A DNA stretch of 64,000 bases from Bacillus sp. Cs-700 (GTDB taxonomy: Bacteria > Bacillota > Bacilli > Bacillales > Guptibacillaceae). Below, piece by piece: positions 1 to 64,000 of the stretch. The position numbers and the translations under genes are program-made. Within the stretch, counting starts at the first letter, position 1. Every line of letters begins with the position of its first letter. The notes beneath the pieces were generated by a model that was not told where the DNA came from, made no database searches, and was given only the letters and a program-made list of their open reading frames with translations. Location of the stretch: the NCBI RefSeq assembly GCF_011082085.1, contig NZ_CP041063.1:868001-932000 (forward strand), in the 5' to 3' direction.

Positions 1-507
1 TTTGGTATGAACCTTGAAGAATTGATTTCATTCTTCAACAAGATGTGGTATGCAGGTTTGGCAACAGCTTACGGGTCGCTTTATGATCGCTTCCCTTCAC
101 AATTTAGTCTCTCTGTTGCTCGCATGATTGAATCCGGTAGACAGCTTAGCGCAATAGAATTAAGAGAAACCGAAATGAAGCGTACGATCATTTGGAACAC
201 ACTTCAACAAGAATTAGATCGGTATGACGCTATTCTGTCTCCAGTTGTTGGAGTAACTGCTTTTTCACATCAAATCGAAGGTCCTGATACGATAAACGGA
301 AGAGCTGCCGCCCCAATCTCTGATTGGATGATGACCCAGTTATATAATTGTACTGGGCATCCAGCGATATCGATCCCAGTCGGAAAAGCGCGATCTGGCT
401 TACCCGTAGGTCTTCAGGCTGCGACCGGCAAATTCAACGATACTTTATTATTTAGAATTGCCTATACACTTGAACAGGAAAAAGGTTTTGAATTCCCAAT
501 GATCTAA
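1..507 (+). CDS. amidase family protein, C-terminal part (5' end outside window)
   Basis: The frame is open from the first base of the window, so this is the last ~168 residues of a larger protein. The segment reads like the C-terminal third of the amidase signature family: an 'AILSPV' strand, then 'CTGHPAISIPVG' followed by 'GLPVGLQAA', a pattern shared by GatA-like amidases. These enzymes hydrolyse amide bonds with a Ser-cisSer-Lys triad, but that catalytic half lies outside the window, so substrate and activity cannot be judged. It is convergent with ndk, and a bidirectional terminator separates them. It is not the neighbour (cheR/aro genes) seen at this point in B. subtilis. Confidence 0.75.
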   Translation, partial: FGMNLEELISFFNKMWYAGLATAYGSLYDRFPSQFSLSVARMIESGRQLSAIELRETEMKRTIIWNTLQQELDRYDAILSPVVGVTAFSHQIEGPDTINGRAAAPISDWMMTQLYNCTGHPAISIPVGKARSGLPVGLQAATGKFNDTLLFRIAYTLEQEKGFEFPMI

Positions 508-528
508 CCGCCTATTCATCATTTTGAT

Positions 529-566
529 TAAAAAAAGAACCAGACAGAAATCAGTCTGGTTCTTTT
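529..566. terminator. bidirectional terminator between amidase gene and ndk
   Basis: An 11-bp inverted repeat (aagaaccagac / gtctggttctt) with an 8-nt loop is flanked by an A-run on the left and a T-run on the right. It can therefore stop transcription arriving from either gene. Confidence 0.85.
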
Positions 567-599
567 CATATAAGCGCTTTCATTTTTCCTTCAAAAAAA

Positions 600-1043
600 T
601 TAAACCCACTTCGAAACGGTTTTTGTATATTCATTTAATTCATTTTCATTAAAAAACAATGCAATTTCACGCTCTGCACTTTCAGGTGAATCTGATCCGT
701 GGATCACATTCATACTTACTTGAACACCGTAGTCACCGCGAATTGTTCCTGGATTAGCATCTTTTGGATTCGTTGCCCCCATCATCGTACGAGCAGTAGA
801 AATAACATTTTCACCTTCCCAAACCATTGCGAAGACAGGACCTGATGTAATAAAGTCAACTAGTTCCCCGAAGAATGGACGCTCTTTATGTTCACCATAA
901 TGAGTTTCTGCAAGGTCTTTTGAAACCGTCATCAATTTTGCCCCTACTAAATTAAATCCTTTATTCTCAAAGCGTGATACAATTCCACCAATCAAATTAC
1001 GTTGAACACCGTCAGGCTTTACCATTAGAAAAGTTTTCTCCAC
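600..1043 (-). CDS. ndk: nucleoside diphosphate kinase
   Basis: Transfers the gamma phosphate of ATP to nucleoside diphosphates through a phosphohistidine intermediate, balancing cytoplasmic NTP and dNTP pools. At 147 aa it has the usual family length. It starts [17 protein letters not shown] and carries the active-site stretch [16 protein letters not shown], with the catalytic His in IHGSD. The start is GTG, placed 6 nt after GAGGAG. It lies downstream of hepS-menG-hepT on the same strand, as in B. subtilis, but the chemotaxis and aromatic genes that follow ndk there are absent here. Confidence 0.97.
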
Positions 1044-1145
1044 AAAAATCTCCTCACTTTCAACACATTGTATGTATAGGGCAGAAATATTTATCTGCCC
1101 TTCAAAATTCTATCAAATATTCGCAAAAATAACAACATTTCCTTT

Positions 1146-2117
1146 TTAATGTTTTCTCTTGCCGATATATTCTGCGATTTGTCTAAGTGACGTTCTTGCT
1201 GAAGAAGCGGGTAGCTGTTCTAGTTCATAGAAAGCTTTTTGAAGGTAGCGATCGCTAATTTGTCGAGAATGTTCAATACCACCTGACAATTTCACAATGG
1301 ACAGAACTTGATCCACCTGCTCTTGAGAAGCATGGAGCTCTTCTGAAAAAACATCCATGATTTTCTTCTTTTCGTTTTTTTGGTTCATCGCATAAAGGAC
1401 AGGTAACGTAATGTTCCCCTGTAGTAAGTCTCCGCCCGCTGGTTTCCCAAGCTGTTTTACAGTTCCTGTATAATCTAATATATCATCCGTTATTTGGTAA
1501 GACATACCAACGTAATAACCGAATTGCTTTAAGTGAAGCTGCTCTTGTTTAGGTGCTCCCGCTGCGACTGCCCCTAGCTCACATGAAGTTGAGATTAGAA
1601 GGGCTGTTTTACGTTTAATCCTGCGAAAATAATCCCGTACATTTTGATCCCAATTAAATTGATCACGAATCTGTTCAATTTCACCAACGCTCATCTCTAA
1701 AATGGCATGGGACAAAATTCGATTTGCAGTCGGGTCATTTAATTCGGTCACTAGTTCAATGGCTCGAGCAAAAATATAATCTCCAGTATACATCGCTACA
1801 CGGTTATCCCATTTTGCTTTTATTGTTTTAGCGCCCCGTCTCATTTCAGCGTCATCAATGACGTCGTCATGAACGAGAGAAGCCATGTGAATTAGTTCAA
1901 GCGCCACCGCTACGTTTTTCATGAGTGGCAAATTGTAATTCCCGAACTTACCTGAAAGCAGAACGAAAACAGGACGGATTCGTTTCCCTCCAGCTTTTAA
2001 TAGGTGGTTTGATGCATCCCGAAGAACGGGATGATGAGCATCTACCGTTTGCTCCAGTTCAGTTTCAATAAATGACAAGTCTTTTTTTAAAGAAGCGTAT
2101 ATCGTTTTTAATTTCAT
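1146..2117 (-). CDS. hepT: heptaprenyl diphosphate synthase component II
   Basis: Catalytic subunit of the two-component trans-prenyltransferase that extends farnesyl diphosphate with isopentenyl diphosphate to make the C35 side chain of menaquinone-7. Both aspartate-rich motifs are present: DDVIDD near residue 84 and DDILD near 210, plus the GGKRIRP substrate-binding stretch. The chosen start is the ATG 5 nt after AGGTGG; an in-frame GTG 9 nt upstream overlaps that ribosome binding site. It is 20 bp downstream of menG in the hepS-menG-hepT operon and needs HepS for activity. Confidence 0.95.
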   Translation of the reverse strand: MKLKTIYASLKKDLSFIETELEQTVDAHHPVLRDASNHLLKAGGKRIRPVFVLLSGKFGNYNLPLMKNVAVALELIHMASLVHDDVIDDAEMRRGAKTIKAKWDNRVAMYTGDYIFARAIELVTELNDPTANRILSHAILEMSVGEIEQIRDQFNWDQNVRDYFRRIKRKTALLISTSCELGAVAAGAPKQEQLHLKQFGYYVGMSYQITDDILDYTGTVKQLGKPAGGDLLQGNITLPVLYAMNQKNEKKKIMDVFSEELHASQEQVDQVLSIVKLSGGIEHSRQISDRYLQKAFYELEQLPASSARTSLRQIAEYIGKRKH

Positions 2118-2137
2118 GAGATCCACCTAACTGATTT

Positions 2138-2866
2138 TCACAAAATATCTGTTCTCTTATTCACTGGTTTAAAACCTCTGTGCATCGCTGCAACTCCGCC
2201 AGAGTATGGCTTTGTATCAACGCGGCTAAATCCATTTTTAAAGAAAAGTTGTTTTAACTCTTCTCTCCCTGGAAACGTGCTAGCTGATTCCTGAAGCCAA
2301 GAATACTCGTCATAACTTTTCGCCAACACTTTACCAAGAACTGGCATTACATGTTTAAAATACCCGTAATAAACTTGTTTAAAGACTGGGATGGTGGGCT
2401 GGCTCGTTTCGAGGCAGACAACTTGTCCACCCGGCTTAACCACGCGATACATTTCTTTAATAACCTGGTTATAATCGGGGACGTTTCTTAGTCCAAAACC
2501 AATCGTAACGTAGTCAAATGAATTGTCTTCAAAAGGTAGATTCATTGCATTTCCATGAATGAGGGTAACGTTTTCTTTTCTTTTCTCATTCACTTTGACA
2601 TGACCGACTTCAAGCATGTTTTCACTAAAATCAAGTCCAATGGCTGATCCACTTTCTCCAACAGCATCAGCCATTGCAATTGTCCAGTCTGCTGTGCCAC
2701 AGCAAACATCCAGTGCTGATGATCCTTTTTGAACATCCATTAATCTCATTGTATCTTTTCGCCATGCTTTGTGACGCTGAAAGCTGATGACTGAGTTCAT
2801 TACATCATAACGTTTTGAAATCGTTTGAAATACATCGTGAACGCGTTCTTCTTTTGATGAAGTCAT
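2138..2866 (-). CDS. menG: demethylmenaquinone methyltransferase
   Basis: SAM-dependent methyltransferase of the UbiE/MenG family, performing the last step of menaquinone synthesis on the prenylated demethyl precursor. It has the family motif I variant DVCCGTADW at about residues 53-61, GFGLRNVPD near 125, and a C-terminal Lys/Arg-rich end. The length of 242 aa is close to B. subtilis MenG. It sits between hepS and hepT with very short gaps (3 bp and 20 bp), coupling head-group methylation to synthesis of the prenyl tail. Confidence 0.96.
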
Positions 2867-2869
2867 GCT

Positions 2870-3697
2870 TTATCCCTCTTCCGCCATTTTCTTTTCCTGG
2901 ATACCCTTCATTCCCCAGTTGTATTCAAAACGCTCCTGAAATACCTGATGGAGTTCTGAATGCTGTTGGAGAAGTTGGTCCATTTCTTTTTTTGCATAGG
3001 CAATATAAGAATCGAGGACGATTTTTGCTTTCGATGCCTGATTTGTTGATAACTTCGCACCTTTTACCGAGAGGAGCGTAGAAGCAATTTTTTGTAACAT
3101 AAATGTACCTGATTGAATGATTCCCTGCTTTCTTTCAGTTAAAAGACGATTCATGTAGAAATAGTGTGAACCGAAGCTTTTCCAATTCATAAGACCATAG
3201 TGTTCAGCAACTTTGCGTACTAAAATGGATTCAATCTCTTTCAAATTGTCAAACACGGGGTCAATCGTACTATACTCAGTTTGGTAAAAGGACATCTTTG
3301 CTTCATTAATCTCCTGAATCGCTTCAGAAAGTGTCCTAATCAACTCATTATCTTCCCATTTTGAAAGGAGGTGATAATACATGCTACTAAAATAATCACC
3401 TGCAAGTACTGTCAACTGGCGATTTTTTCGATCACCCTCGTTATCGATCTCCTCAAGTGAAATAAGATCATGCGTATCAAGAGCAATTTGCACAAGCATG
3501 ATGGAAAGAAGTGTATCCTGTTTCCTTTTATGTTCGAGCTTCGCTTGTTCTAGCATGCCATAAAAAACATATAACTTCTCTTCATCAATCACTGGAAAGT
3601 CGATAAATCGAAGTAAATATGAATGGGATAGGCGAGACTGCAGCATGTCCCGAACTCCTGCTATTTTTTTATGTGTGGTTTCCTTCGGATTTGTCAT
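2870..3697 (-). CDS. hepS: heptaprenyl diphosphate synthase component I
   Basis: Non-catalytic partner of HepT that sets chain length and substrate binding in menaquinone-7 side-chain synthesis. Recognised from the HepS/GerCA pattern: an ALDTHDL stretch, NRQLTVLAGDYFSSMYYHLLS in the middle, and position just upstream of menG-hepT. I chose the ATG (MTNPKE) 8 nt after AGGGG. An upstream in-frame ATG at 3724 has no ribosome binding site. The resulting 275 aa is somewhat longer than the B. subtilis protein at both ends. Confidence 0.88.
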   Translation of the reverse strand: MTNPKETTHKKIAGVRDMLQSRLSHSYLLRFIDFPVIDEEKLYVFYGMLEQAKLEHKRKQDTLLSIMLVQIALDTHDLISLEEIDNEGDRKNRQLTVLAGDYFSSMYYHLLSKWEDNELIRTLSEAIQEINEAKMSFYQTEYSTIDPVFDNLKEIESILVRKVAEHYGLMNWKSFGSHYFYMNRLLTERKQGIIQSGTFMLQKIASTLLSVKGAKLSTNQASKAKIVLDSYIAYAKKEMDQLLQQHSELHQVFQERFEYNWGMKGIQEKKMAEEG

Positions 3698-3823
3698 ATC
3701 CCATACCCCTAACATGTCTTCCATTTAGAAAAGTGCGCTAGCCGCTTAATAGCGGTGAAAGCTTATTTTTCTTTTCTTTTTTTTAATACCCTTATTCGTA
3801 ATGGTTCAATTATGTATTCAATT

Positions 3824-3829
3824 CTAGTA
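3824..3829 (-). promoter_or_regulatory. possible -10 element upstream of hepS
   Basis: On the minus strand the intergenic region between mtrB and hepS has TATACT, a 5/6 match to the sigma-A -10 box. No convincing -35 lies 16-18 bp upstream, so this is a weak call. A CCGCT-ATTA-AGCGG hairpin lies between it and hepS. Confidence 0.3.
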
Positions 3830-3879
3830 TAGCACAATAACCTTTGACCTAAAACGAGCGGCTCTTGTTTTTAAAATGA

Positions 3880-3908
3880 AAGAAAAGCAGGTTTCGGTTT
3901 CCTGCTTT
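3880..3908 (-). terminator. terminator of folE-mtrB
   Basis: Minus-strand stem AAAGCAGG / CCTGCTTT with a 9-nt loop followed by TCTTTC. The 5' arm begins at the mtrB stop codon, so the mtrB and folE transcript would end before hepS. Confidence 0.65.
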
Positions 3909-4128
3909 ACTCTTCTGTACTTATTTCACCGTGTTCTGTTTGAATAACGGCTTTCCCTCTTACCTTAACGGCAGAAGTATGTTCAGTGAATTGGGCAATC
4001 ATCACTTCTCCCTTATCAAGTTTCTCTGAATGATGGAATCTTGTATCAGACCCTCTTGTTAACCCAATTACGTTCACGCCATTTTCTAAGGCTTTAATAA
4101 CAAAAAAATCATTGCTATCACTTTTCAT
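3907..4128 (-). CDS. mtrB: trp RNA-binding attenuation protein (TRAP)
   Basis: Forms an 11-subunit ring that, when loaded with tryptophan, binds GAG/UAG repeats in mRNA leaders and lowers trp gene expression. The 73-residue sequence is nearly colinear with B. subtilis MtrB, including [22 protein letters not shown] and [13 protein letters not shown], which contain the tryptophan-binding and RNA-binding positions. The start is the ATG 8 nt after GGAG. It lies 22 bp after folE as in B. subtilis, although no trp biosynthesis gene is visible in this window. Confidence 0.95.
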
Positions 4129-4150
4129 ATCAATCACTCCGTTTAAAGGT

Positions 4151-4717
4151 TTAGCCTTTAATCAACCCAAGCACTTCAGCTCGTGCAGCTGTGTCATTCT
4201 CAAACACACCTCTAACTGCTGACGTTACGGTTGATGATCCAGGCTTTTTAACGCCTCTCATCGTCATACACATATGCTCAGCTTCTACGACAACCATCAC
4301 GCCGTGAGGTTCAAGTGTATCCACCATTGAATTCGCTATTGTCGATGTAATTCGCTCTTGAAGTTGAGGGCGCTTTGTAACAGACTCGACAGCTCTTGCA
4401 AGTTTGCTAAGTCCTGTCACTTTACCGCCTTTGGGTATGTATGCCACATGCGCCTTTCCAAAGAAAGGAACGAGATGATGCTCACAAGTTGAATAAAACG
4501 GGATATCTTTCACTAAGACAAGCTCTTCGTGATCTTCCCCAAAAATGGTTTGAAAATGCTCTTTTGGATCTTGATGTAGCCCCTGAAAGATTTCTTCGTA
4601 CATTCTTGCGACACGTTTTGGAGTATCTAACAATCCTTCGCGTTTTGGATCTTCCCCAATTGCTTCAAGGATCATTGTCACTGCTTCTTGTATTTTTTTA
4701 TGATTAACTTCGTACAT
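4151..4717 (-). CDS. folE: GTP cyclohydrolase I
   Basis: Converts GTP to 7,8-dihydroneopterin triphosphate, the entry step to folate. The 188-aa length is typical. Zinc ligands are visible in [12 protein letters not shown] and in the second Cys of [24 protein letters not shown] and RPQLQERIT are conserved parts of the active site. It starts at an ATG preceded by GGAGGAG at good spacing. It forms a folE-mtrB pair, an arrangement conserved in Bacillus. Confidence 0.97.
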
Positions 4718-4785
4718 TGTTCTTACTCCTCCATTCAGGGCCTATATTACCTATGAAGATTCTAGCACATGGAGAAAAAGTTAGC

Positions 4786-4822
4786 AAAAAAGAAGAGCCG
4801 CATAATGTGCGACTCTTCTTTT
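4786..4822. terminator. terminator of hbs (works in both directions)
   Basis: Stem AAAGAAGAGCCGC / GCGACTCTTCTTT with a 7-nt loop and A/T runs on both sides, between hbs and folE, in front of the folE ribosome binding region. Confidence 0.85.
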
Positions 4823-4836
4823 GCCCTATGTATTTC

Positions 4837-5109
4837 TTACTTAACTGCATCCTTAAGGGCTTTACCAGGTTTAAATGCAGGAACCTTACTTGCAGCGATT
4901 TCGATTTCTTCGCCAGTTTGAGGATTACGCCCTTTACGAGCAGAACGCTCACGGACTTCAAAGTTACCAAAACCAATTAGTTGAACTTTGTCACCCTCTT
5001 GCAAGGATTGCATAATGTTATCAAAAACTGAGTCAACAGCTTTTGTCGCTTCTTTTTTAGAAAGCTCTGCAGATTCTGCAACAGCATTGATTAGATCTGT
5101 CTTGTTCAT
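4837..5109 (-). CDS. hbs: DNA-binding protein HU
   Basis: Histone-like dimer that bends and compacts DNA non-specifically; the essential HBsu type in Bacillus. The sequence starts [12 protein letters not shown] and contains the HU signature [19 protein letters not shown] at residues 46-64, the DNA-embracing beta arm. At 90 aa it is the usual size. The start is the ATG after AGGAGGTGAACAG; an in-frame GTG just upstream overlaps this site. The long 5' region (5110-5488) suggests separate and possibly multiple promoters. Confidence 0.97.
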
Positions 5110-5488
5110 TCTGTTCACCTCCTCTCAAGAGAGATGGATAAATACATTCATTCACTTAATGACCAATATTTATACGTTGCAATGCACGTTTAGTACGTTT
5201 GCAAGCCCTATATTATACGAAGATGCGAAAGAATTCAATACGTTTGTGTCGATTTCAACGATTTTTCAGTGTTTTTTTACCTATTATCTGCTATATTCAC
5301 TATTTGTAAACGCTCTAACGATCACTTTCCTCATTATCGGTTAATTCAATCAATTCCGTAAACACTTTGTTATTGCTTTACTGAACTCTCTTCTTATACA
5401 CCGCTCGTAGAAACTATATTACCCCTTATACAAGTATGGTTAAACCTACAAAGCGAAAAATCGACTCCATAAATTGGAGTCGATTTTG
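5110..5488 (-). promoter_or_regulatory. hbs upstream region, 379 bp without a gene
   Basis: Contains the hbs leader and promoter on the minus strand. A perfect -10 TATAAT lies at 5212-5217, with a TTGAAT -35 candidate at 5233-5238 but only 15 bp between them. The transcribed leader would hold two TTGCAA copies separated by ACGT-containing sequence (5175-5206). The left end of this region holds the spoIVA terminator. A spurious plus-strand reading frame across this region is not credible as a gene. Confidence 0.45.
5456..5488 (-). terminator. spoIVA terminator
   Basis: Inverted repeat AAAATCGACTCCA / TGGAGTCGATTTT with a 5-nt loop directly after the spoIVA stop codon. Confidence 0.85.
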
Positions 5489-6967
5489 TTATAATATAAT
5501 CGCAATTAAACCGCCTGATCCTTCGTTAATAATGCGCTCTAACGTCTCTTTTAATTTATAACGAGCATTCTCAGGCATTAAACCAAGTTTTGCCTGAATC
5601 CCTTCTCTTACGATTGAGTTTAGTGAACGACCGAATATATCAGAGTTCCAGATCGAAAGTGGATCTTCTTCAAAATCTTGCATTAAATAGCGTACAAGCT
5701 CTTCACTTTGCTTTTCTGTTCCGATAATTGGAGCAAATTCGGATTCTACATCTACCTTTATCATATGGATCGACGGCGCAACTGCTTTTAACCTTACGCC
5801 AAACCTTGACCCCTGGCGAATAATTTCTGGCTCATCAAGACTCATATCTTCAATAGCCGGCGCTGCAATACCATATCCCGTCTGTTTTACCATACGAAGA
5901 GCGTCAGAGACGTGGTCATACTCTGCTTTAGCAAACGCAAACTCCTGCATAAGTTGAAGAAGGTGATCTTTGCCTCGAATTTCCACACCAACCACTTCTT
6001 TAAGAATTTGATCATAAAGATCTTCCGGTGCATACAGATCAATTTCTGCTATTCCTTGCCCCATCTCAATTCCAGCAAGGCGAGCATCTTGTATAAATTC
6101 AAACTCTTCAAATTGACCAACAACACGATCAACATCGCGAAGTCGCTTAATATCTTTAACTGTTTCTCTTACAGATTCTTCATAATTTTGCCTTAACCAG
6201 TGATCCTGGTGGAGAACCATTACCCAACTTGGCAAGTTCACATTGACCTCTAATACTGGAAATTCGTAAAGCACTTCTCTCATTACATTGTTAATATCAT
6301 GCTCTGTCATACTCTCTACACTTAGTGAGATGACTGGTATGTCATACTTATTCGAAAGATCTCCACGTAACGCTTCTGTTTGAGGATGGTGAGGATGAGC
6401 TGAATTGACAATCATAATAAACGGTTTGCCTACTTCTTTTAATTCTTCAACGACTCTTTCCTCTGATTCGAGATAGTCATGTCTTGGAATCTCACCAATA
6501 GAACCATCTGTTGTAATCACTACTCCAAGAGTGGAATGCTCCTGAATGACTTTTCTTGTACCAATTTCAGCTGCTTCCTGAAACGGAATAGGCTCCTCAT
6601 ACCAGGGTGTATTGATCATACGAGGTCCATCCTCATCTTCATACCCTTTTGCTCCAGGTACCGCATACCCAACGCAGTCCACAAGTCTAACATTCACGTC
6701 TAAGCCATCTTCTACATGAATTTGAACAGCATGATTCGGTACGAATTTAGGTTCTGTCGTCATGATCGTCCGGCCTGCAGAACTTTGTGGTAGCTCATCT
6801 TGTGCCCTTGCTCGATCTGAATCGCTTTCCATATTGGGCAAGACGATAAGTTCCATGAACTTCTTAATAAACGTTGATTTTCCTGTTCGAACAGAACCTA
6901 CGACTCCAAGGTATATATCTCCCCCTGTACGCTCTGCGATATCTTTGAAGATATCTACTCTCTCCAC
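5489..6967 (-). CDS. spoIVA: stage IV sporulation protein A (coat morphogenetic ATPase)
   Basis: Mother-cell protein that polymerises on the forespore surface using ATP hydrolysis and forms the base layer of the spore coat. At 492 aa it matches B. subtilis SpoIVA nearly end to end. It has a Walker A GSVRTGKST around residue 24, a Walker B-like DCVGY near 97, and the highly conserved C-terminus ERIINEGSGGLIAIIL. The correct start is GTG at 6967, 6 nt after AGGAGG. An in-frame codon 20 residues upstream would add a tail with no family counterpart. A sigma-E-type promoter lies at 7042-7069. Confidence 0.97.
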   Translation of the reverse strand: MERVDIFKDIAERTGGDIYLGVVGSVRTGKSTFIKKFMELIVLPNMESDSDRARAQDELPQSSAGRTIMTTEPKFVPNHAVQIHVEDGLDVNVRLVDCVGYAVPGAKGYEDEDGPRMINTPWYEEPIPFQEAAEIGTRKVIQEHSTLGVVITTDGSIGEIPRHDYLESEERVVEELKEVGKPFIMIVNSAHPHHPQTEALRGDLSNKYDIPVISLSVESMTEHDINNVMREVLYEFPVLEVNVNLPSWVMVLHQDHWLRQNYEESVRETVKDIKRLRDVDRVVGQFEEFEFIQDARLAGIEMGQGIAEIDLYAPEDLYDQILKEVVGVEIRGKDHLLQLMQEFAFAKAEYDHVSDALRMVKQTGYGIAAPAIEDMSLDEPEIIRQGSRFGVRLKAVAPSIHMIKVDVESEFAPIIGTEKQSEELVRYLMQDFEEDPLSIWNSDIFGRSLNSIVREGIQAKLGLMPENARYKLKETLERIINEGSGGLIAIIL

Positions 6968-7041
6968 GTGATCGCCTCCTGAATTCCGCCTCATTGGACG
7001 AAATGATTCACTCCAGACCGCAGACATTCTTGAACACTACC

Positions 7042-7069
7042 ATTCTATGATGTTGTCCAATAAATATGA
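7042..7069 (-). promoter_or_regulatory. sigma-E promoter of spoIVA
   Basis: Minus strand TCATATTT (-35, 7062-7069), 12 bp, then CATAGAAT (-10, 7042-7049). Both match the mother-cell sigma-E consensus (kmATATT / CATACAnT) well, and they lie ~75 bp upstream of the spoIVA start. Confidence 0.75.
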
Positions 7070-7133
7070 CACCTTAAAGCAAAAGGATTTGATGTAACAA
7101 GTAAACTTTCGCTACCTTTCCGTTTATATTCAT

Positions 7134-7181
7134 AAAAAAATCCCTCCTCTTTTTAATAGTTGTATTGCTAAAGAGAAGGGA
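7134..7181 (-). terminator. yphF terminator
   Basis: Minus-strand stem CCCTTCTCTTT / AAAGAGGAGGG (one G-U pair) with a 17-nt loop, followed by a run of seven Ts after the A, just beyond the yphF stop codon. Confidence 0.75.
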
Positions 7182-7187
7182 AAATAC

Positions 7188-7907
7188 CTATTTCACTAAA
7201 AAAACAGCTTTATCATTTTCAAGTGTATACGGAACAGATGCAACTGGTACATAGAACGAATTGTTCGCTAACAAATCACGGATATCATCACCGTTTTGAT
7301 AGTTATGATCGGGATTACTTTCAATCGCTTTTGTAAGGTCGCTTGAGTAGTCAATATGTACATTACCATTCTGATCAAGGAAAAACGGAAGTTGATCGTT
7401 TGTAAACGGGCTCTTTACCGTTATCTCTTCCTCGATACCCATCGCTTCGTAATTGATTGAATAACGATCTTTCGCAAGTACTTCATTAAAAGGAGGATAG
7501 TCGTTTTTTCTTCGATAATCATTTACACGGAGCTGTAGATCTTTTACCTTTTCAATCAATAGTAAATCAATTAACCTTACTGTAGGGTTTTCTTCCACGT
7601 TGATTAAAACATATTGAAATACCCCTCCATTTTCAAAGGAATTCCCCGGTGCTTGCTGTAAAAAAGCGGGTACTAATTTCTTGAAATCAATTGGGTACTT
7701 TTGATAGATTGGCGTTTCCTGATCTCTCGTTTTGATTGGAAGAACTGATTTGTTATCCTGATATTGTTCAACGGCTGTTTGAACAGATTGTATTTGATCT
7801 GTATATGGAATCTGATTCTCGTTCTTCTGGCTTTCCGGATACAAACAACCTGAAAGCAAAGTCACAAGACTCGTCCATAATACAAGCTTTGTAGCGAATC
7901 GTTTCAT
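7188..7907 (-). CDS. yphF: YphF-like lipoprotein
   Basis: A 239-aa predicted lipoprotein. The N-terminus is MKRFATKLVLWTSLVTLLSGC, a signal peptide ending in an LLSGC lipobox, so the mature protein would be lipid-anchored on the outer face of the membrane. No enzyme motif is visible. Size and position between spoIVA and the DUF2768 gene match B. subtilis yphF, which has no defined function. The start is the ATG 9 nt after AAGGA. Confidence 0.82.
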   Translation of the reverse strand: MKRFATKLVLWTSLVTLLSGCLYPESQKNENQIPYTDQIQSVQTAVEQYQDNKSVLPIKTRDQETPIYQKYPIDFKKLVPAFLQQAPGNSFENGGVFQYVLINVEENPTVRLIDLLLIEKVKDLQLRVNDYRRKNDYPPFNEVLAKDRYSINYEAMGIEEEITVKSPFTNDQLPFFLDQNGNVHIDYSSDLTKAIESNPDHNYQNGDDIRDLLANNSFYVPVASVPYTLENDKAVFLVK

Positions 7908-7938
7908 TTCACTCATTCCTTAATCAAAGTTTACTTGC

Positions 7939-8136
7939 TTAGTTTGTAGGGCCAGTGACCACGACTAGAAGCATCAGGACACCTGCAACGAACATACACA
8001 TATAGGCAAAAGTCGATACAAGTATTCGAAAAAAACCTTTCAGCTTCGAGCGGCTTAGCATAATGGCCATAACAGCAATAAACATTAAGCCAAGTGCAGA
8101 AAGCGCTACCCACATTTTAATTAACGCTGGTGACAT
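7939..8136 (-). CDS. yphE: DUF2768 small membrane protein (YphE-like)
   Basis: 65 residues with two hydrophobic helices (about 5-27 and 36-60) joined by a short basic loop SRSKLKG, so a hairpin membrane protein. It corresponds to B. subtilis YphE by size, topology and position next to yphF. The start follows AGGGGGATAAATA. It is 31 bp ahead of yphF and probably co-transcribed. Function unknown; the sporulation neighbourhood is suggestive only. Confidence 0.8.
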   Translation of the reverse strand: MSPALIKMWVALSALGLMFIAVMAIMLSRSKLKGFFRILVSTFAYMCMFVAGVLMLLVVVTGPTN

Positions 8137-8469
8137 TATTTATCCCCCTAGTATGACAAATTCTAACTTACACTGCCAATCATTATATCAAATCTTATCC
8201 CTTTTTACCTATAGTCGTTTTAACATTTTAAAAGTAGCTTTTTTAAATATGTCCATCAGTTCTTTTTTAGAGAAAGATCACGTTTAATAGTTAACAGATT
8301 CAATAACGCTTCCAAACACAAATAAAAAGCTGAAGAAAGGGGCTTTTCTTCAGCTTTGACTATATGGATTTCTTATAGAAGTATGCTTTTGCACATTGAT
8401 GGTTCCTTATTAGTATATGGTCTTTCATCGAAGGCGGTATCGTTGATTAGCCTAAGTTTCACCATTTTT
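8137..8469. other. 333-bp gap between spoVIF and yphE
   Basis: Holds the spoVIF terminator (8322-8358) and, on the minus strand, a TATAAT at 8182-8187 that could be the -10 of the yphE-yphF transcript, though no clear -35 goes with it. The part from 8362 to 8469 shows no supported feature. Short frames across it lack ribosome binding sites. Confidence 0.5.
8322..8358 (-). terminator. terminator downstream of spoVIF
   Basis: Minus-strand stem AAAGCTGAAGAAA / TTTCTTCAGCTTT with a 6-nt loop, continuing into TTATT. It lies about 110 bp beyond the spoVIF stop. Confidence 0.75.
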
Positions 8470-8721
8470 TTATTTTTGACTAAAAAGTTTGGCAATTGCA
8501 GACAAATCGAACGGCATATTCTTGTTGACGATCGCCTTTACGATTCGATCTTCTTTTTCTTTTGAGACAGGTACATTCGCAACGCGTGCAACATTCGCTA
8601 TTAATCTACGCACTGTTTTCTCATCAGTAAAATCTGCGCCCTGAACGGAATTTGCTAACTTAAAGATGTCTTCTTTTTTGACATTCGTTTTCTTTTCTAT
8701 GTTATCGAACAGATCGCTCAC
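8470..8721 (-). CDS. spoVIF: stage VI sporulation protein F family
   Basis: Small (83 aa) protein of the SpoVIF/YjcC family, known in B. subtilis as a mother-cell factor for late coat assembly. The pattern FDNIEKKTNVKKEDIFKLA followed by FTDEKTVRRLIANVARVANVPVSKE matches that family. The start is GTG, after GGAGGAAACAGC. In B. subtilis the gene is elsewhere, so its place between yphE and gpsA is a local difference. Confidence 0.82.
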   Translation of the reverse strand: MSDLFDNIEKKTNVKKEDIFKLANSVQGADFTDEKTVRRLIANVARVANVPVSKEKEDRIVKAIVNKNMPFDLSAIAKLFSQK

Positions 8722-8790
8722 GCTGTTTCCTCCTTACCATTAAGGTTCAACATAGTGTATGCAAGGAGGAATACTTCGTGCTTCGCCTGC

Positions 8791-9846
8791 TTATAGTTCT
8801 TTAGGATTTAATTCAAAACGATCAGCAAGTAGTGAAGTAAGATCTTCTGTTTCATGAGTTCGGAGTCGTCCCATTAATTGATCTACGCCATCTTTGGGAT
8901 CTTTGTTATTGAATAGCACCTCAAATAAAACGGATGTAATTGGCATTTCCACGTTCTGTTTTTGCGCAAGGTAATATGCCGCTTTCGTCGTCCGAACACC
9001 TTCTACGACCATTCCCATATTTTCGAGAACTTCATCAAGGTTATTCCCTTTACCTAACAGATTACCAGCTCGCCAGTTACGGCTATGTACACTTGTACAC
9101 GTTACGACAAGGTCTCCTATACCTGTTAAACCCATAAAAGTAAGCGGGTTTGCCCCCATCGCAGCCCCAAGGCGAGCAATTTCAGCTAAGCCTCTTGTAA
9201 TAAGGGCAGCTTTTGCATTGTCGCCATATCCAAGTCCGTCAGACAAACCAGCACCAAGTGCAATGATATTTTTTAAAGCTCCTCCCAGTTCAACGCCAAT
9301 TATGTCATGATTGGTATAAACTCGAAAATTCGAATTAATAAAAAGATCCTGGACATATTCTGCTTGAGCCATGGATTTAGAAGAAGATGTAACAGTTGTT
9401 GGGTGACGAAGGCTTACTTCTTCCGCATGACTAGGTCCTGATAAAACAACAACTGATTTTCTTAGGTTTTCCGGAATCTCCTCTTCAATTACTTCAGAAA
9501 TTCGCTTGGACGTCTCAGGTTCAATTCCTTTACTTGCGTGAATGAACGTTACGGGTGTTGATAAGTATGTCTTAATTTCAGGAAGAACTTCTCGAAGCGC
9601 TTTCGTTGGTGTAACAAGCAAAATAGCTTCAGCACCTTTAACACTTTCTTCAAGTGAACTTGTCGCTTTAATCCCTTCAGGAAGGCTAATACCGGGAAGA
9701 TATTTATCATTCGTGTGGTTCTCATTTACTTCCTTTGCAAGATCTGATCTTCTTGCCCATAATGATACATCATGTTGGTTATCTGCTAGTACAATCGCAA
9801 GAGCTGTTCCCCAGCTTCCTGCACCTACCACTGAAATTTTCGCCAT
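8791..9846 (-). CDS. gpsA: NAD(P)H-dependent glycerol-3-phosphate dehydrogenase
   Basis: Reduces dihydroxyacetone phosphate to sn-glycerol 3-phosphate for phospholipid synthesis. The Rossmann motif [10 protein letters not shown] is at residues 7-16 and the catalytic Lys is in [13 protein letters not shown] near 190. The length of 351 aa is normal. The start follows AAGGAGGAAGTTCA. It lies 12 bp after plsY on the same strand, so the acceptor and the first acyltransferase of lipid synthesis are made together. Confidence 0.97.
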
Positions 9847-9858
9847 TGAACTTCCTCC

Positions 9859-10458
9859 TTACTGCTCGACCTTTTGACCGAGCTTGCTTTCAGTACCAGT
9901 GAACAACCGTTTCACATTTGTACGATGTCGCCAAACTGAAAGAATCGCCAGAATCGTCCCTAACAAAATATAAGATGCTGGGTTTCCTCCAAGCAAGAAT
10001 ATAAATGCAGGTGTTAGCACAACAAAAATCAGGGAACCAAGTGAAACAAATCGCGTAATCACAATCGCAAAGATAGCTATAATCCCAGCATAAAGTGCTG
10101 GTAAGAACGCGATTGTAGCAAAAACTCCAATCGTTGTTGCCACACCTTTTCCGCCTCGAAACCCAAAAAATATCGGCCAGTTATGACCTAAAATCGCACA
10201 TATTCCTGCAAGGAAAGGAACGATTGGTTCACTAGAGAACCAATACCCTAACCATACAGCAAGTATGCCTTTAATCACATCAAGAGCGAGGACAGTAATC
10301 GCAGGACCTGTCCCCAGTACTCGAAGTGTATTTGTCGCTCCTGCATTGCCGCTCCCGTGATCTCTTATATCGATCTTCTTCACGAATTTTGCAATCAAAT
10401 AACTAAAACTAATTGAACCGAGCAAGTACGCAGCAATGCAAATCAGGATCGCGATCAT
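9859..10458 (-). CDS. plsY: acyl-phosphate:glycerol-3-phosphate acyltransferase
   Basis: Integral membrane enzyme that acylates glycerol 3-phosphate with acyl phosphate from PlsX. Several hydrophobic helices alternate with conserved loops: GSGNAGATNTLRVLG (near 36-50), HNWPIFFGFRGGKGVAT (near 100-116) and WRHRTNVKRLF near the C-terminus, all characteristic of PlsY. 199 aa. It precedes gpsA in the same operon. Confidence 0.96.
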   Translation of the reverse strand: MIAILICIAAYLLGSISFSYLIAKFVKKIDIRDHGSGNAGATNTLRVLGTGPAITVLALDVIKGILAVWLGYWFSSEPIVPFLAGICAILGHNWPIFFGFRGGKGVATTIGVFATIAFLPALYAGIIAIFAIVITRFVSLGSLIFVVLTPAFIFLLGGNPASYILLGTILAILSVWRHRTNVKRLFTGTESKLGQKVEQ

Positions 10459-10508
10459 CTCATTTCCCCCTTTTAGTTAGCAAGGTCCCCCGAACGAAAC
10501 AAGGTTAA

Positions 10509-11822
10509 TTATTCGCTTTTTCTTCGAGCAAGAATACGTAATGGCGTGCCCTTAAAGCCAAACGTCTCACGTATACGGTTCTCTAAGAAGCGTTTGTAAG
10601 AGAAGTGAAGCAATTCTGGGTCATTAACAAATAAAACGATAGTAGGCGGCTTTACAGCCACTTGCGTCGCATAGTTAATTTTCAGTCGTTTCCCATTATC
10701 TGTCGGTGTTGGGTTCATCGCAACTGAATCCATAATTAATTCATTCAATACATTTGTTTTCACACGTAATGCATGGTTCTCGGCTACTGTGTTCACAACA
10801 GGTAGTAACGTGTGAAGACGCTGTTTCGTTTTCGCAGATAAGAACACAATCGGTGCATAGCTAAGGAACAAGAAATGATCGCGAATTTTTTGTTCGAATT
10901 CACGCATTGTCTTATCATCTTTTTCAACAGCATCCCATTTGTTTACAACGATCACTACGGCTTTACCAGCTTCATGAGCATAACCCGCTACTTTCTTATC
11001 CTGCTCGATAATCCCTTCTTCTCCATCAATAACGACTAAAACAACGTCTGAACGTTCAATCCCACGCATGGCTCGAAGAACGCTGTACTTCTCAGTCGTC
11101 TCATAAATCTTTCCTCGTTTTCTCATTCCTGCCGTATCAATAATGACATAGTCTTGACCATCGCGCGTAAACATCGAATCAATGGCGTCACGCGTAGTTC
11201 CAGCTATATCACTTACTATCACACGTTCTTCCCCAAGGATTGTATTAACAAGTGAGGATTTTCCCACGTTTGGACGGCCGATCAATGAGAACTTAATGGT
11301 TCCTTCATCATATTCTTCCTCATGTTCTTCAGGGAAAGACTTAAACACTTCATCTAGAAGATCACCTAATCCCAGACCATGAGAACCTGAAATACCGAAT
11401 GGAGTACCAAATCCTAGAGCATAGAAATCATAAATAAGCGTTTGCTGTTCAGGGTTATCTACTTTATTTACAGCTAATACAACTGGTTTATTGGAACGAT
11501 AAAGAATTTTTGCAACCTCTTCATCGGCATTTGAGATCCCATCTCGTCCATTTACCATAAATATAATAACGTCAGCTTCGTCAATGGCTATTTCTGCCTG
11601 GTAACGAATTTGCGAAAGAAACGGCTCGTCACCGATTTCAATACCACCTGTATCGATGATATTAAATTCACGATTTAACCATTCTCCTGTACTATAAATT
11701 CGATCTCTTGTTACTCCTGGAGTATCTTCTACAATCGATACTCTTTCTCCTACTATACGATTAAAAATGGTCGATTTCCCAACATTTGGTCGACCTACTA
11801 TTGCGACAACTGGTTTTGTCAT
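10509..11822 (-). CDS. der: ribosome-associated GTPase Der (EngA)
   Basis: Essential double GTPase that assists 50S subunit assembly. Two consecutive G domains are visible: GRPNVGKST near residue 10 with DTPG and NKVD, and GRPNVGKSS near 180 with DTAGM and NKWD. A KH-like C-terminal domain follows. I place the start at ATG ([10 protein letters not shown]), 437 aa, matching the family; a GTG three codons upstream is too close to the AAGGG ribosome binding site. Confidence 0.97.
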
Positions 11823-11900
11823 TTTATGCACGCCCTTTCTAAAAGACTATCTAAGCTTGAAACCAGAAAGTCGTGGACAAACTTTCCAGGAGTTCATGAT

Positions 11901-11924
11901 AAAAACCCTCCTCTATAAGAAGGG
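11901..11924 (-). terminator. terminator of the yphA-yphB-ypzH operon
   Basis: Minus-strand stem CCCTTCTT / GAGGAGGG (G-U pairs included) with a 3-nt loop, followed by TTTTTAT, between ypzH and der. Confidence 0.6.
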
Positions 11925-12018
11925 CGTAGTCTTCGATAGCTTTTATATCTTATCAAAAAAGCAACCATTGAACAACAGACGATCAAATGATTCTTCTTTC
12001 AATCCCTCCTAAACTTTG

Positions 12019-12204
12019 CTAATGCTTTACAATTATATACACGCCATTACTTAACTTGTGCGCAATTCCATCTAGGATGGCTTCAAGATCAGCTGCAACT
12101 CCATCCATTTCTTCTTCAGAGTCACAAACAAAAATATTAGCTCCAACAGGGGCTTTTGCTACTGATCGCGTAACAGTTGCCAGTATTGCTTTTTCTATTT
12201 TCAA
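12019..12204 (-). CDS. ypzH: small YIEGIA-partner protein (YpzH-like, 'capping complex' subunit)
   Basis: 61 residues beginning MKIEKAILATVTRSVAKAPVGANIFVC, with an acidic middle (CDSEEEMDG). By size and position it corresponds to the small protein that accompanies the YIEGIA membrane protein in Bacillales. Its start overlaps the stop of the YIEGIA gene by 4 bp, so the two are probably translationally coupled and made in fixed ratio. No enzymatic motif is seen; function is inferred from the pairing only. Confidence 0.72.
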   Translation of the reverse strand: MKIEKAILATVTRSVAKAPVGANIFVCDSEEEMDGVAADLEAILDGIAHKLSNGVYIIVKH

Positions 12205-13091
12205 GACTCGTCACTCCCCTTTTCCTTCGTTTCCGTAGGCATACGTATGGCGTTTTCGAGCGTCGGAACTTGTGAAATGACTTTCATAGCAAGATCAACA
12301 TTTTTATTTTGGGGTAGAATGAAAACTCCAATACGTCCATCATCAAGATCGCGTTTAATTAATGGCACAAGGGCTGGAGTACCAGAATCACGATAGACAC
12401 CGAGTGAAATGGCAAGGTCATGTAGAATCGCTTGTCTTTGACCAAGATTACCAATTGTCATACGCGCATCAAAATTTTTCGGTGAAATTGTAAAACCAAT
12501 CCCATGTTGTAAAATCTCTTGCTGCCTTGCTGGAATCCCAATATTCATAATGTAAATGTTATCAACATAAAGGCCCGCCCCATCAAATGTCACTTCTTTT
12601 TGTTCAATGTTCGCAATCTTCCCTAACTTACTACCAGTCATGTACTTTCTTGCTACTAAAAACGCAAGAAATGCTGCGACTAATCCTGCCCATAAATTTA
12701 TAGCTAAATAGGCAAATGATGTGACAAATGAAATAAAGATAACTAAGTAGTTTCTACCTTCAAACGTAACGGCTATTCCCTCAATGTACGAAGCCCCTCT
12801 CGGAACGAGTTCGAGCGAATCCATTTCAGTTAGGGTTTTTCTTTCCATATTGCGCACTTCTCTAAATTGCGAAGCTGCAAGCGTTAAAAAGGTAACGGCT
12901 GTAAATTCTTGTTCCATAATGGAAGGAACGACGAGTGAGCCAAGTGATGCGGCAATAAATCCAAGAGCAAGGTGGATAATCATCCCATGTGGGTATGTAG
13001 GGTATTGGCGGTAATCAGTCCTGAACATATAAATTCTCGCAAGTGTACCTGCGATCACCCCAAACAAAATTGAAATTGTATACTCATTCAT
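12201..13091 (-). CDS. yphB: YIEGIA-family membrane protein (YphB-like)
   Basis: 296 aa. The N-terminal half has several hydrophobic helices (about 5-22, 38-58, 62-76, 112-128, 130-146). The family signature YIEGIA sits at residues 102-107 in a loop between membrane segments. The C-terminal ~150 residues are soluble. This matches the conserved sporulation-associated family represented by B. subtilis YphB. It overlaps yphA by 4 bp upstream and ypzH by 4 bp downstream, so the three form a tight unit. Biochemical role not established from sequence. Confidence 0.82.
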   Translation of the reverse strand: MNEYTISILFGVIAGTLARIYMFRTDYRQYPTYPHGMIIHLALGFIAASLGSLVVPSIMEQEFTAVTFLTLAASQFREVRNMERKTLTEMDSLELVPRGASYIEGIAVTFEGRNYLVIFISFVTSFAYLAINLWAGLVAAFLAFLVARKYMTGSKLGKIANIEQKEVTFDGAGLYVDNIYIMNIGIPARQQEILQHGIGFTISPKNFDARMTIGNLGQRQAILHDLAISLGVYRDSGTPALVPLIKRDLDDGRIGVFILPQNKNVDLAMKVISQVPTLENAIRMPTETKEKGSDES

Positions 13092-13690
13092 GAATATCCC
13101 CGTCTTTCTTGATGTTTTTTCAAGAGTTTTTCAAGATGAAGCGTTACTTTTACAAATCCCGACCATGCAGCTGTGCTCATTACTGAAATAGCCAGTATGT
13201 CCAGTGAGGCTAACTCTCCAATAACTCGTACAAACCCCATCCCATTAAATATCATTCCTAAAATCATTTCACCGTGGACGATACTAAGAATTAGAAAAGA
13301 GCAGCGTTCAAACGTACCGTTAATCGTTAAATGAATGATGACAAGAAGAATTGCTGAGATCGACCATCTTGTATACAAAAAAGTAAATACCGGATCATAA
13401 ATTGCAAACAGCTGAATCGCTGTAAATGCTGCTGTTAACATGATCAAAATAATCATTGCGTATACCGTGTTAACACGATATTTCATTAAAAGGAAATACC
13501 CAATCCCCAGTAAAAGTAGCCATAAAGCTGATACCGTAACATTGAAAGTTTCTACCGTTGTATGAATTAAGCATATCGCTAGCAAAAAAACAAATGCTAA
13601 CAGCGTTCGATTAAAGGAGGCTTTTTGAAAAAAAACAGCAATAACCAGTCCCATCCACGCGAACCAAACGAATATAATCCCATCCACCAT
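13088..13690 (-). CDS. yphA: YphA-like multi-spanning membrane protein
   Basis: 200 aa, mostly hydrophobic, with six or more predicted membrane helices and no soluble domain. Its position directly upstream of the YIEGIA gene with a 4-bp overlap, and its size, match B. subtilis yphA. It may form a membrane complex with the next two products; that is inferred from gene coupling. The short basic C-terminus (LEKLLKKHQERRGYS) is probably cytoplasmic. Confidence 0.78.
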   Translation of the reverse strand: MVDGIIFVWFAWMGLVIAVFFQKASFNRTLLAFVFLLAICLIHTTVETFNVTVSALWLLLLGIGYFLLMKYRVNTVYAMIILIMLTAAFTAIQLFAIYDPVFTFLYTRWSISAILLVIIHLTINGTFERCSFLILSIVHGEMILGMIFNGMGFVRVIGELASLDILAISVMSTAAWSGFVKVTLHLEKLLKKHQERRGYS

Positions 13691-13810
13691 TTCTCCTCCT
13701 CTCAGTATGATCAGTATGGGATGTTTTCATAATAGATAGACTTAAAAATGCATAACTTCTAAACCTTTTTTTCATTATAAGAAGAGGTTCGTTTGAAAGG
13801 AGGGTGAAAA

Positions 13811-13951
13811 ATGGGGAAAGATCGACAGGAAAAAAAGTTAAAAAACTCAAAACGAGTTGAGTCAGACCGTGATCAATCTCTTGAACATCAAGGAGCAGCC
13901 ATGTTAGAAGGAGCTTCTGAAGCTAGAAAGCGAAATGGTCAGAAGGGATAA
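13811..13951 (+). CDS. ypzI: YpzI-like 46-aa protein
   Basis: A short plus-strand gene with a strong ribosome binding site (AAAGGAGGGTGAAAA then ATG). The product begins MGKDRQEKKLKNSKRVESD, is highly charged and hydrophilic, and closely resembles the small YpzI protein found at the same place (between yphA and ypfD) in B. subtilis. Function unknown. A CATAATA hexamer-like element at 13728-13734 resembles a sigma-G -10 box but lacks a good -35. It ends 19 bp before a strong bidirectional terminator. Confidence 0.85.
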   Translation: MGKDRQEKKLKNSKRVESDRDQSLEHQGAAMLEGASEARKRNGQKG

Positions 13952-13970
13952 AGCTTCACATTTTGCACAC

Positions 13971-14008
13971 AAAAAAGCACTCTGCATCATAATGCAGAGT
14001 GCTTTTTT
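13971..14008. terminator. bidirectional terminator between ypzI and ypfD
   Basis: Long stem AAAAAAGCACTCTGCAT / ATGCAGAGTGCTTTTTT with a 4-nt loop; A and T runs form part of the stem, serving both converging genes. Confidence 0.92.
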
Positions 14009-14015
14009 AATTTCA

Positions 14016-15161
14016 TTATTTATATTTCTTTAGCTGATCACCGATCATATCTCCAAGAGAAAATGGAGCGTTTCCATCACTCTCTTTTTGATATTCTTCA
14101 ACTTCGCTTGATACTTGTTCTGTCTCTAGAACTTTTATACTTAGTGAAATTCGCTTTTCATCGAGATTCACATCGAGCACTTTCACTCGTACTGTTTCCC
14201 CCTCCGAAAGGACTTCCTGAGGCGTACCAATATGTTTGTTCGAGATTTCTGAAATGTGAACAAGTCCTTCAACGCCAGGAGCTACTTCAACAAATGCACC
14301 AAAGCTAACTAGACGTTTTACAGTACCTTCAATTTCATCTCCAGTACTAAGCTTGCCCTTCACTTCTTCCCACGGTCCTGGGAGTGTTTCTTTAATGGAT
14401 AGTGAAATTCTTTCGTTGTCACGATCAACAGAGAGAATTTTAACATTCACTTGCTGACCTTCTGTTACAACTTCAGACGGTGTTTCCACACGATGGTGAG
14501 CCATCTGAGAGATGTGAACGAGTCCATCAACTCCACCGATATCGACAAATGCGCCAAAATCAGTTAATCGTTGAACCGTTCCCTCGACAACTTGTCCTGC
14601 TTGAAGAGATGCAAGCGTTTCTTGTTTTTTATGATCCGCTTCTTGTTCAAGAACCGCGCGATGGGATAGAATCACCTTCGCTTTCTCTGGATCAAACTCA
14701 ACAATTTTCACACTCAGGCTTTTACCTTTGTAGTCTGAGAAATCTTCAACGTAGTGTCTTTCTACAAGGGAAGCGGGAATAAATCCGCGAACACCAAGAT
14801 CAACTACAAGACCACCCTTAACCACGTCGGCAATTTCGACATCGAATGCCACAGAATTTTCATACTTGTCTTGCAGGGCATCCCATGCTTGATCAGCTTC
14901 GACTGCTTTCTTAGAAAGCACTAGTTCATCTTCAGAAACTTTGATTACTTTAACTTCTATTTCATCACCTTCTGAGAGCACGTCGCTAACCTTTTCGACG
15001 TGAAGGCTTGACAGTTCGCTGATTGGCAGCACTCCATCAACTTTAAAACCAACATCAACTGATGCGTGTTTTTCTTCGACTTTGGAGATTTTCCCAGTCA
15101 CCACAACTCCAATTTCGAATGATTTGAACTCAGTCATTTCCTGATTCATCTCTTCACCCAT
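14016..15161 (-). CDS. ypfD: S1-like RNA-binding protein YpfD
   Basis: 381 aa with four consecutive S1 domains (about 15-83, 100-167, 187-255, 272-341), visible from repeated VDVGF.VDGV, VDLGVRGF, VDIGGVDGLVH and VEVAPGVEGLVHISE segments. Similar to ribosomal protein S1 but shorter, as in other Bacillus where it is dispensable. The chosen ATG (MGEEMNQ) is 9 nt after AAGGAGG; the in-frame TTG two codons upstream is too close. It lies downstream of cmk and plsC, the order also found around rpsA in many bacteria. Confidence 0.93.
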   Translation of the reverse strand: MGEEMNQEMTEFKSFEIGVVVTGKISKVEEKHASVDVGFKVDGVLPISELSSLHVEKVSDVLSEGDEIEVKVIKVSEDELVLSKKAVEADQAWDALQDKYENSVAFDVEIADVVKGGLVVDLGVRGFIPASLVERHYVEDFSDYKGKSLSVKIVEFDPEKAKVILSHRAVLEQEADHKKQETLASLQAGQVVEGTVQRLTDFGAFVDIGGVDGLVHISQMAHHRVETPSEVVTEGQQVNVKILSVDRDNERISLSIKETLPGPWEEVKGKLSTGDEIEGTVKRLVSFGAFVEVAPGVEGLVHISEISNKHIGTPQEVLSEGETVRVKVLDVNLDEKRISLSIKVLETEQVSSEVEEYQKESDGNAPFSLGDMIGDQLKKYK

Positions 15162-15343
15162 TGACAAACTCCTCCTTCAATCCAAAAGAAATAAAACTTT
15201 TCGATATGATTTATAAAAGTCTTCCACTGATAGCGAAAGAAATTTATTGAAAAGTTAAGCACCCTTTCCTCTAACTTTCACTAAAAATGACGGATTTGTC
15301 AAGTATCCTGACACATTTATTTAAATTTTTTAACAATAATGAA

Positions 15344-15928
15344 TTATTTATGATGAATTTCGATCAAATCTTGGATTTCTTTCATGATTGCCTGCGTTGC
15401 TTTTTTTGCTGCACCCTGTTCTTCACGTAACGAAGAAAGGTCGACAGGTTTTCCATATACGATTTTCAAGCGACCAAATGGTTTATAAGAGCCCTGAATC
15501 GCGCAAGGGACAACTCTTACCTCAGGACGAAGTGCAAAAAAACCTGCTCCAGATAGACCCTCGCCTAGCCTTCCATCTTTGCTTCTTGTTCCTTCAGGAA
15601 ATAAACCAACAACGCTGCCATCTTTTAGAAACTTCATTCCGCTTCTAAGGGCTTGTTTATCACTCATGCCTCTTTTCACAGGAAAAGCGCCAACCTTATC
15701 AATCAACTTCCCAAGAATCGGAATAGAAAACAATTCTGATTTGGCCATGAAATGCACATCTCTCGGGAACATCGCACCTACTAATGGTGGATCAAGGTTG
15801 TTAATATGATTTGAGCAAAGGAGAATTCCATTATCTTTCGGAACGTTTTCTCTTCCTACAACTGTAACTCGATTGAATAGCTTAAAATAAACGCGAAATA
15901 AGCCCTTCCCGACACCGTATAAACTCAC
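15344..15928 (-). CDS. plsC: 1-acyl-sn-glycerol-3-phosphate acyltransferase
   Basis: Acylates lysophosphatidic acid to phosphatidic acid at the membrane. It has the acyltransferase block I SNHINNLDPP (the NHxxxxD catalytic motif), near residue 36, and block III FPEGTRSKDG near 114. 194 aa. The start is GTG, 4 bp after the cmk stop, so it is co-transcribed with cmk. Confidence 0.93.
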   Translation of the reverse strand: MSLYGVGKGLFRVYFKLFNRVTVVGRENVPKDNGILLCSNHINNLDPPLVGAMFPRDVHFMAKSELFSIPILGKLIDKVGAFPVKRGMSDKQALRSGMKFLKDGSVVGLFPEGTRSKDGRLGEGLSGAGFFALRPEVRVVPCAIQGSYKPFGRLKIVYGKPVDLSSLREEQGAAKKATQAIMKEIQDLIEIHHK

Positions 15929-15932
15929 GTCA

Positions 15933-16604
15933 TCATGCCCTTTCTTTTGCTAATTGTAAAATATGATCCACAACATCTGAAATCGACATAGTAGTCGTAT
16001 CAATTTCAACCGCATCGCTTGCTTTAACGAGAGGGGCTACTTCTCGCTCAGTATCACGCTTATCTCTTAATGCAATTTCATCTTTTATCTGATCATAATC
16101 TGCTTCGATACCATTTTCAATTAGCTCTTTGTAACGACGTGAAGCTCTTTCTTCTACTGAAGCAATTAAGAATACTTTAAGTTCTGACTTCGGAAGAACG
16201 TGTGTACCGATATCACGCCCATCCATCACAACGCCACCTCGGTCTGCGAGTAATTTTTGTCGCTTCACCATTTCTTCCCGTACTTCACTTTGTCTTGCAA
16301 CGAATGAAACATTGTTGGTGACGTGTGAAGATCGAATATCCGTTGTAACATCGGTATGGTCAACCAATACAAGTTGCTCACTTTCGCCAACTTGAAGATC
16401 AATGACCGTAGTATCTAATAAGTCTTTAAGAGCAGGGCCGTCTTCTAAATCAACTTTATTTTCAATAGCTTTAAAAGTTAATGCACGGTACATTGCACCT
16501 GTATCAATGTAAAGAAATGTTAAATGATCGGCTACTTTTCTTGCTACAGTACTTTTACCAGCTCCAGCTGGTCCATCAATTGCTATATTTATTCGTTTGT
16601 TCAT
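15933..16604 (-). CDS. cmk: cytidylate kinase
   Basis: Phosphorylates CMP and dCMP using ATP. P-loop GPAGAGKST is at residues 11-19, and DGRDIGTHVLP near 104 and RRYKELIENG near 155 are typical of the bacterial family with the long CMP-binding insert. 223 aa. The start follows TTTGGAGGCAAG. An extended inverted repeat lies ~95 bp upstream (16700-16744). Confidence 0.97.
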   Translation of the reverse strand: MNKRINIAIDGPAGAGKSTVARKVADHLTFLYIDTGAMYRALTFKAIENKVDLEDGPALKDLLDTTVIDLQVGESEQLVLVDHTDVTTDIRSSHVTNNVSFVARQSEVREEMVKRQKLLADRGGVVMDGRDIGTHVLPKSELKVFLIASVEERASRRYKELIENGIEADYDQIKDEIALRDKRDTEREVAPLVKASDAVEIDTTTMSISDVVDHILQLAKERA

Positions 16605-16662
16605 ATTCTTCTTGCCTCCAAATTCCGTTCAATCCTATTAAATCATCTAAACGACAACTTAA

Positions 16663-16700
16663 CGTACAAAAAAAGCAGGGAATCCTGCTTTCTTTGTACG
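16663..16700 (-). terminator. terminator of the sleB-ypeB-ypfB operon
   Basis: Stem CGTACAAAnAAAGCAGG / CCTGCTTTCTTTGTACG with a tiny loop; on the minus strand the 3' arm contains TTTTTTT. It ends transcription coming from ypfB before cmk. Confidence 0.85.
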
Positions 16701-16744
16701 ACCAAAATGTCATATTTATCATAACATAAGACATTTTATCGGTC
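16700..16744. repeat. hyphenated inverted repeat upstream of cmk
   Basis: GACC-AAAATGTC, 18-bp AT-rich centre, GACATTTT-ATC-GGTC. The 8-bp arms are perfect, and the outer 4-bp arms are matched with a 3-nt offset. It lies between the ypfB terminator and ypfB and could be a protein operator near the cmk promoter. Confidence 0.5.
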
Positions 16745-16750
16745 TATTCA

Positions 16751-16918
16751 CTATTGACGCTTGATCAGAGGAGGCAAATCCTTTAATACACCTTCATAAT
16801 AAATAGCTTTGCTAAGATAAATTCGAAAGTTCTCCTGAGTCAGTAACAACTGAGAGGCCATAAGAAAAATAAATTGAATGACGATCAGTTTTATTAACAT
16901 TTGTTCAAGTTTCGCCAT
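16751..16918 (-). CDS. ypfB: DUF5359-type small membrane protein (YpfB-like)
   Basis: 55 residues: MAKLEQMLIKLIVIQFIFLM followed by a short polar tail ending LKDLPPLIKRQ. One N-terminal transmembrane helix (about 8-27) is likely. Its start follows TGAGGTGAAAGA and it begins 13 bp after the ypeB stop. Size, topology and location between ypeB and cmk match B. subtilis ypfB, of unknown function. Confidence 0.75.
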   Translation of the reverse strand: MAKLEQMLIKLIVIQFIFLMASQLLLTQENFRIYLSKAIYYEGVLKDLPPLIKRQ

Positions 16919-16931
16919 TCTTTCACCTCAT

Positions 16932-18281
16932 TTAAGCCGTTTCGTAATTCATCTCAGTACCGTCCATTTTTTCAACTCTTTCTTCTCGTCCATTTTCAAC
17001 ATTAATGAAAATTCGATATGTTTCATTTTCAATCGTACCCATAAATTCATAACATAATACTTCTTCCCCAAGGTCATTTTGTATGACGCCCAACCCTTCG
17101 TCCATCACTTGCACATTCGGGTTCACTTGTTCTAATGCTTCGTTTCTTGATAATGTTGGCGTCTTGAGCTGTCTTTCATGATGATTCGTTAAATACTCTA
17201 GCGACTCGTATCCACTAATATCACCATTGTCTAACGCAACCTTAATATGAACAGCATCCGGGTAGATCGCAACATCATCTTGTTGGTACACGAATGTAAA
17301 GACGCCCATCCGATCATACTGACTACTTTCAGAAATGGTCATATTTGTAATGTCATGCTCTTTTAAGAAAGCCCTCGCTTGATCTGCGGCTTCATTCAAG
17401 CTAAGCTTTTGTTCACCGATTTCCCTATCCATTAGGATCCAGATCGGCTTTGCTCCCTTTTGAGTAACATCAAGATTGGTTGAGGACTTTTTGTCTTTGT
17501 TCTCAATTGAAAGACTATAGGCTTGATACTTTGATTCATCCCCCGTTCTGGTTATGTCTATTTTGGCTTTTGAATCAAGATCTAGAAAATCAATCACTTG
17601 TTGTTTGGCTTCTTCTTCACTAAGTTTCTTCCCTTTAATATTTTTATTTAGATTCTCTTTCTTGGTATTAAGCTGTGTCACTTCAGGTCCCCAGTTCACT
17701 TCACTATACCCTTCCACTTGCTTATCCACTGTCTTAAATCCATCTATGATTGTATTGTCTTGAGGCTGAGATTCGGAAGCTAGAGCAAGCTCTACGTCCA
17801 TCCAGCGAAGATTATGATCGATTACCATCGCTTGAACTTTTCTTAATTCATTTTTGATATCCGTGGAATGGCTGTGCAAATTCTTCAGCGTCTCATATTC
17901 TTCATCTGATAAGGGATTTTCATCGAGATCTCGAACAGCTACTCGGTAACTAAATGAGCCGATATTCGTTAAAAACTCCTCTGTCTTGTTAAAAGGCATA
18001 AGAGTTAAAGGAAGCTGTCCCACGTCATTCTGAGCTTCTGAAGTTAAGCGCCACACTTCAGCTAACGCAGGCGAAAGACTACCACGAGAGTTCATTGCTA
18101 GTGTCGATCCAATCTTCTCTTCTAGTGCATCCATGTGAAAATTCAAATCATGAAATGCTCGTTGGTAAGTATTTTCAGCATTAATAAGTACGGCATTTTT
18201 CTCCTGGTGTTCTTTGTATCCCCAATAACTTGTTCCGGCAACACCAACTGCAAGTACACCAATCAATATTGAGCGAATCAA
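16932..18281 (-). CDS. ypeB: germination protein YpeB
   Basis: 449 aa. The N-terminal hydrophobic helix (MIRSILIGVLAVGVAGTSYWG) is an uncleaved signal or anchor. A helical region follows, and the second half has PepSY-type repeats with KLSEEEAKQQVIDFL near 225 and EALEQVNPNVQV near 390. YpeB stabilises and localises the cortex-lytic enzyme SleB in dormant spores. It lies 14 bp downstream of sleB, the conserved pairing. Confidence 0.95.
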   Translation of the reverse strand: MIRSILIGVLAVGVAGTSYWGYKEHQEKNAVLINAENTYQRAFHDLNFHMDALEEKIGSTLAMNSRGSLSPALAEVWRLTSEAQNDVGQLPLTLMPFNKTEEFLTNIGSFSYRVAVRDLDENPLSDEEYETLKNLHSHSTDIKNELRKVQAMVIDHNLRWMDVELALASESQPQDNTIIDGFKTVDKQVEGYSEVNWGPEVTQLNTKKENLNKNIKGKKLSEEEAKQQVIDFLDLDSKAKIDITRTGDESKYQAYSLSIENKDKKSSTNLDVTQKGAKPIWILMDREIGEQKLSLNEAADQARAFLKEHDITNMTISESSQYDRMGVFTFVYQQDDVAIYPDAVHIKVALDNGDISGYESLEYLTNHHERQLKTPTLSRNEALEQVNPNVQVMDEGLGVIQNDLGEEVLCYEFMGTIENETYRIFINVENGREERVEKMDGTEMNYETA

Positions 18282-18295
18282 TTAAACCACCTCCA

Positions 18296-19066
18296 TTATT
18301 CACAGAATATATGTTTCCCAATTTGTTTGATTTGCGGTCTTGTCCATATCCACCCAGACGTAGCTGTATTCGGATTAAAATAATAAAGCGCTTCTCCTGT
18401 TGGATCCCAGCCGTTTATCGCATCGATAACAGCTTCTTTTGCCTTTTCATTCGGCGTTAACCAAATTTGTCCATCTGAAACTGCTGTAAAAGCACGCGGT
18501 TCAAAAATAACGCCCGATACAGTGTTTGGAAATGATGCGCTTTGGACGCGGTTTAAGATGACTGCAGCAACCGCAACTTGGCCTTCGTATGGTTCTCCAC
18601 GCGCTTCTCCATAAACTGCATTAGCAAGAAGCTTAATATCATTCTGGGAATATCCTGAAGGCACATTCTTGGCCTGTACATTCGAGTCTTTTGGCTTATT
18701 TTGGTTCGCTTCTGATGCTTTAGGACTTTTGCCCCCCTGTCCAGGGTCATATTTTGTGGTTTTATTTAACTTAGCCTTCATCTCTGGTCCAACAAGCCCA
18801 TCAACATCCATTCCAAATTCGTATTGATAGTTTCTAACTGCCCAATACGTTCCCCAACCAAAAACCCCATCAACTTTACCTGTATAAAAGCCAATATGCT
18901 TCAAACGTGCTTGAAGTTCAATAACGTCTGTTCCTGTCGCGCCCTTTTGAATAATTTGGTTTGAAAATGCACCTGCTTCATTGTTATCATCTAAAACCAT
19001 GATAAGCGGTGCACAAATTAATCCGATTACCAAAGGGATTTTCAGAAAATTAAATGCCTTTCTCAT
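18296..19066 (-). CDS. sleB: spore cortex-lytic enzyme SleB
   Basis: Lytic transglycosylase that degrades the muramic-lactam-containing spore cortex at germination. 256 aa: an N-terminal signal (MRKAFNFLKIPLVIGLICAP), a peptidoglycan-binding domain at about 40-100 (GVFGWGTYWAVRNYQ), a linker rich in Lys/Asn/Ser, then a hydrolase domain with the catalytic Glu in AVYGEARGEPYEGQ. I start at the ATG 8 nt after AGGGAGG, nine codons inside the longest frame. A sigma-G-like promoter lies at 19104-19133. Confidence 0.95.
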   Translation of the reverse strand: MRKAFNFLKIPLVIGLICAPLIMVLDDNNEAGAFSNQIIQKGATGTDVIELQARLKHIGFYTGKVDGVFGWGTYWAVRNYQYEFGMDVDGLVGPEMKAKLNKTTKYDPGQGGKSPKASEANQNKPKDSNVQAKNVPSGYSQNDIKLLANAVYGEARGEPYEGQVAVAAVILNRVQSASFPNTVSGVIFEPRAFTAVSDGQIWLTPNEKAKEAVIDAINGWDPTGEALYYFNPNTATSGWIWTRPQIKQIGKHIFCE

Positions 19067-19103
19067 GCTGTGAACCTCCCTGATCATTCTCATTTCACAC
19101 GTG

Positions 19104-19133
19104 TAGTTTTTGTAACGATAGGTATTTTATACA
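19104..19133 (-). promoter_or_regulatory. sigma-G-like promoter of sleB-ypeB
   Basis: Minus strand TGTATA (19128-19133), 17 bp, AAAACTA (19104-19110). Compared with TGAATA-N17-CATACTA this is 5/6 and 5/7. sleB is a known forespore (sigma-G) gene in B. subtilis. Confidence 0.5.
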
Positions 19134-19183
19134 AATGAAACGAATGACTAAAGATTTTAGCTGCCTTTCTCATTTTGGATTTA

Positions 19184-19212
19184 ATAAAAAAAAAGATGCC
19201 CAGTGGGCACCT
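19184..19212 (-). terminator. prsW terminator
   Basis: Minus-strand stem GGTGCCCA / TGGGCATC with a 1-nt centre (compact stem, partly opened in vivo), followed by eight or more Ts, immediately after the prsW stop. Confidence 0.75.
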
Positions 19213-19215
19213 TCG

Positions 19216-19902
19216 TTAGATTGGCATATTTTCTTTCGTTTGCATTAATTCTGCCTGATTGAGATCTGCGGCTTTTATTTTTCTTAATCCAATAAACCAC
19301 AGGATCAGCATAAAAGGGATCATTAAATAGATCGTATTACTGTTTACCTGAAGAACCAAAAAATTATACGTACCATGAAAGATAAACGGTATGAATAAAG
19401 AAAGGGCAATCCATTTTCCAATCTTATTCTGCAAAGAGAATTTCCCTCTTCCTAAATAAGAACCCATCATTAAGCCAAATAAGGCGTGACTTGATACTGG
19501 CAAAAGCGCCCTCCACCATGCTTCCTGAATGCCATAGGCAAAAAGGTAAAATACATTCTCAACGGAGGCAAACCCAAGTGAAATGGCAACGCCATAGACA
19601 ATCCCATCATAAAAATCGCTAAATTCTATATGGATATAAACGGTAAAATAAAATATAAACCACTTTAAAAATTCTTCCAACAACCCAGACATTAAAAAAG
19701 ACTGACTGAATGGTGATTGTAAAAAATTCTCCACTTCAAATCCGTGCTGGATCACCATAACTGGAAACACAAGCATGGCCCCAAATACAAAACTTCTAAC
19801 AACCGGGCCAATTGGCTCAGATTCATACTGATGCTGTTTAAGATAAAAAAAACAAAGAAGCGCAATGCCTGGTGCTATTCCAGCAGTTATGGCTGCTAAC
19901 AT
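19216..19902 (-). CDS. prsW: membrane protease PrsW
   Basis: Intramembrane glutamic-type protease; in B. subtilis it makes the first cut in anti-sigma factor RsiW in response to antimicrobial peptides. 228 aa with several membrane helices and the family motifs EEFLKW (near 73-78), FASVENVFY (near 109) and SSHALFGLMMG (near 138). The start follows GGGGAAAGCCT. No sigW/rsiW lies in this window, so the substrate is not confirmed. Confidence 0.9.
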   Translation of the reverse strand: MLAAITAGIAPGIALLCFFYLKQHQYESEPIGPVVRSFVFGAMLVFPVMVIQHGFEVENFLQSPFSQSFLMSGLLEEFLKWFIFYFTVYIHIEFSDFYDGIVYGVAISLGFASVENVFYLFAYGIQEAWWRALLPVSSHALFGLMMGSYLGRGKFSLQNKIGKWIALSLFIPFIFHGTYNFLVLQVNSNTIYLMIPFMLILWFIGLRKIKAADLNQAELMQTKENMPI

Positions 19903-20027
19903 AGGCTTTCCCCATTTCTATCCCATACCTCTTTTAAAAGAAGATTCACTCTTACCTATACTTTTATAATCGTATCATGTTACTTTATTTAAGGAAACAT
20001 TAATTAGGAAAATAATGAGGTGACGCT

Positions 20028-20999
20028 ATGAGTAAATTATTGATTATCCATACCGGAGGAACCATTGCAATGGAGGAAAATAAGGATTCTGGTGCTGTTA
20101 ATCCCGGGAAAGAAAATCCGTTAAACGCAACGCTTAACCAATTGTTAACAGGAGATGATGTTTTAATTGATGATTATATCAACATCCCCTCACCTCACAT
20201 GACGCCAGAAACTATGTTTGCTATTGCAGAGAGAATTGAAACAAGAATAAAGGAAGAGCCTATTCGAGGCGTGGTCATTACCCATGGCACCGATACACTA
20301 GAAGAAACAGCTTATCTGTTAGATCTCGTGCTTCAGACAGATCTCCCTGTCGTCGTAACAGGCGCAATGCGATCCAGTAACGAGCTAGGCTCTGATGGAC
20401 CATATAACTTACTTTCTTCAATAAAAGTAGCATCCTGTCACGAAGCGAAGGGGAAAGGCGTTCTAGTTGTCTTAAACGATGAAATACATACTGCAAAAAA
20501 CGTAACAAAAACCCACACGAGCAATGTATCTACTTTCCAAAGCCCTCAGTATGGACCAATTGGAATCGTAACGAAACAAAGGGTGTTCTTTCACCACACG
20601 TTAACGATGAGGGACCGTTATCACATATCCGGATTAACGAAAAAAGTTATGCTTTTAAAGGCTTATGCCGGAATGGATTCGAAATTACTGATAGCTGCTG
20701 CTGAACTTGGCATTGACGGTATTGTGATAGAGGCTCTTGGACAGGGCAATTTACCTCCTGAGATGATGGATGGGATTAATCATCTAAGAGCAAAAGGAAT
20801 CGCAATTGTCATGGTTTCTCGCTGTTTTAACGGCATCGTTCAAGATGTATATGGATATACGGGCGGTGGGAAGCATTTGAAGGAACAAGGCGTCATCTTC
20901 TCAAACGGCTTGAATGGACAAAAAGCGCGCTTAAAATTGCTAGTTACACTGGAAGCAACTGGGGATCCAAAAGAATTGCATAGTTTCTTCCTAAGATAA
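20028..20999 (+). CDS. ansA: type I L-asparaginase
   Basis: Hydrolyses L-asparagine to aspartate and ammonia. The first catalytic Thr is in HTGGTIAM (residues 8-15) and the second in THGTDTLEETA near 85-95; both family signatures are intact. 323 aa. No signal peptide, so cytoplasmic. The start follows ATGAGGTGACGCT. It is a single plus-strand gene between prsW and ypdA, a place where B. subtilis has none. A TATAAT at 19965-19970 may be its -10 box. Confidence 0.93.
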   Translation: MSKLLIIHTGGTIAMEENKDSGAVNPGKENPLNATLNQLLTGDDVLIDDYINIPSPHMTPETMFAIAERIETRIKEEPIRGVVITHGTDTLEETAYLLDLVLQTDLPVVVTGAMRSSNELGSDGPYNLLSSIKVASCHEAKGKGVLVVLNDEIHTAKNVTKTHTSNVSTFQSPQYGPIGIVTKQRVFFHHTLTMRDRYHISGLTKKVMLLKAYAGMDSKLLIAAAELGIDGIVIEALGQGNLPPEMMDGINHLRAKGIAIVMVSRCFNGIVQDVYGYTGGGKHLKEQGVIFSNGLNGQKARLKLLVTLEATGDPKELHSFFLR

Positions 21000-21022
21000 A
21001 CTTGCCTTAACGTTTCATATAC

Positions 21023-21054
21023 AAAAAAACCTACCTTAATTGGTAGGTTTTTTT
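21023..21054. terminator. bidirectional terminator between ansA and ypdA
   Basis: Stem AAAAAAACCTACC / GGTAGGTTTTTTT with a 6-nt loop; it overlaps the ypdA stop codon and serves both converging genes. Confidence 0.92.
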
Positions 21055-22031
21055 GCTTTCTTTATTACTGAATTTGCAATCATCGCACCGTGCAACCTTC
21101 CGTTTTCAATGAAAATTTCATTTGCATTGTTTCCTGCTGCAATTACGCCTGCAATGTAGCAATTTTCTACATTTGTCTCCATCGTCTCCTTATTAAAGGT
21201 AGGACGACCACTTTGTTGATCAATCTGGATCCCGATCTTTGTAAGGAATGAATGATCAGGATGATAGCCAGTCATGGCAAACACAAAATCATTTGGTATC
21301 GTTTTGTATTCTCCCATCACCTCATATACAATTTCTTTTTCTCTTACTTCAACTAAAGAAGCATTAAACTCCATTGAAACTTTGTTGTTTCTAACAAGAG
21401 CTTCAAATTCAGGCAAAATCCACGGTTTAACACTTTTAGAGTATTCTGCGCCTCTATAAAGAATCGTTACTCGCGCTCCCGCTTTTTCAAGTTCTAATGC
21501 TGCATCTACTGCAGAGTTTTTCCCACCGATGACCGCAACGTCCTGATCAAAATAGGGATGTGGCTCTTTAAAATAATGCAGTACTTTATCAAGATTTTCC
21601 CCTTTGATGTCCATATAATTTGGACTATCATAATAACCAGTAGCGATTATTAAATGAACAGCACGATAGGTGATTTTTTTAGATTCATGTACTTTTTCCG
21701 TTTCGATGATAAAGGCGTCATTTTCCTTTGTAATGACGTTTGCTTTTTCGAAGGAATGAATTCTTAACTCTTTCCGCTTAGCCACGTCTCGATAATAAGC
21801 CAGAGCCTGGTTTCGCTTCGGTTTACGTTCTTCAATAATAAAAGGTACTTCTCCTATTTCAAGTTTCTCACTTGAACTAAAAAAAGTTTGGTGCGTGGGA
21901 TAATGATAAATGGCGTTAACGATATTTCCTTTTTCAATAAGTAAAGGGTCATATCCTTTATTCATTAATTCTATAGCTGCAGACATGCCACAAGGTCCTG
22001 CACCAATAATGACGATCTGTTCTTCTCTCAT
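21036..22031 (-). CDS. ypdA: YpdA, bacillithiol-disulfide reductase family
   Basis: FAD/NADPH-dependent oxidoreductase of the thioredoxin-reductase-like fold; YpdA (Bdr) reduces bacillithiol disulfide in Firmicutes. FAD motif GAGPCGMSAA at residues 9-18 and NADPH motif VIGGKNSAVDAALELEKAGA near 168. The Cys in GPCG next to the FAD loop is the proposed catalytic residue. 331 aa from the ATG 8 nt after GGGAG. It keeps the B. subtilis position next to gudB. Confidence 0.9.
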   Translation of the reverse strand: MREEQIVIIGAGPCGMSAAIELMNKGYDPLLIEKGNIVNAIYHYPTHQTFFSSSEKLEIGEVPFIIEERKPKRNQALAYYRDVAKRKELRIHSFEKANVITKENDAFIIETEKVHESKKITYRAVHLIIATGYYDSPNYMDIKGENLDKVLHYFKEPHPYFDQDVAVIGGKNSAVDAALELEKAGARVTILYRGAEYSKSVKPWILPEFEALVRNNKVSMEFNASLVEVREKEIVYEVMGEYKTIPNDFVFAMTGYHPDHSFLTKIGIQIDQQSGRPTFNKETMETNVENCYIAGVIAAGNNANEIFIENGRLHGAMIANSVIKKAKKPTN

Positions 22032-22100
22032 TTCTCTCACTCCCGAACCACTCCATAAGAATTAGACCATTTCTTTATTATTATTCTACTCAGTACAATA

Positions 22101-22134
22101 AAAAAATTCCCTACCTGAATGATAGGGAATTTTA
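22101..22134 (-). terminator. gudB terminator
   Basis: Stem AAAATTCCCTA / TAGGGAATTTT with a 9-nt loop and a run of Ts on the minus strand, 18 bp after the gudB stop. Confidence 0.85.
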
Positions 22135-22151
22135 TTCGGAAAGGCAACTAT

Positions 22152-23432
22152 TTATATCCAGCCTCTAAAACGAGAAGCTTCAGCCATTTTCCTGACGCCA
22201 ACCATATAAGCGGAAAGCCTCATATCAACTCGGCGCGTTTCTGCCGTTCGATAGATCGAATTAAATGCGTTAACCATTACTTTTTCAAGCTTTGCTTCCA
22301 CTTCTTCTTCTGTCCAATAATAACCTTGATTGTTTTGAACCCATTCGAAATAAGAAACGGTTACGCCTCCTGAACTAGCCAAAACGTCTGGAACTAGTAG
22401 AATGCCTCTATCAGTTAAAATCTTTGTTGCCTCAATAGTAGTTGGTCCATTCGCGGCTTCAACAACAATGCTCGCTTTTATTTGGTGAGCATTGTCTTCA
22501 GTAATCTGATTTTCAATTGCTGCAGGAACAAGAATATCACAATCAAGTTCTAGTAGTTCTTGGTTACTGATTGTTTCTTTAAAAAGCTTCGTTACTGTAC
22601 CAAAGCTATCACGACGGTCGAGTAAGTAGTCGATATCCAGGCCTTCAGGATCATGTAAGGCGCCATACGCATCTGATATACCAACAATTTTCGCTCCAGC
22701 ATCGTGCATAAACTTCGCAAGAAAGCTACCTGCATTTCCAAATCCCTGAATCACTACTCGTGCACCTTCTATTTTGATATCTTTTTTCTTAGCAGCTTCA
22801 CGAATACAAATTGTAACACCTTTTGCAGTTGCAGATTCACGACCGTGAGATCCGCCTAGTACTAATGGCTTACCAGTAATAAATCCAGGGGAATCAAATT
22901 CTCTTATGCGACTATACTCATCCATCATCCATGCCATAATTTGAGAGTTTGTAAAAACATCTGGAGCAGGGATATCTTTCGTTGGTCCAACGATTTGACT
23001 AATCGCCCTTACATAGCCACGGCTCAAACGCTCTAATTCTCTGAAAGACATTTCTCTCGGATCACAGATAATGCCACCCTTACCGCCACCATATGGAAGA
23101 TCCACAATTCCTGCTTTTAAACTCATCCAGACTGAAAGTGCCTTTACTTCAGTTTCAGTCACATCTGGATGGAAACGAACGCCACCTTTAGTAGGTCCGA
23201 CAGAATCATTGTGCTGAGCACGATACCCGGTAAATATTTTAATCGAGCCATCATCCATCCGAATTGGAATCCGAACCGTCATTAATCTCATTGGTTCTTT
23301 CAATAATTCATACACTTCACTCGGATAGCCTAGTTTGTCCAGCGCTTCGTGAATGACCGATTGCGTCGACTCTAATACGTTCCGTTTCTTATTGTTTCCT
23401 TGTCCGTTGTCTGTTTCGTTTTTGTCGACCAT
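22152..23432 (-). CDS. gudB: NAD-specific glutamate dehydrogenase
   Basis: Catalyses oxidative deamination of glutamate to 2-oxoglutarate and ammonia. 426 aa, very close to B. subtilis GudB. It has the glutamate-binding lysine stretch LPYGGGKGGI, the catalytic Asp in PAPDVFTN, and the Rossmann loop GFGNAGS. At residues ~88-91 it reads TEVKALS with a single VKA, so it lacks the 3-residue duplication that inactivates GudB of B. subtilis 168. The start is the ATG 8 nt after GGGAGG, not the ATG five codons upstream. Confidence 0.96.
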   Translation of the reverse strand: MVDKNETDNGQGNNKKRNVLESTQSVIHEALDKLGYPSEVYELLKEPMRLMTVRIPIRMDDGSIKIFTGYRAQHNDSVGPTKGGVRFHPDVTETEVKALSVWMSLKAGIVDLPYGGGKGGIICDPREMSFRELERLSRGYVRAISQIVGPTKDIPAPDVFTNSQIMAWMMDEYSRIREFDSPGFITGKPLVLGGSHGRESATAKGVTICIREAAKKKDIKIEGARVVIQGFGNAGSFLAKFMHDAGAKIVGISDAYGALHDPEGLDIDYLLDRRDSFGTVTKLFKETISNQELLELDCDILVPAAIENQITEDNAHQIKASIVVEAANGPTTIEATKILTDRGILLVPDVLASSGGVTVSYFEWVQNNQGYYWTEEEVEAKLEKVMVNAFNSIYRTAETRRVDMRLSAYMVGVRKMAEASRFRGWI

Positions 23433-23563
23433 TGCTATACCTCCCATTACTGTGCACTTACTCTGCTGTTTTCATTTAGCTTAGAAATCTAACCTATTCC
23501 AATTTAATTTCAAAACGTCTTATGTTGTTTATAGAATGTTCTATTGCTCTGCTTTCAAAACAT

Positions 23564-23569
23564 AGTATA
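23564..23569 (-). promoter_or_regulatory. likely -10 box of gudB
   Basis: TATACT on the minus strand, ~130 bp upstream of gudB. It is the best sigma-A -10 match in this 275-bp interval; the -35 region is poor, which suggests an activator or another sigma factor. Confidence 0.4.
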
Positions 23570-23631
23570 CACGTTTAAGTAAGCTATGAGAAGGCATTCA
23601 TGCCACATTTATGCAAATTGTTCCCCACTTT

Positions 23632-23645
23632 TGAAAACGCTTACG
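23632..23645. promoter_or_regulatory. candidate catabolite response element (cre)
   Basis: TGAAAACGCTTACG matches the CcpA consensus TGWNANCGNTNWCA at all but the last base. It is ~190 bp upstream of the gudB start and ~70 bp upstream of its putative -10, and 63 bp beyond the ddl stop. Confidence 0.45.
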
Positions 23646-23670
23646 ATAAAGGCAGACAGTCTTTAGCAAT

Positions 23671-23701
23671 TAAAAGTAAGACCCCACTTGTGTGAGGTCT
23701 C
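23671..23701 (-). terminator. ddl terminator
   Basis: Stem AGACCTCAC / GTGGGGTCT with a 4-nt loop followed by TACTTTTAATT on the minus strand, adjacent to the ddl stop. Confidence 0.7.
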
Positions 23702-23707
23702 GCATAG

Positions 23708-24622
23708 CTATTTCTTTAATCCTAACTGAATTAAGTTCTCAATCATTTGCTCATAAGAATAACCAATTTCTTTCGCTGCATCTGGGAATAAACTAGTTGG
23801 AGTCATTCCGGGTAGCGTGTTTACTTCAAGAAATACTGGTTCAGATCCATCTTTAGGTACGATATAATCCACACGTGAGTACGTATCGCATCCAAGTAAT
23901 TCGTGTGCAACAACAGATTGTTTTTGAATTAGTTCTGTATAGGATTCAGAAATACGAGCTGGAACGATGTGTTCACTTCCACCTTCTGCGTATTTCGATT
24001 CATAGTCGTAGTAAGCGTTCTTTGGAACAATTTCCACAACGGGAAGTGGTTTTACTTCTCCCTTTGAGCCCATCACAGCAACTGTTACTTCAGTCCCAGA
24101 AATAAACTCTTCTAGAATGACCGTATCATCAAATCGAAACGCTTCTTCAATCCCTTTTTGAAGCTCCTCTTCCGATTTAGCAATGGTTAATCCAATCGTC
24201 GATCCCTCGCTGTTTGGCTTTACCACAACTGGATAACCAAATGGTAAATTAAGTGAATGATGATCGTCCGACTTATGGAGAACAAGATCCTGTGCTAAGC
24301 GTATCCCAGAATCTTTTAATACTTTTTTGCTTTTAGCCTTATCCATTGCAACTGCTGATCCTAGAACTCCCGATCCCACATATGGGATTTGCAGCATATC
24401 AAGGAGTCCTTGAATCCTTCCATCTTCTCCATACTTACCGTGAAGGCCGATAAAAATAATATCAACCTCAAGTTCCATCACTTCTGATAATCGTTCTGGA
24501 TGAAAGTCTATACCGATTACTTCATGACCGTTTTCTTTTAAAGCTTTCATGATCCCTTTACCGCTAGATAGGGAAACTTCTCTTTCAGCAGAAGTTCCTC
24601 CATAAAGTACTCCAACTTTCAT
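23708..24622 (-). CDS. ddl: D-alanine--D-alanine ligase
   Basis: ATP-grasp enzyme joining two D-alanines for peptidoglycan precursors. 304 aa, the short DdlB-like form: YGGTSAEREVSLSSG at 8-22, GLHGKYGEDGRIQGLLD near 57-73, PVVVKPNSEGSTIGL near 140, and EVNTLPGMT near the end, all ATP or D-Ala binding segments. It lies alone between gudB and a divergent PIG-L gene, unlike B. subtilis where ddl is with murF. Confidence 0.95.
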   Translation of the reverse strand: MKVGVLYGGTSAEREVSLSSGKGIMKALKENGHEVIGIDFHPERLSEVMELEVDIIFIGLHGKYGEDGRIQGLLDMLQIPYVGSGVLGSAVAMDKAKSKKVLKDSGIRLAQDLVLHKSDDHHSLNLPFGYPVVVKPNSEGSTIGLTIAKSEEELQKGIEEAFRFDDTVILEEFISGTEVTVAVMGSKGEVKPLPVVEIVPKNAYYDYESKYAEGGSEHIVPARISESYTELIQKQSVVAHELLGCDTYSRVDYIVPKDGSEPVFLEVNTLPGMTPTSLFPDAAKEIGYSYEQMIENLIQLGLKK

Positions 24623-24828
24623 AAGCTATACCTCCTGGGCTACATTTATGTATGTCATTATATTCGATTGTTAATCGAGTGGAACTTAACAAAACTTCTC
24701 TCATCATACCATGTTTTTCGACAGCTATGTTATCCTGAGTGACCATCATTAAGTATTATTATTGGAAAAAGGATGATGATCTTTTGTATACTTGCCATAA
24801 TCTTATATATATGAAAGGAAATGTCCTT

Positions 24829-25542
24829 ATGTCTCGTACATTTATGTTTATATTTGCTCACCCTGACGATGAAAGCTTTACTTGTGGGGGGACGCTAATC
24901 GAATTAGCTAAAGCAAAAGATACAAAAACCATTTTATACAGTGCCACACCTGGTGATGCAGGAAAATGTGGAGAACCACCTCTTTGTCAAGTAGATGAGC
25001 TGGCTGAAGTTCGAAAAAAAGAACTAGAAAAAGCTTCTAAACTACTTGGGATTGATGAACTTTACATTGGTGATTATCAAGACGGGAAATTAAATAAGCT
25101 TCCTGATGATGAGCTGAAGAATGATGTGTTAAAACGAATTGAAGCCGTTCAACCTGATGTCGTCATTACATTTCCGCCACATGGTTTATCAGGTCACCCA
25201 GACCATAAAGCGATTCAGCTCGCAACGCTTCAAGCTGTAAAAGAAACAAACGTTGTAAAAGAGCTGTATTACGCTACTTTCCCTCAATCATTAGCTGATG
25301 AAACAGGAAATCCAGCTTATGCAGATCCAGATGACTCAATCACTTTGATCAAATCCTTTTCAAACGAGGATTTAGATCCAGTTAGAAAAGCACTATTGGC
25401 TCATCGTACACAGCATTTGTCCGTTGAACGAGTTTTTCCTACGATTTATAATGAAAATGGATTTATGAAATTTAACAATAAAGAATATTTCATTAAAGCA
25501 TGGAATAATCCAAGCTATACGTGCGGTTCTATCCTTGCTTAA
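24829..25542 (+). CDS. PIG-L family deacetylase
   Basis: Zinc-dependent N-acetylglucosaminyl deacetylase family, which includes the bacillithiol enzymes BshB1/BshB2 and chitooligosaccharide or antibiotic deacetylases. Zinc motif AHPDDES at residues 9-15 and the second motif SGHPDHKAI near 121. 237 aa from the ATG 9 nt after AAAGGA; the frame extends upstream without a ribosome binding site. Substrate cannot be set from sequence. Cysteine-containing CGEPPLCQ near 45-52 is not typical of BshB. Confidence 0.85.
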   Translation: MSRTFMFIFAHPDDESFTCGGTLIELAKAKDTKTILYSATPGDAGKCGEPPLCQVDELAEVRKKELEKASKLLGIDELYIGDYQDGKLNKLPDDELKNDVLKRIEAVQPDVVITFPPHGLSGHPDHKAIQLATLQAVKETNVVKELYYATFPQSLADETGNPAYADPDDSITLIKSFSNEDLDPVRKALLAHRTQHLSVERVFPTIYNENGFMKFNNKEYFIKAWNNPSYTCGSILA

Positions 25543-25579
25543 CTAACAAAACCTCCCAAATGGGAGGTTTTGTTAGTTA
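25541..25579. terminator. bidirectional terminator between PIG-L gene and ypbH
   Basis: A perfect 18-bp inverted repeat (AACTAACAAAACCTCCCA and its complement) with a 2-nt centre that contains the stop codons of both converging genes. Confidence 0.93.
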
Positions 25580-26163
25580 AAATAATGATTTAACTGTTCA
25601 ATCGCTGTTGAGTTCATAATTTGCTTCCCATATTCCATTACCCGATAGCTTGTAATCGTTGAAGGATTTCCGAATTCAGCAAGCAACGCAACTAAAGAAT
25701 CTAATTCATACTCAGCAAATTCTTCTTCATCAAATTTAAGATAAAATTGAGACTGGAAGGAATAAAGAGTACCACCTAAAATTCCAACGTTGATTAATCT
25801 TTTAGAAAGACCAATCACGTCCTCAAAAGATCGAAATTCATAAAATACTTCATCGCTTTCATCGAGCGTAACTTGCATTTCAATGTATTCGTCATTATAG
25901 TCATCTTCAAAATCACTTTCTGCCGAACCCTTCGTAACAATGACAACCATTCCTTGAGCAGGAAGTGAGAAAACTTCTACAGCAATTGGCCCATCAACTT
26001 TAAAGCCAAGTTCATCGTCAGCTTCCATTATCATCTCACGAAATAGCCTGTGAACTTTCGGTACGTCCTGCCATAGCTCTTCTTTTGTAATTCCACGTTC
26101 ATTTAAATCATCATAAGTTAAAAAAATCTTTATTTTATCGTACGCTAAACGTTCAAGACGCAT
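25573..26163 (-). CDS. ypbH: MecA-type adaptor protein YpbH
   Basis: Adaptor of the MecA family that delivers substrates to the ClpC ATPase. 196 aa: an N-terminal domain (MRLERLAYDKIKIFLTYDDLNERGITKEELW), an acidic linker (SDFEDDYNDEY near 110) and a C-terminal Clp-binding domain with GGTLYSFQSQFYLKF. It is closer to YpbH than to MecA by position next to ypbG and by its N-terminus. Confidence 0.9.
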   Translation of the reverse strand: MRLERLAYDKIKIFLTYDDLNERGITKEELWQDVPKVHRLFREMIMEADDELGFKVDGPIAVEVFSLPAQGMVVIVTKGSAESDFEDDYNDEYIEMQVTLDESDEVFYEFRSFEDVIGLSKRLINVGILGGTLYSFQSQFYLKFDEEEFAEYELDSLVALLAEFGNPSTITSYRVMEYGKQIMNSTAIEQLNHYFN

Positions 26164-26303
26164 CTATTTCCCCCCTACCGTCTGTCACCCGCAAATCCTT
26201 TATTCATACTATATGTGATAATACAAAGATGGTTCTTGGTTGACGATATTCTTCTAGTTTACACTGAAAAAGGAAGCTTAGACAAGTCATGTCAACTATC
26301 CAA

Positions 26304-27221
26304 CTAAGTAGTCAGCTTTTGAATTTTATCTTTGATCCAAACATCCCACTCATCTTTACCATTTCCAACGAAAAAGGAGTCATAGGCCTGTCTCTTTTCA
26401 CCGCGTAAATGCCCAATAGCAGCGCCACCTATACCGATCGTTAAATCAGTGAAGCGCTGATCAAGGCGATCAACGAGGTCAAGGCATCTTGGTAAATTTG
26501 CCATTAACGTACATGATAAAAATAATATTTTCGGATCTGTATCTTCAACAACCGTCTCAATATCATCCTCTGGAATGCTTGCTCCTAGATAAATGACTTC
26601 AAATCCTTTTCTTCTTAAATAAAGAGTGAAAATCAACAAACCAAGTTCATGGTATTCCCCTGACGAGCAAACCGCCATCACTTTCGGAAGATAACCATCA
26701 ACAGGAAGAGTGTGGAATATCATCCCAATTCTTGATCTTAGAAAAGCACTTGTAAAATGTTCATGTGCAATCGTAATTTTTTCATTTTCCCAAAGATCTC
26801 CTACCCTAACTAATAGCTGGGCAAGGATGTCATGTACTACCTTATCAATACTAAACACAGAAAACGCCTGATTCAACAGATCCTGAGCTTTATTCTCGTC
26901 GAAAGCAAGTAGCGCTTCTAATATTTCATCAGCAAGTATATGAGCTCGATCTCTTTCCATATCAATTCCCATACTATCTGTATCTGTTGAATCATTTCCA
27001 TTTTCAAGCAATTCTACAGCTTGACTAATTGTAAAACCTTGCTCTGTTTTTTGGACAAGCCATTTTAAGATAGACATATGTTCTTCCGAATAAAGACGAT
27101 GACCTGCCTCATTTCTTATCGGAGAAATAATATTATAACGCCTTTCCCATGCCCTTAAGGTCCCAGGTTGTATTCCTAATTTCTTCGAGACCGCTTTAAT
27201 ATTATACTTACCTGCAGACAT
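26304..27221 (-). CDS. MerR-family regulator with B12-binding photosensor domain (CarH/LitR-like)
   Basis: 305 aa in three parts: MerR helix-turn-helix at 6-72 (LGIQPGTLRAWERRY), a four-helix cap at about 90-175, and a cobalamin-binding Rossmann domain at 180-300. Key residues of AdoCbl photoreceptors are all present: W144 then E154-H155 (the Wx9EH motif of CarH), E189-x-H191-x-x-G194 for the lower axial ligand, S236 and GGAA at 266. In CarH, dark AdoCbl-bound tetramers repress; light breaks the Co-C bond and releases DNA. The start is the ATG 9 nt after GAGGGG. Target genes are not evident, except itself. Confidence 0.85.
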   Translation of the reverse strand: MSAGKYNIKAVSKKLGIQPGTLRAWERRYNIISPIRNEAGHRLYSEEHMSILKWLVQKTEQGFTISQAVELLENGNDSTDTDSMGIDMERDRAHILADEILEALLAFDENKAQDLLNQAFSVFSIDKVVHDILAQLLVRVGDLWENEKITIAHEHFTSAFLRSRIGMIFHTLPVDGYLPKVMAVCSSGEYHELGLLIFTLYLRRKGFEVIYLGASIPEDDIETVVEDTDPKILFLSCTLMANLPRCLDLVDRLDQRFTDLTIGIGGAAIGHLRGEKRQAYDSFFVGNGKDEWDVWIKDKIQKLTT

Positions 27222-27258
27222 CGTCATCTTCCCCTCTAGTACAGCCCTTATCACACCT

Positions 27259-27300
27259 AGTATAAGGGGTGAATGATGTTTGTGTAAACTTTGTATAACC
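27259..27300 (-). promoter_or_regulatory. promoter and candidate operator of the B12/light regulator
   Basis: Minus strand -35 TTTACA (27283-27288), 18 bp, -10 TATACT (27259-27264), each 5/6 to sigma-A. The -35 lies in two adjacent 11-bp direct repeats, tttgtgtaaac (27279-27289) and tttgtataacc (27290-27300), identical at 9 of 11 positions. Tandem 11-bp repeats overlapping a -35 box are how CarH binds, so autorepression is likely. Confidence 0.6.
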
Positions 27301-27320
27301 AAATCGCTGCTTTTTTGTAT

Positions 27321-28079
27321 TTATTTCCTTTTTAATATAAAAACATGTGATTCTGCAGGGGCCATCAGTCTTAAAGGTAACGTTGTCGTACCATACCCAT
27401 TACTAATGACGACCGTAGTTCCTTTAACTTTTTTAATGCCCCCTTTTTCTCGAATTCCCCACCCAAATAAACGTATTTGACCTCCATGAGTGTGACCAGA
27501 AAGAATAAGTTGTATTCCACTATTGTCAGGCCAGTTTCGCTTAATATCAGGGTTATGGCTGATCAGTATTTTTGTTTTTTCGGTGGCTTCTTTAACTGCA
27601 TCCTCTAGTGAGTCATTTTCTGTTGAAAGATCATCAATACCTATTAAACTTATTCCCTCGCCACTATTTTTAAGGTTTATTGCTCGATTCTTAAGAATGA
27701 TAATATCTTCTTCCATTAACAGTTTTTCAAGTTTGACGGGGTCTTCTTCGTAATCGTTATTCCCCCATACAAAGTAACAAGGTGCTATAGCCCGTAGAGA
27801 TTTTATATTATGGCGAACTTTCTCAAAGGAGACCCCTTTTTCCATAACATCTCCCCCAATAACGATGATGTCAACTTGATTTCTTACTTTTTCTAATACT
27901 TTGTTTGAAATATATCGATTATGAGTATCCGAAATAAAAAAGATTCGATAGGAATCGAAACTTTCTGGTAAATTTTCGACATCAATCTCTTTCCTAACGA
28001 CTCTGTTAAGATGTGCTTCAGTCCACATGTAGATTAGAAGCACTATTCCAATTAAAACAAGGCCAACAAAATAAATCAT
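27321..28079 (-). CDS. ypbG: membrane-anchored metallophosphoesterase YpbG
   Basis: Calcineurin-like phosphoesterase. 252 aa with an N-terminal transmembrane helix (MIYFVGLVLIGIVLLIYMW), then the metal-binding series FFISDTHN, GGDVME, GNNDYE, ISHNPD and SGHTHGG in order, all five motifs intact. The active domain is predicted outside the membrane or at its surface. Substrate unknown. It overlaps the upstream membrane-protein gene by 4 bp. Confidence 0.87.
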   Translation of the reverse strand: MIYFVGLVLIGIVLLIYMWTEAHLNRVVRKEIDVENLPESFDSYRIFFISDTHNRYISNKVLEKVRNQVDIIVIGGDVMEKGVSFEKVRHNIKSLRAIAPCYFVWGNNDYEEDPVKLEKLLMEEDIIILKNRAINLKNSGEGISLIGIDDLSTENDSLEDAVKEATEKTKILISHNPDIKRNWPDNSGIQLILSGHTHGGQIRLFGWGIREKGGIKKVKGTTVVISNGYGTTTLPLRLMAPAESHVFILKRK

Positions 28080-28474
28080 GCATCATTACTCCTCTGAAAT
28101 CGCTTCAATTCTCTTGCTGCTCTTATATTAGCAGTTAAAACACCGTAACTAAATGCCATCATAAGTGAAGCAAGTGACAACCATTTATTCGTTTCAAATA
28201 ATACCCAATATACTACAACTAATAAACTTCCTTCTATCAACAAAGTAATGAGGTGAGCTTTGTTATTGATCCCTAATGCAAGAAACCCCTCCACATGCTC
28301 TCTAATAATGCGAGCTACAAAAAGAAAACCAAACAAAAAACAAAGCGCCCCAAATCCATAACGCCCGCTGTTTAACATGAGGTTTGTAAATGTCATGCTT
28401 TTAAAATTCAAATTACTTTCAGCTATAAACAACAAACCAAAAATCGCTACAATTCTTATCAATAGAAGCGGCAT
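28076..28474 (-). CDS. uncharacterised four-helix membrane protein
   Basis: 132 aa with predicted membrane segments at about 5-20, 40-58, 75-95 and 98-115 and a basic C-terminus (RAARELKRFQRSNDA). I do not recognise the family. The start is the ATG 7 nt after a GGGGGG run; that run is part of an 11-bp stem (28482-28513) that could mask translation. The stop overlaps the start of ypbG by 4 bp, so it is co-translated with the phosphoesterase and may be its membrane partner. Confidence 0.7.
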   Translation of the reverse strand: MPLLLIRIVAIFGLLFIAESNLNFKSMTFTNLMLNSGRYGFGALCFLFGFLFVARIIREHVEGFLALGINNKAHLITLLIEGSLLVVVYWVLFETNKWLSLASLMMAFSYGVLTANIRAARELKRFQRSNDA

Positions 28475-28481
28475 AGTAAAA

Positions 28482-28513
28482 CCCCCCACTCTAACGTATG
28501 TAAGAGTAGGAGG
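28482..28513 (-). promoter_or_regulatory. stem-loop covering the ribosome binding site of the four-helix gene
   Basis: Minus-strand stem CCTCCTACTCT / AGAGTGGGGGG (two G-U pairs) with a 10-nt loop, followed by TTTTACT then ATG. It lies downstream of the CBS gene and includes the only purine-rich ribosome binding site of the next gene, so it could be a weak terminator, an RBS-sequestering hairpin, or both. Confidence 0.6.
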
Positions 28514-28532
28514 CTTTATGGGTACTAATCAC

Positions 28533-29168
28533 TCATACTTCTTTTATATCAAGAACTTTAAATCCATTCTGTTCAAGTTTTGCAATGAATTGATCAATAT
28601 TTTCCTTTTTTTCAATCTTCATTACAATTCTCCTGACATTCTGGTTAGACTCATCGAAGGTGGACAACGAGATAATATTTTCATGAAAACTTTTTGCTAT
28701 TTTAGCAAGCCTTGCAATTCTTCCTTCTGTCTCTGAAGATGCAAATGCGATTCTTATGCCCGGCTTGCGCATGCCAAACGCACTCTGAAATTGATCAAGT
28801 ATATCAGATCGCGTAATGATGCCAATAAAATGCTCATTTTGATCGACGACTGCTATGAGAGGGGCATTCTTTGCTAAAAGAAGGGTATTCTCAAACACTT
28901 CTTCTTGATCAACAGTTACATCTTTTTGGTAGGCAATTTCACCTGCAGTAGTTTCCGACAAGAATCTTTCTTTATCTGTCATATCACTTTTGAAAAATGC
29001 TTTATAAATACGATTAAACGTTACAATTCCAGCGTATTTTGTTCCATTAACAACCGGTACACCATCGATTTCTCGATCCTTTAATAATCTGAGTGTTTCA
29101 TCCAACTTTGTGTCATCATTCACATAAACAGTTTCTCGAATTGGTTTCATTGCGCTTCGTACGTACAT
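28533..29168 (-). CDS. CBS-pair plus ACT domain protein
   Basis: 211 aa: two CBS motifs (about 7-60, ending DGVPVVNGTKYAGIVTFNRI, and 77-130, ending AVVDQNEHFIGIITRSDIL) that usually bind adenine nucleotides, then a C-terminal ACT-like domain (about 138-210; VRRIVMKIEKKENIDQFI). The layout resembles AcuB, but sequence identity to it is not obvious and the acuA/acuC partners are absent. The start is the ATG after AGAGGTGATAGCC. A regulatory role is likely; the ligand is unknown. Confidence 0.75.
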   Translation of the reverse strand: MYVRSAMKPIRETVYVNDDTKLDETLRLLKDREIDGVPVVNGTKYAGIVTFNRIYKAFFKSDMTDKERFLSETTAGEIAYQKDVTVDQEEVFENTLLLAKNAPLIAVVDQNEHFIGIITRSDILDQFQSAFGMRKPGIRIAFASSETEGRIARLAKIAKSFHENIISLSTFDESNQNVRRIVMKIEKKENIDQFIAKLEQNGFKVLDIKEV

Positions 29169-29294
29169 GGCTATCACCTCTTTGTAAGATCACTACTCTT
29201 AATTAATACCACATTTCTAAGATAATATCCTTCTAAAATAAAAATTAATGGTGAAATGAATCGTTTTCTTCCGTAAATTGGGCTTTTTAATTTC

Positions 29295-29323
29295 TTGAAG
29301 ATTCAGTCTTTTTGAGGTAAGAT
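29295..29323 (+). promoter_or_regulatory. weak promoter candidate for the 71-aa gene
   Basis: TTGAAG (29295-29300), 17 bp, TAAGAT (29318-29323); 4/6 at both boxes, upstream of the small plus-strand gene. Confidence 0.35.
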
Positions 29324-29379
29324 TATATCATAACAAGATCACTTAAGAACGTACACAACAAAACGGAGATGATGGCTCA

Positions 29380-29595
29380 ATGATTAATAAACTTAAAACC
29401 AAATCACTGTTAGGGAATGAAGACTTGGATTTCAACCGTCGTTTGGGTATGCCCGTCGAAGTTTTCTGCCCAAAATTAAAAGATACTGTCGCCTTCGGAA
29501 AGATTGAGATGTTCGGTGAAGATGAACTTTCCATAAACGGAAACAACTTCCAAATTGAACAGTACCTATTCTTTGGTTGTCCTGAACAAAGGTGA
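29380..29595 (+). CDS. uncharacterised 71-aa protein
   Basis: Starts at an ATG preceded by GGAG 11 nt upstream. The product begins MINKLKTKSLLGNEDLDF, then alternates hydrophobic and charged residues (PVEVFCPKLKD, GKIEMFGEDELSINGN), suggesting a small beta-rich soluble protein with two Cys. I do not recognise it. It is one of few plus-strand genes here and is convergent with ypbF with a 4-bp gap and no obvious terminator in between. Codon use looks normal for the region. Confidence 0.6.
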   Translation: MINKLKTKSLLGNEDLDFNRRLGMPVEVFCPKLKDTVAFGKIEMFGEDELSINGNNFQIEQYLFFGCPEQR

Positions 29596-29599
29596 CAGT

Positions 29600-30049
29600 T
29601 TATTTATAATAAAGATTAATGTCGTATTCTTCTTTTAAATATTTAAAAACAACATGACGACTTTCCCATTGTTTTTGACCTTCAAATAGTTCATCACTTC
29701 GATCTAATATCTCCAGTCTTAAGGACTCATATTCATCCTCAGCTTTCTTGGTTTTTTTTGAAAACTTCCTTAATTGAAAATAAGTAACAATACTACTAAT
29801 AACCAATATTAGCAGCATAGGAATCGAATTAAAAGTAAGGTCATTCACAAAAAAAGATGTGCTGTTTTCTAGCTCGTACCAAAAAAAACACGCCATGCTA
29901 ACTAATAAAAACGCAAGGATATATCCGTAAGACTGTGATTTTGCTTTATACTGCTTTTCAACATTTTTTCGTTCCACTAATTCTTGCAACAGAACGATGG
30001 TAACTTTCGACTGTGGTTGTGGAAGCTTCCACTCCTTTAATGCGTTCAC
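29600..30049 (-). CDS. ypbF: DUF2663 membrane protein (YpbF-like)
   Basis: 149 aa with two membrane helices (about 42-62 and 74-92) and a charged coiled-coil-like C-terminal region that ends EEYDINLYYK, the ending typical of B. subtilis YpbF. The start is GTG after AAGGGGGGATAAA. Function unknown. It follows ypbE- and ypbD-like genes, as in B. subtilis. Confidence 0.75.
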   Translation of the reverse strand: MNALKEWKLPQPQSKVTIVLLQELVERKNVEKQYKAKSQSYGYILAFLLVSMACFFWYELENSTSFFVNDLTFNSIPMLLILVISSIVTYFQLRKFSKKTKKAEDEYESLRLEILDRSDELFEGQKQWESRHVVFKYLKEEYDINLYYK

Positions 30050-30136
30050 TTTATCCCCCCTTTTGTTGAATCTAGTTTATGCAGGAGCTTGGTTTGTTAC
30101 GACAGGGGGAATCAATCAATTTAAACTATAGCGTTT

Positions 30137-30322
30137 TTACAGAAAATATGAATACAACAGGAATAGAGAAACCATCCCAATAAACAGTAGTGCGAGTACT
30201 CGAATTAATGTGAAAGAAGGCATTTCTTTTTCTTCATTTCTCTTTCGACTCGACTGCTTTTTTTTTGTACTTTTATTTCGATGGTATTCCTTCCTAGAAG
30301 GCAGTGGACTTTCGCTTTTCAT
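30137..30322 (-). CDS. short YpbE-like membrane protein lacking LysM
   Basis: 61 aa: a polar basic N-terminus with LPSRKEYHRNKSTKKKQSS and one C-terminal transmembrane helix (about 37-58, IRVLALLFIGMVSLFLLYSYF). Position between ypbD and ypbF and the LPSR.. plus Lys-rich plus TM layout resemble the N-terminus of B. subtilis YpbE, which continues into an external LysM domain. Here translation stops right after the helix, so the domain is missing. The start is the ATG after AAAGGTGAG. Confidence 0.6.
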   Translation of the reverse strand: MKSESPLPSRKEYHRNKSTKKKQSSRKRNEEKEMPSFTLIRVLALLFIGMVSLFLLYSYFL

Positions 30323-30345
30323 TAAACTCACCTTTCATGATGTGA

Positions 30346-30924
30346 TCACATTCGTGCTTTCTGCTTTATGAGACAAGCCATAACAAAATCGATTAAAAAA
30401 TGAGCTGTGATTGTTGTCATTAAGTTATCAGTCACTTCATACAAAACACCGATTAAGAAACTAATCACAACGACGGAACTAAATAAGACAGGTTTAGAAA
30501 GATACCGAACATGTATGATCGCAAATAACAAACTTGAAAGGACTAATCCGAAACTTGTTTGGATAACACCTCTAAACAACAGCTCTTCACTAAATGAAAT
30601 GATAGCACACAAAAAGAAAATATGAGAAATTGAAAGACGGGAAAAAATCCGCTCATTAATTCCTCCATCATCCAACATCTCTTCAGGTAGTGTTTTCATA
30701 AGAATGAGATCAATACCAATCACAAGGAATGCTGTGCCCCCACCTAAAACGATTATCTTCGTCCAAGTAAAATGGATTAGATCTGCGAAAAACCACAAAT
30801 CTTGAAACAGAAATAAACTCATAATACTTGCTAGAAGAACTAATATTATCTGAGTTAAATAAACATTTAATAACAGTTCTCGATCTGTTAACTGTTTTAC
30901 TGCTTCAGCCTGTCGATTTCTCAC
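30346..30924 (-). CDS. ypbD: CPBP family intramembrane metalloprotease (YpbD-like)
   Basis: 192 aa, six or so membrane helices. The CAAX-protease/bacteriocin-processing (Abi) motifs are intact: EELLFRG (the EExxxR motif, near 121-127), FAIIHVRY (FxxxH, near 145) and a later HFLIDF. Members cleave within membranes, but the substrate of YpbD is unknown. The start is GTG, after AAGGAGGACCACG; it overlaps the end of recS by 20 bp. Confidence 0.85.
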   Translation of the reverse strand: MRNRQAEAVKQLTDRELLLNVYLTQIILVLLASIMSLFLFQDLWFFADLIHFTWTKIIVLGGGTAFLVIGIDLILMKTLPEEMLDDGGINERIFSRLSISHIFFLCAIISFSEELLFRGVIQTSFGLVLSSLLFAIIHVRYLSKPVLFSSVVVISFLIGVLYEVTDNLMTTITAHFLIDFVMACLIKQKARM

Positions 30925-32443
30925 CGTGGTCCTCCTTGCTTACGGTAAGCATCCGCTTCAATTCAGCTTCCCAATCAAATGCATGTTGGTCGTAAACGTT
31001 GATTTGATCTCTACTACCTTTATATTCTTGAAGGTTTAGCCCACAATAATCACAGCAAGGTTCAATGTTTTGATTAGATTCTCCAAACCTTTCTAATAAA
31101 CCTTTTCTTCTACACTGTTTTTCTTCTAGCCAGCTTTTAAATCGAAACCATTTTATAAGCTTTGCTTTTCTGTGTCGATCTATTGCTGTTAGAATTCTTG
31201 CTAAATTAATATCGACATCGAAAGATTGGATCGTTCTTTCTTTGATTACTCCTAATCCTTCTAATTGATGAAGTAAATAGCGCCATGCTGTCTCAGTGTA
31301 GCCAAATCGATCTCCTTCACGTTCGAGCTGATAACTAGAGTAGGCTGTTCCTTCTCTCCCAAAAAAGTCGAGTAAGACTTCTTTCACTTCATGTTCTTTT
31401 GGAAGCTCCGAATCAATAAAGGAAAGTGGTAAGAACTCATCTTCTTCTGTGTGTAAGTGAATCGCAATGGATGGTAATTGATCCCTTCCAGCTCTCCCTA
31501 TTTCTTGCAAATAGCTTTCAATTGTAGATGGTGGGTGAAAATGAATCACAAATCGAATATTACTTTTGTTAATCCCCATCCCAAAAGCATTCGTTGAACA
31601 TATAATCGATAGCTCATCATTTAGAAACTGTTGTTGAATTAAGAGACGGTCCTCCTGTTCCATTCCTGCATGATACGATGCACAATCTCTACCTTCACGA
31701 CTCAATGCTTTCGCTAGTTTATCTGCCCAACTTCGACTTGAGAAATAAATGATACCTGGACCTTTCAGTTCAAGTGCGTATTCCTTAACCGCCTCAATCT
31801 TGGTTTCAAGAGAGGGAAATTTGTCTAGCTTAATCGCTATATTAGGCCGATCCACGCTATGTACATGGATGGCGGGGTCGCTCATATTTAATTGGCGAAG
31901 AATATCACGTCGAACATCTTCAGTAGCTGTTGCGGTAAGAGCAAGGAGTGGTGGACGACCAAACGCTTCACGAATAGCTCCGAGCTTCAGATAGTCCGTT
32001 CTAAAATCATGGCCCCATTGAGAAATGCAGTGAGCTTCATCTATAACCATTAATCCAATATTTAATTTTTTTAAGGCTTGATATACATATTGATTTTGTA
32101 GAATTTCTGGGGAGACATAAATAAAGGAAAAAGTTGATAAATCCTTTAAAATGCCTTTTCGCTTTTCAAAATCCAGAAATCCGTTTAACGCAATGACTCT
32201 TTTTTCACCTTGTGCTTTTAATTGCTGGACTTGATCCTCCATTAACGAAACTAATGGCGATACGATAAGAATTGGAGAAATCCCCGCATATAATGGGAGT
32301 TGATAGCATAGGGATTTCCCAGCTCCAGTAGGGAGCATGGCGAAAACGTCTTTATTATTGAGTACATCCTTAATAATTTCTTCCTGACCATAGCGAAAAT
32401 CGCGATAGCCAAAGTGCTGATATAATAAGTCTGATAACGACAT
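30905..32443 (-). CDS. recS: RecQ-family ATP-dependent DNA helicase (RecS)
   Basis: 3'-5' DNA helicase of the short RecQ type (512 aa, lacking the HRDC domain of full RecQ). Walker A PTGAGKSLCYQLP near 40, DEAHCISQWGHDFR near 134-147, helicase C-terminal motifs FHPPSTIESYLQEIGRAGRD near 305, and a zinc-binding Cys set CRRKG...CCDYC near 460-482. The start is the ATG of a TAATG overlap with ypbB, after GAAGGG. It works in replication-fork repair in B. subtilis. Confidence 0.93.
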   Translation of the reverse strand: MSLSDLLYQHFGYRDFRYGQEEIIKDVLNNKDVFAMLPTGAGKSLCYQLPLYAGISPILIVSPLVSLMEDQVQQLKAQGEKRVIALNGFLDFEKRKGILKDLSTFSFIYVSPEILQNQYVYQALKKLNIGLMVIDEAHCISQWGHDFRTDYLKLGAIREAFGRPPLLALTATATEDVRRDILRQLNMSDPAIHVHSVDRPNIAIKLDKFPSLETKIEAVKEYALELKGPGIIYFSSRSWADKLAKALSREGRDCASYHAGMEQEDRLLIQQQFLNDELSIICSTNAFGMGINKSNIRFVIHFHPPSTIESYLQEIGRAGRDQLPSIAIHLHTEEDEFLPLSFIDSELPKEHEVKEVLLDFFGREGTAYSSYQLEREGDRFGYTETAWRYLLHQLEGLGVIKERTIQSFDVDINLARILTAIDRHRKAKLIKWFRFKSWLEEKQCRRKGLLERFGESNQNIEPCCDYCGLNLQEYKGSRDQINVYDQHAFDWEAELKRMLTVSKEDHGEKSTG

Positions 32444-33492
32444 TAAATCCCTTCTTTGCAAAGAGTTAATCGAATTTCAAAATAGGAATATTGATCGTTC
32501 ACATAGTCCTTAATTAATTTTAATCGCTGACTGTTGATTTCCTTACTAGCTAACCTGATTTCTAATTGTGCCTTTGGATCTACAAATGGACTTATTGAGA
32601 ATTTCGGAACATTTATCGCAATCTCGACTAAATGATCCTCAATTGTACTTCGCTTGAGCCTTCGAGTATGGGCAATTTCTTCAATCGTCATTCCGTCTTC
32701 AAGAAGTTTATACGTTTGCTTTGTTGATATAGTTAATGGTAACTGCCCGGTTGCTCCCTCTATCATTGAAGCGAGAATCGGGTATTGCGCTGCATTATGC
32801 TGAACCTGGAAGAGCAAACCATGAATGACACCTTGAAAACGGATCATTGCTTCTTCATAACTTATCTTATGCACATCCGCTAGTTGATGAACGGTCAACC
32901 CCGTTCTCCCTTCGGCGCTTAGCCTCATAATAAAAAAAGAAGCATGCGGATCTGGTATTTTTTGAAGATGAGATCGAATTTCCTGAAATAGTTCTTCTGC
33001 GATAAGTACTCTCTTTTCTTTCTTGACTGGAAAATGCTTTTTCACCCAATTTTGTATTGCTTCATCTTTACTAATAGGGTAAAAATTCATGTTGCCATGG
33101 ATTGAATAAGAAAGGCTTTGCATGAATAAACTAAGCCGCTGCCAAAATAGTTCACTTATTTGATGGTACTGCCAACCTGCTAAATAATCCGGTATCGGTT
33201 TCGTGACTAAAAAGGCCCTTAAAGCCTCTTTTCCGCCTGAAGTGATTTGATATCCTTCGTGTTGATTCTGTTGAATCAACTGCGTCTCAAGTAATGTGAA
33301 AACGTGCTGTTCAAGTTTTGACCGTTTTAACTTCTTTAAAATCCCAAAGAAACTCCCTACTTTAAAAAGCTTCCCATCTTGTATCGTTTGAGAAGATTTC
33401 TTTCCAGTTAGAAGATGATATACGGCAGATAGTGAACGTTCTCCCTTAAACCGGTCAAAAATATATAATAGCACACCGTCGAAATATTCCAT
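32443..33492 (-). CDS. ypbB: YpbB-like helix-turn-helix protein
   Basis: 349 aa. The C-terminal ~100 residues include a likely helix-turn-helix (TYKLLEDGMTIEEIAHTRRLKRSTIEDHLVEIAI), the HTH-40 type also found at the C-terminus of RecQ helicases. It is always next to the short RecQ, with a 1-bp stop/start overlap here, suggesting that YpbB and RecS act together as the two halves of a full RecQ. The start is the ATG after GGTGGTGGATTC. Confidence 0.85.
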   Translation of the reverse strand: MEYFDGVLLYIFDRFKGERSLSAVYHLLTGKKSSQTIQDGKLFKVGSFFGILKKLKRSKLEQHVFTLLETQLIQQNQHEGYQITSGGKEALRAFLVTKPIPDYLAGWQYHQISELFWQRLSLFMQSLSYSIHGNMNFYPISKDEAIQNWVKKHFPVKKEKRVLIAEELFQEIRSHLQKIPDPHASFFIMRLSAEGRTGLTVHQLADVHKISYEEAMIRFQGVIHGLLFQVQHNAAQYPILASMIEGATGQLPLTISTKQTYKLLEDGMTIEEIAHTRRLKRSTIEDHLVEIAINVPKFSISPFVDPKAQLEIRLASKEINSQRLKLIKDYVNDQYSYFEIRLTLCKEGI

Positions 33493-33601
33493 GAATCCAC
33501 CACCTATTTCCTTCTCCATTATTGTATCAAATTTTTTCATCTGTTTACTTATTTTAAAACCGGGTAACATTCATTTAGATGCTAATAAAAGGATTAAACT
33601 A

Positions 33602-33630
33602 TTGAAAAGTCAAGGCATCACCTTTACAAT
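33602..33630 (+). promoter_or_regulatory. sigma-A promoter of fer
   Basis: TTGAAA (33602-33607), 17 bp, TACAAT (33625-33630); each is 5/6 to consensus with ideal spacing, ~80 bp before the fer start. Confidence 0.65.
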
Positions 33631-33704
33631 AAGATTATTAAAAACTTTCATTTACGAATAAAAGGACGATGAAAGGCATATAGAAGTATTGAATAGGAGG
33701 TTAA

Positions 33705-33956
<252 letters not shown>

Positions 33957-33967
33957 TTCTTATTAGT

Positions 33968-34003
33968 AATCCCTGGTTTTTTTAAATCAGGGATTTTTTT
34001 ATT
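33968..34003 (+). terminator. fer terminator
   Basis: Stem AATCCCTG / CAGGGATT with a T-rich 12-nt loop and a following T-run. Confidence 0.85.
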
Positions 34004-34033
34004 ATTATTTTAAAAGAAATGTGATTGTTGAAA

Positions 34034-34062
34034 TTGACACTTTAGTGCTTTCATGATAAAAA
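34034..34062 (+). promoter_or_regulatory. candidate sigma-A promoter of serA
   Basis: A perfect -35 TTGACA (34034-34039), 17 bp, TAAAAA (34057-34062, 4/6). The short leader has no T-box or riboswitch structure. Confidence 0.45.
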
Positions 34063-34118
34063 GTAAGGTATTGAGTTTTCTAAAAAATGAGAAGAGATAG
34101 ACAAAGGGAGTGGAGAAG

Positions 34119-35699
34119 TTGGCTTACGTTCTAGTAACTGATGGTATTAAGGAAGATGGTTTACAGCCACTGTTAAATGAAAGCACGCTCACATGTGACA
34201 TTGGATCTTTAAATGATTTCAGTGATCGTCTCGATCAGTATGAAGCTTTGCTTGTAAGAAGCGCTACAAAAGTAACTGCAGAAGTGCTTGATCAAATGCC
34301 TGCATTACGTATTGTTGCAAGAGCCGGTGTTGGAGTAGATAACATTGATATTGATGCTGCCACAAAGCGAGGCGTTATTGTCGTCAACGCTCCAGATGGC
34401 AACACGATTTCCACGACAGAACATACTTTTGCCATGATGGCTTCTCTAGCCCGAAACATTCCTCAGGGAACATCCTCCTTAAAAAGTGGTAAATGGATGA
34501 GAAAACAATATGTCGGAACTGAACTTCATGGAAAAACACTAGGGATTGTTGGTATGGGACGTATTGGTACTGAACTTTCCAGAAGAGCTAGAGCCTTTGG
34601 GATGGATGTGGTCGTTTTCGATCCTTTCCTAACGAACGATCGAGCTGAAAAATTAGATGTTCAGTCTGTTGAATTTAATCACTTGCTAGCGACTGCAGAT
34701 ATTATTACCGTTCACACACCGCTAACTGAAAAAACACGCGGTCTTTTAAACGAAGAAACGCTCGCGAAAACAAAAAAAGGCGTTTTCTTAATCAACTGTG
34801 CTCGTGGTGGCATAATTGATGAGGAGGCACTTATCCCATACCTTGATTCAGGACATATTGGCGGCGTAGCACTTGACGTTTTTGTAGCAGAGCCACCAGA
34901 AGAGGATCATCCCCTCCTTCGTTATGATCAAGTGATTGCCACTCCACACCTTGGAGCGTCTACGAAAGAAGCGCAGCTTAACGTCGCTGCTCAAGTAGCA
35001 GAAGAAGTCCTGCATTTTCTAAAAGAAAAACCAATTCGAAACGCAATCAACTTACCCGGTTTTTCAAAGGAAGAATATGAAAAGATTAAACCCTATTATG
35101 AACTTACACGTAAAATGGGTAGCATTCTTTCCCAATGTATGAAATCAGCTGCGAATTTAGTTGACGTAACGTATGCAGGTAAGTTGACTGAATTGGACAC
35201 CGCTATTTTAACAAGAAACTTGATGGCCTCTTTCCTAAAATCAAGACTAGATACCACTGTAAATGAAGTAAATGCACCTTCTATTGCGAGAGAAAGAGGC
35301 ATTACTTATGGGGAAAAGCATAGTTCTGAAACACATGGTTACTCGAATCTTATTTCAGTTTCGGTACAAGGAGACAAAGAAGCCTTCTCCCTTCAAGGTA
35401 CTTACATTAAAGAATATGGCGATCGAATTACACAATTAAATGGGTTCGATATCGACTTCCACCCTCAGGGCCATCTTCTCTATATACAACATAACGATCG
35501 TCCAGGCGTTATTGGTAATGTAGGAAAAGTACTTGGTGAACACCGCATTAACATTGCCACGATGCAAGTTGGTAGAAAAACGGCTGGGGGCGAAGCGATT
35601 ATGATGTTATCATTTGATGCGCCATTGCCTAAAAACATCGAAGAAACACTAGAAGATGTTCAGGATATCGTGAAAGTTGAGCAAATTGGTGGTGTTTAA
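34119..35699 (+). CDS. serA: D-3-phosphoglycerate dehydrogenase
   Basis: First step of serine synthesis, NAD-dependent oxidation of 3-phosphoglycerate. 526 aa: a catalytic and NAD domain with GIVGMGRIG near 146-154, INCARGG (catalytic Arg), AEPPEEDHPLL, and ATPHLGAST (His of the charge relay) near 280; an intervening domain; then a C-terminal ACT domain (YIQHNDRPGVIG) for serine feedback. I place the start at TTG (34119, giving MAYVLV), 8 nt after AGGGAG; the GTG three codons earlier abuts the ribosome binding site. Confidence 0.94.
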   Translation: MAYVLVTDGIKEDGLQPLLNESTLTCDIGSLNDFSDRLDQYEALLVRSATKVTAEVLDQMPALRIVARAGVGVDNIDIDAATKRGVIVVNAPDGNTISTTEHTFAMMASLARNIPQGTSSLKSGKWMRKQYVGTELHGKTLGIVGMGRIGTELSRRARAFGMDVVVFDPFLTNDRAEKLDVQSVEFNHLLATADIITVHTPLTEKTRGLLNEETLAKTKKGVFLINCARGGIIDEEALIPYLDSGHIGGVALDVFVAEPPEEDHPLLRYDQVIATPHLGASTKEAQLNVAAQVAEEVLHFLKEKPIRNAINLPGFSKEEYEKIKPYYELTRKMGSILSQCMKSAANLVDVTYAGKLTELDTAILTRNLMASFLKSRLDTTVNEVNAPSIARERGITYGEKHSSETHGYSNLISVSVQGDKEAFSLQGTYIKEYGDRITQLNGFDIDFHPQGHLLYIQHNDRPGVIGNVGKVLGEHRINIATMQVGRKTAGGEAIMMLSFDAPLPKNIEETLEDVQDIVKVEQIGGV

Positions 35700-35703
35700 A
35701 CAT

Positions 35704-35744
35704 CAAAAAAGGAACAAGAGCATTTTGCTCTCGTTCCTTTTTTT
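35704..35744. terminator. bidirectional terminator between serA and PHP gene
   Basis: Stem AAAAAAGGAACAAGAGC / GCTCTCGTTCCTTTTTT (one mismatch) with a 5-nt loop, overlapping the stop of the converging PHP-domain gene. Confidence 0.9.
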
Positions 35745-36552
35745 ATAAATTAATTGGTTTACGTTCTCCCTTTTTAAATGTCATCAGTTTTGAATAACCG
35801 ACGGATTTGGCAAGAGCTACGGCTTGATCATAATCTGCACCAACGTCTGTAGGTACGTGAGCATCAGAAGAAAGAACGATAGGGATATCCTTTTCATAGC
35901 ACATTTTTAGAAGCTCTGGATCAGGATAGAGCTCACCAACCGGCTTTCTTAATCCTGCTGTACTTATTTCAACACATGTTTTTGATTGAGATAAAGCGTT
36001 CGTGGCCCGATCATATTGTTCAAGTAGAAAGTCACGACTTTCAGGTTTATATTTAAAGATTTTTACTAAATCGAGATGGCCGACAATATCAAATAAATTG
36101 GATTCTGCTAGCGTAACGACTTGATCAAAGTATTTACGGTAGACGGTGTTAATATCTCTTTCGTCCCAGAGATGACGATATTCCGCTAAATCAATTCCAA
36201 AATCCTCTACCCAATGAATCGATCCGATCACGTAATCAAACTGATAACCAGAAATAAATTCTTTCATCTCTTGGTGTTTTCCGGGTGTGTAGTCCATCTC
36301 AATTGACATCTTAACGTCCATCCCCTTCTCTTCTGCTTGTTGGAAGAGGTGAACATAGTCGTCCATGTTATACCACCTGCGTTCATTGACCCATGGATTA
36401 CTTAATATGTTCTGCGTTTCATAAAAATGATAAGCATGCTCAGAGATACCAAAATGACTCACATTTTTCCGCTTCGCTTCTTCAACGAACTGAGATAAAT
36501 AATCAAGAGTTAACGTTCCTTTTTCAAGGTGATTGTGATAATCTGTGTACAC
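35743..36552 (-). CDS. PHP-domain protein, histidinol-phosphatase family
   Basis: 269 aa. PHP metal-binding motifs appear in order: H6-N-H8 (DYHNHLE), SEHAYHF near 37, GSIHWV near 110, GHLDLVK near 158, and SSDAHVP near 229, giving a trinuclear metal site. Members include HisJ/HisK histidinol phosphatases and other phosphoesterases. No his genes are nearby, so the exact substrate is not certain. The start is GTG, after AAAGGAGCTGTAGCT. It lies where B. subtilis has sigX-rsiX near resE. Confidence 0.8.
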   Translation of the reverse strand: MYTDYHNHLEKGTLTLDYLSQFVEEAKRKNVSHFGISEHAYHFYETQNILSNPWVNERRWYNMDDYVHLFQQAEEKGMDVKMSIEMDYTPGKHQEMKEFISGYQFDYVIGSIHWVEDFGIDLAEYRHLWDERDINTVYRKYFDQVVTLAESNLFDIVGHLDLVKIFKYKPESRDFLLEQYDRATNALSQSKTCVEISTAGLRKPVGELYPDPELLKMCYEKDIPIVLSSDAHVPTDVGADYDQAVALAKSVGYSKLMTFKKGERKPINL

Positions 36553-36667
36553 AGCTACAGCTCCTTTTATCGAACTAGTTTGACACTTTCCATCATTATT
36601 GTAACGTATTAACGGGACGAAAGGATACCTCTATCGCTTTCTTTTCTATCAATCATTCTTTCCTTCA

Positions 36668-36706
36668 CCGAAAGAAGCCTCCGCAAAAAAACGGAGGCTT
36701 CTTTGG
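36668..36706 (-). terminator. terminator of resD-resE
   Basis: 13-bp stem AAAGAAGCCTCCG / CGGAGGCTTCTTT with an 8-nt loop, 36 bp after the resE stop. Confidence 0.85.
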
Positions 36707-36717
36707 TTTACATCAAT

Positions 36718-36748
36718 TCGACAATATGTGAGCGGTGCCTGTCACTCA
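36718..36748. repeat. possible dispersed repeat with GGTGCCTGTCAC core
   Basis: Plus strand tgtgagcggtgcctgtcact includes GTGA...TCAC as imperfect palindrome ends. It overlaps the resE stop. GGTGCCTGTCAC-type segments recur in Bacillaceae intergenic DNA, but only one copy is seen in this window. Confidence 0.3.
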
Positions 36749-38529
36749 ACCTTCTCTGGTATAAAGAAGGAGAATGTCGTGCCTTCTCCACTTTTGCTGT
36801 GGACGGAAATGTGACCTAGGTGCGATTCTACAATGTTGCGAGCAATCGCAAGACCAAGACCTGTACCTGATCTTCCTCTTGTACGGGCTTTATCTGCTTT
36901 ATAGAAGCGTTCAAATACAAACGGAAGATCATCCTCTGGAATCCCTGATCCTGTGTCTGTCACATCAAATTGCACACCTTTTTCAAGTGAGGTGATCAGT
37001 AAGCTCACTTCACCTCCACCTGGGGTATGTCTAACTGCATTATCCAATAAATTGGTTAAAACTTGTTCGATTCTATCCGGGTCAATCATCAACATTCGAT
37101 CTTGATTTGATACATGGAATTTTAAGTTCACTTCTCGATCTCGGGCAAGACCAGAAAACTTCCTTAAAATCCTCTGACCAAAGTCTTGCAGATGAATACT
37201 GCTGTAGTGTAATTCATTGTGACCAGCTTCCATTCTTGCAAGATCAAGCAATTCGTTCACGAGCCTGCCCATTCTTAGAGACTCGTCATAAATAATTTGA
37301 GCTACTTCCTTCTTCTCTTCGTCACTGCTCGCAATGTCATCCACAATCGCCTCACTATACCCTTGCAACATTGCAATTGGTGTTCGTAGCTCATGTGAAA
37401 CATTCGCAATAAAATCTTTTCTTAATTTATCAAGCCTACGTTCTTCTGTCATATCTCGAAATACAGCAACTGCACCACGAATAGTAGACTGATTATATAG
37501 TGGAGTCATGACAACGACCCAACTTCTTCCTTGCAACTCTACTTCAGTTAGCTGTTCCCTTTCAAGCATAACGACCAAACTGAACAATTCGTTAATATCT
37601 TCTGGCACTTCTTTTTCGGGATCTTCTTCCATCCCCTGTTCGTAGTACCACGCTTTTAGAAACCGCTCAGCAGGGGGATTCGTACTTAATATCGCCCCAG
37701 TTTTATCAAACGTTATGACGCCATCAGCCATGCTGCTCAAAATACTGGAAAGCTGTTCCTTTTCCTGATTTAAAGCGGTAACATAATTATTTAATTGTCG
37801 GCCCATCCGATTAAAAGCGACAGAAAGTTCTCCGATTTCATCATGAGTAACCATTGGTACTTTTGTATCAAACTTTCCTTTCGCTACCTGGGTAGCAGCT
37901 TCTCTCATCTTCAATAATGGGGCAGTGATGCGAGTTGATAAGAAAAATGCAAAAATAGTTGTTAAAACAATGGCAATTCCAGCAGCTATGTAGATTAAAT
38001 TACGGGCTTGACTGGTAGTCTTCGCAATAACATCAAGCGATTGATATAAAAATACTGCGCTATCATTTTCGCCATCAACTTCCATAGGTACTCCAACGAT
38101 TAGGAGCTCATTATGTGACTCTGGATTAAGATTTGTTTCAAAATCACCTTGTTTTACAACCGTCTCTCTCTCAGTAAAAACGCCATTAAGAATTGGATCA
38201 TCTTTAAAAACTTCCAATGGTAATTGCGGTAAACCGTGTGAGTTTGGTGAATACCATAATTCTCCGCTTTCTTCTTTATCAATGATCATCACCCCTGTCG
38301 GGTAAAAATCTGTGATTTCCCAGGCAGTTTCAAGCGCTTGATCTCGATCATCATATCGCTCGATAACAGAAGCCACTTTATTTGCTAGTCGCTCCATCTG
38401 TTCGGCTTCTTTTTCCACATGAAAATCCTCAAAAAATTGAAGTAATAAAATGGTTAAGATCGATAGCACAAATGCAACTAACAGGATAATAGTAAGCCAA
38501 AGCTTACCTACAACACTTCTCCAAATCAT
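36742..38529 (-). CDS. resE: sensor histidine kinase ResE
   Basis: Membrane kinase of the ResDE system controlling aerobic/anaerobic respiration genes. 595 aa: TM1 about 10-30, extracytoplasmic domain to ~175, TM2 about 176-196, HAMP 197-250, PAS domain about 258-370, HisKA with [12 protein letters not shown] (phosphorylated His) near 383, and ATPase boxes [17 protein letters not shown] and GTGLGLAI. It overlaps resD by 1 bp (TAATG). Confidence 0.95.
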
Positions 38530-39245
38530 TACTCTTTAACAGCCTCAAACTTATACCCTACACCCCAAACCGTTGAAATCATTGCAGCAGCTTTTGGAGA
38601 AACTTTATTCAACTTTTCTCTAAGACGTTTCACATGAGTATCAACAGTACGTAGATCACCAAAAAATTCGTAATTCCATACATCTTTCAACAGTTCTTCA
38701 CGAGAGAATACTTTATCAGGTGCTTTTGCAAGATAATACAAAAGCTCATACTCTTTAGGTGTTAAATTAATAATTTGTTCCTCTGCTAGGACACGATGTG
38801 CATCATGATCAATGGTTAAGTGTGGAAATACGATTACATTTTTTGTGGTTGTTTCTGTTTGTAGAAATTTTGTCGTTGACGACCTTCTAAGCAATGCCTT
38901 CACGCGGAGAACGACTTCCCTCGGACTAAATGGCTTAGTAATATAGTCATCTGCTCCAACTTCAAATCCTTGAACGCGATTGGCTTCTTCGCCTTTTGCC
39001 GTCAACATAATAACAGGCGTCGCTTTTTGCTCACGCATTTGCTGACAAACTTCTATTCCATCCATTCCCGGAAGCATCAGATCAAGCAAAATGAGATCAA
39101 AATCATCTTCGATAGCCATTTCAAGTGCTTGTTCTCCATTTTCCGCTTCTTCAATTTCATAGTTTTCTCTCTCTAGATACATACGTAGCAACTTTCGAAT
39201 ACGCTCTTCATCATCTACAACTAAAATTCGTGCGTCTTTTTCCAA
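38529..39245 (-). CDS. resD: response regulator ResD
   Basis: OmpR/PhoB-type regulator, partner of ResE. 238 aa: receiver domain with [13 protein letters not shown] at the N-terminus and phosphoacceptor Asp in [10 protein letters not shown] (near 55), then a winged-helix DNA-binding domain ([12 protein letters not shown] ... [16 protein letters not shown]). Start TTG at 39245 after GGGAGG; an upstream in-frame ATG has no ribosome binding site. In B. subtilis resDE is co-transcribed with resABC and also has its own promoter. Confidence 0.96.
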
Positions 39246-39417
39246 GAAGATTACCTCCCACATGAGCTCATGTGTTCTATTCTATCATGTATTTAGCTTT
39301 ACAGACCAGTAAGGGGAAGCCCATTTTCGATATATCATAAAAACTATGTATTCGTAATAAGTCTTCCTTTTAGCATGTTCTACCTTTTGAACAAATAAAC
39401 AAACTGCCCCACCTTAT

Positions 39418-39450
39418 AAGAAAACCTTCACGATTCGTGAAGGTTTTCTT
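39418..39450 (-). terminator. terminator after resC
   Basis: Long stem AAGAAAACCTTCACGA and its complement around a 1-nt centre with T-run; separates resABC from resDE, leaving resDE to depend on its own promoter or readthrough. Confidence 0.88.
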
Positions 39451-39452
39451 TG

Positions 39453-40652
39453 CTATGCATAAGAGTGAAGCCCAGAAATAACAAGGTTTACAACAACGAG
39501 GTTTAGCATGATGATGACAAAACCTACTACTGCTAGCCATGCTGACTTCTCACCTTGCCAGCCTCTTGAGAGACGTAGATGGAGATACGCCGCATAAAAG
39601 AGGAATGTCACAAGCGCCCACACCTCTTTAGGGTCCCATCCCCAGAACCTCGTCCAGGCAGCCTGAGCCCAGATCATCGCGAAGATTAGAGCTCCAAGCG
39701 TGAAAACCGGAAATCCAATCGCAACTGCTCGATATTGAATTTCATCTACTAGTTCTTCATTAACATTTTTGAGGGCAGGTTGAATTGCAGCACCAATTCG
39801 CTTACGTAAAATCAACCTAATTAGACCATATAGGACCAGGCCTCCTACAATTGACCAGATGAGCGTATTTAGCTTATGAGCAGCTTTCTCTCCCTTCATC
39901 CAGCTTGGAGCTTCAAAAAGAGGCCCAAATTCATTTCCACTTACATATTGCCCATCAGTTGGACCAGCTAGTGCTGGTAACGTATAGTCTACTGTAACCT
40001 GTTGTTCATTCTGATCAACAAATTGATAAGTAGATGAATAGCCTGCAGCTTCGAATCCAAGAGAAAGGATAACAAAGGCAATGGTACTTATTAAAGAATA
40101 CATTACAAATTCAAGCCAAAAAGTAGACTTGCTTGCTTTCTTCTGATTTACCGTTTTAACAAGATAAACAAGACCAGCAGCAAAACTAATGGCTAATATC
40201 CCTTCCCCGAGTGCAGCCGTTGTTACATGAATTTTAAGCCAGTTACTTTGTAGAGCTGGAATAAGCGGCTGAATGTCGGATGGAAACACACTTGCATAAG
40301 CGATAACAATAATGGCTACCGGCATTGCAAAAACCCCGATAACATTACTTCGATAGATCAGATATATAATCAAGAAAGCGAAGACCATCGCCATCCCGAA
40401 GAACGTTGTAAATTCAAATAAGTTACTTACAGGCGCATGCCCTGCTGCAATCCATCTTGTAATAAAATAGCTCAGTTGAAAAAGAAAACCAACCGTTGAA
40501 AGAATAAATCCCCACATTCCCCATTTTTTTGCATGAGATTCCTCATCTGACTTTCGCCATTTCCTCCCGAATAGAGAAATAGCAAAAACGATACTCGCTG
40601 CAAAGTAGATAAAGAAAGCGACATAAAGCAAGTTACTGCTTAATTGAGCCAT
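39453..40652 (-). CDS. resC: cytochrome c biogenesis protein ResC (CcsA/CcsB-type haem handler)
   Basis: Membrane protein that with ResB transports and ligates haem to apocytochrome c (system II). 399 aa with about eight helices and the tryptophan-rich haem-binding signature [12 protein letters not shown] near 337, plus conserved His residues around it (His in YAAYLHLR, near 358). Start after GAAGGGAGGCAAGATAAG. It is 32 bp downstream of resB. Confidence 0.95.
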
Positions 40653-40684
40653 CTTATCTTGCCTCCCTTCGTGGTGCTAACAAT

Positions 40685-42310
40685 CTATTTCTTTTGTTCT
40701 GCCTGGTCTATCGGCATTTGAAGTCCAGTTTGAGTCGAGATACTTTCGAGTTCACGCTTTAAACCATACCAATTTTTATTTGTATGAGAAGATATCCAGA
40801 TGTCTTTATCTGTTCTTCGCACCCAAATTCGACGATGATTCCAGTACATTCCTTGAATGACGCCAATCATAAAGATTGCACCACCGATAGCAAGAATCCA
40901 TAAAGTATTATCTTTTCTTACAACAAGGCCGGACACATTTTTTGTATCTACGTTTTGAAATGACATTTTGTAGTCATTTTCCCCAAGCGGTTCTAAGTTC
41001 TGCTTAATCGCAACAAAAGCAACTTCCCCATCTGGATGCTCAGGAGAAACCATATTCAAGATAAAAGCGGGATTATTTGGAACTTTCGATTTAGTCGTTG
41101 GCTCCCCTTTATCATTAAACTCGAAATCCGGAAAATAATCCATCACTTCAACGCGATACCCATTATCAAGATCATATGATTTATCAGGATTATATAGATT
41201 AATTGTAAGGTCTCCAACAGATTCACCAGTGTCTTTATTATCCATTGTAAATGACATCGTTTGTAGTTCATTCAACTTATAATCTACTTGATAAATCGCA
41301 TAACCATCAAACTTAAGCGGTTTATTTACTTGAATAGGATGCTCCTTCACTTTCTCGAGTTCAGGATCAGTTCCCGCTACTCTTTCACCAACTTGCTTAT
41401 ATAGAACAGCGTCAGTTTGATAGTTTTTCGCAACCGCTGCTTGTCCTGATTCTTCAATCGCATTTTTGAATTTTTCATCGTTATTGTCATACGTTTCTAA
41501 TATAAATCCGTCGCTTTGTAAATAATAAGCTTCTTCGGTACCTTTTATTTTTTCTGTTTCACCTTCTCTTAACCAGAGAACTTCATCAACATACATTCCT
41601 GGAAAAAAGCGAAGCATGCCACCGATCAGAAATAGTATAAGTCCAATATGATTCACATATGGTCCCCATCTTGAAAAACGATTTTTCTCGGCGAATAGGT
41701 GACCTTCTTCTTCTTTTACTTTATACCTCTTCTTTTCTAAAGCTTCTTTAATGCCCTGCAAGTCTGGCGTGTTTTCATTGACCTCTGTTACACCAAAGTA
41801 TTTCTGACGTTTCATAAAGCTCTCATGGCGAATAACACGCTGTTTTTTTAGGGAGCGATATAACGGAACAAAGCGATCAAGACTGGCAACGATTAAAGAT
41901 AGGCCAAGTGCTGCAATTAAGAGCATGTACCACCAGGAACCGTATAAATTATGAAAACCTAGGTCATAATAGAGTTGACCAAGTACGCCATATTGTTCTT
42001 TGTAGTAAACTGTCGGATCTGACAGCGGCGGTATGTACATTTCTTGAGGGAAAATGGTGCCTATTGCGGAAGCGACAAGTAGTAAAATAATGATCCAAAT
42101 TCCTACCTTAACGGATGAAAAGAAATTCCAGATCTTATCAATAATCGTTGTTTTATACGTTTGTGACCTACGTGCACTTCCTTCATATCTCATATTAAGT
42201 AGTTGCTTAGAATCTAAATCACCTTTAAGCGGTTTACCACAAACTTCGCATATCTCAGTTCCATAAGGGTTCACATGTCCGCATTCACAGGTGATGTTTT
42301 TGTTGCTCAT
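40685..42310 (-). CDS. resB: cytochrome c biogenesis protein ResB
   Basis: 541 aa. The N-terminus carries a zinc-ribbon-like four-Cys stretch (CECGHVNPYGTEICEVCG), then TM helices at about 68-90, 128-148, 210-228, a large extracytoplasmic domain, and a final TM near 477-497. Typical ResB/Ccs1, which works with ResC in cytochrome c haem attachment. 12 bp after resA. Confidence 0.95.
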   Translation of the reverse strand: MSNKNITCECGHVNPYGTEICEVCGKPLKGDLDSKQLLNMRYEGSARRSQTYKTTIIDKIWNFFSSVKVGIWIIILLLVASAIGTIFPQEMYIPPLSDPTVYYKEQYGVLGQLYYDLGFHNLYGSWWYMLLIAALGLSLIVASLDRFVPLYRSLKKQRVIRHESFMKRQKYFGVTEVNENTPDLQGIKEALEKKRYKVKEEEGHLFAEKNRFSRWGPYVNHIGLILFLIGGMLRFFPGMYVDEVLWLREGETEKIKGTEEAYYLQSDGFILETYDNNDEKFKNAIEESGQAAVAKNYQTDAVLYKQVGERVAGTDPELEKVKEHPIQVNKPLKFDGYAIYQVDYKLNELQTMSFTMDNKDTGESVGDLTINLYNPDKSYDLDNGYRVEVMDYFPDFEFNDKGEPTTKSKVPNNPAFILNMVSPEHPDGEVAFVAIKQNLEPLGENDYKMSFQNVDTKNVSGLVVRKDNTLWILAIGGAIFMIGVIQGMYWNHRRIWVRRTDKDIWISSHTNKNWYGLKRELESISTQTGLQMPIDQAEQKK

Positions 42311-42322
42311 TGGAACACCCCA

Positions 42323-42850
42323 TTACGGTTGGATTCGCTTCATATAACTATCAATAACTTCCTCTGAAAGACTGGCTTCCGTTTTTTGAATAACCTTTCC
42401 ATCTTTATCAATTAAAAAGGTAACTGGTATTGGGCCCACTCCATAGTGATTTGTTACATCATTACTTTTATCAAGCAATACTGGAAAACTAAGGTTATAC
42501 CGATCAGCAAAGCTTTCTGCTGTTAATTTAGGCTCTGAAACATTCACTGCTAATATTTCGACACCTTTTTCCTTATATTCTTTATACTTCTTGTCCATAG
42601 CAGGCATTTCATCTTTACAAGGCTCACAATAAGTTGCCCAGAAATTCAGAAAGACCCCTTTTCCTCTGTAGTCCTCAAGCTCAACTTCATTTCCTTCTAA
42701 ATCAGTTAATATAAAGTTAGGTGCTTGATCTCCGGCTTGTACGATTCCGCTTTCATTTGCAAAAAAGTTTGTATAGAACGTATAGCCGACTGCTATAAAG
42801 ACGATAGCCAATATAACAGTCCGCACGATCAGCCGGTTTTTCTTTTTCAT
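42323..42850 (-). CDS. resA: thiol-disulfide oxidoreductase ResA
   Basis: Membrane-anchored thioredoxin-fold protein that reduces apocytochrome c cysteines before haem attachment. 175 aa: signal anchor (about 6-25), then the active site WATYCEPC (residues CEPC around 74-77) in place of the generic WCGPC. Start is the ATG (MKKKNRL) after TTGGAGTTGGTTCG; the longer frame adds 13 residues not found in the family. Confidence 0.95.
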   Translation of the reverse strand: MKKKNRLIVRTVILAIVFIAVGYTFYTNFFANESGIVQAGDQAPNFILTDLEGNEVELEDYRGKGVFLNFWATYCEPCKDEMPAMDKKYKEYKEKGVEILAVNVSEPKLTAESFADRYNLSFPVLLDKSNDVTNHYGVGPIPVTFLIDKDGKVIQKTEASLSEEVIDSYMKRIQP

Positions 42851-42914
42851 CGAACCAACTCCAATCAAACAAAGCAATACTACTCTCACTATAACGTGTC
42901 ATTAAGTCGGAACC

Positions 42915-43652
42915 TTATCGTTTTTTTGAATTTTGTGTGACAGCTTGGTTTCGCAGCTGTTTTACTTCATAAGGTTTTAGTTCACGATAATCTCCAGGGT
43001 TCATTCCAGTTAGTTCCAAAAATCCGTAACGTTCTCTTTTTAACTTTTGGACAGGATAACCCAAAGTTTCGAACATACGACGGACTTGACGGTTTTTTCC
43101 TTCATGAATTGTTAATTCTACAATCGACTTTTCTTTTTGCTTATCGACTGATAATATTCTTGCGCGTGCTTTAGCAGTTTTGCCATCTTCTAGCTGTACG
43201 CCTCTCTCAAGCTTTTGAATGGTTTCTTTATTCATTAAGCCTTTCACCTTTGCAACATACACTTTGTCTACGTGATAGCTTGGGTGCATAAGCTTATTCG
43301 CAAAATCCCCATCATTTGTTAGGAGTAAAGCACCTGACGTGTCGTAATCAAGTCTTCCAACAGGAAAAATACGTTCTTCGATTTCATGAAAATAATCGGT
43401 AACCGCTTTTCTTCCCTTATCATCATCTATTGTTGATATGACGCCTGTTGGTTTATAAAACAAAAAATAAACAGGTTCTTCGCGTTCTACCTGAATCCCG
43501 TTCACTTCGATTTTACAGCGTTCAGATACCTTTGTCCCGAGTTCAGTAACGACTTTGCCGTTTACTTTCACTCTACCTTCTTCAATCAATGTTTCTGCTT
43601 TTCGTCTGGAAGTTACACCAGCCTGAGCAATTACTTTTTGCAAACGTTCCAT
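42915..43652 (-). CDS. rluB: 23S rRNA pseudouridine synthase RluB
   Basis: 245 aa: N-terminal S4 RNA-binding domain (MERLQKVIAQAGVTSRRKAE), then the RsuA/RluB catalytic domain with GRLDYDTSGALLLTNDG (catalytic Asp) near 101. Modifies U2605-equivalent in 23S rRNA. Start is the ATG after TGAGGTGAATTTA. It sits upstream of resA as in B. subtilis, which shares a transcript in part. Confidence 0.94.
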   Translation of the reverse strand: MERLQKVIAQAGVTSRRKAETLIEEGRVKVNGKVVTELGTKVSERCKIEVNGIQVEREEPVYFLFYKPTGVISTIDDDKGRKAVTDYFHEIEERIFPVGRLDYDTSGALLLTNDGDFANKLMHPSYHVDKVYVAKVKGLMNKETIQKLERGVQLEDGKTAKARARILSVDKQKEKSIVELTIHEGKNRQVRRMFETLGYPVQKLKRERYGFLELTGMNPGDYRELKPYEVKQLRNQAVTQNSKKR

Positions 43653-43763
43653 TAAATTCACCTCACTAAAACATCATACTCTTGTCACAGTCAAACCTCA
43701 AGCACAGATTCATTCTATCATTTATTATGCTCAAACAAGAATTTTCCAAACCTTCTGTTAGCA

Positions 43764-43792
43764 TTAAAAAAAGCCATGCAAGATGGCTTTTA
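43764..43792 (-). terminator. terminator of spmA-spmB
   Basis: Stem AAAGCCAT / ATGGCTTT with a 5-nt loop plus T-run (TTTTTTT), overlapping the spmB stop. Confidence 0.75.
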
Positions 43793-44308
43793 TCCAAAGA
43801 CGAGAGTAACAAACAAAATCGCTGCGGCAATTCCGACAACATCTGCTAGTAAACCTACCTTTAGGGCATTCCCCATGCGCTTAATCCCAATCGCTCCAAA
43901 ATAGACCGTAATGACATAGAGGGTCGTATCGGTACTACCCTGCATTGTAGAAGCTAACCTTCCTATAAACGAATCTGGCCCATAAGTACTAATAATATCC
44001 GTCGTCATCGCAAGCGCACCTGTACCAGAAATTGGACGTACAAGGGCTAACGGCACTATTTCTGTTGGCACTCCAATTGCTTCTAGAGGAACTTTTAACA
44101 AACTACTTAGAAAAGCCATAGCTCCTGAAGCTCGAAACACTGAAATGGCAACCATCATGCCAACAAGATAAGGAACGATCGAGACAGCGATAGAAAGTCC
44201 TTCTTTCCCACCTTCTACAAACGTTTCATAGGTAGGTACTCTTTTCCAAGTTCCATACGCTAATATAAACCCAATCATAAGAGGGATGATCCAAATCGAC
44301 ATATTCAC
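43790..44308 (-). CDS. spmB: spore maturation protein B
   Basis: Integral membrane protein with the nucleoside-recognition (Gate) domain, 172 aa. Needed with SpmA for full core dehydration of spores in B. subtilis. Gly/Ala-rich segments such as LVRPISGTGALAMTTDI and GSTDTTLYVITVYFG are conserved. It overlaps spmA by 4 bp. Confidence 0.93.
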   Translation of the reverse strand: MNMSIWIIPLMIGFILAYGTWKRVPTYETFVEGGKEGLSIAVSIVPYLVGMMVAISVFRASGAMAFLSSLLKVPLEAIGVPTEIVPLALVRPISGTGALAMTTDIISTYGPDSFIGRLASTMQGSTDTTLYVITVYFGAIGIKRMGNALKVGLLADVVGIAAAILFVTLVFG

Positions 44309-44898
44309 GTCGAACCCCCCCCTTTACTCCTTCTATAAAAGAAACGATCGATGAGAATCGCTCCAATTGTTGAGCATGCCGTTGCTGCAATGGTTGTACC
44401 TATTATTTCAGTTGGCGAAACAGAACCATATTTCATCCTGATCGCGATTACGGTTGTTGGGATTAGCGTTAAGCTAGACGTATTAAGAGCGAGCAACGTG
44501 ACCATTGATCTTGTCGCGTTGTCTTTCATGTCGTTAAGCTTTTTTAGTTCTTCCATAGCTTTTATCCCCATTGGTGTCGCCGCATTACCGAGCCCAAACA
44601 TGTTCGCCATCATATTGGAAAGAATATATCCCATAGCTGGGTGATCTGGTGGTACCTCAGGAAATAGTTTTCTAGCAATTGGTTTAAACCCTTTCCCTAG
44701 TAAATCAAGTAAGCCAGATTTCTGAGCAATTCTCATTAAACCAAGCCAAAAAATAAGAACACTTAACAATCCAATACAAACCGCTACGGCTTCTTCTGCT
44801 CCTGTAAAAATGGCTTTATTCACGTCTTCCATCGTTCCATTAATAAGGGCATAAAGGATGCCAATCAGGAATAAGCCGGCCCAGATGAGATTAACCAT
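44305..44898 (-). CDS. spmA: spore maturation protein A
   Basis: 197 aa Gate-domain membrane protein, partner of SpmB. Conserved GLGNAATPMGIKAME near 96 and LLALNTSSLTLIPTT near 130. I use the ATG (MVNLIWAG), 11 nt after AGAGG; a GTG three codons upstream lies almost on the ribosome binding site. The gene overlaps the end of dacB by 8 bp, a sign of translational coupling. Confidence 0.92.
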   Translation of the reverse strand: MVNLIWAGLFLIGILYALINGTMEDVNKAIFTGAEEAVAVCIGLLSVLIFWLGLMRIAQKSGLLDLLGKGFKPIARKLFPEVPPDHPAMGYILSNMMANMFGLGNAATPMGIKAMEELKKLNDMKDNATRSMVTLLALNTSSLTLIPTTVIAIRMKYGSVSPTEIIGTTIAATACSTIGAILIDRFFYRRSKGGGST

Positions 44899-46051
44899 TG
44901 AGCTCACGACCTCTATCGAATGAAAAAAGCTCTTTTAGAAAACTCCAAAATCCTTTGTTTTCTTCCTTATCTCCCTCGTACATAATCGGTGCTTTGATAA
45001 TTGTTTCACCATTTAATTTCACAGTATACATACCAACTGGCTCAGACGATCCAAGTTCATCCCATTTATTTTTATCCGGTGGATCTACGAGTTGGATGGT
45101 TGATTCAACCTGATTCCTCTCATCTTCTGCTAACGGATAAGAAAGATCTCTACTTAACGTAACGTTATCCTTGTATGGTTCTTTCTTCACGTCCTTTAGC
45201 TTACCTTTAGGCTCAAGAAGGGTTAGTTCATAGTTCGCATATCCCCAATTAAACATGGAAATGTGATCATTCCAATCGTCTGGAGCGTCTAACGTTACAG
45301 CAATAAGCGTCATGTCATCTCGCTCTGCAGTTGAAACGAGCGTTCTTTTTGCTCGTTTGGTGTAACCAGTTTTCCCACCAGTGGAATCCGAATATAAACT
45401 TGTTAAAAGCTTATTCTTATTACGCCATACATAATCCCATTCTTCCATTTCGTTGGGAGCCTTATGTACTTTTGTTCCTGAAATAATTCGATACGTCTCG
45501 TTATTCATGGCATACTGAGTTAGTATGGCCATATCATAGGCTGTTGAAAGATGATCTTCATGATCATCCAAACCATGCGGATTCATAAATACCGTCTTCG
45601 ACATCCCGATCTCTTCTGCCTTTTGATTCATTAACGTTACAAAACCATCTAAACTGCCACCAACCTCCTCAGCGATCGCGACCGCGGCATCGTTTCCCGA
45701 GCGCAACATTAAACCGTACACTAAGTTTTCAAGCGTTATTTTTTCTCCTTCTTTTAAGTATAAAGAAGAGCCTTCCGTCCCAGCAGCATTACGACTCACT
45801 GTTACTTTCTCATTCATTTTGCCTGATTCAATTGCAAGAACTGCAGTCATAATTTTTGTGATGCTAGCTATTCTTCGTTGGGAATACGCGTCTTTTTCAT
45901 AAAGGACCCTTCCTGTTTCTTGTTCAATTAGTATCGCGCTTCTTGCTGAAACACCAATCCCATTCGCAAAAGCCTCTCCTGGAATCATTAGAAACAGCAG
46001 AGCTGCAATTAATATTAAGACGCCAATTTTTGTCTTCAACGAGTTCATCAT
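44891..46051 (-). CDS. dacB: sporulation D-alanyl-D-alanine carboxypeptidase (PBP5*)
   Basis: 386 aa. Signal peptide at the N-terminus ending near AFA-NG; penicillin-binding motifs are SITK (SxxK, near 64-67), SGND (SxN, near 116), and KTG in GGKTGYTKRA near 235. Removes terminal D-Ala from spore cortex stem peptides to control crosslinking. Start is ATG at 46051 or the next codon, ~11 nt after AAGGG. Operon dacB-spmA-spmB. Confidence 0.93.
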   Translation of the reverse strand: MMNSLKTKIGVLILIAALLFLMIPGEAFANGIGVSARSAILIEQETGRVLYEKDAYSQRRIASITKIMTAVLAIESGKMNEKVTVSRNAAGTEGSSLYLKEGEKITLENLVYGLMLRSGNDAAVAIAEEVGGSLDGFVTLMNQKAEEIGMSKTVFMNPHGLDDHEDHLSTAYDMAILTQYAMNNETYRIISGTKVHKAPNEMEEWDYVWRNKNKLLTSLYSDSTGGKTGYTKRAKRTLVSTAERDDMTLIAVTLDAPDDWNDHISMFNWGYANYELTLLEPKGKLKDVKKEPYKDNVTLSRDLSYPLAEDERNQVESTIQLVDPPDKNKWDELGSSEPVGMYTVKLNGETIIKAPIMYEGDKEENKGFWSFLKELFSFDRGRELNG

Positions 46052-46117
46052 GACATCCACGTCCCTTAGGCTCTATATTTGTACAAGTCTATGAGCATGA
46101 ATCGTGGGATATGTCTA

Positions 46118-46666
46118 TCAATCCTCGTTTACGTTTGAAAACACAACTCGATAATCTGTGACATCTTTTAACGCCTTTTCTTCAATTGGAATGCGGACTT
46201 TCAATAACAAAATTCCGTTTAAAAGTGTAAACACAATCGCCGTAATATACGAGGAAAAAATAAGTGGGAGTGAAATGATTTCGAGGGCCACAATCACATA
46301 ATTTGGATGTTTTATATAACGATAGGGTCCTTTTTTGACAACGTTAGCATCTGGCAGAACAATAATTTTCGTGTTCCAAAACCGTCCAAGGCTTTTGATT
46401 GTCCAAAAACGAAGAAATTGTGCCAGAACAAATATCCCTAACATGATTGTCCAAATGATCGACAATGAAAAGCCTCGTAATATGGTTTCAATGCCGACAG
46501 CAAGAAGAAAACTGATATGCAGCATCACGATATACTTATAGTGGTTCTGGCCTAATTCTTTCGCTCCTCGCTCCTTCATCCACCTCTCATTACTCTTTGC
46601 AAGCATTAATTCACCTAAACGCTGAATAACTAGAATACTAAAAATCCCCGCAAACAGAAGACTCAT
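46118..46666 (-). CDS. bpsB: isoprenylcysteine methyltransferase-like protein (BpsB/YpbQ)
   Basis: 182 aa membrane protein with ICMT-family C-terminal motif GPYRYIKHPNYVIVALE (near 113-129), about five helices. In B. subtilis the equivalent YpbQ/BpsB methylates alkylpyrones made by the neighbouring polyketide synthase. Its ATG directly follows the stop of bpsA with no gap. Confidence 0.87.
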   Translation of the reverse strand: MSLLFAGIFSILVIQRLGELMLAKSNERWMKERGAKELGQNHYKYIVMLHISFLLAVGIETILRGFSLSIIWTIMLGIFVLAQFLRFWTIKSLGRFWNTKIIVLPDANVVKKGPYRYIKHPNYVIVALEIISLPLIFSSYITAIVFTLLNGILLLKVRIPIEEKALKDVTDYRVVFSNVNED

Positions 46667-47761
46667 TTATGCCTCTCCTTTTTCCCATTTTAATAACAAT
46701 AGTTCTGAACAAAACCCGGGTCCAAGTGCAGCCATAAGTCCAATATCTTCTTCCTTACAACCATTTTGTAGTATTTGATCCAATACGTATATAACCGTTA
46801 CAGAACTCATATTGCCATAATTTCTTAATACATCTCGCGAAACAGATGTCTTATCACGACTGAACCCAAGTGCTTCCTCGTAAGCTGTCAACACTTTTGT
46901 CCCACCAGGATGAGCAATAAAATAATTGATTTCTTCGGTAGTTTTCTTTTCTGAGCTAAGAAATTGTAAAACATTCGGTTCAAGCCAACTTGCAACAATT
47001 GATGGAATCGATTTAGAAAAAACAACATGCAAGCCTTCATTGCTTACTTCCCAGCCCATTACGTCTTCCGAATTCTTCATTAGTGTTGAGCGTGTCGCTA
47101 CTACTTTTGCCAGACTGCTCATATTGGACCGTTTCTTAATTGGCGACTTTTCTCCAATCATTAAAACGGAAGAGGTTCCGTCTGCAAACAAGGCCGTACC
47201 TATAAGATTACTTTTGGAATAATCCCCGTGCTGAAAAGTTAAGCTACACAACTCTACATTTATGACAAGAACAGCCTGCTCCGGGTGAGCAAGACAGTAA
47301 TCATGAGCTCTCGCTATGCCTGCAGCTCCTCCCGCACAACCAAGACCCCAAATCGGAATACGTTTTGTATGAAGGGAAAATGGAAGAACATTCATAAGTC
47401 TTGCCTCTATACTTGGAGTTGAAATTCCTGTTGTTGATACAAAAAAGATCGCATCTACATCTTCACAGCTCACAGCTTCTTTTAGATAAACGGGATTCTG
47501 AAGACAATGCTCTACCGCCTTTTTTGCATATTCAACAGCAAGCGTAATGTATTTTTCGTTTTTTTCTTCGAAGGTTGGTCCGCTACTGTACCACTCTAGA
47601 GGCATTGCAAAATATCTTGTATCAATTTCTGCACTTTGAAAAACAGGAAGCAGGCGTTCAATATCTTTAAAATGTTGACCAAACTGTTTTTTTGCAAATG
47701 AGGCAGCTTCCGTTTGTTCGAGGCAATGAGGGGGTAAACATTTCCCGATTGATAGGATCAT
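46667..47761 (-). CDS. bpsA: type III polyketide synthase (BpsA, alkylpyrone synthase)
   Basis: 364 aa chalcone-synthase-like enzyme that condenses malonyl-CoA units on fatty acyl-CoA to produce alkylpyrones. The catalytic triad is visible: Cys in IWGLGCAGGAAG (near 143), His in YFIAHPGGTKVL (near 280), Asn in LRNYGNMSSVTV (near 313). Start is the ATG after AAAGGAGTAAAAGCCA. In this window bpsA-bpsB is inserted between scpB and dacB. Confidence 0.9.
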   Translation of the reverse strand: MILSIGKCLPPHCLEQTEAASFAKKQFGQHFKDIERLLPVFQSAEIDTRYFAMPLEWYSSGPTFEEKNEKYITLAVEYAKKAVEHCLQNPVYLKEAVSCEDVDAIFFVSTTGISTPSIEARLMNVLPFSLHTKRIPIWGLGCAGGAAGIARAHDYCLAHPEQAVLVINVELCSLTFQHGDYSKSNLIGTALFADGTSSVLMIGEKSPIKKRSNMSSLAKVVATRSTLMKNSEDVMGWEVSNEGLHVVFSKSIPSIVASWLEPNVLQFLSSEKKTTEEINYFIAHPGGTKVLTAYEEALGFSRDKTSVSRDVLRNYGNMSSVTVIYVLDQILQNGCKEEDIGLMAALGPGFCSELLLLKWEKGEA

Positions 47762-47873
47762 TGGCTTTTACTCCTTTTACCTTTTCAACTAGTTTCCGAA
47801 ATCCTTCTACTTTTTATACAAGAAGTTCTAGAGGAGCGGGATTTGTCCCCTTATATCGTTGCTTATTAAAACG

Positions 47874-47907
47874 AAAAAAAGATGTCTCAATCTGGAGACA
47901 TCTTTTC
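47874..47907 (-). terminator. terminator of scpA-scpB operon
   Basis: Stem AAAAGATGTCTC / GAGACATCTTTT with a 6-nt loop and T-run on the minus strand, overlapping the stop codon of the 125-aa gene. Confidence 0.88.
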
Positions 47908-48264
47908 ATTATTTAACGTATTCGTAGACTTATTTTTCTTAATTTCAGCTAAACTCGCGTAAAGTTGTGATAAATCCGAATTATCAAGTGGGCGAAAAAA
48001 CTCTTCTTCAGTGTTGATATAGAGACGTTTTCTTCCTGGATAAAACGAAAGTAGATTTAGAGCAACAGCCTCCTGTAAGGGTAGATCATAACTCCATATT
48101 CCTTTAGCCATTGCCGTTTCTCCAAAAATAGCAGGATACAAGACATGAAATCTTTTTTCATTTCCATTCTGAACATAAGTTACGGTAGAGCGAACGAACG
48201 AATCCTCTGGGGAATTGGAACGCTCTTTCTTTAGGTGTTCATAGGTGACATCAACGACTTTCAT
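47887..48264 (-). CDS. uncharacterised 125-aa protein downstream of scpB
   Basis: Soluble, mixed charged protein starting MKVVDVTYEHLKKERSNSP, with a middle rich in aromatic residues (HVLYPAIFGETAMAKGIWSYDLP) and a polar tail. I do not recognise the family. It begins 30 bp after scpB in the same direction and precedes a shared terminator, so it is the last gene of the scpA-scpB transcript. Confidence 0.6.
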   Translation of the reverse strand: MKVVDVTYEHLKKERSNSPEDSFVRSTVTYVQNGNEKRFHVLYPAIFGETAMAKGIWSYDLPLQEAVALNLLSFYPGRKRLYINTEEEFFRPLDNSDLSQLYASLAEIKKNKSTNTLNNEKMSPD

Positions 48265-48294
48265 CGATTATCCTCCTTCACCAAATACGCAAGT

Positions 48295-48873
48295 TTATTC
48301 TGGAATTTCCTGAAACTTCTCAAAAAACAGGTCTGCTTCTTCCTCTTCCTTATCTTCGCTACCATCAGGAAGTGGGGGGAGATCTTTGATTGAGCTTAAT
48401 CCAAAATGAAAAAGAAACTCTCGTGTTGTTCCATATAGAATCGCTCTGCCGGCTTTTTCCGCTCGCCCTGCTTCTTTAATGAGTAATTTACTCATCAAAG
48501 TTTGAAGAGGCTTATCCGTTTTCACGCCTCGAATCTCTTCAATTTCAACCCTCGTAATCGGTTGTTTATAAGCGATGATTGCAAGCGTTTCAAGAGCAGC
48601 TTGTGAAAGCGTATGATTACCAGGTGTGTCGACCAGCTTCTCGATATAAGATGCGTTTTTAGCATTTGTCGTTAGCTGATAACCCCCACCGATGAAGCTA
48701 ATCTTAAAACCACGATCTTTTTCATCATATTCTTGTTGCAGGTCTTTTAGTGCATCTAGAAGGGTGTTCTCTTCCAATGAAATAGTTTCACAAAGAGATT
48801 TGACAGTAATCCCTTCGTCACCTACTACAAATAGAAGACTTTCGATGATGCTCTTTATTTCTTCATTCGTCAC
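48295..48873 (-). CDS. scpB: segregation and condensation protein B
   Basis: 192 aa winged-helix dimer, the KITE subunit of the SMC-ScpAB condensin. Conserved LSQAALETLAIIAYKQPITRVEIEEIRGV near 92-120 and RAEKAGRAILYGTTREFLFHFG near 137. The C-terminus is acidic (EDKEEEEAD). GTG start overlaps the scpA stop by 4 bp. Confidence 0.95.
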   Translation of the reverse strand: MTNEEIKSIIESLLFVVGDEGITVKSLCETISLEENTLLDALKDLQQEYDEKDRGFKISFIGGGYQLTTNAKNASYIEKLVDTPGNHTLSQAALETLAIIAYKQPITRVEIEEIRGVKTDKPLQTLMSKLLIKEAGRAEKAGRAILYGTTREFLFHFGLSSIKDLPPLPDGSEDKEEEEADLFFEKFQEIPE

Positions 48874-49619
48874 ACTGATGCCTTCCCTTCTCGTTCAAAA
48901 ATCATGATTTCACCAAAGTTTTGATCTTGTTCACATGCTACATCTCTCGTTTTCATTAGTTCAAGAACAGCGAGAAACGTTACAATCATATGCCCACGAT
49001 CCGCTTCACTAAAGAGCTCACTAAAGCGTCTCTTAGCGCCTCCTTGCAACTGATGACGGATATCATTCATCCGATCTTCAATTGGAATTTCTTCACTTTG
49101 AACTGTGGTTCGCTTTGGTTTTTTATCCTTTACTCGCCTCGTCATTTTTTGAAATGCTGCAAGCATATCGTATAAAGTAACATCCCCAATTGATGTTTGA
49201 TCGTCTTCTTGGGTGTATTCACTTATATCAGCAGGAGGCCGCGCATAGAGCAAACTTCGACTAGACTCTTTTTTCTTCAGATCATTTGCTGCTTCTTTAA
49301 ATCTTCTGTATTCAACAAGACGTTGAACAAGTTCATCACGAGGGTCATCCTCAAAGTCCGGGTCCTGTTCCAATATTTCTTCTTCTTTTTGCGGAAGAAG
49401 CATTTTGCTTTTAATCGCAAGTAACGTTGCTGCCATGACAAGATATTCACTCGCTATATCAAGTTCTAACTCTTGCATGGTGTGTACAAATGTTAAATAT
49501 TGATCCGTAATTTGGGAGACCGGTATGTCATAAATGTCAACTTCGTACTTATTTATAAGGTGCAGTAGTAAATCCAGCGGACCTTCAAATGCATCTACTT
49601 TTACATTATATTGCATCAT
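48870..49619 (-). CDS. scpA: segregation and condensation protein A
   Basis: 249 aa kleisin subunit bridging SMC heads and ScpB. N-terminal FEGPLDLLLHLINKYEVDIYDIPV, helical middle, and a C-terminal winged helix (MIVTFLAVLELMKTRDV). Start is the ATG 7 nt after AAAGGAAG (MMQYNV); the next codon is also ATG. The upstream frame adds residues absent in the family. Confidence 0.95.
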   Translation of the reverse strand: MMQYNVKVDAFEGPLDLLLHLINKYEVDIYDIPVSQITDQYLTFVHTMQELELDIASEYLVMAATLLAIKSKMLLPQKEEEILEQDPDFEDDPRDELVQRLVEYRRFKEAANDLKKKESSRSLLYARPPADISEYTQEDDQTSIGDVTLYDMLAAFQKMTRRVKDKKPKRTTVQSEEIPIEDRMNDIRHQLQGGAKRRFSELFSEADRGHMIVTFLAVLELMKTRDVACEQDQNFGEIMIFEREGKASV

Positions 49620-49778
49620 TTTCCATCTTCCTTTATTCATGTCCATCGAGTATACCCGATTATATCATATTTCAACTATACAACAGATGACGGTCTCTTT
49701 AAATGTGATCGATAAAGCGATGCACTTTCGATGCCTCGCGCTATTGTGCTACACTACAAAAGAAACGGAGGAATCAGT

Positions 49779-50306
49779 ATGTATCCAGAAGCTTATATTG
49801 AATATCTGGCTCATTTCCACGGTCTTCGTGACTATTTTGAGTGTCATGAGATTCTTGAAGAACATTGGAAGGAAGATCCTCGAGAAAGTCGTAAGCTTCA
49901 TTGGGTAGGTCTTATCCAAATTGCTGTTGGACTCTACCATCATCGACGTGGTAACTTCACTGGTGCCAAAAGAATGATTACGAATGCGAAGCGCATTGTA
50001 TTAAATGAAAGAGAAGAACTTAAGAGTTTAGCTATCAATGTTGATGAGCTTTCTGAAAATCTCACTTCCGAACTTCAACGAATCAACGAAGCTTTGCCAT
50101 ATAACAGCTTTGAAATTCCGCTTACAAATAATGCTCTTATCACTATGTGTCAAAATAGATGTCTTGAACTCGGTTGTATTTATGGTAGCAAAAGTGATCT
50201 TGCTAACATTGAACTGATTGATCGTCACACAAGAAGAGATCGGTCAGATATTATCCAAGAAAGAAAGCAACAACAACAATTAAAACAGCAGAAAAGGAAC
50301 GGCTAA
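49779..50306 (+). CDS. ypuF: DUF309 protein (YpuF-like)
   Basis: 175 aa helical protein. The DUF309 signature is at the N-terminus: YLAHFHGLRDYFECHEILEEHWKED, with conserved His and Glu suggesting a metal or ligand site, then HWVGLIQIAVGLYHHRRGNFTGAK. The C-terminal tail is Gln/Lys-rich (QERKQQQQLKQQKRNG). Function unknown. Start is the ATG after AACGGAGGAATCAGT. Divergent from scpA, in the same place as B. subtilis ypuF. Confidence 0.8.
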   Translation: MYPEAYIEYLAHFHGLRDYFECHEILEEHWKEDPRESRKLHWVGLIQIAVGLYHHRRGNFTGAKRMITNAKRIVLNEREELKSLAINVDELSENLTSELQRINEALPYNSFEIPLTNNALITMCQNRCLELGCIYGSKSDLANIELIDRHTRRDRSDIIQERKQQQQLKQQKRNG

Positions 50307-50324
50307 GCCGTTCCTTTTCTGCTT
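50286..50324. terminator. bidirectional terminator between ypuF and ribT
   Basis: A perfect 18-bp inverted repeat (AGCAGAAAAGGAACGGCT and its complement) around one base, including the ypuF stop codon. The T-rich parts are within the arms. Confidence 0.85.
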
Positions 50325-50336
50325 ATAATCAATCGT

Positions 50337-50708
<372 letters not shown>

Positions 50709-50921
50709 TCATTAAAGTAATTCTTGGCTCTCCGTTTAGTAACATATTCGAACTTAGATGGGAATGTTCTTCTCATCTAACGAAAGAGCGCAGTGAGCAT
50801 GATCATTTCCATCACGCACAAATGAATCCACTAATATTCTTGATGACTTCCGGGTATTCCACAAGTTATATCTACCCTTCTCCGCATACCATACTCATCA
50901 TAGCCAAAAATGAACAGATAA

Positions 50922-51392
50922 TCAACCTTCAAATGATTTTGATAAATTCGCCATTTCAATTGCTGCAGTTGCTGCATCCCAGCCTTTATTTCCAGCTTTT
51001 GTACCAGCCCGTTCAACAGCTTGTTCAATCGTATTAGTTGTTAATACGCCAAAAATAACTGGAACGCCAGTCTGCATTGTTAAATTCGCTACGCCTTTAG
51101 ACACTTCTCCACATACATAATCAAAATGAGGTGTTGCTCCACGAATCACGGTTCCAAGGGTAATAATCGCATCATATTTACCTGAATCCACCATTTTTTT
51201 TGCGGCAAAAGGAATCTCAAACGCTCCAGGCACCCAGGCTACATCAATGTTATCTTCTGAAAGGCCGTGGCGTTTCAGTGCGTCTTCAGCACCTCCAAGT
51301 AGTTTACTTGTTATAAATTCATTAAATCTTCCTACTACTATACCCACTTTTAATCCAGATCCAACCAAATTTCCTTCAAATGTTTGTCCCAT
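50922..51392 (-). CDS. ribH: 6,7-dimethyl-8-ribityllumazine synthase
   Basis: Penultimate riboflavin step: condenses ArP-derived pyrimidinedione with DHBP. 156 aa, forms 60-mer capsids in Bacillus. Conserved [28 protein letters not shown] and [16 protein letters not shown]. Start after ATAGGAGGTTATTAAAG. Confidence 0.97.
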
Positions 51393-51424
51393 CTTTAATA
51401 ACCTCCTATAGTTTCGTTACTTTA

Positions 51425-52618
51425 TTAGAAATGTAGCATATGTCCTAGCTTACTGTGTTTGGTTTTCAGGTAGCGTTCGTTCTCTTTTCTTGAAGGCATT
51501 TGAAGCGCTACTCTTGACGCTACTTCAAGACCATAACCGGTTAACCCCGCTATTTTTCTAGGGTTGTTTGTTAACAAGTTCATTTTTGAAACACCAAGAT
51601 CACGCAATATCTGAGCGCCAATCCCATAGTCTCTTAAATCCGGCTTAAATCCAAGCTTTTCATTTGCTTCAACGGTATCGTAACCCTCTTCTTGAAGCTT
51701 ATAAGCTTTCATCTTATTTAGAAGTCCAATCCCTCTTCCTTCTTGACGCATGTAGAGAAGCACACCGTGGCCTTCTTCTTCTATTTGTGCCAAAGCTGCA
51801 TGGAGCTGTGGACCGCAATCACAGCGGAAAGATCCAAAGACGTCACCTGTTAAGCATTCAGAATGAACGCGAACAAGTGTCGGTTGATCAGGAATAATCT
51901 CTCCCTTTATTAGTGCTACATGCTCTTTCTGATCAATAATATTTGAATATCCGACAGCTCGAAAAGATCCAAATTCAGTAGGAAGTTCGATTTCTACTTC
52001 CTTTTGAACAAGCACATCTTTACGATTTCGATACTGAATTAAATCCTTAATTGTAATCATCTTCAAATCGAATTCTTCAGAGATCTCTTTTAAATCCGGG
52101 ACTCGTGCCATCTCACCGTCTTCTTTCATAATTTCACAGATAACACCCGCAGGGGCTGAACCTGATAGTCGAGCTAAATCAACTGCTGCTTCTGTATGTC
52201 CCGCTCTTCTAAGTACTCCCCCATCCTTAGCAATTAAAGGAAAAATATGACCTGGTCGGTTAAAATCAGCGGGTTTTGCATCCGAATGGATGAGATATTG
52301 AATTGTTGTGGCTCTTTCTGCTGCTGAAATGCCAGTGGTTGTACTTTTATGGTCTACACTAACGGTAAAGGCTGTGCCGTGAGAATCGGTATTATGGTCA
52401 ACCATAGGACTTAGTTTCAGTTGATTCGCGCGTTGTTCAGTTATCGGGGTACAAACAAGCCCTCTCCCTTTAGTGATCATAAAATTAATCGTCTCTGGCG
52501 TTACCTTATCTGCTAACGCAATAAAATCCCCTTCATTCTCTCTGTCTTCGTCATCACAAACAATAACGACCCGGCCTTGCATTAAATCGTAAATGGCTTC
52601 TTCAACTGTGTGGAACAT
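51425..52618 (-). CDS. ribBA: bifunctional DHBP synthase / GTP cyclohydrolase II
   Basis: Fusion of RibB (residues ~1-200; [13 protein letters not shown] and [13 protein letters not shown]) and RibA (~205-397; [20 protein letters not shown] zinc motif with three Cys, QEGRGIGL). Supplies both precursors of lumazine synthesis. 397 aa. Start after GATGGAGGTTAAGTT. Lies between ribE and ribH. Confidence 0.97.
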
Positions 52619-52645
52619 AACTTAACCTCCATCCTGTTGCATCAC

Positions 52646-53302
52646 TTATTTAAACCCATGGTCTTCAAAAAACTGGCTTCCTAGTGAAGCTGTGGGTTCT
52701 GGCTTCGATCCGCTTCTTTGTTCTAGATATCTCATAATGTACTTCCCAAGCATATCGCATTCAATGTTTACTGTATCTCCCACTCTTTTCTTACCAAGCA
52801 CCGTTTCTTCGACAGTATGAGGAATAAGTGAAATCGTAAGAGAGTGTTCTCCGATCCCAAAAACAGTAAGACTTGTGCCATCTACCGAAACCGATCCCTT
52901 TTCGACAAAGTAAATTAACAGATTCCGAGGAATGGAGATATCATAGTAAATCGCGTTATCAATTTGCTCGACCCGTGTAATTTCCCCAACACCGTCAACA
53001 TGGCCAGAAACAAAGTGACCTCCAAAACGTCCGTTTGCTGACATAGCCCGTTCAAGATTCACTGAAGAATTCGGCGCTAATTGACGTAAGCTACTAGAAC
53101 GAAATGTTTCAGGCATAATATCGACAGAAAAAGAAGCCTCTGTAAATGATGTAACCGTTAAGCAAACACCGTTTATCGAAATACTATCTCCTAGATGAAC
53201 GTCCGATAACACTTTCGATGCAGCGACCTGCATAACAATTGACTCTCCAGCTTGCTGCACACTTTCCACTCTGCCAATCTCTTCTACGATACCTGTAAAC
53301 AT
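52646..53302 (-). CDS. ribE: riboflavin synthase alpha chain
   Basis: Dismutates two 6,7-dimethyl-8-ribityllumazines to riboflavin. 218 aa with two repeated lumazine-binding domains: MFTGIVEEIGRVESV and a second starting near 97 (GRFGGHFVSGHVDGVG). Conserved SINGVCLTV and SVDGTSLTV in each half. It overlaps ribD by 1 bp (TAATG). Confidence 0.96.
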   Translation of the reverse strand: MFTGIVEEIGRVESVQQAGESIVMQVAASKVLSDVHLGDSISINGVCLTVTSFTEASFSVDIMPETFRSSSLRQLAPNSSVNLERAMSANGRFGGHFVSGHVDGVGEITRVEQIDNAIYYDISIPRNLLIYFVEKGSVSVDGTSLTVFGIGEHSLTISLIPHTVEETVLGKKRVGDTVNIECDMLGKYIMRYLEQRSGSKPEPTASLGSQFFEDHGFK

Positions 53303-54384
53303 TATGAAGTCCCCCTTGATGAGATAATACGAATATCTTGTCCAATGCGCTCAACGCTTTCAATCGATAAATCGACCGCTTCGCTCATGAATTCAAATCC
53401 TTTAGCTCCAAATGCTGTTGGAGATTCTTTTCCACCAATGAGCTTAGGCGCAATGTATGTAATCACCTGCTGAAAAGTACGAGCTTCCAAAAAACTACCG
53501 TGCACTTCAGATCCACCTTCCACAAAAATGGAAGTAATTTCTCGCTCCCCAAGGAGAGCTAATACATCTTCAATAGGAAGAGCTGGATTAGCTACTTCTA
53601 GTACCTGAACATGTGCGGGAAATGCTCGCTCACTCTTTAGCACAGCCTGTTTGGTTGTTATAATCCAAGTGTCGGCTTTCTGATCATTTATCACTTTTGC
53701 TTCAGAAGGAATCCTTAGATTACGATCAAGAATAATTCTGATTGGAGAAAGCCCTTCTCCATATCGAGTCGTAAGGGACGGATCGTCTGAAAGAACAGTT
53801 CCAATTCCTACTAAAATAGCGTCATGCTGATGACGGAAAGCATGTACATCTTTCCGAGCTTCTTCTCCTGTTATCCATTTGCTATCACCAGTATGTGAAG
53901 CAATTTTCCCATCTAACGTTGCCGCAGCTTTTAAAGTGACGTATGGCCGTTTATGAGAGATATAGTGGAAGAACATGCGATTCAATTTAAGTGCTTCTTC
54001 CTCTAATAGTCCAATCGTTACCTTTATCCCCGCAGCTTGGAGCTTGGACACGCCTTGACCAGCTACGAGTGGATTCGGATCCTGACTAGCCACATAAACT
54101 TCGCTAACTCCTGCATGAATAAGAGCATCCGAACAAGGAGGCGTGCGACCATAATGACTACACGGCTCAAGCGTGACATAAGCCGTGCTACCCTTAGCTT
54201 CACTCCCAGCCATTCTCAAAGCCTGTATTTCTGCATGACCTTCTCCAGCTTTCAAATGGGCGCCCATCCCTACGATTCGTCCATTATTTACAAGTAAACA
54301 ACCAACGGAAGGATTTGGACGTGTTTGACCAATAGTACTTTTAGCCATTTCAATCGCAGTGGTCATAAAATCCATATGATTCAT
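53302..54384 (-). CDS. ribD: bifunctional riboflavin deaminase/reductase
   Basis: 360 aa: N-terminal deaminase with zinc motif HAEIQAL and PCSHYGRTPPCSDAL, C-terminal reductase (VTLKAAATLDGKIA, IFVEGGSEVHGSF). First gene of the operon, behind the FMN riboswitch. Start is the ATG (MNHMDF), 8 nt after GGAG, overlapping by ATGA the stop of a five-codon mini-ORF (54381-54398). A longer frame runs back into the riboswitch and is not real. Confidence 0.95.
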   Translation of the reverse strand: MNHMDFMTTAIEMAKSTIGQTRPNPSVGCLLVNNGRIVGMGAHLKAGEGHAEIQALRMAGSEAKGSTAYVTLEPCSHYGRTPPCSDALIHAGVSEVYVASQDPNPLVAGQGVSKLQAAGIKVTIGLLEEEALKLNRMFFHYISHKRPYVTLKAAATLDGKIASHTGDSKWITGEEARKDVHAFRHQHDAILVGIGTVLSDDPSLTTRYGEGLSPIRIILDRNLRIPSEAKVINDQKADTWIITTKQAVLKSERAFPAHVQVLEVANPALPIEDVLALLGEREITSIFVEGGSEVHGSFLEARTFQQVITYIAPKLIGGKESPTAFGAKGFEFMSEAVDLSIESVERIGQDIRIISSRGTS

Positions 54385-54398
54385 CGTGTTTGCTCCAT
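54381..54398 (-). CDS. possible five-codon leader mini-ORF MEQTR coupled to ribD
   Basis: ATG GAG CAA ACA CGA TGA with an ideal ribosome binding site (AAGGAG, 7-nt spacer, 54406-54411). Its stop overlaps the ribD start by ATGA. It could be a translational coupler that recruits ribosomes for ribD, or a chance arrangement. Confidence 0.4.
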   Translation of the reverse strand: MEQTR

Positions 54399-54429
54399 TT
54401 CTACTCTCCTTAGTGGTTAAGAAAGAGAA

Positions 54430-54462
54430 TAAAAAAACTCCCACAACGGTGTTATGGGAGTC
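54430..54462 (-). terminator. FMN riboswitch expression-platform terminator
   Basis: Minus-strand stem ACTCCCATAAC / GTTGTGGGAGT (one G-U) with a 3-nt loop followed by T7, between the aptamer and ribD. Would be formed when FMN binds the aptamer. Confidence 0.9.
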
Positions 54463-54524
54463 AAAATTATATGCCAAATAAGCCTTTTGAATCCAGGATT
54501 CAAAAGGAGATTAGTCATAATTTT
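54463..54524 (-). other. nested hairpins between FMN aptamer and terminator
   Basis: Minus strand: AAAATTAT (54517-54524, end of aptamer) pairs with ATAATTTT (54463-54470), and inside sits a perfect 12-bp palindromic hairpin CCTTTTGAATCC-T-GGATTCAAAAGG (54483-54507). The outer pairing could be part of the antiterminator or a spacer helix. Confidence 0.55.
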
Positions 54525-54661
54525 CCTTCTCCCATCCAGACTATACTGTCGGTTCTGGTTTCACACCAGATCCACCGTTTGCTTACGCAACCGGGTCACG
54601 GACTTAGCTAGCTTAAGCTAGACATCACCGCCGGTTGGGACTTTCACCCGACCCCGAAGGA
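54523..54661 (-). ncRNA. FMN riboswitch (RFN element) aptamer of the rib operon
   Basis: Minus-strand sequence shows the RFN consensus blocks in order: TCGGGTGAAAGTCCC, ACCGGCGGTGATGTC, AGTCCGTGACCC, GGTGGATCTGG, CCGACAGTATAGTCTGGATGGGAGAAGG. FMN binding would favour the terminator at 54430-54462 and shut off ribD-ribE-ribBA-ribH. It starts 28 bp after the ppiB stop. Confidence 0.95.
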
Positions 54662-54688
54662 AAGTATTTAGTTTTGATGGTGTCTGAA

Positions 54689-55126
54689 CTATTCTTCGTC
54701 CCAGACTTTAACTTCTTTCATCACATCGCCTTGTTTAATGCGAAGAACCGTATCCATTCCTTCTGTTACCTGACCAAAAACAGTGTGAACACCGTCAAGG
54801 TGAGGCTGAGGTTCATGAACAAGGAAAAACTGGCTTCCACCTGTATTTTTACCTGCATGAGCCATAGACAATGAACCAGCTACGTGCTTATGAGGGTTTC
54901 CTTCTGTTTCACAATCGATCGAATAGCCTGGTCCGCCCATTCCAGATCCTGTTGGGTCTCCACCCTGTGCTACGAAACCTGGGATAACACGGTGAAAGTT
55001 TACACCATTGTAGAAACCTTCGTTTGCAAGCTTTTCAAAGTTAGCAACTGTATTTGGTGCTGCCTCTGGGTAAAACTCAATTTCAATTGTTTCTCCATTA
55101 TCAAATGCAATTGTTCCTTTTTTCAT
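54689..55126 (-). CDS. ppiB: peptidyl-prolyl cis-trans isomerase B (cyclophilin)
   Basis: Cytosolic cyclophilin that isomerises Xaa-Pro bonds. 145 aa with [14 protein letters not shown] near 46-59, [11 protein letters not shown] near 92 and [12 protein letters not shown]. Start is the ATG after AGGAGGATTTATTT; the longer frame adds residues overlapping that site. Followed only 28 bp later by the FMN riboswitch, with no terminator between. Confidence 0.95.
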
Positions 55127-55218
55127 AAATAAATCCTCCTGCAGTAACAATTTTCTTCAAAGCTCTTTCATTATAGCACATACTTCAGCTGTTCCCTATC
55201 ATTTCTACTTTTACAAAG

Positions 55219-56544
55219 TTATTTTGAAATAATCGCTTGTTTTAATGGAAGGTCATGACGAATTAAATCCTCAAAAGATTCTCTCTTCACGACAAGTTGT
55301 GCTTCTCCATTTTCTACAAAAACCACCGCTGGTCGAGGTAGTCTGTTATAGTTATTTGCCATAGAATACCCGTACGCACCCGTTGAAAATACAGCCATCG
55401 TATCTCCTGCTAAGGCGCGTTGTAATGTGCAATCCCAGATTAACATGTCACCTGACTCACAACATTTTCCTGCAACTGAATAAACCTGTTCTTTAGGTTC
55501 ATTCATGCGATTTGCAATCGTTGCTTCATACTTTGCTTGATAAAGGGCCGGTCGCAAATTATCTGTCATTCCTCCATCTACTGCAAGATAATGACGAAGT
55601 TCTGGCACTTTCTTGTGTGATCCTACTGTATATAACGTCAAACCAGCTTCTCCAACGAGTGAACGTCCTGGCTCAATCCAAATTTCTGGGATTCTCATTT
55701 CATTACCTAATTGAGTTCGTACTGCATTAACCATTGCCTCGATATAGTCTCCAACTGGGAGTGGATGATCTTCTTCAGTATACCGAATTCCAAACCCTCC
55801 ACCTAGGTTAAGAACTTCTGGCTCATACCCATAAAGTTCAAACCATGTAGCAAGGTAACGATAGATTTTCTCAATAGCCATTACAAAACCATTCGTTTCA
55901 AAAATTTGAGAACCAATGTGGCAATGGAGACCAAGAAGGTGAATAGCTTTCATGCTTGTTGCTTGAACAATCGCTTGTTCCACTTGACCACTTTGTAAAT
56001 CAAAACCAAATTTTGAATCTTCCTGTCCAGTTAAGATATAGTCATGGGTATGTGCTTCAATTCCAGGCGTAATACGCAACAGCACATTTGCAACCACATT
56101 TTTCTCTTCCGCTAATTGTTCAAGTAACGTTAGCTCATAAAAGTTATCCACGACAAAGCACCCTATTTTCGCATCTAACGCCATTCGAATTTCCGCTTCA
56201 CTTTTGTTATTTCCATGAAAGTGAATCCGTTCTACCGGAAACCCTGCTTCTAAAGCTGTATAGAGTTCTCCACCTGAAACCACATCAAGACTTAAGCCTT
56301 CTTCTTCAGCAAGTTGAATCATTGCCATACAAGAGAATGCTTTACTAGCATAGGCTACTTGGTAGTTGACCTTCTCCTGTTCAAAAGCATTTCGAAATGC
56401 TCGCGCTTTCTCTCTAATCATTGCTACATCATAAACGTATAAGGCCGTCCCATATTTTTCACTTAATTTTACTGTATCAACGCCTCCAACTGATAAATGG
56501 CCTTCTTCTGAAATTGCTGACGTTCCATATAAATTCACGCTCAT
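55219..56544 (-). CDS. lysA: diaminopimelate decarboxylase
   Basis: PLP enzyme of the last lysine step. 441 aa, closely similar to B. subtilis LysA. PLP Lys in AYASKAFSC near 63-67, HFHGNNKS near 98, GGGFGIRY near 245, PGRSLVGEAG, CESGDML near 355. Start ATG (MSVNLYGTS) after GAGAGGGGAGAA; earlier codons in the frame lie in the leader. A lysine riboswitch and terminator lie upstream. Confidence 0.96.
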   Translation of the reverse strand: MSVNLYGTSAISEEGHLSVGGVDTVKLSEKYGTALYVYDVAMIREKARAFRNAFEQEKVNYQVAYASKAFSCMAMIQLAEEEGLSLDVVSGGELYTALEAGFPVERIHFHGNNKSEAEIRMALDAKIGCFVVDNFYELTLLEQLAEEKNVVANVLLRITPGIEAHTHDYILTGQEDSKFGFDLQSGQVEQAIVQATSMKAIHLLGLHCHIGSQIFETNGFVMAIEKIYRYLATWFELYGYEPEVLNLGGGFGIRYTEEDHPLPVGDYIEAMVNAVRTQLGNEMRIPEIWIEPGRSLVGEAGLTLYTVGSHKKVPELRHYLAVDGGMTDNLRPALYQAKYEATIANRMNEPKEQVYSVAGKCCESGDMLIWDCTLQRALAGDTMAVFSTGAYGYSMANNYNRLPRPAVVFVENGEAQLVVKRESFEDLIRHDLPLKQAIISK

Positions 56545-56587
56545 TTCTCCCCTCTCGCTGATATGAATGCGAGCAACCCTCCACAAA

Positions 56588-56628
56588 ATAAGAAAAACAG
56601 CCAACTTTATAGATACATTGGCTGTTTT
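56588..56628 (-). terminator. lysine riboswitch terminator upstream of lysA
   Basis: Minus-strand stem AAAACAGCCAA / TTGGCTGTTTT with a 13-nt loop and T-run, between the aptamer and lysA. Confidence 0.88.
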
Positions 56629-56645
56629 CTCCGTATCCTCACGAG

Positions 56646-56832
56646 TTGGATTAGCTCACCACCGAAAAAATTCCTCTTTCAGTGACAGTCTGCAACTTGT
56701 TCAGCAGCAGCCCAGCAAGAAAAGTATGGCTCTTTTCTCACTTCGGCAAATTGACCTTTCTGATATCATCCTCGCATTCCATTCTATGCTCAAATACCAT
56801 ACTCATTCGTTTTGCGCCTCTATCCCCATTAC
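56646..56832 (-). ncRNA. lysine riboswitch (L box) of lysA
   Basis: Minus-strand conserved blocks: GGATAGAGGCGC at the 5' side, TGAGTATGG, GCCGAAGTGAGAAAAG, GGGCTGCTGCTG, GACTGTCACTGAAAGAGG, and GGTGGTGAGCTAATCC at the 3' side; GGAT/ATCC close P1. Lysine binding would favour the terminator and lower lysA expression. Confidence 0.88.
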
Positions 56833-56876
56833 ATTCAATGAGGTCTATTCAATTAAGAAATAAATTATCATACTTT

Positions 56877-58370
56877 TTAAGATTCGGCAAGTGGTTTGTC
56901 CGGTTGCTTCGTTTCATTTTGCGGTTCTGTAATGCTTGGACGTAGTTTAGTGAGTGGAACTGATACACGAATCAAAACTTGAATGAAGGCTTTAGGATTA
57001 AAAGGAATAAACGGCCATAAGTAGGGGGTGTTTAAAGGTTTTAACGCAACAAGGAATAAAATGATGGACGTAATTCCAATCATATATCCCGGCACTCGAA
57101 AGAAAAAGACAAGGAATAAAAGAAGAATCCTTACAAGTTTATTTGCAATCGATAGTTCATAACTTGGTGTGGCATAAGACCCTATCGCAGCAATCGAAAC
57201 ATATAAGATAACTTCTGGAACGAATAATCCCACATCAATGGCAATCTGTCCGATTAACACGGCTGCAATTAACCCCATGGCAGTGGAAAGTGGCGTTGGG
57301 GTGTGTATTGCAGCCATCCTTAGCGTTTCGATCCCTACTTCAGCAAGAATAATTTGAACAAAAATCGGTACATTTGTTTCATCATTCGGGCCGATAAAAT
57401 CGATCGTTTTAGGCAGTAACTGCGGCTCATATACCGCTAATAACCACAGAGGTAGCAACAGTAACGCAGCTAACATCCCACCAAATCTAACCCATCTTAA
57501 AAACGCGCCTGGTAAAGGGGCTTCTCGATATTCTTCGGCATGTTGAACATGATGAAAAAAAGTAGTTGGTGTTATAATAACGCTTGGTGAAGTGTCTACG
57601 ATGATTAACACGTGCCCTTCAAGTAAATGAGAAGCAGCAACATCAGGCCTTTCCGTATATCGCACAAGTGGAAAGGGGTTACCTGCCTGGTGCACAAGAA
57701 ACTCTTCTACCGTTTTATCCGCCATTGGAATACCATCAATGTTAATTTCTTTTAACTTCTTTTTTATAATTTTAACTAAATTTGGATTGGCCACATCTTG
57801 AATATAGGTAATACATACGTCTGTTTTAGACCGTTCTCCAACTTGGAAAATTTCATTTCGTAATCGACCATCTCGTATCCGGCGTCTTGTTAAAGCCGTA
57901 TTTTCAATGATGTTTTCAGTAAAACCATCACGTGAACCTCTAATAACTTTCTCTGTATCAGGCTCCTGTGGCGTTCTTCCTGGATACTTTCGAACATCAA
58001 TAATATAAGCGATTTCTTCGCCTTCCATAAAAACTGCGATTAATCCAGATAAAACCTGGTCAACGACTTCATCGAACGTTTTAACTTCTGTGACCTGCTG
58101 ATGTGGCAAATGATTATGTATCACCTGCTCAAATTTAACCGTTAATCGATGATGATCATCAACCTCCATCAGCTCTCGCATAATCTCTACAATGATGGAT
58201 GTGTCACAAAGCCCTGTACAATAGTAAAACTGAATTTCTTTGTTAAGAATCTTAAGTTTTCGAACTCCTACATCAAAACTTTTTCCAATTCCGATTGATT
58301 TCTTTAAAAATTCTTCGTTTTCTTTAATCTTTTTAAATATTTTTTGTTTATTATCGATTTTAGTGGTCAT
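56877..58370 (-). CDS. spoVAF: stage V sporulation protein AF (GerA-family)
   Basis: 497 aa, related to the A subunits of germinant receptors. A large soluble N-terminal domain (to ~290; [19 protein letters not shown]), then membrane helices from about 297 to 450 and a polar tail. In B. subtilis SpoVAF associates with FigP and boosts germination ion release. Overlaps spoVAEA by 11 bp. Confidence 0.94.
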
Positions 58371-58929
58371 AAAAACCGCTCCTTTCTAGCAGAATTTGAA
58401 CGGCTTTCAATGTTATAGGCGAACCAACTTCCGGATCATCATAACCTGACATTTTACCTATATCACCGACACCTATAATAATGGGAAGGTTTAATTTATC
58501 TAAGATTGACACCGTGTCGCCATCTATTCTTCCCGCCTCCATATCTGCAAATCCATTTTTGTCCACTCCATAATGTGTCAATTCTCCGTCACGATCAATG
58601 GAGACATCCACCCTCGTCCATTCTGAAAAATGAGTTCTGGATGCGACTGCAATAGCTCCAAGTAGTTCAATGCTTTCATCTTCAGCAACAGATTGCATAG
58701 CAAGTTCCCCATATCCTTCACCTGGAAATCCACTATCATCGAACATAACAAAAACTGGATCATGAGGAGCTTCTTTAATAAGAGCGATAATTTCGTAACC
58801 AGCAAGCGGGGTAGGATTTCCTGCAGATTGACTAATGCATCTTCCTCCAATATCTGAAGCTACTTTTTCTATTGCTTTTTGCGCATAAAGGTCTCCGTCA
58901 GTGACGAAGATCACCCGCCGCTTTTTCAT
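58360..58929 (-). CDS. spoVAEA: stage V sporulation protein AEA
   Basis: 189 aa soluble protein ([47 protein letters not shown]). SpoVAEa sits on the outer surface of the spore inner membrane in B. subtilis, and takes part in DPA channel function. The ATG after AAAGGGG at spacing 8 is preferred over GTG at 58938. Confidence 0.92.
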
Positions 58930-58934
58930 GATTT

Positions 58935-59285
58935 TCACCCCTTTGGTTTAAATAAAATGGCTACAATAAATCCAAAAACAATTGCAGAAGAAATACCTGC
59001 GGAGGTTAATTGAAATATTCCCATTGCAATACCAATGAAACCGTGTTCTTCCCCTTGTTGCATAGCGCCGTGGAGAAGTGAATGACCAAAGCTAGTAATA
59101 GGTACAGTCGCACCAGCTCCAGCAAATTCAATAAGGCGATCATAAATCCCAAATCCATCAAGCACTGCTCCTGTTACAACAAAAGAAGACATGACGTGAG
59201 CTGGAGTTAATCTGAAAATATCAAGTAATAATTGACCGATGACACAGATACCACCACCGACTGCAAAAGCGATAAAATATTCCAC
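58935..59285 (-). CDS. spoVAEB: stage V sporulation protein AEB
   Basis: 116 aa, four membrane helices, paralogous with SpoVAC (shared [17 protein letters not shown] versus FAGAGSAVPVTGFANSI). Part of the Ca-DPA channel in the spore inner membrane. Overlaps spoVAD by 1 bp. Confidence 0.94.
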
Positions 59286-60298
59286 TATTTCACACCTCCA
59301 ACTCGTTCAAATACGACCGCGTGAGCAATAGCAGGCATTGATTCTTTTTGCTGAACCATTACGGGACTATGCAAACATCCTGTTGCTGTAACAAGAATTT
59401 TGTTATAATTCCCCTTTTTTAGAAGGTCAATAAGGTGACCATATGTGACGACGGCAGAACAAGCACAACCACTTCCACCAGCAAATACTTCTTTTTGATC
59501 TGGTCTGTAAATCATCAACCCACAATCATTATGATTGTTAGTAATGTCAAATCCTTTTTCACTTAATAAGTCTCTTACAATTGGAGCTCCTACAGCTGAT
59601 AAGTCACCGGTAACGATAAGATCATACGCTGAAGGTTCAATATTTAAATCCGTAAAGTGAGTCGCGAGTGTATCTGCTGCAGCTGGCGCCATTGCACTCC
59701 CCATATCAAATGGATCCTTTATTCCCCAATCCACCACTCGACCAATTGTTGCTGCGGAAATTCTTATGTCCGATGGTTCTTGACTAATTAATGCGGCACC
59801 TGCACCTGTAACAGTCGAGGTAGCCGTTCCAGGTTTTTGACCACCATATTCTGTTGGGTATCGAAATTGCCTTTCTGCTGTGGCATTATGGCTACTTACT
59901 CCCGCAATAGCTTTATTAGCAAATCGACCTTCTACTAACGATGAAGCAATTGCTAGAGATTCCATCGAGGTAGAACATGCTCCAAAAACGCCAAGAAAAG
60001 GAATTTGATTTGTTCTAGCTGTATAAGTGGCACTAACAATTTGATTCAATAAATCACCTGCCACAAAAATGTCAACATCATTGTGGGTTAATTCCTTTTT
60101 TGATAAACAACTTTCTACCGCATCCTCTAGTAACTTTCTTTCTGCGAGTTCCCAATTATCCTGGTCACAATGAAGGTTACTATAGGTGACATCAAACGAA
60201 TCTCCAAACGGCCCCTCAGCTTCTTTAGGACCAACCGCTGTCCCTACAGACTGCAAAAAAACAGTAGAGAACTCCCAAGTTTGTTTTCCTGACTTCAT
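59285..60298 (-). CDS. spoVAD: stage V sporulation protein AD
   Basis: 337 aa thiolase-fold protein that binds Ca-DPA rather than making C-C bonds. [18 protein letters not shown] (pseudo-active-site Cys) near 116-130, [18 protein letters not shown], and [14 protein letters not shown] near 275. Essential for DPA uptake into the spore. Confidence 0.95.
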
Positions 60299-60311
60299 AA
60301 CAATTCTCTCC

Positions 60312-60770
60312 TTATATCAGCGCTTTAAAGAGCATTCTGAGTATGCCGACAATGTATGCTGCAACAACACCAAACACGATGACCGAACCAGCAAGTTTGA
60401 ACATGTTCGTTGCAATTCCAAGTACAATGCCCTCACTTTTATGTTCAAGAGCTGCGCTTGTAATTGAATTTGCAAAACCTGTTACTGGTACCGCAGAACC
60501 TGCACCTGCAAATTGACCAATTTTGTCATACCAACCAAAAGCAGTTAAAAGCGCAGCGATAAGGATTAGTGTGGCAACCGTTGGATTTCCTGCATTTTTT
60601 TCTGAAAAGTTAAAGACGTTCATATAAAAATTCTGTACGCCCTGGCCGAACATACAAATAAATCCTCCTACAACAAATGCTTTCACCACATTTAATAAAT
60701 AAGGCGGTTTTGGCTGATAAGTTTTAATATTTTTTGTATATTGTTCCTGGTCGTTCAAAGAATTTGCCAT
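60312..60770 (-). CDS. spoVAC: stage V sporulation protein AC
   Basis: 152 aa, about four membrane helices (FVVGGFICMFGQGVQNFY near 35; VIVFGVVAAYIVGILRM). In B. subtilis acts as a mechanosensitive channel for DPA release. Start is the ATG that overlaps the spoVAB stop (TAATG), after GGAGG; longer frame discarded. Confidence 0.94.
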   Translation of the reverse strand: MANSLNDQEQYTKNIKTYQPKPPYLLNVVKAFVVGGFICMFGQGVQNFYMNVFNFSEKNAGNPTVATLILIAALLTAFGWYDKIGQFAGAGSAVPVTGFANSITSAALEHKSEGIVLGIATNMFKLAGSVIVFGVVAAYIVGILRMLFKALI

Positions 60771-61201
60771 TATTTTAAACCTCCATTTACAAAGATTGTC
60801 CAATGAAACAATGATCCGAAAACCTTCCCTAACACAATAGCCATGAGTAAAATCAAGATCTTATCGATAAATCCAATTCGTTTCGTTAGTATAGGAAGAA
60901 CGTTTAAAACTTCCGTTAAGGCAGCCGCTAACATACCAATAAACACTCCCGCTCCAAGTCCAATCGGGATAACTACAAATTTAGGGAGGTTTAAAGTTGG
61001 GTTTCGTAAAGATAACCAGCTTGATACAATAGCCCCAATAATAATTCCCCATTCGTAAAAGCGAATAAGATGTAAAGTCTTTGATAGCTGTGTAAGACGG
61101 GGAATAATACCAAGAACCGAAAGGAAAGCAACGAAGCCAGCGCCTACAGCAATTCCTTCCGCAAAACCAATAAGCATAACGAGTAAAAACTGAGCATTCA
61201 T
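60770..61201 (-). CDS. spoVAB: stage V sporulation protein AB
   Basis: 143 aa membrane protein with about four helices (LLVMLIGFAEGIAVGAGFVAF at the N-terminus, VIPIGLGAGVFIGMLAAALTE in the middle). Component of the SpoVA complex, individual role unclear. Overlaps spoVAA by 4 bp and spoVAC by 1 bp. Confidence 0.93.
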   Translation of the reverse strand: MNAQFLLVMLIGFAEGIAVGAGFVAFLSVLGIIPRLTQLSKTLHLIRFYEWGIIIGAIVSSWLSLRNPTLNLPKFVVIPIGLGAGVFIGMLAAALTEVLNVLPILTKRIGFIDKILILLMAIVLGKVFGSLFHWTIFVNGGLK

Positions 61202-61815
61202 GGTTTGTTATGACCATTCTCATCGTTTTCATGGACAATGACATATTGGTCAAGATCTTGTTGGTAATTAAACATTTCTACTTCCAATGGACTTGGCTCT
61301 TCATTAAATCGCTTTTTAAAAAGATGGTTAAAGAAGAGAACCATCCCGATTCCGAGACCAAATGAATAGGGCACTTGCAGAAGCAAGGGCTTCGGATTAT
61401 CAATTCCAGTTACAATTTTATAAATCTGTTGATGCACTTCTCTCATACTGACATCTTCGTGGAAGTTCATGATCGCGAGAGCAGCCCCAATAAATAATAA
61501 AAACCAGATAAACACAAAATAAACAGGTGCTAATTTTTTCTTAGGATATTGAACTTCAACAATTGTTTGTGTAGGACCAACAACTTGAACCTCAATATGA
61601 TTCATCACTTTTTGGATTGCTGTTATCACTTTCATTACATCGATAACAACCAAATTTTTATCTTCTTTTGTTACCTGATAAATGGGGATTTTTTCTACTT
61701 TGGCACAACTCTTGTCTTCTCCAATTAACTGGGCAATATCTCCAATCAAAAGTTCTTTATTTGGGGGGACCTTCTTCTTCTGCCTTAGTCGAAGATAGAT
61801 CATCTCACTTTCCAT
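61198..61815 (-). CDS. spoVAA: stage V sporulation protein AA
   Basis: 205 aa. Soluble N-terminal half (MIYLRLRQKKKVPPNKELLIG), then two membrane helices (about 107-123 and 155-170) and a C-terminal tail (NEEPSPLEVEMFNYQQDLDQY) highly conserved with B. subtilis. First gene of the operon, behind a sigma-G-like promoter. Start after AAGGAGGTGAAGGACC. Confidence 0.95.
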   Translation of the reverse strand: MESEMIYLRLRQKKKVPPNKELLIGDIAQLIGEDKSCAKVEKIPIYQVTKEDKNLVVIDVMKVITAIQKVMNHIEVQVVGPTQTIVEVQYPKKKLAPVYFVFIWFLLFIGAALAIMNFHEDVSMREVHQQIYKIVTGIDNPKPLLLQVPYSFGLGIGMVLFFNHLFKKRFNEEPSPLEVEMFNYQQDLDQYVIVHENDENGHNKP

Positions 61816-61852
61816 GGTCCTTCACCTCCTTATTCAAGGGGCATATTGGTTA

Positions 61853-61883
61853 TAGTATGTTTCTACCAAATCACTCTCATTCT
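61853..61883 (-). promoter_or_regulatory. sigma-G promoter of the spoVA operon
   Basis: Minus strand AGAATG (-35, 61878-61883; 4/6 to TGAATA), 18 bp, CATACTA (-10, 61853-61859; perfect). ~40 bp before spoVAA. Confidence 0.7.
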
Positions 61884-61946
61884 CGTGCTACATAAGTACC
61901 ATTAATTCCCTAAAGCGAATTGGACGTTCATTCTTATCACTTCTCT

Positions 61947-62009
61947 TTTTAAAACAAATAAAAGAACAGATGAGTTATTTACTCATCTGTTCTTTTATTT
62001 GTTTTAAAA
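61947..62009 (-). terminator. 29-bp perfect dyad terminator of spoIIA operon, overlapping sigF end
   Basis: Left arm 61947-61975, loop TATTT (61976-61980), right arm 61981-62009; the arms are perfectly complementary. On the minus strand it includes the last ~11 codons and the stop of sigF and ends in T-rich sequence. Confidence 0.85.
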
Positions 62010-62730
62010 TCTTCTTTTCTAATCTCGAAACTTGAACTTGAGAAATGCCAAGGCGTTCCGCTACTTCAGATTGGGTTTGATCTTTGTAGTACCTTAAATA
62101 AACGATTAACCTTTCTCTCGTATCAAGATACTGAAGTGCTTCCTTTAGAGCTAATTTATCAAACCAGGCGGTGTCCGTGTTATCAGCAATTTGATCTAAA
62201 AGAGTAATTGGATCTCCATCGTTTTCATAAACAGTTTCGTGTATGGAAGAAGGAGCTCGTACCGCTTCTTGAGCCAGAACAACCTCTTCTGGTGTGACCT
62301 CGATTCGTTCTGCAATTTCATTTACTGTTGGCGTTCTTCCAAGGGTTTTGGATAGTTCATCTTTTGCTTTCCGTACTTTATTTCCCGTTTCTTTAAGAGA
62401 CCGACTCACTTTCACAGTCCCATCATCACGTATAAAGCGCTGGATTTCTCCGATAATCATCGGAACTGCATATGTGGAGAATTTAACATCGTAACTTAAA
62501 TCAAATTTATCAACAGATTTTAGCAGACCGATACACCCGATCTGAAAGAGATCATCCGCTTCATACCCTCTATTTAGAAATCGTTGTACAACTGACCAAA
62601 CGAGACGCATATTCTTTTCAACTATAAGATCTCGTGCCGCCTGGTCCCCATCCTGGCTGTGTTTGATCAATTCCTTCACTTCATCAGGCTTTAGTTGCGA
62701 CTGCTTCCCTTTTCTAACCTCCACGTCCAT
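61975..62730 (-). CDS. sigF: RNA polymerase sigma-F factor
   Basis: First forespore-specific sigma factor, held by SpoIIAB before septation. 251 aa: region 2 (DLFQIGCIGLLKSVDKFDLSYDVKFSTYAVPMI) near 62-93, region 3 near 120-170, region 4 helix-turn-helix (SEVAERLGISQVQVSRLEKK) near 221-242. Start after AGGGGACCTGCAT. Its C-terminal codons lie in the terminator. Confidence 0.97.
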   Translation of the reverse strand: MDVEVRKGKQSQLKPDEVKELIKHSQDGDQAARDLIVEKNMRLVWSVVQRFLNRGYEADDLFQIGCIGLLKSVDKFDLSYDVKFSTYAVPMIIGEIQRFIRDDGTVKVSRSLKETGNKVRKAKDELSKTLGRTPTVNEIAERIEVTPEEVVLAQEAVRAPSSIHETVYENDGDPITLLDQIADNTDTAWFDKLALKEALQYLDTRERLIVYLRYYKDQTQSEVAERLGISQVQVSRLEKKILKQIKEQMSK

Positions 62731-62742
62731 ATGCAGGTCCCC

Positions 62743-63183
62743 TTAATTACATAACGCTTTATTTTTTGATAGGTACTTCATTAAGTGAATCGTTGTTCCC
62801 TGTCCACTAGCCGATTCGACTTTAACCTCATCCATAAAATTTTCCATAATCGTGAATCCCATACCAGATCTTTCTAATTCAGGCTTTGAGGTGTATAGTG
62901 GCTGTCTTGCCTCCTCAAGGTCTAAAATACCAACACCATGATCACGAATCGTTAAATTAACCGTATCGTCATTTAACTCCACAGAAATATAAACCTTTTC
63001 TTCTCCGTTTTGCTCATATCCATGAATAATGGCATTCGTAACAGCCTCTGAAACAACGGTTTTGATCTCTGTTAATTCATCAACAGTAGGATCAAGCTGA
63101 GCAATAAAAGCAGCAACCGTTACACGAGCGAAAGATTCATTTTGACTAAGCGCAGAAAATTCTAATTCCATTCGATTCCTCAT
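62743..63183 (-). CDS. spoIIAB: anti-sigma-F factor and kinase SpoIIAB
   Basis: 146 aa GHKL kinase that binds sigma-F and phosphorylates SpoIIAA. N-box [15 protein letters not shown] near 43-57, G1 DHGVGI near 79, G2 [10 protein letters not shown] near 103. Ends in KALCN as in B. subtilis. Overlaps spoIIAA by 1 bp. Confidence 0.97.
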
Positions 63184-63533
63184 TATGCCACCCCCAAAGT
63201 TGCGAGAGCATGCTGTTCGTCAGCTTCTAGTCTCACGATTTTAAAGAGTCCAGACATTTCAAACAACCGCTTAACAGGGGGGGAAATCGAGCAGACAACC
63301 ATTTCTCCACCAAAACTTTTCACTTTATTGTAACGGCCTAGAACGACACCAAGACCAGAACTATCCATAAAAGATAGTCCTTCGAGACTAAGTACAATAT
63401 GCTCAATCTTACGTTCTTCAATAATCGTATCTACCCTGTCTCTTAGTTCTTCTGACGTATGATGATCCAACTCTCCATCAAGTCGAATCAAAAGAACGGG
63501 ATGTCTCACCTCAAGATTGATCGAAAGACTCAC
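63183..63533 (-). CDS. spoIIAA: anti-anti-sigma factor SpoIIAA
   Basis: 116 aa STAS-domain protein. The phosphorylated Ser lies in [14 protein letters not shown] near 54-67. Dephosphorylated SpoIIAA frees sigma-F by binding SpoIIAB. GTG start after GAGGAGGAATGTTAC. A sigma-H-like promoter is ~35 bp upstream. Confidence 0.97.
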
Positions 63534-63565
63534 GTAACATTCCTCCTCATGTTTGCTTGTGAGTT

Positions 63566-63593
63566 TTTTCTCTCTTTACAGGGTTAATTCCTT
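63566..63593 (-). promoter_or_regulatory. candidate sigma-H promoter of spoIIAA-spoIIAB-sigF
   Basis: Minus strand AAGGAATT (-35, 63586-63593), 12 bp, AGAGAAAA (-10 area, 63566-63573). The -35 matches sigma-H (RnAGGAwWW) well, the -10 only partly; sigma-H control of spoIIA is established in B. subtilis. Confidence 0.45.
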
Positions 63594-63633
63594 CTTCGTG
63601 ACAAAACTAGTGTTGATTCGATGAAAGTGGTGA

Positions 63634-64000
63634 TCACTTGACAGTTTGGGTAGGTGCTTTGGCGAACTGCGCCGCCGTCCGTTTCATCAGCTGCCACCAG
63701 GAAGCTTTGTTTATATTTTCCGCAGATACAACGGGGGAGGTTGCCGTCACATTCCCGTCAATTTTCACTGACAGCTCACCTACCTCATCCCCTTGCTTTA
63801 CAGGCGTTTCAATATCCTTTTTGATTTTAATACTCGTTGTTATATCACCGTTTTCCTGGCCTTTTCTAAGTAAAACAGAGACACGCTCAGAAGTGACAAC
63901 AGACATAGAAGACTTATCTCCTTTATTTACTTTCACTTCTGTGACAACGTTGTTACGATCGAATAGTTTTTGGGTTTTGTATTGAGAAAACGCATAATCA
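63634..64000 (-). CDS. dacF: D-alanyl-D-alanine carboxypeptidase DacF, C-terminal part
   Basis: Open frame running past the right edge of the window. The visible ~121 residues are the beta-rich C-terminal domain of a penicillin-binding protein 5-type carboxypeptidase (VTEVKVNKGDKSSMSVV; SWWQLMKRTAAQFAKA). Its position upstream of spoIIAA identifies it as dacF, which trims forespore-side peptidoglycan. The catalytic part is outside the window. Confidence 0.85.
   Translation of the reverse strand, partial: DYAFSQYKTQKLFDRNNVVTEVKVNKGDKSSMSVVTSERVSVLLRKGQENGDITTSIKIKKDIETPVKQGDEVGELSVKIDGNVTATSPVVSAENINKASWWQLMKRTAAQFAKAPTQTVK

Follow-up and report, generated by a model that had tools for sequence, protein, structure and literature searches.

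A putative CarH-type adenosylcobalamin light sensor in an ancestral gene slot of the Bacillales

Introduction

What does a MerR-type protein with a B12-binding module do between ypbH and ypbG, and which genes might it control? This question is raised by a locus in Bacillus sp. Cs-700 that an earlier note on this DNA had assigned to a light sensor of the CarH/LitR type. In the known family, adenosylcobalamin (AdoCbl) drives oligomerization and repression in the dark, while light photolyses the Co-C bond and frees the DNA (PMC8156234, PMC9758184). Here, we followed up this assignment in a window of 64,000 nucleotides, that is the whole stretch of DNA analysed, and in related genomes.

Results

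Pfam matches above cut-off were obtained for all three domains of the gene product (MerR_1, E = 2.3e-15; B12-binding_2, E = 6.6e-16; B12-binding, E = 1.7e-16; Table 1), which bears out the claim that a MerR domain and a B12 module are joined in one protein. The start codon is preceded by GAGGGGAAG. Pfam and AlphaFold agree on the domain order, that is MerR followed by a four-helix and a Rossmann B12 subdomain, which is the order in CarH and class I LitR proteins. The structural alignment with CarH that the earlier note had proposed as a check supports the assignment, as the fold predicted by the AlphaFold model of the window protein matches that of CarH from Thermus thermophilus (TtCarH). In the NCBIfam CarH equivalog, the window protein reaches 138.4 bits and stays below the cut-off of 400, which serves annotation and says nothing on mechanism.

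Table 1. Positions of the gene, its domains and motifs, its neighbours and the repeat sites. Positions refer to the window unless a contig (G000:C1, window genome) is given.
Feature	Position	Strand	Basis or remark
carH/litR-type gene, 305 aa + stop	26304..27221	-	ATG at 27221
MerR winged-helix DNA-binding domain, residues 6-73	27003..27206	-	Pfam PF13411
B12-binding_2 subdomain, residues 97-167, helical cap over upper face	26721..26933	-	Pfam PF02607, AlphaFold-model helices
Rossmann-type B12-binding subdomain, residues 180-273	26403..26684	-	Pfam PF02310
W144-x9-E154-H155 adenosyl-capping motif	26757..26792	-	sequence
E189-x-H191-x2-G194 lower axial ligand motif	26640..26657	-	sequence, alignment
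Direct repeat 1, TATACA (TnnACA)	27292..27297	-	17-bp site exact in 13/13 genus genomes with the gene
Direct repeat 2, TACACA, 11 bp after repeat 1, overlaps -35	27281..27286	-	same conserved 17-bp site
Sigma-A type promoter TTTACA-18-TATACT	27259..27288	-	consensus match only
ypbH (MecA/MecB-type adaptor), conserved downstream neighbour	25573..26163	-	PRK02899 equivalog above cut-off
ypbG-type calcineurin-like phosphoesterase, conserved upstream neighbour	27321..28079	-	family match, position
crtN-crtP-crtM-like operon	G000:C1:443813-447589		two crtI-family genes above cut-off, SQS_PSY gene (third)
Four perfect tandem CarH-type repeats	G000:C1:3342649-3342687		before 66-aa ORF starting at about 3342723

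The B12 site was described largely correctly. W144, E154, H155, E189, H191 and G194 all sit in the sequence where they had been placed, and the distance from Trp to His is indeed 47 residues as compared to 46 in TtCarH (Trp131/His177, PMC10442372). The B12 motif reported for CarH and class I LitR proteins is D/ExHx2G/Px41SxT/Vx22-27GG (PMC9304148), and the window protein carries it in full as ExHx2Gx41SxTx26GG (E189, H191, G194, x41, S236-x-T238, x26, G265-G266). When the window protein is aligned with 20 orthologs (48-88% identity), no variation is seen at W144, A152-H155, E189, H191 or G194, so that the B12 residues are not a chance occurrence. However, the claim that every residue used by CarH is present fails, because His132 of TtCarH, which lies beside Trp131 and serves as upper ligand in the light state (PMC10442372), corresponds to E145. 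We collected 155 proteins of the window type (group A), 94 of which remained after dropping rows at least 85% identical to a kept row, and the B12 site is intact in 76 of these 94. Position 145 is Glu in 72 of the 76 intact proteins and position 153 is His in 75; the Priestia proteins read likewise have Glu at the position equivalent to His132, single variants aside. Since His132 is absent, proteins of group A should not form the bis-His state of TtCarH via that residue. A search for a light state without His132 retrieved no paper on the point, which is weak evidence of absence.

A second type of MerR-B12 protein is found in the Bacillales (group B, e.g. L127 and L117), and a quick tree, with long branches flagged, splits the two groups into distinct clades. 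Group-B proteins have the architecture of the window protein at 30-38% identity, with W and EH present in the aligned rows shown. They differ in mostly carrying Gln (19/20) where group A has H153, and in their varied gene contexts, with 0 of 15 group-B genes situated between ypbG and ypbH. Two matches were returned by seven genomes, six of which (G189, G097, G249, G126, G068 and G168) have one gene of each group; G116 was rejected as another such genome, as its two matches are neighbouring pieces of a single group-A gene. Judged by eye, the group-B gene L127 is divergent to crt-like genes, and a similar-looking gene of 264-269 aa, apparently for a membrane protein, lies upstream of L114, L118 and L122 in the same orientation.

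The location of the gene between ypbH and ypbG is confirmed for both neighbours, the upstream phosphoesterase gene being presumably ypbG by its position. The slot as a local insertion did not hold up. From 40 genera with strong group-A matches we took one locus each, with 11 kb per locus: ypbG lies upstream in 38 and ypbH downstream in 38 of these loci, both in 36, and at least one in all 40. Thus, the ypbG-carH-ypbH slot is ancestral across the Bacillales. An order-level search yielded a match at E <= 1e-50 in 246 of 397 genomes, with groups A and B mixed; Priestia, Metabacillus, Cytobacillus, Fictibacillus and Halobacillus are among the named genera that carry the gene. Of the named matches, a strain of Pseudalkalibacillus hwajinpoensis ranks first (98%), and a second strain of the same name shows 85%. 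B. subtilis, said in the earlier note to have no such gene, is among 14 control genomes and stands outside the 12 with a B12-binding match. Within the genus, 13 of 14 genomes (own included) harbour the gene, as does the one other genome of the family that was searched. In the remaining genus genome, G012, contigs break off at window-equivalent positions 24028 and about 30137, and the stretch in between is matched by none of the other contig ends read. Loss of the gene with retention of the repeats was rejected here, as the slot, ypbG and ypbH all seem unassembled; the slot appears to be an assembly gap and is therefore no counter-example. A plasmid search gave no DNA match, and protein matches to Thermus and Caballeronia only.

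An adenosyltransferase is found in 80 of 80 genomes and is thus uninformative as a discriminator. The window genome has two adenosyltransferase matches and further B12 proteins, which we take from their sequence to be mutase-like, making a supply of AdoCbl in the host plausible. The same genome also encodes a stand-alone B12-binding protein with W-x9-EH and ExHx2G motifs of its own (L370:3641-5087; G000:C1, about 2896640-2898086), followed by a 256-aa STAS-domain protein; this pair may represent a second light sensor based on coenzyme B12, with output into a stress-type pathway. FMN and lysine riboswitches, which are ordinary for Bacillales, lie on the minus strand of the window (54520-54665 and 56644-56830).

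Five megaterium-clade Priestia genomes (g45; 5.1-6.0 Mb) each returned a single MerR-B12 match down to E = 1e-12, which falls into group A. These proteins are 97.7-100% identical to a named P. aryabhattai protein, whose gene adjoins ypbG and ypbH, and their promoter carries four tandem perfect repeats. As this is the sole MerR-B12 gene in all five genomes and has an operator of four repeats like that of CarHBm from Bacillus (Priestia) megaterium QM B1551, the window protein is most likely an ortholog of CarHBm, judged via these relatives and not from the QM B1551 sequence.

According to PMC9304148, the sites bound by CarHBm overlap -35 or -10 and consist of four 11-bp repeats or of three plus a pseudorepeat. 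The published CarH operator comprises three or four tandem n4TnnACAn repeats; the window gene's own promoter has two perfect ones, arranged as TATACA-n5-TACACA over TTTACA-18-TATACT, and a third upstream repeat is visible by eye in many other genera. This promoter agrees with the consensus in 10 of 12 letters and ties for the best of the region, where 10 sites were counted as compared to 8.4 in shuffles. Among 20,000 first-order resamples of the own upstream, 269 contain two tandem repeats, and the weight of the two-repeat site rests on its conservation. Scanning the window genome with the self-promoter pattern returned the gene's own promoter as sole match with zero mismatches, and tolerating up to two mismatches gave 57 + 57 matches versus 96 + 79 in the reversed control, that is no enrichment. 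Eight further sites were inspected in a scan of 41 relatives with at most one mismatch, leaving out those of G011, G014 and G018. Two recurring sites were set aside as targets, one lying within a long ORF (G000, G006, G008, G010) and the other in intergenic DNA ahead of a terminator-like run (G000, G009); the sites of G015, G027 and G031 fall in or at ORFs that have no bearing on the question.

The observation that no carotenoid gene is adjacent stands, yet the same contig harbours a crt-like operon at a distance of about 447 kb. The proposed genome search for 11-bp repeats near crt genes indeed detected such repeats over the -10 element of this operon. Thus, the regulon, formerly described as open, is partly closed, as the own promoter and the unlinked operon both carry CarH-type repeats. 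In the window genome, two perfect units and a pseudorepeat cover the crt -10 (TGTATA-n5-TGTATA-n5-TGTGCG at TATAAT), and a further pair is located at -35 (TGTGCA-n5-TGTTGA at TTGAAC). TGTATAATGTTTGTATAA of the crt upstream is shared by all 12 genus genomes examined at this site (the window genome among them; G007 and G014 left out), nine of which also keep the -35 pair. Resampling of the crt upstream produced TGTATAATnnnTGTnnA in 6 of 20,000 cases. Three perfect units are found at six of six loci of family f44, to which the Priestia genomes belong (over -10), in G352 and before a crtM-like gene of the sister genus. No perfect unit is present in the one crt upstream read from G062, a genome with a degenerate CarH (n = 1).

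Scanning the genus for three repeats yielded 54 matches as compared to 8 for the reversed control, including two more in the window genome (L374, L375). One recurring family of these sites (TTATCCACA) we take to be DnaA-box clusters, which look unrelated to CarH. A second recurring family, upstream of an MgsR/Spx-like gene, also looks unrelated and resembles a sigma-B promoter. Tandem repeats were also found upstream of an ORF of 61-67 aa near argS (66 aa in the window genome) that has no Pfam match. Seven of the 14 genus genomes have four perfect repeats at this position and two more have three, while the three-repeat scan gave no match fitting the array in the remaining five. A GerA-type operon is divergent from the small ORF in eight of the nine genus genomes read there; in G007, the ORF and the repeats are kept and this operon is not divergent. 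Homologs of the small ORF occur in 9 of 79 genomes. Ten of their upstream regions were read and the four-repeat array was present in the same-genus one only, with imperfect repeats, by eye, in the sister genus. As the array is missing at the homologs of other genera, the small ORF as a target is supported by genus-level evidence only.

At least one B12 residue is missing in 18 of the 94 group-A proteins, a single one in L064 and L206 (H155R) and all of them in L104, L105, L106 and L107. The degenerate orthologs are scattered over the quick tree, making several losses likely. Checked degenerate loci (L129-L133, L216, L222, L235, L236, L238, L247) retain ypbH downstream in 11 of 11 and ypbG upstream in 8 of 11 cases. 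An operator score of at least 14 of 17, a threshold chosen after inspecting the upstream data, is reached by 51 of 76 intact and 2 of 18 degenerate orthologs (Fisher p 2.4e-5, kinship ignored), leaving 25 of the 76 intact ones below it. The association is weaker when judged by two or more perfect tandem repeats, which are present in 36 of 76 versus 2 of 18 (p 0.006, kinship ignored). In L104, L105, L106, L107, L235, L236, L238 and L247, all of group A, the B12 site is wrecked and the MerR domain is kept.

Discussion

Motif, fold, synteny with the sole MerR-B12 gene of the Priestia megaterium clade and tandem 11-bp repeats agree with the proposed CarH/LitR type. By its sequence, the gene product looks like a well-conserved CarH-type AdoCbl light sensor with a predicted light response and DNA binding. 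We assign a probability of about 0.85 to the reading that it is the Pseudalkalibacillus ortholog of CarHBm, i.e. an AdoCbl-bound dark repressor of its own gene and of the crt-like operon that light would open. Beyond the observed domains, motifs, fold match, synteny and conserved repeats, we infer cobalamin binding, the response to light, the change in oligomeric state, the binding to DNA and the membership of CarHBm in group A. In the dark, AdoCbl would be bound with H191 below the cobalt and with its adenosyl group capped by W144, E154 and H155. As an oligomer, the loaded protein would occupy the tandem TnnACA repeats lying over sigma-A promoter elements and repress both its own gene and the distant crtN-crtP-crtM-like operon. 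Green or blue light would break the Co-C bond, the oligomer would fall apart and the promoters would open, leading to carotenoid production in the light.

Alternatively, the protein might be a photoreceptor of the CarH kind while the crt repeats belong to another regulator. TnnACA is short and the three-repeat scan also gave DnaA-box-like and MgsR/Spx-upstream sites, which we read as unrelated; however, the spacing of the crt repeats and their overlap with -10 are alike in family f44, the sister genus and G352, and no perfect unit precedes the crt genes of G062, the sole genome with degenerate CarH examined there (n = 1), which renders this explanation unlikely. We consider it quite unlikely that the protein keeps the B12 fold and acts independently of B12 and light, under control of another signal or an antirepressor. 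Such a state has a precedent in Myxococcus CarA, which works without B12 and light (PMC8156234), and the several same-slot group-A orthologs that lost B12 residues and kept the HTH suggest that B12-free life is possible in the family. But the window protein keeps Wx9EH, whose absence largely explains the B12 independence of CarA in that account (PMC8156234), the B12 residues are kept in all 13 genus genomes with the gene, and intact-site orthologs keep the operator more often than degenerate ones.

A B12 and a MerR domain would also suffice to sense the level of coenzyme B12 instead of light and to adjust gene expression to the supply of the cofactor, and other B12 proteins are encoded in the genome. 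Yet carotenoid-type genes and the regulator itself, rather than B12 genes, are the candidate targets, Wx9EH caps the adenosyl group in the light sensor, and LitR of Bacillus megaterium is reported to be light-controlled (PMC9758184, PMC6739363), all of which makes a mere cofactor sensor very unlikely. We favour the light-opened dark repressor orthologous to CarHBm. A tentative extension, to which we give somewhat less than an even chance, is that this switch also represses the 61-67 aa gene in Pseudalkalibacillus via four perfect promoter-spanning repeats and that it reaches its light state without the bis-His step of TtCarH, perhaps via the conserved H153. If so, light would control more than pigment in Pseudalkalibacillus.

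Taken together, the protein is most likely of the known Bacillus type, to which our analysis adds the ancestral slot, the crt operator of the genus, the small ORF as a candidate and the repeated losses of the B12 site. Thus, a photoreceptor type characterized in one Bacillus is now placed in an ancestral slot across the Bacillales, and a candidate regulon is supplied, consisting of the own gene, the unlinked crt-like operon and a new small gene. The B12-site losses provide a natural series in which to study how a repressor that senses light is abandoned or converted, and the replacement of His132 raises the question how CarH proteins without this residue finish their photocycle.

Among the known systems, CarHBm/LitR of B. 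megaterium QM B1551 shares the slot, as shown for the named P. aryabhattai, and the 11-bp repeat type at the own and crt promoters; the window protein is 51.7-52.3% identical to the sole MerR-B12 match of the five megaterium-clade genomes, and two perfect repeats, rather than four, lie at the promoter of its gene. TtCarH (PDB 5c8d/5c8e/5c8f) is alike in domain order, Wx9EH, lower His and fold, at about 25-30% identity in structural alignments. It differs in having His132 in place of E145, so that the window protein must arrive at a bis-His light state by another route, if it does so at all, and in carrying Glu before the Glu-His pair where the window protein has H153. CarA of Myxococcus xanthus, a crt repressor, shares the MerR and B12 architecture. 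In contrast to CarA, which is described as being devoid of Wx9EH and as acting without B12 (PMC8156234), the window protein has retained this motif intact.
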